Shown: positions 1 to 24,519 of the stretch, piece after piece
How positions within the stretch are numbered: the stretch's first letter is position 1
How the letters are laid out: each line of letters opens with the position of its first letter
Virus record (IMG/VR): IMGVR_UViG_3300042392_000350
Span: 1 to 24,519 of that record
Length of the DNA stretch: 24,519 nt
Source of the DNA: a virus
Direction: 5' to 3' (one strand)
Made by a program: the position numbers and the translations under genes
Notes under the pieces: model-generated
Databases searched by the model: none
Told to the model about the DNA's origin: nothing
Seen by the model: the letters and a program-made list of their open reading frames with translations, nothing else

Positions 1-231
1 ATTAAGTTCAATTACTTCATTCCATTTTGTATTTTCTACATAATGTATAACTTTTGCTTTTACCATTGGACTGCCATAACTTAATACTCCGTGCAATTTA
101 CCATCTAAAAAGCAACCAAAGTGTAAAGTGCTATTTGGAACTACCTTTCCAGAATAATGGTTTAATTTAACAAACTCATTAGCTACTTTGCTTGGTATTA
201 CCTTGACTAAGATTTCTTTTGCTCTGCCCAT
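1..231 (-). CDS. Mom-like DNA adenine modification protein, cut by left edge
   Basis: The first 77 codons are present; the gene runs off the left edge. The ATG is at 231 and overlaps the end of the ParB-like gene by 25 nt. The sequence has the hallmark block HYSGKVVPNSTLHFG (residues 25-39) followed by a G-x-L-x-G-V-L-S-Y-G strand and a conserved TKWNEVIELN stretch (68-77). I associate this pattern with phage proteins of the Mom/GNAT-like family. Mu Mom converts adenine in phage DNA to a carbamoylmethyl form that resists host restriction. The family assignment is from memory of the motif, and activity is inferred. The missing C-terminal part holds the rest of the acyltransferase-like fold. 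It could alternatively be a related GNAT-fold protein with another substrate. Its position beside a ParB-like gene at the expected terminase-proximal end fits a late DNA-processing role. Confidence 0.62.
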   Translation of the reverse strand, partial: MGRAKEILVKVIPSKVANEFVKLNHYSGKVVPNSTLHFGCFLDGKLHGVLSYGSPMVKAKVIHYVENTKWNEVIELN

Positions 232-791
232 TGCATTATTATTAAGTATAAAGCGTTACCATTAGAATTTTCGTTACCCATTGTTTCAACGTATTTGTAT
301 TCCTCTGTACGCTTAATTTCTTCAATAGCATTTTTTAATTGTGTAGCCTGTTCATCTGCTAAAGTAAATGTCATTTGCTGGAAAGGTGATTTGTCACCAT
401 CTGGCAAAGTAAAACCTTCGCCCAAATCATCTACATTGCTAAAGCCTATAATGTCTAATCCCCACTCCTCTAATTCTTCGGTTTCCCAATTATTAGCAAG
501 GTCGCTCCAATCCCACTCACCATAACCTACATTGTCCTTAACGATAAACTCCTTCTTTTGTTCTTCGGTTAGTTCTTTAGCTTGTTTTACAGGTACATCC
601 GAAAGTCCAGCTTCAATACAAGCCTTAAGCCTCATATTACCACCTAAAACTATATTGTTCTCATCTATTACTATTGGTCTAAGTTCAAGCATTTGTGGGA
701 AGTCTTGAATTGACTTTACCAGCTTCTTAAACTTGTCATCTTTAATAATTCTTGGATTGTTAGGGTTCGGTTTAATTTCGTGGATGTTCAT
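207..791 (-). CDS. ParB/sulfiredoxin-fold N-terminal domain protein
   Basis: This is a 194-residue protein. Residues 1-90 form a ParB-like nuclease/Srx-type domain: the opening IHEIKPNPNNPR, a predicted strand LRPIVIDENN, and the signature LGGNMRLKA (residues 49-57) that corresponds to the ParB phosphate-binding box. The remainder is acidic and has no motif I recognise. In phages such stand-alone ParB-like proteins often lie beside DNA methylases, modification enzymes or terminase genes and are not thought to segregate chromosomes. Here it precedes the Mom-like gene and shares 25 nt with it, which suggests coupled translation and a joint role in DNA modification or packaging. The domain call is firm; nuclease or CTPase activity is not shown by the sequence. 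Confidence 0.78.
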   Translation of the reverse strand: MNIHEIKPNPNNPRIIKDDKFKKLVKSIQDFPQMLELRPIVIDENNIVLGGNMRLKACIEAGLSDVPVKQAKELTEEQKKEFIVKDNVGYGEWDWSDLANNWETEELEEWGLDIIGFSNVDDLGEGFTLPDGDKSPFQQMTFTLADEQATQLKNAIEEIKRTEEYKYVETMGNENSNGNALYLIIMQWAEQKKS

Positions 792-792
792 A

Positions 793-990
793 TTAGTCTT
801 TTTGTTTTTCTACTTCTATTTGCCAATATTGATATGCAATTAATTGTTCAGCATTAATATCTGGGTCAATAGGAGATTTTTGTATATAATCTTCAGCTAA
901 TTGACATCTTAATTTCCAATAAAACTTTTCTTCTATTAAATCATTTATAGCCTTAGATAAGTCTAATCTACTTTGTTCAAATTTTTCCAT
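793..990 (-). CDS. small conserved-type phage protein (65 aa), unknown function
   Basis: A 65-residue, mostly helical protein. It carries the phrase FYWKLRCQLAEDYIQKSP (residues 23-40) followed by DPDINAEQLIAYQYWQ, a pattern I have seen in small proteins of Bacteroidota phages. There is no membrane segment and no metal site. The stop is 1 nt from the ParB-like start and the start is 1 nt from the stop of the zinc-ribbon gene, so it sits in the middle of a tightly packed operon. No function can be assigned. Confidence 0.6.
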   Translation of the reverse strand: MEKFEQSRLDLSKAINDLIEEKFYWKLRCQLAEDYIQKSPIDPDINAEQLIAYQYWQIEVEKQKD

Positions 991-991
991 A

Positions 992-1183
992 TTATCGGTT
1001 TTTTGTTGGAGTTCGTATTGATATTATGCTATCTACTTTCTTTTCTAAATTGTCATACCCAACCCATTTTCCGCACTTAGTACATTCAAATTGAGTTTCT
1101 TTTATCTTACCGAACCAAAGATATCCTTCGGTAACTGTACCGCATTTACAGGTATATAGCTTCTTTCCGTAAGTATCTTTCAT
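992..1183 (-). CDS. small zinc-ribbon protein
   Basis: This is a 63-residue protein with two cysteine knuckles: C12 and C14 (CKCG), then C34 and C37 (CTKCG), separated by about 20 residues. That is the spacing of a zinc ribbon. Beyond the ribbon there is only a short basic tail. The ATG overlaps the stop of the upstream 39-residue ORF (TAATG at 1185-1181), indicating translational coupling. Zinc ribbons of this size in phage early operons often bind nucleic acid or modify the host transcription machinery, but nothing here identifies the partner. Confidence 0.6.
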   Translation of the reverse strand: MKDTYGKKLYTCKCGTVTEGYLWFGKIKETQFECTKCGKWVGYDNLEKKVDSIISIRTPTKNR

Positions 1184-1302
1184 TATCTGCCTTGTCTGTT
1201 ATATGGTTTAACTGGTTTATCTTTAGGACCAGATGTCTTTTTGTACTTGCCACACTTTCTTTTGCCAAATGATACTTTGTTATTGCTGCTTACTTTCGCC
1301 AT
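1183..1302 (-). CDS. short basic protein (39 aa)
   Basis: Found by reading the gap. The ORF starts with ATG at 1302 and encodes MAKVSSNNKVSFGKRK... ending KPYNRQGR: 39 residues, strongly basic, without hydrophobic stretches. I recall very similar short basic proteins (MAK-S-NKVSFGKR ... PYNRQGR) in other Bacteroidota phages, which supports real coding. The stop shares an A with the start of the zinc-ribbon gene (TAATG), and the start overlaps the end of the 58-residue ORF by 23 nt. The charge suggests nucleic acid binding or binding to a ribosome or polymerase; this is inference. Confidence 0.62.
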   Translation of the reverse strand: MAKVSSNNKVSFGKRKCGKYKKTSGPKDKPVKPYNRQGR

Positions 1303-1456
1303 ATTTATTTATTAAATCTGCCATAAAATCAAATCTTTGTTCTTGTGTTTCGCCAAATACATAGTGCGTAGTACCATCAATGTCAAAAACATAACAAGGA
1401 TAACCTGCTATTTCTTGCTCTTTGCACGTTTCAAATATGTTACTTATATTTGTCAA
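1280..1456 (-). CDS. small ORF with probable TTG start (58 aa)
   Basis: Found by reading the gap between the ninG-like gene and the short basic gene. The frame is open from a TAA just upstream of a TTG at 1456-1454. Reading from that TTG gives 58 residues, including CYVFDIDGTTHYVFGE (residues 21-36) and a helical end. The only ATG is internal (residue 45), so TTG is the likely start. The ORF overlaps the ninG end by 17 nt and the next start by 23 nt, filling the gap exactly, as expected in this compact operon. No family recognised. Confidence 0.48.
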   Translation of the reverse strand: MTNISNIFETCKEQEIAGYPCYVFDIDGTTHYVFGETQEQRFDFMADLINKYGESKQQ

Positions 1457-1799
1457 TTAATTCGTTTAATTCAGTTCTTGTCCATTTCTTTAGCCTATTA
1501 TTTACCGCTTCAAACTCTAACTCCTTAACCGCTTTTTCCCCAATCCTTTCTACAAGTCCTATTCGGTACATTGCTTGGTTGCCGTGTTTATACATATTGC
1601 ACCCAGCACATTGCAAGTGGATGTTCCATTCGTTAAACCTTAAAGCCGAATACCCTTTAACAGTAAAGTAGTGTCCAGCTTGATTACCATTGTAGCTTCC
1701 GCAACTAATACAAGGCAATCCTTCATCTCGTTTCCTTATGTACGCATTTACTACCTTTTGGGTCTTTTCTAACAACTTGGGTAAAGGTATTAATGGCAT
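1440..1799 (-). CDS. ninG: NinG/Rap-family recombination nuclease
   Basis: This 119-residue protein matches the core of the lambda NinG (Rap) family: KRDEGLPCISCGS (C30, C33), AGHYFTVKGYSALRFNEWNIH (H43, H61), then LQCAGCNMYKHGN (C64, C67, H72) and the following YRIGLVERIGE. The cysteines and histidines form a zinc-stabilised HNH-like centre. Lambda Rap is a structure-specific endonuclease that resolves Holliday junctions and D-loops during Red recombination. Lambda NinG is about 200 residues; this one lacks most of the N-terminal extension, as do many phage homologues. A Bet-like annealing protein and an SSB-tailed protein lie upstream in the same operon, so a role in processing recombination intermediates is coherent. 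The family call is strong; activity is inferred. Confidence 0.88.
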   Translation of the reverse strand: MPLIPLPKLLEKTQKVVNAYIRKRDEGLPCISCGSYNGNQAGHYFTVKGYSALRFNEWNIHLQCAGCNMYKHGNQAMYRIGLVERIGEKAVKELEFEAVNNRLKKWTRTELNELIDKYK

Positions 1800-1814
1800 A
1801 AAGCAAAATTAGGG

Positions 1815-2012
1815 TTACTTTTTCAATCTAACAACACAAAGTCGGTCATTATGCTTGTATCGTTTTTTGTTAATTGGATTCATATAGGTCATAATCGTTT
1901 TGTAATCAGTATGTAAAAACCTAACTGCTTTTGCTATTGATCTAAATTCTATCTCCTCTTTTGTATCTAAGTAAATCAATCTTACCTCAATGTTATTGTC
2001 TATTCCTGTCAT
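1815..2012 (-). CDS. small protein with NUMOD1-like DNA-binding motif
   Basis: I place the start at the ATG at 2012, which overlaps the stop of the 24-residue ORF upstream as ATGA. This gives 65 residues. The frame stays open to a TTG at 2054, but that longer form would overlap the neighbour. Residues 20-55 (EFRSIAKAVRFL...YKTIMTYMNP...KRYKHNDRL) look like the NUMOD1 helix-turn-helix module: the S-I-x-x-A-x-x-F-L helix, T-I-x-x-Y-x-N, then an L/YK turn. That module normally sits in homing endonucleases. No nuclease domain is attached here, so it may be a free DNA-binding protein or a relic of a homing gene. The motif reading is moderate. Confidence 0.55.
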   Translation of the reverse strand: MTGIDNNIEVRLIYLDTKEEIEFRSIAKAVRFLHTDYKTIMTYMNPINKKRYKHNDRLCVVRLKK

Positions 2013-2083
2013 CGGTTTATCAGTTTGTAATAAAGTTGTTTTAATAGTTCCCAAATAGCTATGATTATAAATATTTTAAGCAT
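2009..2083 (-). CDS. tiny membrane-type ORF (24 aa)
   Basis: This very short ORF reads MLKIFIIIAIWELLKQ... and then a basic end (YKLINR). Its ATG at 2083 lies inside the end of the 42-residue ORF, and its stop forms an ATGA overlap with the start at 2012. The N-terminal half is hydrophobic enough for a short membrane helix. Only the start/stop coupling on the downstream side and the hydrophobic pattern support it. It could be a chance ORF. Confidence 0.3.
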   Translation of the reverse strand: MLKIFIIIAIWELLKQLYYKLINR

Positions 2084-2193
2084 AATCTTTTTATTTCAAA
2101 ATATAGATGTGCGGTTATATAAATTAAAGAAGCCAAAGGAACTGATATCAGCATAAACTTTAGCAGTTCATAAATAAATGTTAATTGTTTCAT
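2065..2193 (-). CDS. small single-span membrane protein (42 aa)
   Basis: Found by reading the gap. The ATG at 2193 overlaps the stop of the preceding 245-residue gene as ATGA. It encodes 42 residues with one continuous hydrophobic stretch (KFMLISVPLASLIYITAHL, about residues 12-30) and a basic C-terminal end, the pattern of a one-span membrane peptide. The coupling to a well-supported gene makes translation likely. No function assigned. Confidence 0.5.
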   Translation of the reverse strand: MKQLTFIYELLKFMLISVPLASLIYITAHLYFEIKRLCLKYL

Positions 2194-2927
2194 AATTGGT
2201 TTTGTAAAAATAGGTACAAAGTGTAACGTTTGCACTCGTTTTTGATAAATATTTCGTTATTTAATTTCTCTAAGTCTTTAGGTGTTTTAGCCGTTACCTT
2301 GTAATGTGCTATTATCTTTTTCTTTATTTGATCTGCCTTCTCTGGACTTAGATTCTCCTTGTTTAGTTCCTTTCGTTTCCATAGTACATCAAAAGCCATT
2401 GTATTTAGCAACTCCCATCCTCTTTTTGCCGACTTATTCCAGTTTTCGTATAATGCCTCAATAATTTCATCATCTTGGATTTTAGGTATCTCTACTGGTT
2501 GCGGTTCTACATAGGTTTTTTGTCTTACTTGCAAAGCTATCGGCTTATAAGCTGCCATCACATCCCCAAAGAATTTAGGTGTAAACATAATTGCTTTGTC
2601 AACTGATAATTTCCCCATTGCGTAAAGTTCAAAAGCTACTCCAAGTTCCTTTAGTTTAAAGTTTCCATAGTTTTTAATTACAAATTCGCAAAGGAATTGA
2701 AATAGCTCTATTGTAGGTGTTTGACATCCGCTTAAAGCAATACAGGTTTTTAAATGCTCTTTTACCTCAATAGGTGAGCATCTGCTAACACTCATTGTAT
2801 CTAAAGCAACCACAACTTTTAATTCATCTGGTTCAAGTTTGTTATAGACTTCTAAGTGCATTAGCCTCTCGTTCTGCGTAAGAGAGTTTATGGATTGGGG
2901 TAATACTTCGGTTAATAATTTCATCAT
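2190..2927 (-). CDS. unknown protein downstream of the replication initiator (up to 245 aa)
   Basis: I do not recognise a family. The protein is largely helical and soluble. Residues 24-120 form a compact region (HLEVYNKL ... FQFLCEFVIKNYGNFKLKELGVAFE) and a lysine-rich half follows. Two ATG starts compete: 2927 (overlaps the initiator by 86 nt, 245 residues) and 2861 (overlaps by 20 nt, 223 residues). The shorter form fits the usual spacing of this operon, and the extra N-terminus looks unremarkable. The place directly after an initiator is where helicase loaders or lambda P-type partners are often encoded, but no AAA+ Walker motif or DnaB-interaction motif is visible, so that role would be a guess. 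Confidence 0.72.
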   Translation of the reverse strand: MMKLLTEVLPQSINSLTQNERLMHLEVYNKLEPDELKVVVALDTMSVSRCSPIEVKEHLKTCIALSGCQTPTIELFQFLCEFVIKNYGNFKLKELGVAFELYAMGKLSVDKAIMFTPKFFGDVMAAYKPIALQVRQKTYVEPQPVEIPKIQDDEIIEALYENWNKSAKRGWELLNTMAFDVLWKRKELNKENLSPEKADQIKKKIIAHYKVTAKTPKDLEKLNNEIFIKNECKRYTLYLFLQNQL

Positions 2928-3492
2928 TCCAAGATTTGTTGTTTAAAAATGTTTCTGGGTTTTTACGGAATTGTTTGTCTGGTACTGATTGCTTGTAAAG
3001 GTCAATATAATTCATTGCATTTTGCCTTTCTATATCGGTTAATTTATTCCACTTCTTTTTTAACTTTTGCTTATCCCCTACCTTTTTATCATAATCATTC
3101 CAAAACCATTCAAAATCTATATTTATATTTTCATTTATAGTTATAGTTCTATTTTCAGTTTCAGTTTCCATATGCTTAGCATATGCTTCGCTAGTGCTTT
3201 CTTTTTTAGGTGATTTAGCGTTATTTCGCCTACTTTCACTAAATTTTTGCCTTCTAATGGTTTCATTAAACATTCTTTCGTTGTAGTATAGACCATCTTC
3301 AACTTTAAATTTATCCCAAATCTCATTGTCATATGCTTTACATATGCTTAGCATATCCTTTTCACTTAATTTGCCTTTTTGATGTTGTAAGCACAAAAGT
3401 CTAATGTATTTACCGACCTGTTCATTATCCATTGTGAAAGTGCCACTAAGAAAATCGCTTGTGTAAAATAACACCGCTGGGTCTTTAGCCAT
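2842..3492 (-). CDS. phage replication initiator (O-like organisation)
   Basis: I start at ATG 3492 (216 residues; MAKDPAVLFYTSDFLSGT), since that opening is typical of the family; a frame extension to 3516 adds eight unlikely residues. Residues 1-90 resemble the winged-helix N-terminal domain of phage and plasmid replication proteins of the Lin1244/Lin1753 or DUF1376 type: a short segment, one amphipathic helix with LLCLQHQKGKLS, then a helix ending RRQKFSESRRN. Residues 91-126 are a polar linker. Residues 127-190 (FEWFWNDYDKKVGDKQ ... KNPETFLNNKSWND) match the C-terminal helical domain found in many phage initiators. The gene itself carries two pairs of iteron-like repeats and an AT-rich tract in the linker codons, as in lambda O. 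It probably binds those repeats and recruits host helicase; that is inferred. Confidence 0.78.
   Translation of the reverse strand: MAKDPAVLFYTSDFLSGTFTMDNEQVGKYIRLLCLQHQKGKLSEKDMLSICKAYDNEIWDKFKVEDGLYYNERMFNETIRRQKFSESRRNNAKSPKKESTSEAYAKHMETETENRTITINENINIDFEWFWNDYDKKVGDKQKLKKKWNKLTDIERQNAMNYIDLYKQSVPDKQFRKNPETFLNNKSWNDEIINRSITPIHKLSYAEREANALRSL
3169..3188. repeat. iteron pair 2, CATATGCTT x2 with 11-bp period
   Basis: CATATGCTT begins at 3169 and again at 3180. The first copy also forms part of a 17-bp hyphenated palindrome, CATATGCT-T-AGCATATG (3169-3185). The repeats fall on linker residues 102-108 of the initiator. Confidence 0.75.
3330..3349. repeat. iteron pair 1, CATATGCTT x2 with 11-bp period
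   Basis: CATATGCTT begins at 3330 and again at 3341, the same 11-bp period as pair 2, and continues as AGCATAT to 3356, giving 7-bp inverted arms around one base. Pair 1 and pair 2 are 161 bp apart. I saw no further exact copy elsewhere in the window; the closest is a one-mismatch hit near 24254. Confidence 0.75.
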
Positions 3493-3498
3493 AAAAAT

Positions 3499-3551
3499 AA
3501 AAAAGGCTCTCGGCATCCACCCCAGTAGGATTAGGGTTTCAGCTTTGAGCC
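3499..3551 (-). promoter_or_regulatory. structured leader before the initiator gene
   Basis: On the minus strand GGCTC (3551-3547) pairs with GAGCC (3509-3505), enclosing a smaller ACCC/GGGT pairing (3537-3534 with 3522-3519), and is followed at once by six T residues (3504-3499). The initiator ATG is 7 nt further on. The form suggests an attenuator or a regulatory leader. The 37-nt interior is long for a simple intrinsic terminator, and the stems are short, so this is tentative. It does not match a riboswitch class I know. Confidence 0.35.
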
Positions 3552-3564
3552 AATAAGTTTGAGT

Positions 3565-3592
3565 TAGGATATCCTACATCCTTTGTACAAAG
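3565..3592. promoter_or_regulatory. two 12-bp palindromes, candidate operators
   Basis: TAGGATATCCTA (3565-3576) and CTTTGTACAAAG (3581-3592) are both perfect 12-bp palindromes, four bases apart, in the gap upstream of the initiator gene. The second overlaps a TAnnTTTG promoter box. Two symmetric sites over a promoter are what a dimeric repressor would use; candidates in this operon are the HTH protein encoded just upstream or the ribbon-helix-helix protein at 6138-6356. Confidence 0.5.
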
Positions 3593-3595
3593 ATA
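3588..3595 (-). promoter_or_regulatory. Bacteroidota-type -7 box TATCTTTG
   Basis: TATCTTTG on the minus strand fits the TAnnTTTG -7 consensus of Bacteroidota sigma factors. No convincing TTTG/TTG -33 element was found at the usual distance. A start near 3580 would give a leader of roughly 90 nt before the initiator ATG, including the stem-loop at 3551-3505. Confidence 0.4.
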
Positions 3596-3597
3596 AA

Positions 3598-3792
3598 CTA
3601 ATTAACCGAATATTGTGCTACTTGCTTTTTATTTTTTAGCTTAACAATGGTAGTTTTTATGTTCATTCCATCATTCCTAAGATCAGCTATTCGTGCTGCT
3701 AATCTAAAGCAACCGAACTTGTTTAAAGCATCAATAGGGGTTAACTTTCTACCTTTATTTAGGTAGTTTGCGATTTGTTGGTTTTGGCTCAT
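3598..3792 (-). CDS. helix-turn-helix protein (HTH_39-type)
   Basis: This 64-residue protein has the pattern of the short phage winged-helix family often labelled HTH_39: QNQQIANYLNKGRKLTPIDALNKFGCFRLAARIADLRNDGMNI (residues 3-45), where the TPIDALNKFG helix and the FRLAARIADLR recognition helix are well kept, followed by a short basic strand. Such proteins are common in early regions of Bacteroidota phages. It lies just upstream of the promoter-like site and palindromes that precede the initiator gene, so it could regulate that promoter or act at the origin. Both are inference. Confidence 0.75.
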   Translation of the reverse strand: MSQNQQIANYLNKGRKLTPIDALNKFGCFRLAARIADLRNDGMNIKTTIVKLKNKKQVAQYSVN

Positions 3793-3844
3793 AGTTATAG
3801 GTTTTAAATTTGCGCTTTACGTTATCGCCCAACGAGGGGTTGTT

Positions 3845-4117
3845 TTAGAATGGTAAATCATCTTCGCTTTCCTGTTGGTTTACGGAAAATTCCTTTTTAC
3901 CTGTTGGTGCGTTATAAGAAACTTGCTTACCTCTACCGCAGTAGTTTTTCTTTGCCTTTTCTGCTCGTTCTTCTGGACTTTGGTTATTCCATACTGTGTG
4001 CGTGTTTCCTTTGTCATCTGGTTGCTTTAAAAAGTCGGTAGCTACGTTTGCGTAGTGTTTGCCGTTTTTAGCTTCTTTCCAGTTAATTTCCTCTTTGCAA
4101 ATGTTTAATACAATCAT
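3845..4117 (-). CDS. small protein with SSB-like acidic C-terminal tip
   Basis: A 90-residue protein. The N-terminal part (INWKEAKNGKHYANVATDFL, then QPDDKGNTHTVW and SPEERAEKAK) resembles small phage proteins that I recall as ending in an SSB-like tail. The last residues are ESEDDLPF, nearly identical to the conserved C-terminal tip of bacterial SSB (DDIPF/DDLPF) that docks onto RecO, RecQ, primase and other replication proteins. The region before the tail is flexible and basic. It is too short for a full SSB OB-fold of usual length, so it may be a minimal ssDNA-binding protein or a decoy or adaptor that borrows the SSB interaction tip. It sits two small genes downstream of the Bet-like gene, consistent with recombination or replication. 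Confidence 0.7.
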   Translation of the reverse strand: MIVLNICKEEINWKEAKNGKHYANVATDFLKQPDDKGNTHTVWNNQSPEERAEKAKKNYCGRGKQVSYNAPTGKKEFSVNQQESEDDLPF

Positions 4118-4122
4118 TGTTT

Positions 4123-4296
4123 TTAGTTTTCGTGTTTATTAATTTGATCTTGTTCTAATGCTATTTCGTTTTGTCTATCTTGTTCTAAATCATCCTCATC
4201 TTCTTCTTCCTCCCAATCGCAATGTTCTAAACAATCTGGACAAATTCCAATTTCATCCATATCGGTATATGCTCCGCAGCAAGTTGAATAAGGCAT
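4123..4296 (-). CDS. small acidic cysteine-rich protein (57 aa)
   Basis: Found by reading the gap. The ATG is at 4296. The N-terminal half carries cysteines typical of a small zinc knuckle: C6 and C7 (TCCGAY), C19 and C22 (ICPDC), and C26 (EHC). The second half is strongly acidic (WEEEEDEDDLEQD). Similar CCGA-Y-D ... CPDCLEHC-W proteins occur in other Bacteroidota phages as I recall. The stop is 5 nt before the SSB-tailed gene and the start 2 nt after the previous stop, so it is part of the operon. Metal binding is likely; function unknown. Confidence 0.65.
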   Translation of the reverse strand: MPYSTCCGAYTDMDEIGICPDCLEHCDWEEEEDEDDLEQDRQNEIALEQDQINKHEN

Positions 4297-4298
4297 AG

Positions 4299-4544
4299 TT
4301 AATCGTTTAAATAGTTTTCAAATACTTCAAATTTATCAGCTAACATTTGATAAGGAACGTAATCCCTTTTAGGTTGCTCTAATAACTCTGGGAAATATTT
4401 TTGTTTATGTAGTTTAAGTTTATACTTAGCTAAATTTAATTGATGAATCATTTCACTTGCGTTTTGAGGATAGCTTGTATCTACTTTGTAATTCCAGAAT
4501 TTAACTGCTTCTCTTAAATCCCATAATCTTGTTAATGGTGTCAT
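4299..4544 (-). CDS. small helical protein of unknown function (81 aa)
   Basis: An 81-residue protein with helical, basic character (MIHQLNLAKYKLKLHKQKYF) and no motif I recognise. Its ATG overlaps the stop of the Bet-like gene as ATGA (4544-4541), so it is translationally coupled to it. This placement suggests a helper of annealing or replication, but nothing in the sequence shows it. Confidence 0.6.
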   Translation of the reverse strand: MTPLTRLWDLREAVKFWNYKVDTSYPQNASEMIHQLNLAKYKLKLHKQKYFPELLEQPKRDYVPYQMLADKFEVFENYLND

Positions 4545-5257
4545 AAAGTTTGTTTTTTCTTGGTAAATAATTTAGTTACTTCTTTGTCGGCTAATTCTTG
4601 ATTCAATGTGTAAAGTTCAGCCAATTCGTTTGTGCTTATGCATAAGTCAATAGCTAACTCCAAGTCATCAAGATTATCGTGCGTTTTAATGTAAGCTGGT
4701 TTTTCATCACTTTGCGCCATTTCATCACCTGTATAAAGTCCGCTTAAATCTTGTGGGTAAGCCTTTCTTAAAGCTAATGCTTCTGCAACTTTACTAAGCA
4801 TTGTATGTGGCATCTTAGCCCATAAACCCATTGGTTTGCCTTCGTTTGTTCTTTGGCAGTATTCATCCCAATAAGCTACTCCAACGGCTGCTTCATACCT
4901 TAAATCGCCGTGAAATCTAAATACTGATACCTTACAAGAAATTAACTTACCATCTTGTTCTACAAATACAGGTTCGCTTTGTCCACCATAGTTTCCGCTA
5001 CGTTCAGCGATTACTCGGAAGCCATCAATGCTTGTTTGAATGGTCATTTTTTTAGACCATCCGTTTTGCGTTTTTACGTTTCTGTGGATGCAATAAATCT
5101 GCCTTGATAATGCATCAAGTCCTGTCCTTTGTGCTTGATAAAGAAATAGCTTTAGTTCATCAACTGTTGCCTCTGGAGCAATCTGTGATTTTACTAACTC
5201 TACTTGGTCTTTCGTGTACGAAAGTTGTGGCTTTTTAGCCAGTTGTTGTTCGTTCAT
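4541..5257 (-). CDS. bet: Bet/RecT-type single-strand annealing protein
   Basis: This 238-residue protein matches the lambda Red beta family in its core: YTKDQVELVKSQI, then TVDELKLFLYQAQRTGLDAL and SRQIYCIHR (about residues 33-60), WSKKMTIQTSIDGFRVIAERSG (72-93), and the AAVGVAYWDEY and LWAKMPHTMLSKVAEALALRKAYP blocks (about 133-175). Lambda Bet is 261 residues, so the length is usual. Red beta anneals complementary single strands during recombination and works with a 5'-3' exonuclease, but I find no such exonuclease in the window. It is followed by a coupled small gene and an SSB-tailed protein. The ATG at 5257 is preceded by an A-rich leader with CCAACCAAT and no Shine-Dalgarno site. Confidence 0.9.
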   Translation of the reverse strand: MNEQQLAKKPQLSYTKDQVELVKSQIAPEATVDELKLFLYQAQRTGLDALSRQIYCIHRNVKTQNGWSKKMTIQTSIDGFRVIAERSGNYGGQSEPVFVEQDGKLISCKVSVFRFHGDLRYEAAVGVAYWDEYCQRTNEGKPMGLWAKMPHTMLSKVAEALALRKAYPQDLSGLYTGDEMAQSDEKPAYIKTHDNLDDLELAIDLCISTNELAELYTLNQELADKEVTKLFTKKKQTL

Positions 5258-5308
5258 ATTGGTTGGTTTTAGAGTTTAAAATTAGGTACTTTGGTGTTAA
5301 TAACCAAA

Positions 5309-5746
5309 TTAAATAAGCACATTTAAGTTGAAAACATCCTTTTTTATGGTATCATCAAACTTATTTGACAATTGACCCCTAATCTTTTGGATTGAGTGCA
5401 AAACTGTTGTCCTATCCCTATTGAAGATTTGTGCTATTTCCTCGCCATTCAATTCGGTTTTTTCCTTAGTTAAGTACATAGTCATTTGCCTTGCCAAAGT
5501 AACCTCCTCGCCTCTATATTTGGACATCATTTGTCCATATTTAATTTGATAGTAATTACACACTTTTTCGGCTATTTCAACCGCATACTCCTTTTGTTGT
5601 TCTTTGTCCATTCTTGTTGTTTTTATGTTTAAATGTTTGTCTAATAAATCCTTTAATTGATTTATCTCTTGCTTTAGTTTTTTGTTCTTTTCTCGCAAAA
5701 CCTCTATTTCAAGTTCTGCCATATATGATTTATGTACTTCTTTCAT
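5309..5746 (-). CDS. coiled-coil protein with DnaA domain IV and no ATPase
   Basis: This 145-residue protein has two parts. Residues 9-40 form a heptad-like coiled coil (ELEIEVLREKNKKLKQE then INQLKDLLDKHL). Residues 53-125 match the C-terminal DNA-binding domain IV of DnaA: VCNYYQIK, SKYRGEEVTLARQMTMYLT (76-93), LNGEEIAQIF and the signature NRDRTTVLHSIQKI (109-122), equivalent to GRDHTTVLHA. The AAA+ and ATP-binding domains are absent. In DnaA the His of this signature reads a base of the 9-mer box; here it is Arg (R112), so specificity may differ. It could bind the phage or host origin, compete with host DnaA, or regulate transcription. The start at 5746 overlaps the upstream stop as ATGA. 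Confidence 0.85.
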   Translation of the reverse strand: MKEVHKSYMAELEIEVLREKNKKLKQEINQLKDLLDKHLNIKTTRMDKEQQKEYAVEIAEKVCNYYQIKYGQMMSKYRGEEVTLARQMTMYLTKEKTELNGEEIAQIFNRDRTTVLHSIQKIRGQLSNKFDDTIKKDVFNLNVLI

Positions 5747-5943
5747 AGCTTATTAAGTTCTTTTTCTACCTCTAAATAAAATGCTGACCTACTATCTTCA
5801 AAAGGAATATAATCATATCGTAAATTTTCCTTTATTAATTCATTTACTAATATCAATGCACATTGTTTAGCTGCTTCTGGACCAATTTGTCTTTGATTAT
5901 ACATTTGATTATATAAATATTCTGCTTTTTGTTTTGCTTTCAT
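5743..5943 (-). CDS. small helical protein (66 aa), unknown function
   Basis: A 66-residue protein reading AEYLYNQMYNQ (8-18), AAKQCALILVNELIKE (24-39) and SAFYLEVEKELNKL at the end. I associate this three-part pattern (a tyrosine-rich helix, A-K-Q-C-A-L-I-x-V-x-E and W/FYxEVxxEL) with a recurring small protein of Bacteroidota phages that lies in the early region. No function is known to me. The ATGA overlap with the DnaA-like gene suggests coupled expression. Confidence 0.65.
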   Translation of the reverse strand: MKAKQKAEYLYNQMYNQRQIGPEAAKQCALILVNELIKENLRYDYIPFEDSRSAFYLEVEKELNKL

Positions 5944-5944
5944 A

Positions 5945-6241
5945 TTAAAAGTGTAAAAGGTTTATTGGGAGCATAAAGTCCTCTGTTAAGGTATAAAGGT
6001 CCAGAATAAGGTAATGGTAACTTTTAAGGATTCTGCGCTGGATGTCATTCATCCTTGCAATCTTGATTAGTAAATCTTCTTCGCTAATCATTGTCCTTGT
6101 GTCATCAAGACCTCGCCTCCATTCTGCAAGGTCAGCCTCAAATAGATTTTGCCTCCCTTGTGCTTGTTTTAGCAGTTCCAGTAGGATTGTTGCTCTTTTG
6201 TGCAACTTTAGTTGTTTCTCTTGATAGATTAGTTTGCTCAT
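5945..6241 (-). CDS. helical protein of unknown function (98 aa)
   Basis: A 98-residue protein rich in helix (HKRATILLELLKQAQGRQNLF, then DLLIKIARMNDIQRRILKSYH). No family recognised. It is unusual in sharing 104 nt with the 3' end of the upstream gene. No alternative start lies downstream except an ATG about 50 codons in, which would remove half of the protein, so I keep 6241. Its stop is one nt from the next start. Confidence 0.6.
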   Translation of the reverse strand: MSKLIYQEKQLKLHKRATILLELLKQAQGRQNLFEADLAEWRRGLDDTRTMISEEDLLIKIARMNDIQRRILKSYHYLILDLYTLTEDFMLPINLLHF

Positions 6242-6356
6242 ATTGTTTTAGGATTTTATAAACCAACTTACTTAAAGTAATACCTTTTGAGTCGGCTTCG
6301 GTTTGTAGGTTAGTCTTGATTTGGTTGGTTACTAATGTTGTTATTAGGGTTTTCAT
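6138..6356 (-). CDS. ribbon-helix-helix candidate regulator (72 aa)
   Basis: A 72-residue protein. Residues 10-42 fit a ribbon-helix-helix fold: a short strand (TNQIKTNLQTE), then an A-x-x-x-G-I-T-L-S-K-L-V-Y-K-I-L helix pair. That is the Arc/CopG-type pattern where the strand reads DNA as a dimer. The C-terminal 30 residues (RETTKVAQKS onward) come from the stretch that overlaps the next gene and look less constrained. It is a candidate repressor for the palindromic sites in this operon. The start overlaps the 55-residue ORF by 47 nt. The domain assignment is by eye. Confidence 0.55.
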   Translation of the reverse strand: MKTLITTLVTNQIKTNLQTEADSKGITLSKLVYKILKQYEQTNLSRETTKVAQKSNNPTGTAKTSTREAKSI

Positions 6357-6477
6357 AGATTTCTTTTATGCCTTCGGCTAATTCCTTACAGGCGGTTACT
6401 GTTTCTTTTACATAGCCACTTGGCATTGTCTTTAATTGTGTTTCTAATGTGTAAATAAGTGTTTCAATTGCGTTCAT
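6310..6477 (-). CDS. small helical ORF (55 aa)
   Basis: Found by reading the gap. The ATG at 6477 lies 3 nt after the previous stop and opens 55 residues: MNAIETLIYTLETQLKTM, then YVKETVTACKELAEGIKEIYE and an asparagine-rich tail. The first 42 residues are a good amphipathic helical pattern. Overlap with the ribbon-helix-helix gene is 47 nt, and the tail is encoded there. Supported by position and composition only. Confidence 0.5.
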   Translation of the reverse strand: MNAIETLIYTLETQLKTMPSGYVKETVTACKELAEGIKEIYENPNNNISNQPNQD

Positions 6478-6480
6478 AAA

Positions 6481-6711
6481 TTAGTTTTTATAGGTTTTGT
6501 TATAATAGTCCATACCACCTTCAAATTCAAATGATTCATCTCTTTTGCCATTCCATACGTTGATTTCGCCATTATCAAAAGCATTTCTTAAGTCAGCTTT
6601 TTCCATTGGCAAATACTTTTCTTCAATAGTTTTAGCTAATTGTTCTGGAAGGAATGTAAAGGTGTGAGCAGTTTTAATGTACTCTAATAGTAATTGCATT
6701 GGTGTTTTCAT
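6481..6711 (-). CDS. small protein, MKT-x-MQ paralogue A (76 aa)
   Basis: A 76-residue protein beginning MKTPMQLLLEYIK and carrying EKADLRNAFDNGE in the middle. Its neighbour upstream begins MKTAMQHLIDELK and has KERNQIEDAYNNAK at the matching place. The two look like tandem duplicates of one small family that I recall from other Bacteroidota phages, where several copies often stand together. Function unknown. Confidence 0.65.
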   Translation of the reverse strand: MKTPMQLLLEYIKTAHTFTFLPEQLAKTIEEKYLPMEKADLRNAFDNGEINVWNGKRDESFEFEGGMDYYNKTYKN

Positions 6712-6714
6712 ATG

Positions 6715-6942
6715 TTAGTCATTTGTTATATAGTTCATAAAATAGTATTTACATCCATCGCAATTTGGACTTGGATAAGCCTTTGCGTTATTATAGGCAT
6801 CTTCAATTTGATTTCTTTCTTTAATTAAATTCCCTTCTGCTCGTTCTATTATTACTTCAATAACAGTTTTAGCTTGTGAGGATATATCTAATTTTAAATT
6901 AGACTTTAATTCATCAATAAGATGTTGCATTGCAGTTTTCAT
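6715..6942 (-). CDS. small protein, MKT-x-MQ paralogue B (75 aa)
   Basis: A 75-residue protein with the same opening as the next gene (MKTAMQHLIDELK) and a matching second helix (KERNQIEDAYNNAK, about 41-54). It differs by a C-terminal CDGCKYYF, a short cysteine pair absent from paralogue A. Three nt separate it from paralogue A and three from the small membrane protein upstream. Function unknown. Confidence 0.65.
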   Translation of the reverse strand: MKTAMQHLIDELKSNLKLDISSQAKTVIEVIIERAEGNLIKERNQIEDAYNNAKAYPSPNCDGCKYYFMNYITND

Positions 6943-6945
6943 AGG

Positions 6946-7074
6946 TTAAATGTTTTGAAGGATTGCGGTAATTAAAAATGCCACGCATACAATAATAAAT
7001 GCGTAAATCGGTTTGATGCTTTCGGCTTTGTAGCGTTCGTTTGCTTTCTCTTGTGGAGTTTTTAGTCTGTTCAT
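6946..7074 (-). CDS. small single-span membrane protein (42 aa)
   Basis: Found by reading the gap. The ATG at 7074 opens 42 residues: a charged N-terminus (MNRLKTPQEKANERYKAE) and one membrane span (IYAFIIVCVAFLITAIL, about 23-39). It is the first gene after the early promoter-like site. Its leader ends AACAACCAATATGAAC, close to the sequence in front of the Bet-like gene. Role unknown; first-in-operon membrane peptides are often involved in host interaction. Confidence 0.6.
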   Translation of the reverse strand: MNRLKTPQEKANERYKAESIKPIYAFIIVCVAFLITAILQNI

Positions 7075-7097
7075 ATTGGTTGTTTTGGTTTAGGATT

Positions 7098-7131
7098 CAA
7101 AGATAGGGTAAAACCTTATAACTTTATCAAA
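7098..7131 (-). promoter_or_regulatory. early operon promoter, TTTG-N22-TATCTTTG
   Basis: On the minus strand TTTG (7131-7128) is followed after 22 nt by TATCTTTG (7105-7098), fitting the Bacteroidota promoter pattern of a TTTG/TTG -33 element and TAnnTTTG. The predicted start near 7091 gives a short leader to the ATG at 7074. It is the best promoter candidate in the window and would drive the genes from 7074 leftwards. Confidence 0.6.
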
Positions 7132-7201
7132 CAAAGCAATTATTTTAAATAAATGTGATGAACGGCAAATAATAAGGATAAATGGTATATAAGTCAAAAA
7201 G

Positions 7202-7222
7202 TAAAGTAATTGACTTACTTTA
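7202..7222. repeat. 8-bp inverted repeat, possible operator
   Basis: TAAAGTAA (7202-7209) and TTACTTTA (7215-7222) are perfect inverted arms around TTGAC. The site lies about 70 bp upstream of the early promoter box, downstream of both terminators. It may bind a dimeric regulator; the AT-rich composition means chance cannot be excluded. Confidence 0.35.
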
Positions 7223-7270
7223 TTGGGATATGTGTCAAGTTATAGGTTTACTTTGTCCAGTTTATTATAT

Positions 7271-7302
7271 AAAAAACCACCCTAATAAGACTAAAAGGGT
7301 GG
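7271..7302 (-). terminator. intrinsic terminator 2
   Basis: On the minus strand CCACCCT (7302-7296) pairs with AGGGTGG (7283-7277), a 7-bp GC-rich stem with a 12-nt loop, followed directly by six T residues (7276-7271). Confidence 0.8.
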
Positions 7303-7330
7303 CTAAACCTAAGTTCTCCAATATGAAAGC

Positions 7331-7338
7331 CAAAGATA
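7331..7338 (-). promoter_or_regulatory. TATCTTTG box between the two terminators
   Basis: A TAnnTTTG match on the minus strand directly downstream of terminator 1. No TTG element is visible at the -33 distance. If used, it would start near 7324 and end at terminator 2, a transcript of about 50 nt. Confidence 0.25.
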
Positions 7339-7340
7339 TA

Positions 7341-7365
7341 TAAAAAACCCCACCTTTTTAGGGGT
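7341..7365 (-). terminator. intrinsic terminator 1
   Basis: On the minus strand ACCCC (7365-7361) pairs with GGGGT (7351-7347) around TAAAAAGGT, and the stem is followed by a T-run (7347-7342). It lies about 20 nt after the stop of the HExxH gene, closing the late transcription unit. Confidence 0.75.
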
Positions 7366-7385
7366 GAGGAACTATGAACGAACAA

Positions 7386-7655
7386 CTATTTAGAACCATC
7401 TTGCAATGGTGTATCGTTAGAATTATCAACCATTCGGTATCCTTGTTGCCAAAGAACCTTACATAAAGTTACACTTTTCTCAATAATTGCATCTTCATCA
7501 TCCATTGGATTGAGTATATGTAAGCACTCGTGCAATAGGATTTCAAGCTGCTTCTTGCCTTTTAGCCGTGAGTCAATATAAACTACACCATCGCTTTCGG
7601 CAATGCCGTGAGCCTGTTCCCTACCTAATTTGCGATATATAATCTTAATCTTCAT
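7386..7655 (-). CDS. small HExxH zinc metallopeptidase-like protein
   Basis: An 89-residue protein with HECLH at residues 42-46 in the context LEILLHECLHILNP, the zinc-binding and catalytic HExxH of gluzincin-type or SprT/IrrE-like mini-peptidases. The preceding strand (GVVYIDSRL) and the helix after NPMDDED, which contains E (AIIEKSVTLCKVLW), could supply the third ligand. Proteins of this size occur beside phage lysis or replication genes. The target is unknown. It is the last gene before the tandem terminators and overlaps the upstream gene by 11 nt. Confidence 0.75.
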   Translation of the reverse strand: MKIKIIYRKLGREQAHGIAESDGVVYIDSRLKGKKQLEILLHECLHILNPMDDEDAIIEKSVTLCKVLWQQGYRMVDNSNDTPLQDGSK

Positions 7656-7836
7656 CTTTTAATAAAGCTAAATCTGGTCTGTCTATTTCTTTAAATATAA
7701 GTTTCTCACCACCTCTTATCTTACCTAAGGTTAACTTGATCTCTTGCTCTAAGTTGTGCAGTTCAATTAGTTTAGTAACTAACCATTGCTCTTGTTGTAT
7801 TGGTGTCAATTTTGCAAAGTTTTTAGGGTATCTCAT
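7645..7836 (-). CDS. small protein of unknown function (63 aa)
   Basis: I use the ATG at 7836, one nt after the phosphoesterase stop; the frame is open to 7896, but that extension would overlap the phosphoesterase by 59 nt. The 63-residue product begins MRYPKNFAKLTPIQQEQWL, a natural-looking N-terminus, and contains a helix (TKLIELHNLEQEIKLTL). No family function is known to me. Confidence 0.62.
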   Translation of the reverse strand: MRYPKNFAKLTPIQQEQWLVTKLIELHNLEQEIKLTLGKIRGGEKLIFKEIDRPDLALLKDED

Positions 7837-7837
7837 A

Positions 7838-8875
7838 TTAGAAAATTTTGTTTTTATATATTCTTTTATTTTGTACCGAGTAGTAACCTTCAACATCTTT
7901 TTCTAATATCGCAAACCCTTGTGAGTAATTATCAACGTGCTTACAATATTCCACGTTAGGATGCATCAAATGTCCGGTAGTCCAGCAAGTAAATACTTCT
8001 TCATCAAATTGATTCTTGGTTGTGTAAGATTGTACTTGATGAACGTGAGAAGCTATTGCCGACTGCTTAACTCTATCATATAAAGTTTTAGCTGGGTTTA
8101 CACCGCTACCCCTTCTAAATGTAGTATCTCCGTGAATGATAGGTAATTTGCCAAACTTAACGTGATCTATATTTTTTATAGGTATAATGTTAAAAGTATT
8201 TAGCATCAAGATTTCCTCAATATCAAACTTGCCGTTTAACCCTAATAATTCGGGTGCTTTTGTTCGCATATACCTTTCGTACCTAAATTCGTGATTCGCA
8301 TCTAAGTTGTAGTAAATCGGTATTTGAGGGAATGATGCTCTTATAAATCCAAGCATCTCAATTATTGCCTCGTATTCCTCATCAAACTTTCTAACTCTTG
8401 GGTCTTTTTGGAAATCACTTAATTGGTAAAAGTCAACCAAATCCCCATTAATAAATAATGAATCAATCTTTTGTTCCTGTAAGTATTTAAAGCAAACCTC
8501 AATAGCTTTAGGGTCGTGGAATGGCACTTGAAGATCACTTATAAAACCCATCTTCTTAATTCCTATCGGCAAACAATAAACAACTTTTTCTTCTACCCAA
8601 GTAGGCGGTTGCACAAAGTTTGAAGCAGTACGTTTAAAATCTTCTATAAATTGTTTGTTAGTTCCTTTTACACTTTTAGTTTCGCCTGTCTTACCCCTAT
8701 AATAACGTACCAAATAACGTACGTTCTCTTGATTGTCAAAGTGTGCAGATTGCTCCTTCATAATCAAAGAAGCTAAAGTATTAGACGGCATCCATTGAGG
8801 ATATTTAGCTAAATAGTCCAAGACTATTTGACCACTCATTGTGGTTTTGCTTCCGCCTTTTTTTGTTGTTGCCAT
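7838..8875 (-). CDS. calcineurin-like metallophosphoesterase
   Basis: A 345-residue protein. Residues 1-95 are an N-terminal extension with a possible helix-turn-helix (IVLDYLAKYPQWMPSNTLASLI). Residues 108-320 hold the metallophosphoesterase motifs: SDLQVPFH (D114, H120), NGDLVDF (D145, D148), LDANHE (N194, H195, where GNHE/D is usual), IIHGD (H249) and ASHVHQ (H277, H279). These bind two metal ions and hydrolyse phosphodiester or phosphomonoester bonds. Such enzymes are frequent in Bacteroidota phages between lysis and early genes; the substrate could be nucleic acid or a nucleotide signal. The ATG at 8875 is preceded by a T-rich/A-rich leader. Confidence 0.88.
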   Translation of the reverse strand: MATTKKGGSKTTMSGQIVLDYLAKYPQWMPSNTLASLIMKEQSAHFDNQENVRYLVRYYRGKTGETKSVKGTNKQFIEDFKRTASNFVQPPTWVEEKVVYCLPIGIKKMGFISDLQVPFHDPKAIEVCFKYLQEQKIDSLFINGDLVDFYQLSDFQKDPRVRKFDEEYEAIIEMLGFIRASFPQIPIYYNLDANHEFRYERYMRTKAPELLGLNGKFDIEEILMLNTFNIIPIKNIDHVKFGKLPIIHGDTTFRRGSGVNPAKTLYDRVKQSAIASHVHQVQSYTTKNQFDEEVFTCWTTGHLMHPNVEYCKHVDNYSQGFAILEKDVEGYYSVQNKRIYKNKIF

Positions 8876-8884
8876 AGGTTTATT

Positions 8885-9487
8885 TTAGGTTAGTGAGTTT
8901 AGAATCAAATCTGCTTCCTCCTCCCTTCTTTTTACAAGTCCATCTAATCCTACATTTTCCCAGAGTCTTTTAGACCTTTCTATTTGGTCAGCTATGCCCT
9001 CGTAATCAGCTTTAGCCACAAGATTAACAATTGCCCTCATTTCCTTTCGCCTATCGCCATCTAACTTGTTTCCCCTGTTATAGATCATAGAAACCAAAGC
9101 ACCTCTTGTGTCCTCGTTTAAAGTGTCAAGTTCTGGATAAATAGCCTTTGTCAAAGCATAGTATTTAGGTAGCGACTTATTAACGAATACATCATAGGCA
9201 AAATTGTATGGAATCCTAACTTGTAGTATTTCGCCACGCATCATTGATTTAACGGCTTCACCTTTTATCCCTACCACTTTCCTTAACGCATTAATAAAGT
9301 TTAAATTTAAGCCATCCCAGTCGCTAAAAAATTGCTTTTCGGTTACATAGCCAAGATCATAGCCAAGACCAATCGTACATCCAGAATCACCTCCTGCCCA
9401 AATAGGCTTTTGGTATCTTTTTTCGTACACGGCTCTACCTCCAACCTCGTGTTTAATAATCATTTCAATTGCCTTCTTGGATATCAT
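8885..9487 (-). CDS. endolysin, pesticin/T4-lysozyme-like muramidase
   Basis: A 200-residue protein with the glycosidase pattern of the pesticin and T4 lysozyme-like group: the catalytic glutamate in IIKHEVGG (E14), then the active-site strand CTIGLGYDLGY (T38, D44), and a helical lobe with RGALVSMIYNRGNKLDGDRR (about 129-148). It would cut the N-acetylmuramic-acid/N-acetylglucosamine bond of peptidoglycan. There is no signal peptide, so release would rely on a holin; several small membrane proteins precede it. The ATG overlaps the stop of the 28-residue membrane peptide (ATGA, 9487-9484). Confidence 0.87.
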   Translation of the reverse strand: MISKKAIEMIIKHEVGGRAVYEKRYQKPIWAGGDSGCTIGLGYDLGYVTEKQFFSDWDGLNLNFINALRKVVGIKGEAVKSMMRGEILQVRIPYNFAYDVFVNKSLPKYYALTKAIYPELDTLNEDTRGALVSMIYNRGNKLDGDRRKEMRAIVNLVAKADYEGIADQIERSKRLWENVGLDGLVKRREEEADLILNSLT

Positions 9488-9570
9488 ATTACTTCATTTA
9501 TAAAGTAAACTAATCCAATTACCCACAATACAAAACCAATTGCAAATGCTCTTTTTTCGTTGTTTTCCAT
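9484..9570 (-). CDS. tiny single-span membrane peptide before the endolysin (28 aa)
   Basis: Found by reading the gap. ATG 9570 overlaps the upstream stop (TAATG), and its own stop overlaps the endolysin start (ATGA). It encodes MENNEKRAFAIGFVLWV... with one hydrophobic span (about 8-24). Couplings on both sides make translation likely. It may assist or regulate the holin; the role is inferred from position. Confidence 0.55.
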   Translation of the reverse strand: MENNEKRAFAIGFVLWVIGLVYFINEVI

Positions 9571-9764
9571 TATTTACTGAATTTATCAATAGTTGTTAAA
9601 CCTGCGAATGCCATACTCATATAAAAAACTAAATCGCCTAAATGGTCGCTTTTAGTAATTACAAAAGTTGTATAAAGACAAATAGCACCAATAAAAGCTA
9701 AAATCCTTTTGTGGCTCATTGCACCAACTTCATCACTAAACATTGAAATAATAAACTTTTTCAT
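9570..9764 (-). CDS. two-span membrane protein, holin candidate
   Basis: I use the ATG at 9764, one nt after the stop of the upstream gene; an open TTG extension to 9788 is not needed. The 64-residue protein has two membrane segments (RILAFIGAICLYTTFVI, about 23-39, and LVFYMSMAFAGLTTI, about 46-60) joined by a short polar loop, with charged ends. That is the topology of class II holins, which form the inner-membrane pores that release endolysin. The place just before the endolysin gene supports this. Another two-domain candidate lies at 10305-10478, so which one is the true holin is open. Confidence 0.65.
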   Translation of the reverse strand: MKKFIISMFSDEVGAMSHKRILAFIGAICLYTTFVITKSDHLGDLVFYMSMAFAGLTTIDKFSK

Positions 9765-9765
9765 A

Positions 9766-10305
9766 TTAAAACTTTTTATAGTATCCAAAAGAATATCCGT
9801 TCATTGTTGCCGTTGCCGTATATAAGGTGTTTTTAGCCGTTTTAATGGCAATTGAACCGCCAATACCAATTTGTCCGTTAGAGTGCTTTAAATCGCCTAT
9901 AAACCCCAAATAAAGCTGATTCTTTGACTTTGGCTCTATTAATTTGGTAATTGTTATGGTTGGTAGGTTAAAATTGGCACTAAAACCTCTGCCTTGTATC
10001 TTGTTTTGTGAAATAGTGTCTTGAATGTATGCGTATCCAATAGAGTCTATGCGCATAGTATCGGAATAAACCTTTACTTGGTTGTAATCCTTAACGATTG
10101 TAATTGTGTCCTTAATCGTGTCTATTAGGTAAATAGTGTCTAAAATGACAAAAGGGATTGAATTTCCCTTTATAAACTTAGTAAAAGTTTTCTGTTGGTA
10201 AACTGTGTCAGTTATGATTACAGGTTCACTTTTGGTGTATCGTGCCTCACTTCCGATAAAAAAGATTAGAACCGCCGTTAATAGAACGATTACTACCTCT
10301 TTCAT
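9766..10305 (-). CDS. membrane-anchored protein of the lysis block, spanin candidate
   Basis: A 179-residue protein. Residues 4-18 (VVIVLLTAVLIFFIG) form an N-terminal anchor or signal. The centre repeats DT-I/V phrases (ITDTVY, LDTIYLIDTIKDTI, YSDTM, QDTIS), suggesting an extended periplasmic beta or rod-like segment. The C-terminal third alternates hydrophobic and polar residues (LYLGFIGDL, IGIGGSIAI, LYTATATMN) and ends YKKF, a terminal aromatic as in outer-membrane strands. This fits a protein that bridges inner and outer membranes, as spanins do in the last step of Gram-negative lysis. No known spanin family was matched. The start overlaps the upstream stop (TAATG). Confidence 0.5.
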   Translation of the reverse strand: MKEVVIVLLTAVLIFFIGSEARYTKSEPVIITDTVYQQKTFTKFIKGNSIPFVILDTIYLIDTIKDTITIVKDYNQVKVYSDTMRIDSIGYAYIQDTISQNKIQGRGFSANFNLPTITITKLIEPKSKNQLYLGFIGDLKHSNGQIGIGGSIAIKTAKNTLYTATATMNGYSFGYYKKF

Positions 10306-10478
10306 TACTTGAATCTTTTGGTAGCCTTAATGTAATATCTTGCTGCTAAAATACCAGAAACAATAGCAATCAAACTCGCTATAAGTGAAACTATGGGCTG
10401 CACATTTGCAACACTAATAAATGCGGATGTTCCGCTAACAATAGTTAATAAGTCCGATTGATTGCTATTATGTACCAT
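10305..10478 (-). CDS. small membrane protein, holin-like (57 aa)
   Basis: Found by reading a 354-nt gap. ATG 10478 is coupled to the upstream stop (TAATG), and the stop is coupled to the next gene (TAATG). The 57 residues have one weakly hydrophobic helix (LLTIVSGTSAFISVANV) and one clear span (IVSLIASLIAIVSGILAA, about 29-46), then a basic end (KATKRFK). Small proteins with VQP-VSLIA ... ISG-AxRYY occur in the lysis regions of Bacteroidota phages and are often labelled holins. The call is by pattern. Confidence 0.6.
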   Translation of the reverse strand: MVHNSNQSDLLTIVSGTSAFISVANVQPIVSLIASLIAIVSGILAARYYIKATKRFK

Positions 10479-10621
10479 TACGCTTCAGTTGATTCTTGTG
10501 GTGGATTTTGTTCTTGTGCAATTTTGCCTAAATAACCTAAAATTGGATTAGCAAACTTTGCTGGGATTTCCATTAAATAAGTTTCTAACTCCTTGATTTG
10601 ATCTGCTGAAAGTTGTATCAT
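10478..10621 (-). CDS. small soluble protein opening the lysis operon (47 aa)
   Basis: Found by reading the gap. ATG 10621 opens 47 residues: MIQLSADQIKELETYLMEIP, then FANPILGYLGKIAQEQ and a polar tail. It has amphipathic helices and no membrane span. It is the first ORF after a TATATTTG box about 18 nt upstream, and is coupled to the holin-like gene by TAATG. Function unknown. Confidence 0.58.
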   Translation of the reverse strand: MIQLSADQIKELETYLMEIPAKFANPILGYLGKIAQEQNPPQESTEA

Positions 10622-10638
10622 AGTTTTAATTTTATATA

Positions 10639-10646
10639 CAAATATA
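10639..10646 (-). promoter_or_regulatory. TATATTTG box, candidate lysis promoter
   Basis: A TAnnTTTG match on the minus strand in the short AT-rich gap before the lysis genes. The predicted start is about 11 nt upstream of the ATG at 10621. No TTG at a suitable -33 distance was seen, so this is a half-match only. Confidence 0.4.
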
Positions 10647-10659
10647 GTTAAATATTCAA

Positions 10660-10971
10660 TTAAATTACTTCTTCAATAGCTTCTTCAACAATTGGTTCTG
10701 GTACTGGAGGTACAGGAGGTACATAATCACCTGTGATTGTAACATCAATTTGAGTTGCAACCCAATTGTAAGCATACTCATTTGTTGCCCAACCAATGTA
10801 ATCTTCGCCAGTCATTGTTAAGTTACCTTGTTGTAATTGACTTTGAGTGTCGCTTAAAAGTGCATAGTAAAAAGTAGCTGCATTGTTTAAATTGTCATTA
10901 ATACAATAAGCGTTAAGGATTGTTGCCGTTCCTAAGTTTAGTGGGAATACCACAGGTTCGATTGTTTTCAT
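10660..10971 (-). CDS. small fibre-associated phage protein (103 aa), unknown function
   Basis: A 103-residue protein beginning MKTIEPVVFPLNLGTA, with NLTMTGEDYIGWATNEYAYNWVA in the middle (about 50-72) and a proline- and glutamate-rich tail (VPPVPPVPEP). I recall this opening and the N-L-T-M-T-x-E/D-Y-x-x-W motif from small proteins that follow tail-fibre genes in Bacteroidota phages. It may be a small virion or fibre-accessory protein; nothing shows its role directly. Confidence 0.62.
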   Translation of the reverse strand: MKTIEPVVFPLNLGTATILNAYCINDNLNNAATFYYALLSDTQSQLQQGNLTMTGEDYIGWATNEYAYNWVATQIDVTITGDYVPPVPPVPEPIVEEAIEEVI

Positions 10972-10982
10972 TTTATTTTATT

Positions 10983-11207
10983 TTAATATTGACTTGCAAA
11001 ATCTCCGTGTGTTGGGCATCGATTAGTTGGAGTAACAACACCACTTGCAGTTGTTACAGATTCAATAAATGCAGCAGTAACTATTCTTGTATTATATTCT
11101 GTGGGTATTACACCATCAACTATGTAAGGATAGTAAAATGGTATGTTCCTTAAAGTTGCACCTGTTATTAATTGATTGTCTGCCGTTGTAGCCCAAGTTG
11201 ATGCCAT
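10983..11207 (-). CDS. small fibre-adjacent protein (74 aa)
   Basis: A 74-residue protein beginning MASTWATTADNQLITGATLRN and ending TPTNRCPTHGDFASQY. Small proteins with the same MASTW-TTADNQLV opening follow tail-fibre genes in related phages, as I recall. The composition is rich in Thr, Ala and aromatic residues, as in beta-structured tail parts. It starts one nt after the fibre stop. A tip or receptor-binding accessory is possible, but unproven. Confidence 0.6.
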   Translation of the reverse strand: MASTWATTADNQLITGATLRNIPFYYPYIVDGVIPTEYNTRIVTAAFIESVTTASGVVTPTNRCPTHGDFASQY

Positions 11208-11208
11208 C

Positions 11209-14200
11209 TTAATTAATTTTTAATGATTTAATAAGTTCTTCTAATTGTGCAACCTTATCTTCTAAGTAAGCAATCTTTGCAGTATGCACTTGACTATAAG
11301 ATAAGTTTAAAAATCCATCATCGCCTTCGCTAACTGCACTTGGTAATATTTCTTGTAAGTCTTGTGCGTAGTAACCTAATTCTTGTTTATTGTTTTTAAC
11401 ATACATCCTTGCAGCAACATTCTCTATTCCTTTTGGTTGTTCATAATCTTTAACAAGAATCTTTAATCTACTATCTGATGATTCAAAGAATGATGTGGCT
11501 GTTACACTACCAGACGATGTAACATTACCACTATCTGCAACCCTAAATCTATAAGTTCCCGAACCAAAATTATAGCAATCAATGTAGTAAAAACTATTAT
11601 TTGTAGTGTTTCTATCTGCACCAAAGAATCCAATTGTTGCAGCAAAAGAAGCATTTGTATTTCTTGCTCCAAATGTGTTTCCAGCACCTCCGTTATTTAC
11701 AAATAAATTTGCAGAAGCAGTTGTAGTACCTATTAATACATCACCCCCCGATGTGATTCTCATTTTTTCAGGAGAAGAATCATTAGTATGAAATCTAATA
11801 TTTTTACCACTTGTAGAAACTAATAATAAATCATTTGAAGTATCTCCTAACCACCACCCACTATTTCCTATACCTCCTCCAATTGTACCGTTTTGTCTAA
11901 AATAAATTCCACCGCCACCTGTTGTAGATGAGTTATCTAAGTTTAATGTCATATAATTAGTTGCCCCTTTAAATCTAACATCTTTTGAAGCTAATACATC
12001 TAAAATATTTCCCCCATCAGTTGCCGTTCCAATAAGCACATTCCCCCCCGATGTGATTCTCATTGCCTCACCACTATCACCATTAATTCCAAAACGTATG
12101 TTACTTGAACCGTTATACCCTGTTTTTATATTTAAATCCGTATCACTTCCGTGTGTACCGCTATTAAAATATCCAACCCATCCTTTAAATTCATCTGCTG
12201 CTGTTCTATATCCAAGATGCGCATTTGAACCCTTTATACCAATTGTGCCATAACCACCAACACCTGTTGCAACTACTTGCAATGGTGCAGCAGGACTACT
12301 CGTTCCGATTCCAACGTTACCACTGCTCGTGATAACCATTTTTTGAGTTCCCCCTGCACCTATTTTTACAGCTGCTTGAGAATATAAAGCCATATCAGTT
12401 GTACCATCTCCAAATGCCCAACTGCCTGTACCAATACCACCTCTAAAAGTTGAAGATGTGATAACTCTAAAAATTTCACCATCATAAAAATTTGCCGTTA
12501 CACTACTTGAGAATGTAGCAGCACCAGTGGAAGCTATGGTAAGTGCGTTTGTACTATTTTGACTATTAAATATTTTAAAATCTTCATTAGCACCATTTGG
12601 TACTGTTTGTATTTTCCATAAATCAACACCGCTACGATTAAACCTAATAGTTAAATTATTACTTGTTGAATTTTGTCTAATTGAAATAGCATCACTTGCC
12701 GATTGTAAAAATAAAGAACCTCCAGCATTAGCAAAAAATAAAGGTGCTTCAACTGTACCACTAAACGTAGCACTTGTACCACTTAAAGCACCAGTAAGTG
12801 TACCACCAGTTAAAGGTAGGTAAGCAGATAGGTTGCTTGTAAGGGCTAAAGTACCACTTGCGTTTGGAAAAGTAAAAGTTCTTATTATATTATCACTTAA
12901 TCCACTTAAGTCTAATGCAGCAGTTTTTGGATTGCTTACAAATGTGGTTAAATATATACTATTATTAGTTGAATTTATACCTGTATAACCAATAGCAGTT
13001 GGTAAAGCAGAATTACTTTTTAACAATAATGTACCAGCGTTGCTTGCATTACCATCTAAAGCCAAGTTTTGAGTAAATGTCTTTGCACCTGTTATTGTTT
13101 GCGTTGTTCCTATTGTTACATAAGAACCTAAATCACTTGTCAATGCTATTGTACCACTTGCATCTGGGAATGTATAAAGTTTACTACTTACACTTGTTGG
13201 GAAGTTTAATATTGAAATACTACCATTAGATTCAGAAAAATTATATCTTGCAAATCCAGCAACAGTATTGTTATAACTAAAACCACCAAATCCAGCAGTT
13301 ACACTAAGATAACCACCTGCACCTAAATCTTTTAAAATATAGCCTTGATTATTTGTAATAGCACTTGTAAATATTTTTGCTCCTGTAATAGTTTGATTAG
13401 TAGCCAAAGTTACATAACCGCTTAAATCGCTTGTCAATGCTATTGTACCACTTACTATTGGGAACTCATAATTATAAGCACCTGTTGTTGGTAAACTAAA
13501 TACTGAAGAACCAGATACTGGGTATAAAAATTGTATTTGTTGCATACCACCTGTTGCGGTTGCACTTATTCCTACATATCCAGTTAAACGACCACTTGAA
13601 CTTAATTCCTTTAAAAATATACCACTTTCAGCTTTTATTCCTGTACTAAATGTCTTACTACCACTAAACGTCTGCGTTCCTTCTAAAAGTGCTAAAGTAC
13701 CAGTAATGTCTGGTAGAGTGTATGTTCTTGATGTATTTGTAGCCCAAGCAGAAAAATCAAAAGTAAATGTCTTTAAGTTACCAGCCGATATTGCTTGTGT
13801 AATACTTACATTACCTGCTACTGATGAAAGTACAGAATATCCATTTTCAAAAAGAGTTCCTGATGCTAATATTTTAAAATTATATCCTCCCTCTGTTGTA
13901 ATTGACCCAGCTTTTAATCCATAAGTTCCTAAATTAACACTTGCAGTTGCTCCTGTATAAGGAACGTATGAACTTAAATCACTTGTTAAAGCAATAGTGC
14001 CTGTTGCATTTGGGAAAGTGTATGTATTAGATGTTGATGGTGTAAATTCTAAACTATTAGAATAAGGTGTTCCACTAATTAAACTTGTAATTATTAAAGT
14101 ATTTTCAAAAGCATTTAAAGCGGTATATCCATTAGAAGAAGATATTACACCATTTTTTAATAAAACACCTTCTTCTCCTTTTATAGCATCATTAAATGTT

Positions 14201-15027
14201 TTAATTCCTTCAAATGATTGGCTTCCTATTGTTACTAAACCCCTATTTGTTGCACTTGCACTTGGTATGTTAAAAGTATGTGTATCGCCACTTGAAACGA
14301 TATTAAAATCAGTTCCGCTTGTTCCTGTGGTTAGATATTGTGATTGGTCAGTTAAGTTATTTAAAGAAGTCAAACCATTTGAGAAAGTAGTAACTATTTG
14401 ACAAAGTCTATTATCTTCTGTATAAAGAGTTACAGTCTTTGAAGCTACGTTTGCAAATACTCTAACCGCTAACCTATCCGTAACCGCCATAGCCGATAAA
14501 GGCATAGCCACACTTGTAAAGTAAGCATCAACTGTTGTTGTGTTTGTTAATTGCTCTGGAGTAGCTACGTTGGTTGCCAATAAAGTAAAAGTTGAACCAT
14601 TGTACTTGTAAATCTCAACATAAAAAGAAGCCAATGCACCGCTTGATGCACTTACATTCATAAAGAACTCAACGTTCCAGTTACCACTCGGAATAGACAC
14701 CACATCTGGGTCATTAGCATCCGTAATAAATTGAGCAATCAAACCATCACTTGAAGTTGAAAAGTTAGTTCCTGTACCTACTATTGCGTTCCTACTCATT
14801 TGGTAATAAGTAGAACCACCAAAAGTGCCTTGATTGACACTTCCGTTTAAATAATAAGAAACCGAGCTACCACCACCACTTGATGTAGGGAAAATAGCCA
14901 AAGTACCATCACCTCTTACATATTGATTTGCAGCACCATCTAAAGCGGTTATTACACCACTATTAGCCACTACTGGACCTTGTATATCCCTAATCTTTGC
15001 TTCGCCTGTAACTAAAATTTGACTCAT
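11209..15027 (-). CDS. modular tail fibre with S74 intramolecular chaperone
   Basis: At 1272 residues it is the longest gene. Near the middle (about residues 330-740) the motif FP-x-A/V-S/T-GT-I/L-AL returns at regular steps, usually with TSDLSxY and QTITGAK-FT. Residues about 870-1110 carry three G-N/D-V-x-IGT units (GNVGIGT, GNVLIGT, GDVLIGT). The C-terminal 90 residues are the endosialidase chaperone (peptidase S74) domain, with SDSRLK at residues 1184-1189, YYAQDLQEILPSAV, and a final coiled coil (KIAYLEDKVAQLEELIK). In this family the chaperone directs trimer folding and cleaves itself off at the serine. The product is most likely the host-binding fibre. The repeat region would allow exchange of modules. 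Confidence 0.88.
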   Translation of the reverse strand: MSQILVTGEAKIRDIQGPVVANSGVITALDGAANQYVRGDGTLAIFPTSSGGGSSVSYYLNGSVNQGTFGGSTYYQMSRNAIVGTGTNFSTSSDGLIAQFITDANDPDVVSIPSGNWNVEFFMNVSASSGALASFYVEIYKYNGSTFTLLATNVATPEQLTNTTTVDAYFTSVAMPLSAMAVTDRLAVRVFANVASKTVTLYTEDNRLCQIVTTFSNGLTSLNNLTDQSQYLTTGTSGTDFNIVSSGDTHTFNIPSASATNRGLVTIGSQSFEGIKTFNDAIKGEEGVLLKNGVISSSNGYTALNAFENTLIITSLISGTPYSNSLEFTPSTSNTYTFPNATGTIALTSDLSSYVPYTGATASVNLGTYGLKAGSITTEGGYNFKILASGTLFENGYSVLSSVAGNVSITQAISAGNLKTFTFDFSAWATNTSRTYTLPDITGTLALLEGTQTFSGSKTFSTGIKAESGIFLKELSSSGRLTGYVGISATATGGMQQIQFLYPVSGSSVFSLPTTGAYNYEFPIVSGTIALTSDLSGYVTLATNQTITGAKIFTSAITNNQGYILKDLGAGGYLSVTAGFGGFSYNNTVAGFARYNFSESNGSISILNFPTSVSSKLYTFPDASGTIALTSDLGSYVTIGTTQTITGAKTFTQNLALDGNASNAGTLLLKSNSALPTAIGYTGINSTNNSIYLTTFVSNPKTAALDLSGLSDNIIRTFTFPNASGTLALTSNLSAYLPLTGGTLTGALSGTSATFSGTVEAPLFFANAGGSLFLQSASDAISIRQNSTSNNLTIRFNRSGVDLWKIQTVPNGANEDFKIFNSQNSTNALTIASTGAATFSSSVTANFYDGEIFRVITSSTFRGGIGTGSWAFGDGTTDMALYSQAAVKIGAGGTQKMVITSSGNVGIGTSSPAAPLQVVATGVGGYGTIGIKGSNAHLGYRTAADEFKGWVGYFNSGTHGSDTDLNIKTGYNGSSNIRFGINGDSGEAMRITSGGNVLIGTATDGGNILDVLASKDVRFKGATNYMTLNLDNSSTTGGGGIYFRQNGTIGGGIGNSGWWLGDTSNDLLLVSTSGKNIRFHTNDSSPEKMRITSGGDVLIGTTTASANLFVNNGGAGNTFGARNTNASFAATIGFFGADRNTTNNSFYYIDCYNFGSGTYRFRVADSGNVTSSGSVTATSFFESSDSRLKILVKDYEQPKGIENVAARMYVKNNKQELGYYAQDLQEILPSAVSEGDDGFLNLSYSQVHTAKIAYLEDKVAQLEELIKSLKIN
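11725..12321 (-). repeat. three ~100-residue units with GN/DV-x-IGT (fibre distal part)
   Basis: GNVGIGT is encoded at 12321-12301, GNVLIGT at 12045-12025 and GDVLIGT at 11745-11725, in steps of 276 and 300 nt. A 21-bp stretch (positions 11744-11764 and 12044-12064) is identical in the last two units and lies exactly 300 bp apart, which indicates fairly recent duplication or gene conversion. Confidence 0.8.
12829..14001 (-). repeat. five GT-I/L-AL fibre modules
   Basis: The start of the GT-I/L-AL motif falls at 14001, 13701, 13449, 13155 and 12855, giving steps of 300, 252, 294 and 300 nt. Four of the five keep TSDL or TSNL; the 13701 copy is diverged (ALLEG). Confidence 0.8.
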
Positions 15028-15038
15028 TCTATATTTTT

Positions 15039-15731
15039 TTATTGTGCTAAAAGCCTAACATACTCCCCAGCTTCTAAAGGTCTACCGAAAGTAAGAACCC
15101 CAGTTGAGCTTATAAACTTAACATCATCACCTGTTGGAGTTCCTGTTGTTAAAATGTTTTGCGCATCCACACCACCTCTTGAAACGTACAAACAAGCATA
15201 ACCGATTGTGTCCGCAAAAGTAATTGATGTTTCGCCACCACTTGCCGTGTAACCTTTTGTCTTAACAGGATTTGCACCTACTATAATCACACCGCTTGGG
15301 TCAACCTCCGTTCCTGTTGTATTGTATGCACCTGTACCTTGTAGGCTTACGTTATATGTAGCCACATCTCTAACAGGAGCATTTATTGCTAAACTTGATA
15401 TATTACAAGTTCCGTTGATAATTGTCAAACCATCAACTCCATTATCCACTACAAACTTAATTTCTATTGGTTCTCTTGCTAACTGCTTTTCTAACATAAA
15501 CAAATATGAAAAACCAGTCAAAGTAATCAACCCATCACAAGTAACATTCCAAGTAGCAACATCATTTTTATATTCTCTAAACCAAGCACTTGATTGGCTT
15601 GTTACCTCTTTTTGATCTACGTTTACATTAAACGTACAATTTGTACTACACGCAAAAGCGACATCAACCTCTGGGTCAACATCTGTTCTATGCCAATAAA
15701 GCATCACATTATTTCCTATTACTGCTCCCAT
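15039..15731 (-). CDS. second tail-tube-like protein
   Basis: A 230-residue, beta-rich protein. The first two thirds read like a TP901-1/Phage_tail_2 type tube protein: FNVNVDQKEVTSQSSAWFRE, WNVTCDGLITLTGFS, PIEIKFVVDN and VATYNVSLQGTGAY. The last 70 residues (TKGYTASGGETSITF ... VLTFGRPLEAGEYVRLLAQ) form an extra beta domain of the kind found on virion surface parts. The window already has a tube protein at 20410-20859, so this copy, placed after the tail-tip gene, may cap the tip or decorate it. The fold call is by pattern of strands and conserved phrases. Confidence 0.62.
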   Translation of the reverse strand: MGAVIGNNVMLYWHRTDVDPEVDVAFACSTNCTFNVNVDQKEVTSQSSAWFREYKNDVATWNVTCDGLITLTGFSYLFMLEKQLAREPIEIKFVVDNGVDGLTIINGTCNISSLAINAPVRDVATYNVSLQGTGAYNTTGTEVDPSGVIIVGANPVKTKGYTASGGETSITFADTIGYACLYVSRGGVDAQNILTTGTPTGDDVKFISSTGVLTFGRPLEAGEYVRLLAQ

Positions 15732-15748
15732 ATTACAAATTTAATCAA

Positions 15749-17956
15749 TTATCCGAATGTTTCTAATATTTCACCTGCTCCGCTAATTCTATATGCTTGT
15801 GAGTAAGTATCTGTAACTAAAACTTTCCACCAAATATTTGCACCATTAAATCCAACTGTTAAGAACTCACTTTGATAGAAGAAATCCCCAACTGAAGGAA
15901 CACCAATATCTGCTAAGTAAACAACGTTACCAGTTAAAGGCGCAGCGAGAGCAGCCTCCTTAGTTAAATAACCATTAGACCTAAAGTGTGAATATCCTGT
16001 AACCTCCGATGGCAAGTTATTACTATCGTAAATAGTAGTCATTGTTGTTTCTACATTCTCTGGATTGATGTCCAATAAAGTAGCCATTATTACATCATTT
16101 GGTAAATCCATTGTTGAATTACCTATTATGTAACTTTTATTTTGAACAGTTATTTGTGCTGGGTCAGTATCGGAAGCAGTAATTCTCATTGCACCGCTAA
16201 ATCTTCCGTCGGTTGTTTCCATACCCATAAAAGAAGCATCCAAGTTAATAATGTTCTTATTTAAGCAGTTAGAATATTGCTTAACTACTAACTCACTTAA
16301 ACTTCTATAAATGTCGGTAGGATATTCTTGTCTGTACCAATTCTTTAAGTTTAAACCTGTTGAATCGCTTAAAAATCCTCTATATGTAAAAAAGCCATCA
16401 TTAACATCATTAAAGCCTAAAGCAAGGTCAATATCTAAAACATACTCATTTGAATCATTGATAAAACTTTCTGTTGTTACTTGCTTAAAATATGTTTCAA
16501 CTACTAATTGAAAATTACTTGCTTCAATAGAACCAACAGTTGATTTCCAATAAGGAGCAGCATTATCACATAAAATAATTTCAATACTCAAATCGCCTCC
16601 TATTGGTAACAAAGGCATAACCAAATCTAAATTTACTTTAGGGTCGGTTGAACTAAATGGATAAAAATAATAATGGTCATTAAAACTTGTGTTTACCCAT
16701 TGTTTATTGTTATCTAAAAATACCGAACTAACCCCATCATCAACTATTATTTTAAGAATAAATAAAGCATCTGGTCCACTTGCAGGAACTCCTAAACCTA
16801 CCACATCCATAGTTAACTTTAGTACATCGCTTGTATTTACTTTAGGTAAATTTATAGGTCTAACTAATGCAGTATAAGGATTTGAAAGCGAATACTCCAT
16901 AATAAAAGAATTGTATCTTCTATTTGGATATGGCTTTACATAAATTATTCCATCAACGAATCTTTCTTCTTCCCAAGAAAACGCATTGCCTTCTGTTGGA
17001 CTTACAACTGTATAATTCTTTAAATCCCAGTTTGTAATGTAGTTATTTGGATATTCAACTATTTTGTCAAATCTAATCTTATTATATCCTTTTCTAATTA
17101 ACTTAAATTGGCTATTATCTACAAAGTATAAACCACTTGTGTTTGATGTAAAACCTTCAATATTGCCTGTTGATTCATAAATTGCATCATCAAATACTGT
17201 TCCATCACTATTGTAAATAGTAACATAATAAGAATCTTGTGCAAATTGAGTTAAAGGAACTATGTAAAAGTTTCCTTTTGCTTGAAATAATCTTGAACTA
17301 ACTGATCTTACAATCTTTGTTAATACTTCAAGACAATTTGTTGCAACTTGATTATCATTAATAAAAGTTGCATAATTTATATATGATTGACCTAATGTGT
17401 CCGCAGCTGGGTCATCCGTTCTATTATCCATTCCATCCGAATAAAAACTAACTCCGCTTACAATATCATATTCTAATGGATATTCTAAATTTAACAAAGC
17501 AGTCTTTATGTAAAATAAAGCCGTAAAAGTATCAACTAAAGTTGTATCATTGGCAATAAAAAAAGGTATTCTTTCTAATATACCTAATCCATCAATAGCA
17601 TTAAAAGCTAATTGTTTTCTACCTGTTGAAAATACATACTGAACGTTTTCACTTAAAACCCATCCTTGCCAATCTAAATTTGCACCACTTAAAACTCTAA
17701 CAAAATACTTTCTGTCATTTAATGTAGTAAAGTCTGGCATATCTTCTACATTATCAGTAACATCAATTGCCATACTTAATTGGCTAACATAAATAGGCTC
17801 AAAAGTATCATCACTTCTTGGTATGTATTGTATTTGTAAACTTATACAAGGATATTCTATTATTTCGCCATCGTAATCATCCTCATAAATATTAACTATA
17901 CTTGTTACATCCGATTTAGTTGCTGCCGTTATTCTATATTTAATTTCGTATGCCAT
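15749..17956 (-). CDS. large tail-tip/baseplate protein
   Basis: A 735-residue protein directly downstream of the tape measure, with which it shares TAATG at 17958-17954. That is the position of the distal tail and tail-associated (Dit/Tal) proteins. The N-terminus (MAYEIKYRITAATKSD...VNIYEDDYDGEI) and the YFVRVLSGANLDWQGWVL phrase are ones I link with tail-tip proteins of Bacteroidota siphoviruses. The remainder is beta-rich, with many aromatic residues. No peptidase or lysozyme motif is evident. Likely role: hub or adaptor joining tube and fibre. Confidence 0.72.
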   Translation of the reverse strand: MAYEIKYRITAATKSDVTSIVNIYEDDYDGEIIEYPCISLQIQYIPRSDDTFEPIYVSQLSMAIDVTDNVEDMPDFTTLNDRKYFVRVLSGANLDWQGWVLSENVQYVFSTGRKQLAFNAIDGLGILERIPFFIANDTTLVDTFTALFYIKTALLNLEYPLEYDIVSGVSFYSDGMDNRTDDPAADTLGQSYINYATFINDNQVATNCLEVLTKIVRSVSSRLFQAKGNFYIVPLTQFAQDSYYVTIYNSDGTVFDDAIYESTGNIEGFTSNTSGLYFVDNSQFKLIRKGYNKIRFDKIVEYPNNYITNWDLKNYTVVSPTEGNAFSWEEERFVDGIIYVKPYPNRRYNSFIMEYSLSNPYTALVRPINLPKVNTSDVLKLTMDVVGLGVPASGPDALFILKIIVDDGVSSVFLDNNKQWVNTSFNDHYYFYPFSSTDPKVNLDLVMPLLPIGGDLSIEIILCDNAAPYWKSTVGSIEASNFQLVVETYFKQVTTESFINDSNEYVLDIDLALGFNDVNDGFFTYRGFLSDSTGLNLKNWYRQEYPTDIYRSLSELVVKQYSNCLNKNIINLDASFMGMETTDGRFSGAMRITASDTDPAQITVQNKSYIIGNSTMDLPNDVIMATLLDINPENVETTMTTIYDSNNLPSEVTGYSHFRSNGYLTKEAALAAPLTGNVVYLADIGVPSVGDFFYQSEFLTVGFNGANIWWKVLVTDTYSQAYRISGAGEILETFG

Positions 17957-19719
17957 TAACCCCTAATTATATTTAGTGAAGAATTAGATCTTTGCATTGC
18001 TAAAACTAAATCTTGACCTCTTAATACAAATTGACCATTATTTCCCATACTATTACCATTCATTGCACCAGCATTAAATGAACCTTGCATTATATTTCCA
18101 AGTTTGCTTAAAGGCAATACTGCTTCACTTTCGCTTCCCTCACCAATCATTGCTAATGTTGGACCAGTTGCAACTCCACCAGCAGCCATCTTTGGTATGC
18201 CTAATATTTTAGTAAAAGCACCCATAAATGATACTCCACCACCAGCTGCGCCACCACTTATTAAAGATAAAATCCCAGCAAATATTGCAGCTTGAACAAC
18301 CATTTCTGCCATTTGTCTTAATAATCTACTAAACATTTGTCCTAATGCTTCTCCAGCACTTGCACCTTGCTGCATAGCATCATACATACCAAACAAAGCA
18401 CCTGTAACTGTTTGTGAAATTGTATTTGCAAATTGTTCATAGGATTTATTTAATTCTTCTAAATATTGTTGTTGTTTTTTAAAACTACCTTCAACATTCT
18501 TTTCAGTCATTTTAAGCCAACCAGTTTGCCATTTAGCAAAATCATTATGTAGCTTTTCTTGATCTTTAAAATATGTATCTTCTGGTGCTATTTCTTTTGG
18601 TGCAAGTAAGGTATTTGTTCTATTAGTCGCTTTAATTAAATCACTTGCTTGATTTAATGTTAATGTTTTATCTTTTTTAGGCTTTGCAGTAGTTGTACTT
18701 GCATCAGCAGTTCCAAAAGTATTAGTTAAAGATAATTGAAGCAAATTAGCTTCTTCATCATATTTTTTACGAAGATTCTTTAATAAATCAATTTGCCCTT
18801 GTAAACCTTCTTGAATTGCTAATTTACTTTCTGCTGCTTGAATACCAATTGAGGCAGCATTACCAAACATAGCAGTAAATGCAGTTCCAATTGAAGGTGT
18901 TAAAGGAGTTCCTTTTGATATTTCCAACTCCAACATTTTTTTAGCTGCTTGAGCAGATGCTTCTGCTGCAATAGCCTTTTTAAATGTCATATCAATATAT
19001 GTAGGAGCATAATCAGTCAAAAACTTTTCAGCAGTAGCTAAATCATTTGTTTTTGCTATTGTATCTCCTAAAGTAGAATTAAACTCTTTTAAGAACTTAT
19101 CTTTAGTAATTGAACCTTGTTGAAATAACTCAAAGCTATTTTTTAGCTTATCAATATCTGTGGTAGCTTTAACAAATGCACTTGAACTTTCTTTTATTAA
19201 ATTGCTTTCAATTGTAAATGCTTCACCTAGTCCTTGCATCTTTTCGGTAATAAAATTACCTATATCATCACCAAATGCAACAACTAATGATGAAACAACA
19301 CCTAAAGCAATACCAATACCTGCTGGACCTGTAAGACCTGCAACCATTGATTTTAAAGCACCACCAGCACCACCAGCATCTTTACTTAATCTTTGAAACG
19401 ATTCTAATAAAGGGTTTAAGTTATTCGCAATACCTATAAATCCATAAGGAGCATCCTGTGCAACCCTTGATAAGTTTGTTAAGGCATTTGTAGCATCGGA
19501 AGCAGGTCTGCCAACTTTATTCATTTGTTGACCTAAAGTGCTAATTGTTGTATTAAGAGTCTTAATTGAATTATTCAAATAATTAATCTCACCAACATTA
19601 GTAGCTTTCTTTAAAGCAGCCTCAAATTGTTTTAATAGATTTTCAGCTTTTTGTAGTTGCGATTGTAAGTCAGTTACGTTTGCACCTATATTAATATTTA
19701 AATCTATATTTTCTGCCAT
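17956..19719 (-). CDS. tail tape measure protein
   Basis: A 587-residue protein with the composition of tape measures. It has a helical, Gln/Asn-rich N-terminal coiled coil (about 10-75), the YGFIGIANNLNPLLE stretch, two hydrophobic segments (AGIGIALGVVSSLVVAF, about 134-150, and AAIFAGILSLISGGAAGGG, about 480-498), and a glycine-rich C-terminus ending in MAAGGVATGPTLAMIGEGS. The hydrophobic parts are thought to reach the host membrane at injection. By the usual rule of about 0.15 nm per residue the tail would be near 90 nm long. It follows the frameshifted chaperone pair, as in most siphophages. Confidence 0.9.
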   Translation of the reverse strand: MAENIDLNINIGANVTDLQSQLQKAENLLKQFEAALKKATNVGEINYLNNSIKTLNTTISTLGQQMNKVGRPASDATNALTNLSRVAQDAPYGFIGIANNLNPLLESFQRLSKDAGGAGGALKSMVAGLTGPAGIGIALGVVSSLVVAFGDDIGNFITEKMQGLGEAFTIESNLIKESSSAFVKATTDIDKLKNSFELFQQGSITKDKFLKEFNSTLGDTIAKTNDLATAEKFLTDYAPTYIDMTFKKAIAAEASAQAAKKMLELEISKGTPLTPSIGTAFTAMFGNAASIGIQAAESKLAIQEGLQGQIDLLKNLRKKYDEEANLLQLSLTNTFGTADASTTTAKPKKDKTLTLNQASDLIKATNRTNTLLAPKEIAPEDTYFKDQEKLHNDFAKWQTGWLKMTEKNVEGSFKKQQQYLEELNKSYEQFANTISQTVTGALFGMYDAMQQGASAGEALGQMFSRLLRQMAEMVVQAAIFAGILSLISGGAAGGGVSFMGAFTKILGIPKMAAGGVATGPTLAMIGEGSESEAVLPLSKLGNIMQGSFNAGAMNGNSMGNNGQFVLRGQDLVLAMQRSNSSLNIIRG

Positions 19720-19724
19720 CTTTA

Positions 19725-20045
19725 TTAGTTTGCTCCGTACAATTTAAGTGTCCTTGCCAATTGTTCTTGTGTTATCATCACTCTTTCTTCATCAATATCA
19801 GCTTCATCTAATTCTGGAATACTCCAAAAAGCCTTCATACTTTTAGGTGTTTTCTCGGTAGTAGAACTTAAATATACAATATAGGCAAGGTTTCTTGTCC
19901 TTGCCCATTCGTTTAACTCATTTCTTTCCTTACCTAAAACGATAATGGAAAAGTCCTTCCAAGTCATATCCCAAAATTCATTTGGTCTTATTCCACACTC
20001 CGCAGCTTTAACTAAGACATCATCCCAGCTTAGCTTTGTTAGGCT
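19725..20045 (-). CDS. tail assembly chaperone, frameshift-extended part (gpT-like)
   Basis: The frame is open from the A10 run to the stop at 19725 (about 106 residues). It begins LSWDDVLVKAAECGIRP, then NEFWDMTWKDFSIIV. That stretch, with WDD ... A-x-x-x-G-x-x-P-x-E-F-W-x-M-T, is the usual start of the T half of tail chaperones. An ATG in this frame at 19967 would drop that conserved start, so I treat this as the second half of a fusion with the upstream gene. It is in the +1 (equivalently -2) frame. The fused product would be about 222 residues and bridge tape measure and tube subunits during assembly. Confidence 0.75.
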   Translation of the reverse strand, partial: SLTKLSWDDVLVKAAECGIRPNEFWDMTWKDFSIIVLGKERNELNEWARTRNLAYIVYLSSTTEKTPKSMKAFWSIPELDEADIDEERVMITQEQLARTLKLYGAN

Positions 20046-20394
20046 TTTTTTTTTCTTCTTCCTTTTTTACACCTGTAATGGTGTGGACTGTACTTTCAAC
20101 GATATATTTTAAATAGTCAATTATTTGACCTTCTTCGCTAAAAATAGAACCCACTTCATCAATCCATTCACAAGCATCATCAATGGTATATATTACTTCA
20201 TCTTTTTTGCTTACACAAGCAGATTTGTAACCAATGTAAACAAGCTGGACTATAATGTCTAAACTTGTTTGAGCCGTTGCAAGAACTTTGAAGTACTCAT
20301 CAATGCCGATATTGTTTTGTTTAGTAAACTCACGCATTGCCCAAGTACCCCACTTTAGGTGGATTGTGTTGTTGTTAGTTTTTAATTGGAACAT
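20020..20394 (-). CDS. tail assembly chaperone, zero-frame product (gpG-like)
   Basis: A 124-residue helical protein between the tail tube and tape measure genes, with IHLKWGTWAMREFTKQN near the N-terminus and IDDACEWIDEVG in the middle, typical of gpG-like chaperones. It ends in a lysine/glutamate-rich tail encoded by the A-rich run, and stops shortly after it. It coats the tape measure before tube polymerisation. Normally most ribosomes give this short form and a minority shift to make the longer form. Confidence 0.82.
   Translation of the reverse strand: MFQLKTNNNTIHLKWGTWAMREFTKQNNIGIDEYFKVLATAQTSLDIIVQLVYIGYKSACVSKKDEVIYTIDDACEWIDEVGSIFSEEGQIIDYLKYIVESTVHTITGVKKEEEKKKPNKAKLG
20045..20054 (-). 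other. programmed frameshift site, A10 run
   Basis: The minus strand reads GAAGAAG followed by ten A and then GCCTAAC. In the zero frame this gives Glu-Lys-Lys-Lys-Pro and a stop 8 codons on; a +1 or -2 shift on the run opens the chaperone extension. A -1 shift gives GCC TAA, a stop at once, so the lambda-type -1 shift is excluded. Confidence 0.7.
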
Positions 20395-20409
20395 AGTTTT
20401 TTTTATTTA

Positions 20410-20859
20410 TTATACAGTTTCAGTTTGTGTGATAGGAGGTACACTTACAACAAAAGTTGCAGTAAATTTAACATCATCCTTATCAGCAGCATTAACATTA
20501 AAGTTGCTAATGAATACTAATTGACCAACACCACCATAAGTGATATCACCTGCTGTTGGAGTAGCTTTACCCATCTTAATTGCAAACAATGTTTGTGCAG
20601 CGTGAGCAGCATACAATTGTTGGTAGCTATCTTTAGAAGGAGTACCTGTTTCATCAATCGCAAAACCTTCACATTCAAAAGATTGGTTAAAAGATTGATT
20701 TGGAGTGTACTGGTCGCCACACTTAGAAGTTGCATCAATTGTTCCTAAAGTTGATGTCAAAGCATTAGAAGTCAAACAAGCAACAGGCTTGAATGTTCCA
20801 TCATTGTTAATGTCAGCTAAGAGGATATAATCTCTACCGCTTACTTTTGTTTCTGCCAT
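20410..20859 (-). CDS. major tail tube protein
   Basis: A 149-residue protein beginning MAETKVSGRDYILLAD with FKPVACLTSNALTST, SFNQSFECEGFA and VFISNFNVNAADKDDVKFTATF. That is the strand pattern of TP901-1-like major tail proteins, whose hexamers stack into the tube. The gene lies between the tail terminator and the chaperone pair, the standard place. It is likely among the most abundant products. No internal Ig-like domain is present. Confidence 0.82.
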   Translation of the reverse strand: MAETKVSGRDYILLADINNDGTFKPVACLTSNALTSTLGTIDATSKCGDQYTPNQSFNQSFECEGFAIDETGTPSKDSYQQLYAAHAAQTLFAIKMGKATPTAGDITYGGVGQLVFISNFNVNAADKDDVKFTATFVVSVPPITQTETV

Positions 20860-20870
20860 TTTATTTAATT

Positions 20871-21278
20871 TTAATTTTGAGTTATGATTATGTTATAAGT
20901 TATTAATACTCTAAAAACGTTATCTAAAGGGTTTAAGCCATCTAAGTTTCTTACACTTTCAACACTTAAACTTGATGCCGTAAATCCGTTTGCCAATGTA
21001 ATATTGGTGTCCGAATTGATTGCAGTCAAGACTAAATCGCTTATAGTTTCAGCACGTTTATATCCAAAGTTAGCATTTTTTGTAATAATATCAACTATGA
21101 TAGTAATTGTATTTGTATAACCTTCTTTGCCTTGATCTTGTGTTGATGTTCTGCCAGTTAAAACAATATACTCGTTACCTGCACCCTCTGGAGCAAAACC
21201 ATCATAAACAACCAATGAAGTTGCACTTGTCAAATTGGTATAAAACCACTTTTTTATCTCAATATTAGGATTTAACAT
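20871..21278 (-). CDS. tail terminator/completion protein
   Basis: A 135-residue protein with a DUF3168-like pattern: IKKWFYTNLTS, then VYDGFAPEGAGNEYIVLTGRTSTQDQGKE (strand with a conserved turn), NTITIIVDIITK, and YKRAETISDLVLTAIN. Members end tube polymerisation and join tail to head. It overlaps the gp10-like gene by 14 nt and precedes the tube gene by 11 nt, the expected gene order. Confidence 0.78.
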   Translation of the reverse strand: MLNPNIEIKKWFYTNLTSATSLVVYDGFAPEGAGNEYIVLTGRTSTQDQGKEGYTNTITIIVDIITKNANFGYKRAETISDLVLTAINSDTNITLANGFTASSLSVESVRNLDGLNPLDNVFRVLITYNIIITQN

Positions 21279-21702
21279 TCTTTAGCAATTTAGTTATTCT
21301 TTCAATTAATTTAGGTTTCTCATTTTCAAAAGCAGGTATTAAGAAAGGTTGTGGTCTAATATTTACTTTAGCAGCCTTTTTACCCTTAAATACAATAGCT
21401 AATTCTTCATAACCAGCTGGAACAGTTACTTCAGTTCCTGTTCCAAATTCAATGTATGGAGCATATTTTGCCTTTGCGCCAACAGTAAAAACAACCTCTT
21501 GCTTTTTGCTATCTTCTTTTAAATAAATGCTATTCCTTAAAAAACCTAAGTCAACAGGTGCTGCTCTTTTAGCATTAGATTGAATAGTCAAAGCAGATGC
21601 ATTCATTTCATCTCTTACTTCAGCTTGTATCTTAACATCCAATTTATCTAAGTCTTTAAATACATCAGCTAAATTTACCATATCTAAAGTAACTCTATCC
21701 AT
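21265..21702 (-). CDS. HK97 gp10-like head-tail joining protein
   Basis: A 145-residue protein with the clear signature of the HK97 gp10 family: AKRAAPVDLGFLRNSI (about 44-59), KYAPYIEFGTG (about 79-89) and PQPFLIPAFE near the end. These proteins sit at the neck or act in tail completion. Its ATG at 21702 overlaps the upstream stop. Good match in order and length. Confidence 0.88.
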   Translation of the reverse strand: MDRVTLDMVNLADVFKDLDKLDVKIQAEVRDEMNASALTIQSNAKRAAPVDLGFLRNSIYLKEDSKKQEVVFTVGAKAKYAPYIEFGTGTEVTVPAGYEELAIVFKGKKAAKVNIRPQPFLIPAFENEKPKLIERITKLLKNVKS

Positions 21703-22043
21703 TACTTGTAAATTATTAACTCCAAGAACCTATTTTGGTTCTCTACGTTCTTAATGGAATGTATTGTGTATCTATCGCCTTCAACCTCTACCTCGTACGA
21801 ATCTAATATAGTAACTCCAAAACGAATATAAAGGCGGTTTCTTTGGTCAAATTGTAATTCCGACTCTCCTATCTCACGAACTTGATTATCTGGTCTTAAA
21901 TCACCCCAAACAGTGCTTTGTAAGGCAAATGTGGTTGTGTACCCACCTTGACCATCACTTGTCCTTGTTGGAGCATAGATTCCAACTTGGCGAGTCATCG
22001 TGTTGGCATCAACGTAGTTTGCTTTCGCTTTTCCTAACTTCAT
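21702..22043 (-). CDS. head closure/head-tail adaptor protein
   Basis: A 113-residue protein with the pattern of the SPP1 gp16-like head-tail joining family: RQVGIYAPTRTSDGQGGYTTTF, VWGDLRP, and LYIRFGVTILDSYEVEVEGDRYTIHSI, then a final strand. Proteins of this family seal the connector after packaging. The order between the connector and gp10-like genes agrees. Confidence 0.82.
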   Translation of the reverse strand: MKLGKAKANYVDANTMTRQVGIYAPTRTSDGQGGYTTTFALQSTVWGDLRPDNQVREIGESELQFDQRNRLYIRFGVTILDSYEVEVEGDRYTIHSIKNVENQNRFLELIIYK

Positions 22044-22044
22044 A

Positions 22045-22587
22045 TTATAAAATTGGGCTTATTCTTGTCCATCTTTGACACGCTTTCCAAGATTTCTCAC
22101 AAATACCAGAATCACCATCTAAGCCTCTATTCTCGTAGTCATAAGAGATTTGGTCTAATATGGCTAATTTAAGGTCTTTAGGGATAGTTGTGTAACCAGC
22201 TTCATAAGTAGCCTTTAAATTGGCATATCTTGGTGAAACTAATTTAGGGAACTCATTGCCTATCAATTGTAAGTTAGGTGTTGTAACCTCCATAGCATTT
22301 TGCTCCATATCAAACAACTCAAACGTATCAATGTCAACTGGTCCGAATGGAATCTCAAAATTGCCACTTACATTGTTAAAATAAGTAGTTATGTCTTTTG
22401 GTATTAAACTCAATCCTGTTGCCACTTCAATAGCTTCCCTTGCTTGTGTAATCATTAACGTAATCAAAGTATCTTCAGCGGTTGTAGTAACACGGCAATA
22501 CAATTTTGCTTCTGCTAAAGTAACTGGCTCTGTTATTGGTGCGATAGGAACGGCACTAAAATCATTAATATAATTATTGTAAGACAT
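22045..22587 (-). CDS. head-tail connector protein (gp6/phiE125 gp8-like)
   Basis: A 180-residue protein. Its start (EPVTLAEAKLYCRV, then EDTLITLMITQAREAIEVATGLSL, about 19-57) is the hallmark of the phage gp6-like/phiE125 gp8 connector family, and the end has LKLAILDQISYDYENRG. It forms a ring under the portal. The ATG at 22587 lies only about 13 nt from a TAnnTTTG box, so its transcript may have almost no leader. Confidence 0.85.
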   Translation of the reverse strand: MSYNNYINDFSAVPIAPITEPVTLAEAKLYCRVTTTAEDTLITLMITQAREAIEVATGLSLIPKDITTYFNNVSGNFEIPFGPVDIDTFELFDMEQNAMEVTTPNLQLIGNEFPKLVSPRYANLKATYEAGYTTIPKDLKLAILDQISYDYENRGLDGDSGICEKSWKACQRWTRISPIL

Positions 22588-22599
22588 ACCCTTTTTTTA

Positions 22600-22607
22600 C
22601 AAAATTA
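22600..22607 (-). promoter_or_regulatory. TAATTTTG box, candidate promoter for the neck/tail genes
   Basis: A TAnnTTTG match on the minus strand, 17 nt downstream of the T-run of the capsid terminator and about 13 nt upstream of the connector ATG. A TTG lies only 12 nt before it, closer than usual for a -33 element. Confidence 0.4.
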
Positions 22608-22623
22608 CTTAATTTATTCCAAT

Positions 22624-22651
22624 AAAAAACCCCCACCGAATTGGCAGGGGT
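22624..22651 (-). terminator. intrinsic terminator after the capsid gene
   Basis: On the minus strand ACCCC (22651-22647) pairs with GGGGT (22633-22629), and the inner GCC/GGT pairs extend the stem with wobble pairs; six T residues (22629-22624) follow. It lies 24 nt after the stop of the capsid gene. Confidence 0.78.
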
Positions 22652-22674
22652 CATTATTTACTAAACCTTTAGAA

Positions 22675-23766
22675 CTATACGTTACCCATATCTGCATAGA
22701 TAGCAGAAGTAGTCAACATTAAGTTGATGTCTTCGTAACACTCAATACGAGCAGTTACCAAGTTCTTTTGGAAGTTTTCGCCATTCTCGTAAGAGAACTC
22801 AATAGCTAAACCTTCAACTTCAACTCTCTCTAAGTAGCTTGCGTCAAAGATTAATACTTTGTCATCAGTTACCCAAGAAGCAGATACAACAGGTACACCC
22901 CAGATTGTGATTCCGCCATTAGGGTTTACAACAACTGAACCAGAACCAGCATAGTAACCAGCAGCGATAGTTGCTTTCAATAAGCGACCCATTTGTGTTT
23001 GAGATACTAAAGCATAAGAAGGAACAAAGTTCGCAGTCTTTTGGTTGCCGATGTAATCAATCAATTGTAATAAATCATCTGTTTCAGCAGTTGTAGTTGA
23101 ACCAGTTGCAGCACCAGATACAGTAGAGAAAAACGCAGCGTTTTCAGCCTTGAAGAAATCTCTTTGTAACATTCTTGGTAAAGTCTGAGTCATAAATGGT
23201 AAAGACTTTAACATTTGCTTAGAGAAAGTAGAGAAACCAGCAAGGTAATCGTTTACAACTTTAACTTCTGTTAAAGAGTAGTTGTTTTCACCTTTGTTAG
23301 AACCTTCAGTTTGAGCAGCGATGTTGTTAGTCAAACCAGCGTTCTCACGATAGTAAACATACAATCCGCTTTCGCTTCTTACTGTTGGGATTAAATCTCT
23401 AAAGTTTAAACTTTGAGCAGGTTGGATAGCTGGATTTGGAGCATAAGATGCTTGTGCATCACCAGTTAAGTTACCGCTTAAAGTCATAGTCTTAACATCA
23501 GATAAATCCAAACGGAATTTACCATTGTTCTTTAAAGACTTTTCCATTGCATCGAATTGACCATCTAATTTTTCTAAGATAACCTCATCCATAAATTTAA
23601 CTTCCTTCTTAGCAGCTTTCTTTTGTGCAGCTAATTGTCCGTCGATTTGTTTTTGTAACTCGTCTTTTACAACAGTTACTTGTGCAGCCACCTCTTTAAT
23701 TTGAGCTTCTGCATTAGCTTGAAAACCTTTAAGGTTCTCAGCCATTTCGTTGATTAAATTTTCCAT
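22675..23766 (-). CDS. HK97-fold major capsid protein
   Basis: A 363-residue protein. Residues 1-85 form a coiled coil with many Ala, Lys and Glu, the delta domain that acts as internal scaffold and is removed by the protease. Then come the N-arm and E-loop (AQSLNFRDLIPTVRSESGLYVYYRE, about 117-141), a P-domain helix (FSTFSKQMLKSLPFMTQTLPRML), and the A-domain (SYALVSQTQMGRLLKATIA, ITIWGVPVVSASWV), ending in the typical FEDxNLM-like strand, here YEDINLMLTTSAIY. The upstream protease gene and downstream terminator fit a highly expressed capsid gene. Codon choice looks less AT-biased than in neighbours, by eye. Confidence 0.93.
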   Translation of the reverse strand: MENLINEMAENLKGFQANAEAQIKEVAAQVTVVKDELQKQIDGQLAAQKKAAKKEVKFMDEVILEKLDGQFDAMEKSLKNNGKFRLDLSDVKTMTLSGNLTGDAQASYAPNPAIQPAQSLNFRDLIPTVRSESGLYVYYRENAGLTNNIAAQTEGSNKGENNYSLTEVKVVNDYLAGFSTFSKQMLKSLPFMTQTLPRMLQRDFFKAENAAFFSTVSGAATGSTTTAETDDLLQLIDYIGNQKTANFVPSYALVSQTQMGRLLKATIAAGYYAGSGSVVVNPNGGITIWGVPVVSASWVTDDKVLIFDASYLERVEVEGLAIEFSYENGENFQKNLVTARIECYEDINLMLTTSAIYADMGNV

Positions 23767-23768
23767 TT

Positions 23769-24512
23769 TTACTTTTTAAATAGATTGTTAAATTGCTTAA
23801 TTGCCTTTAATACTTCCTCATTATTCTTTTCTTCTACCACTGGTGTCGGCTCAACTGCTTCTGCGGGTTGAGTGATTGTTTCAGTAATTTCCAAAGCCAA
23901 TAATTCAGCTTGTATTTGTTTTATTTGAATCTCCATTAAAGCAAAGGTGTCATCTGTGAATGTACCACCTCTAAATGCCTTAATTAAGTTTTCTAATCTT
24001 ATTGATAAGTTTTCTTTTGTTTCTTTGAACTCACCCTTGAAACCCAATGTTGGTGTTTCTGGATTAGCACCCCAAAGAACCGCAGAACCTTCATATAGTT
24101 TTAATTCCGTGATTGTACGCACACCAGTCTTTTGGTTTACATCCGACTTTAACGTACTAAATCCGATTGAGTGTTGATTGATTAAACCAGCTTCATATAA
24201 CTTGATAGCATCTTCGCCACATTCAGTTTCTATTAAGTCAGTAACCGCAACAAGCATATCGCCTTCTATGTATAACTCTTTAGGCTTACCTAAAGTATGT
24301 GCCATATCAGCTTTGTGGTCTACTAAAGACCAAATCATATTTTTACCCTTTGGTCCACGTTCTTTGATAGTCTTGGTAAACGCTTCAGCAACGATAATAT
24401 CGTTATCTAAATCAACGTTCCCAATTCTTGACCAACACGCTTTTACTGTTCTTGATTCTGGCTCTATATCCAAAATCATATCATTGTAGCTTTTGTTTTC
24501 AATCTTACTCAT
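23769..24512 (-). CDS. prohead (U35-type) serine protease
   Basis: A 247-residue protein. The N-terminal 160 residues have the herpes/HK97 prohead protease pattern: ACWSRIGNVDLDNDIIVAEAF, the catalytic His in LVDHKADM (H66), and the nucleophile in NQHSIGFST (S115). ELKLYEGSAVLWGANPET follows. The enzyme cleaves the capsid delta domain and itself during maturation. The C-terminal 80 residues are helical and charged, perhaps a scaffold-like tail. The ATG at 24512 is 7 nt from the window edge; the portal gene is expected just beyond. Confidence 0.92.
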   Translation of the reverse strand: MSKIENKSYNDMILDIEPESRTVKACWSRIGNVDLDNDIIVAEAFTKTIKERGPKGKNMIWSLVDHKADMAHTLGKPKELYIEGDMLVAVTDLIETECGEDAIKLYEAGLINQHSIGFSTLKSDVNQKTGVRTITELKLYEGSAVLWGANPETPTLGFKGEFKETKENLSIRLENLIKAFRGGTFTDDTFALMEIQIKQIQAELLALEITETITQPAEAVEPTPVVEEKNNEEVLKAIKQFNNLFKK

Positions 24513-24519
24513 ATAACAA

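Follow-up and report, generated by a model that had tools for sequence, protein, structure and literature searches.

The replication initiator gene of this phage DNA contains short repeated sequences that very probably act as iterons for the winged-helix, DUF1376-like N-terminal domain of the protein that the same gene encodes, and that would make up a replication origin next to an AT-rich tract for unwinding. What emerges most clearly as new is that, in sequence comparisons across DUF1376 proteins, what are predicted to be the initiator's own sites recur in two places, the codons of the helix-turn-helix and the codons of the linker between the protein domains. The comparisons demonstrate selection at the DNA level on the word, on how its copies are spaced and placed, and on its coupling to the N-domain; binding, dimer formation, opening, origin activity and loader recruitment are what we infer. 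The window, by which we mean the entire 24,519-nucleotide stretch that was analysed, is a 24.5-kb virus record without end repeats and is probably a phage fragment; its nearest genomic relatives are mostly in Bacteroidota assemblies.

Repeated sequences within the initiator gene

An exact-match search of both strands of the window reveals four copies of the sequence CATATGCTT, starting at positions 3169, 3180, 3330 and 3341, against an expected count of 0.41, and none of 100 shuffles of the window reaches four. All four lie within the initiator gene (2842–3516, minus strand), and there is no copy elsewhere in the window on either strand; the core CATATG alone has a single extra copy, at 6709. 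Because the record lacks end repeats, this confinement to the initiator gene holds for the window only. Additional copies elsewhere in the genome had been suggested as a check in a first-pass annotation of this DNA, and three longer relatives have one or two copies of CATATGCTT beyond the gene, none of them in an 11-bp pair.

The arrangement of the repeats has five main features. First, the copies form two pairs, each with an 11-bp period and separated from one another by 161 bp, exactly as the first-pass annotation had described. Second, each pair is part of a hyphenated palindrome around a single base, as was also noted then: the pair at 3169/3180, CATATGCT-T-AGCATATG, is perfectly palindromic, and the pair at 3330/3341 is CATATGCT-T-AGCATATC, with a single mismatch at one end. 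Third, a degenerate copy, GATATG (3352–3357), which the earlier reading had missed, lies in register and lengthens the upstream cluster to three sites; this cluster I (3330–3357, minus strand) reads GATATG-CTAAG-CATATG-TAAAG-CATATG with 11-bp spacing, is kept in type A relatives, and covaries with the linker. Fourth, cluster II (3169–3188, minus strand; AAGCATATGCTAAGCATATG) is situated in the inter-domain linker, and directly after it in gene direction is an AT-rich tract (3111–3168, minus strand) in the polar-linker codons. A recount of this 58-bp tract gives the same 47 A/T as originally reported (81%), a richness equalled by 1.2% of the 58-mers in the window, and the tract is a candidate unwinding element. 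Finally, the four exact copies use all three reading frames (gene nt 171, 182, 332 and 343). Of 100,000 synonymous-codon resamplings that hold the protein fixed, 33 yield four copies of AGCATATG and 200 yield two 11-bp pairs, so that chance and protein sequence are a poor explanation even for this single gene.

The AT-rich tract is itself composed of short strand-asymmetric 6-bp repeats (GAAACT/GAAAAT..ATAAAT), which are possibly single-strand binding sites, and other DUF1376 phages (L399–L413) have 7-bp AACCAAT/AACCATA repeats in the AT tract. In the annotation deposited for Vibrio phage 1.183.O, a CRISPR spacer is called inside the DUF1376 gene (L413:1861–1890), and this is probably a misreading of repeats.

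The initiator protein and neighboring genes

The initiator gene has 224 codons and its product matches PHROGs replication initiation and primosomal proteins (E down to 5e-11); in most relatives the start corresponds to the second Met, at 3492 (MAKDP). The N-terminal domain (residues 17–82; 3271–3468, minus strand) is the predicted iteron reader and is DUF1376-like. The window protein scores 16–19 bits against Pfam DUF1376 (PF07120), below the 30.1 cut-off, and the N-domain alone matches with an E value of 0.0017, also under Pfam's cut-off; among the N-domains of 44 relatives, 36 reach E<=0.01 against the family, with a best value of 4e-12. AlphaFold2 modeling of the N-domain (44 sequences; pLDDT 88, pTM 0.75) predicts a winged-helix fold, and in both the full-length and the N-domain models helices at residues 31–47, 52–59 and 64–67 are followed by a beta hairpin at 71–78 and then a long helix (full-length numbering). 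Foldseek searches with two models return weak PDB matches that include many winged-helix proteins, none with an E value below 0.1, and sequence searches of solved structures with profiles of the N-domain and of the downstream gene give chance-level matches only. Rfam and tRNA scans give no matches. Cluster I occupies codons 54–63, which correspond to helix 2 and the turn of the helix-turn-helix; a placement in the recognition helix was considered and dropped, and because the models put the cluster on helix 2 and the turn we refer to it simply as lying in the helix-turn-helix. The C-terminal domain (residues 132–200; 2917–3123, minus strand) is near-identical in phages with other N-domains and is presumed to recruit partners; a match to PHROG 270 spans residues 106–200.

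The downstream gene (2190–2927, minus strand; phrog_26016) overlaps the initiator gene by 86 nt, is conserved beside it, and occupies a putative helicase-loader position. Its product has no match to loader families; in five other phages the gene following the DUF1376 gene codes for DnaC, a helicase loader, replication protein P or DnaB. The GC skew, proposed at the outset as a further check on origin location, runs one way in the window and in three longer relatives (31–44 kb) with no minimum at the site, and as it is monotonic it neither locates nor excludes an origin. The window also encodes (5309–5746, minus strand) a protein whose DNA-binding domain resembles DnaA domain IV (Bac_DnaA_C, E 2e-21) and which lacks the AAA+ part. 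A single DnaA-box-like site is present in the window (3460–3468, inside the initiator gene), where 5.5 are expected.

Conservation of the repeats and natural domain swaps

Scanning 2.9 million viral contigs yielded 158 relatives, 80 of which were kept. Loss of the repeats from close relatives with a conserved initiator had been raised as a possibility, but the 34 distinct type A genes retain both clusters, with scattered single losses and few changes. The separation of the two clusters varies among relatives (161, 174 or 186 bp); looping between them is an idea. The 2.9 million viral contigs were also scanned, as DNA only, for the 20-mer double site of cluster II, AAGCATATGCTWAGCATATG (A/T at one position), and because protein similarity is unused this represents an independent check. 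There are 63 sites in 62 contigs, and all 63 are inside ORFs matching this initiator family; most are in the linker, where they code for (K/E)AYAKHM, and five are in the helix-turn-helix, where they code for KHMLSIC in another frame. The relatives and the shuffles thus support the earlier suggestion of iteron-like sites and an AT-rich tract within the initiator gene, and show that these are kept beyond codon needs. Neither of the two checks proposed at the outset, for copies outside the gene and for loss in close relatives, spoke against that reading.

Natural domain swaps bear on the identity of the reader. The C-domains of three relatives, L048 (type B), L050 (type C) and L070, are 93–100% identical to that of the window over 75 residues (from NIDF onward), and their N-domains share 44, 50 and 20 of 96 residues with it, respectively. 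The words follow the N-domain and not the C-domain: the window has AAGCATATGCT, and the swapped genes have GGTCATATGACC-type words, AACC(N4)GGTT, or GTATNNATAC, the last of these present as three linker copies at 11 bp together with a DnaD or replisome-organizer-like N-domain (class D relatives). As the words change with the N-domain on a near-identical C-domain, the protein's own N-domain is most likely the reader. A different protein could in principle read the repeats, such as the HTH_39 protein (3598–3792) or the DnaA domain IV-like protein (5309–5746), both of which are encoded nearby. This seems very unlikely, given that the word varies with the initiator's N-domain while the C-domain stays near-identical, that in 62 contigs the double site is found in initiator genes alone, and that DnaA-box-like sites are scarce in the window (one against 5.5).

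Covariation and spacing in divergent lineages

For a broader comparison, N-domains were clustered at 75% identity into 37 lineages, with the genes that prompted the hypothesis included, and each 40-nt segment was scored by its best ungapped match to the linker (nt 266–335 from the KDP codons) within the same gene and across genes. Segments within nt 101–180 stand out, with a peak at 121–160, and the helix-turn-helix segment scores 10.7 against its own linker and 7.4 against the linkers of other genes (z=9.6; p=2e-4, the permutation floor); the recognition word itself differs among the 37 lineages. Segments away from the helix-turn-helix are flat, those at 81–120 (p=0.02) and 361–400 (p=0.05) are marginal, and the one at 241–280 was discounted because it overlaps the linker. 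Clear matches are present in 24 of the 37 lineages, in 19 of these 24 the match is inverted or in a different frame, and 13 lineages have no clear match to cluster I.

A second, independent set of 25 further DUF1376 lineages, drawn from Rac, Pseudomonas and related searches, has other words; it includes phages of Pseudomonas, Bordetella and cyanobacteria as well as the Rac prophage of E. coli. Segments within nt 101–220 again score (p<=0.001, z 3.3–4.4), at a contrast lower than in the first set, as does a segment touching the linker (nt 276–320, p=0.006). A segment on the start-codon side, nt 1–45, also scores (p=0.002); we have no explanation for it, and it counts against the interpretation.

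The spacing is also distinctive. An 11-bp repetition in the helix-turn-helix segment is seen in 10 of the 37 lineages, compared with 2.0 in synonymous shuffles (z=6.9), and in 9 of the 25, compared with 1.0 (z=7.7). A 22-bp repetition comes next in the first set (z=5.4), and the in-frame periods of 9, 12 and 15 show no enrichment over synonymous shuffles. Since 11 bp shifts the reading frame, protein repetition and simple slippage fail to account for this pattern, and one helical turn fits. It is therefore extremely improbable that the repeats stem from protein-level repetition, slippage or chance, an explanation to which the 12-bp in-frame repeats of type B relatives (GHM..GHM) and the occurrence of two 11-bp pairs in 0.2% of synonymous resamplings lend something; against it, in addition to the frame-shifting spacing, are the encoding of different peptides by the same DNA word, the existence of inverted copies (e.g. 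AACCATTAGGTT / AACCTAATGGTT), and the retention of the words in the relatives sampled.

The words and their layout differ between groups of relatives. Type B relatives have GGTCATATGATA-like words with 12-bp spacing and at other gene positions; type C relatives have AACCATTAGGTT in the helix-turn-helix codons, with the reverse complement in the linker in three; and L084, L086 and L291 have AAACCCA words. The initiator of L279 is longer (325 aa), its N-domain being followed by a different segment, and there AACCTAATGGTT is at nt 574 and not at about 311.

Proposed mode of action

We propose that the winged-helix N-domain of the encoded protein would bind the iterons within its own gene. The individual site, AGCATATGCT, is a short palindrome that a dimer probably reads, and with sites one helical turn (11 bp) apart adjacent protomers would share one face of the DNA. 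Cluster II and the adjoining AT-rich tract would constitute the core of the phage replication origin, with bound initiators straining and opening the tract, and the C-domain would recruit a helicase or its loader, possibly via the protein that the downstream gene (2190–2927) encodes. Cluster I would give the same protein a further array, as part of a larger initiator complex or as a control site.

Alternatively, the initiator could bind these sites for autoregulation, by repressing or roadblocking the transcription of its own gene, with the origin being elsewhere. Control of their own synthesis is common among initiators, cluster I is apart from the AT tract, GC skew does not indicate the site, and evidence for binding sites alone proves no origin. 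Nonetheless, we consider this unlikely. The sites lie well inside the coding sequence, 130–350 nt from the start, and an AT-rich tract follows cluster II, the AT excess peaking just after the linker sites in both the 37 and the 25 lineages. Moreover, in lambdoid phages it is sites within the initiator gene that constitute the origin (PMC7466680), and a role for the repeats as origin iterons is the reading that we favor.

Relationship to other replication origins

The first-pass annotation described a lambda-like origin, and the general plan bears this out: in oriLambda, and in Stx phage origins, the middle of the initiator gene holds initiator-bound palindromic repeats and, after them, an AT-rich tract (PMC7466680), the binding being predicted in the present case. 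In lambda the iterons are 19-bp imperfect inverted repeats located with the AT-rich region in the middle of O, and two iterons plus the AT tract are enough for unwinding (PMC7466680). The description does not extend to the domain family or to the size and layout of the sites. First, lambda has four 18–19-bp iterons in one block (annotated at gene nt 349–433 of O), whereas here 10–12-bp sites at 11 bp are arranged in two clusters 161 bp apart. Second, the N-domain of lambda O is a Phage_rep_O domain, with matches to PF04492 and TIGR01610, and the window protein matches neither, being DUF1376-like instead. Third, the codons of the lambda O N-domain contain no iteron-like word, whereas here a second cluster is present in the helix-turn-helix codons.

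The YdaU protein of the E. coli Rac prophage has a DUF1376 N-domain like that of the window, and its C-terminal part is common to phage replication protein O genes; the next gene, ydaV, codes for a putative ATP-binding protein. The linker of ydaU (L317:6171–6977) contains two copies of GTTCAAAC and one of GTTTGAAC, and its N-domain codons contain GATGTTGAA; in ydaU itself the segment-to-segment match is weak (score 9–9.5). Rac carries an active origin, oriJ (PMC3945230), whose position was not found in the literature searched, and the ydaU linker is a possible seat for it. SPP1 G38P with oriL and oriR offers a further parallel as a phage origin-binding protein with discrete origins (PMC3485210), origin binding here being predicted. 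The DnaD or replisome-organizer-like N-domain of the class D relatives is the point of sequence comparison with SPP1 G38P and the replisome organizers of Gram-positive phages. A search of the literature for iterons in Bacteroidota phages gave nothing useful, and none of the papers that mention DUF1376 in the literature collection searched deals with its function in title or abstract.

On balance we lean towards a broader view, with rather less assurance than for the repeats of the window, in which DUF1376 proteins are a large family of phage initiators whose helix-turn-helix codons contain their own target site, exchange of the N-domain transfers specificity along with the sites, and both arrays work as a single origin. 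This would provide a testable job for DUF1376, a domain found in phages and prophages across many bacteria, including Rac of E. coli K-12, and candidate origins and recognition words could be read from sequence. A single stretch of DNA would then serve both as the codons of a recognition domain and as the site that the domain recognizes.
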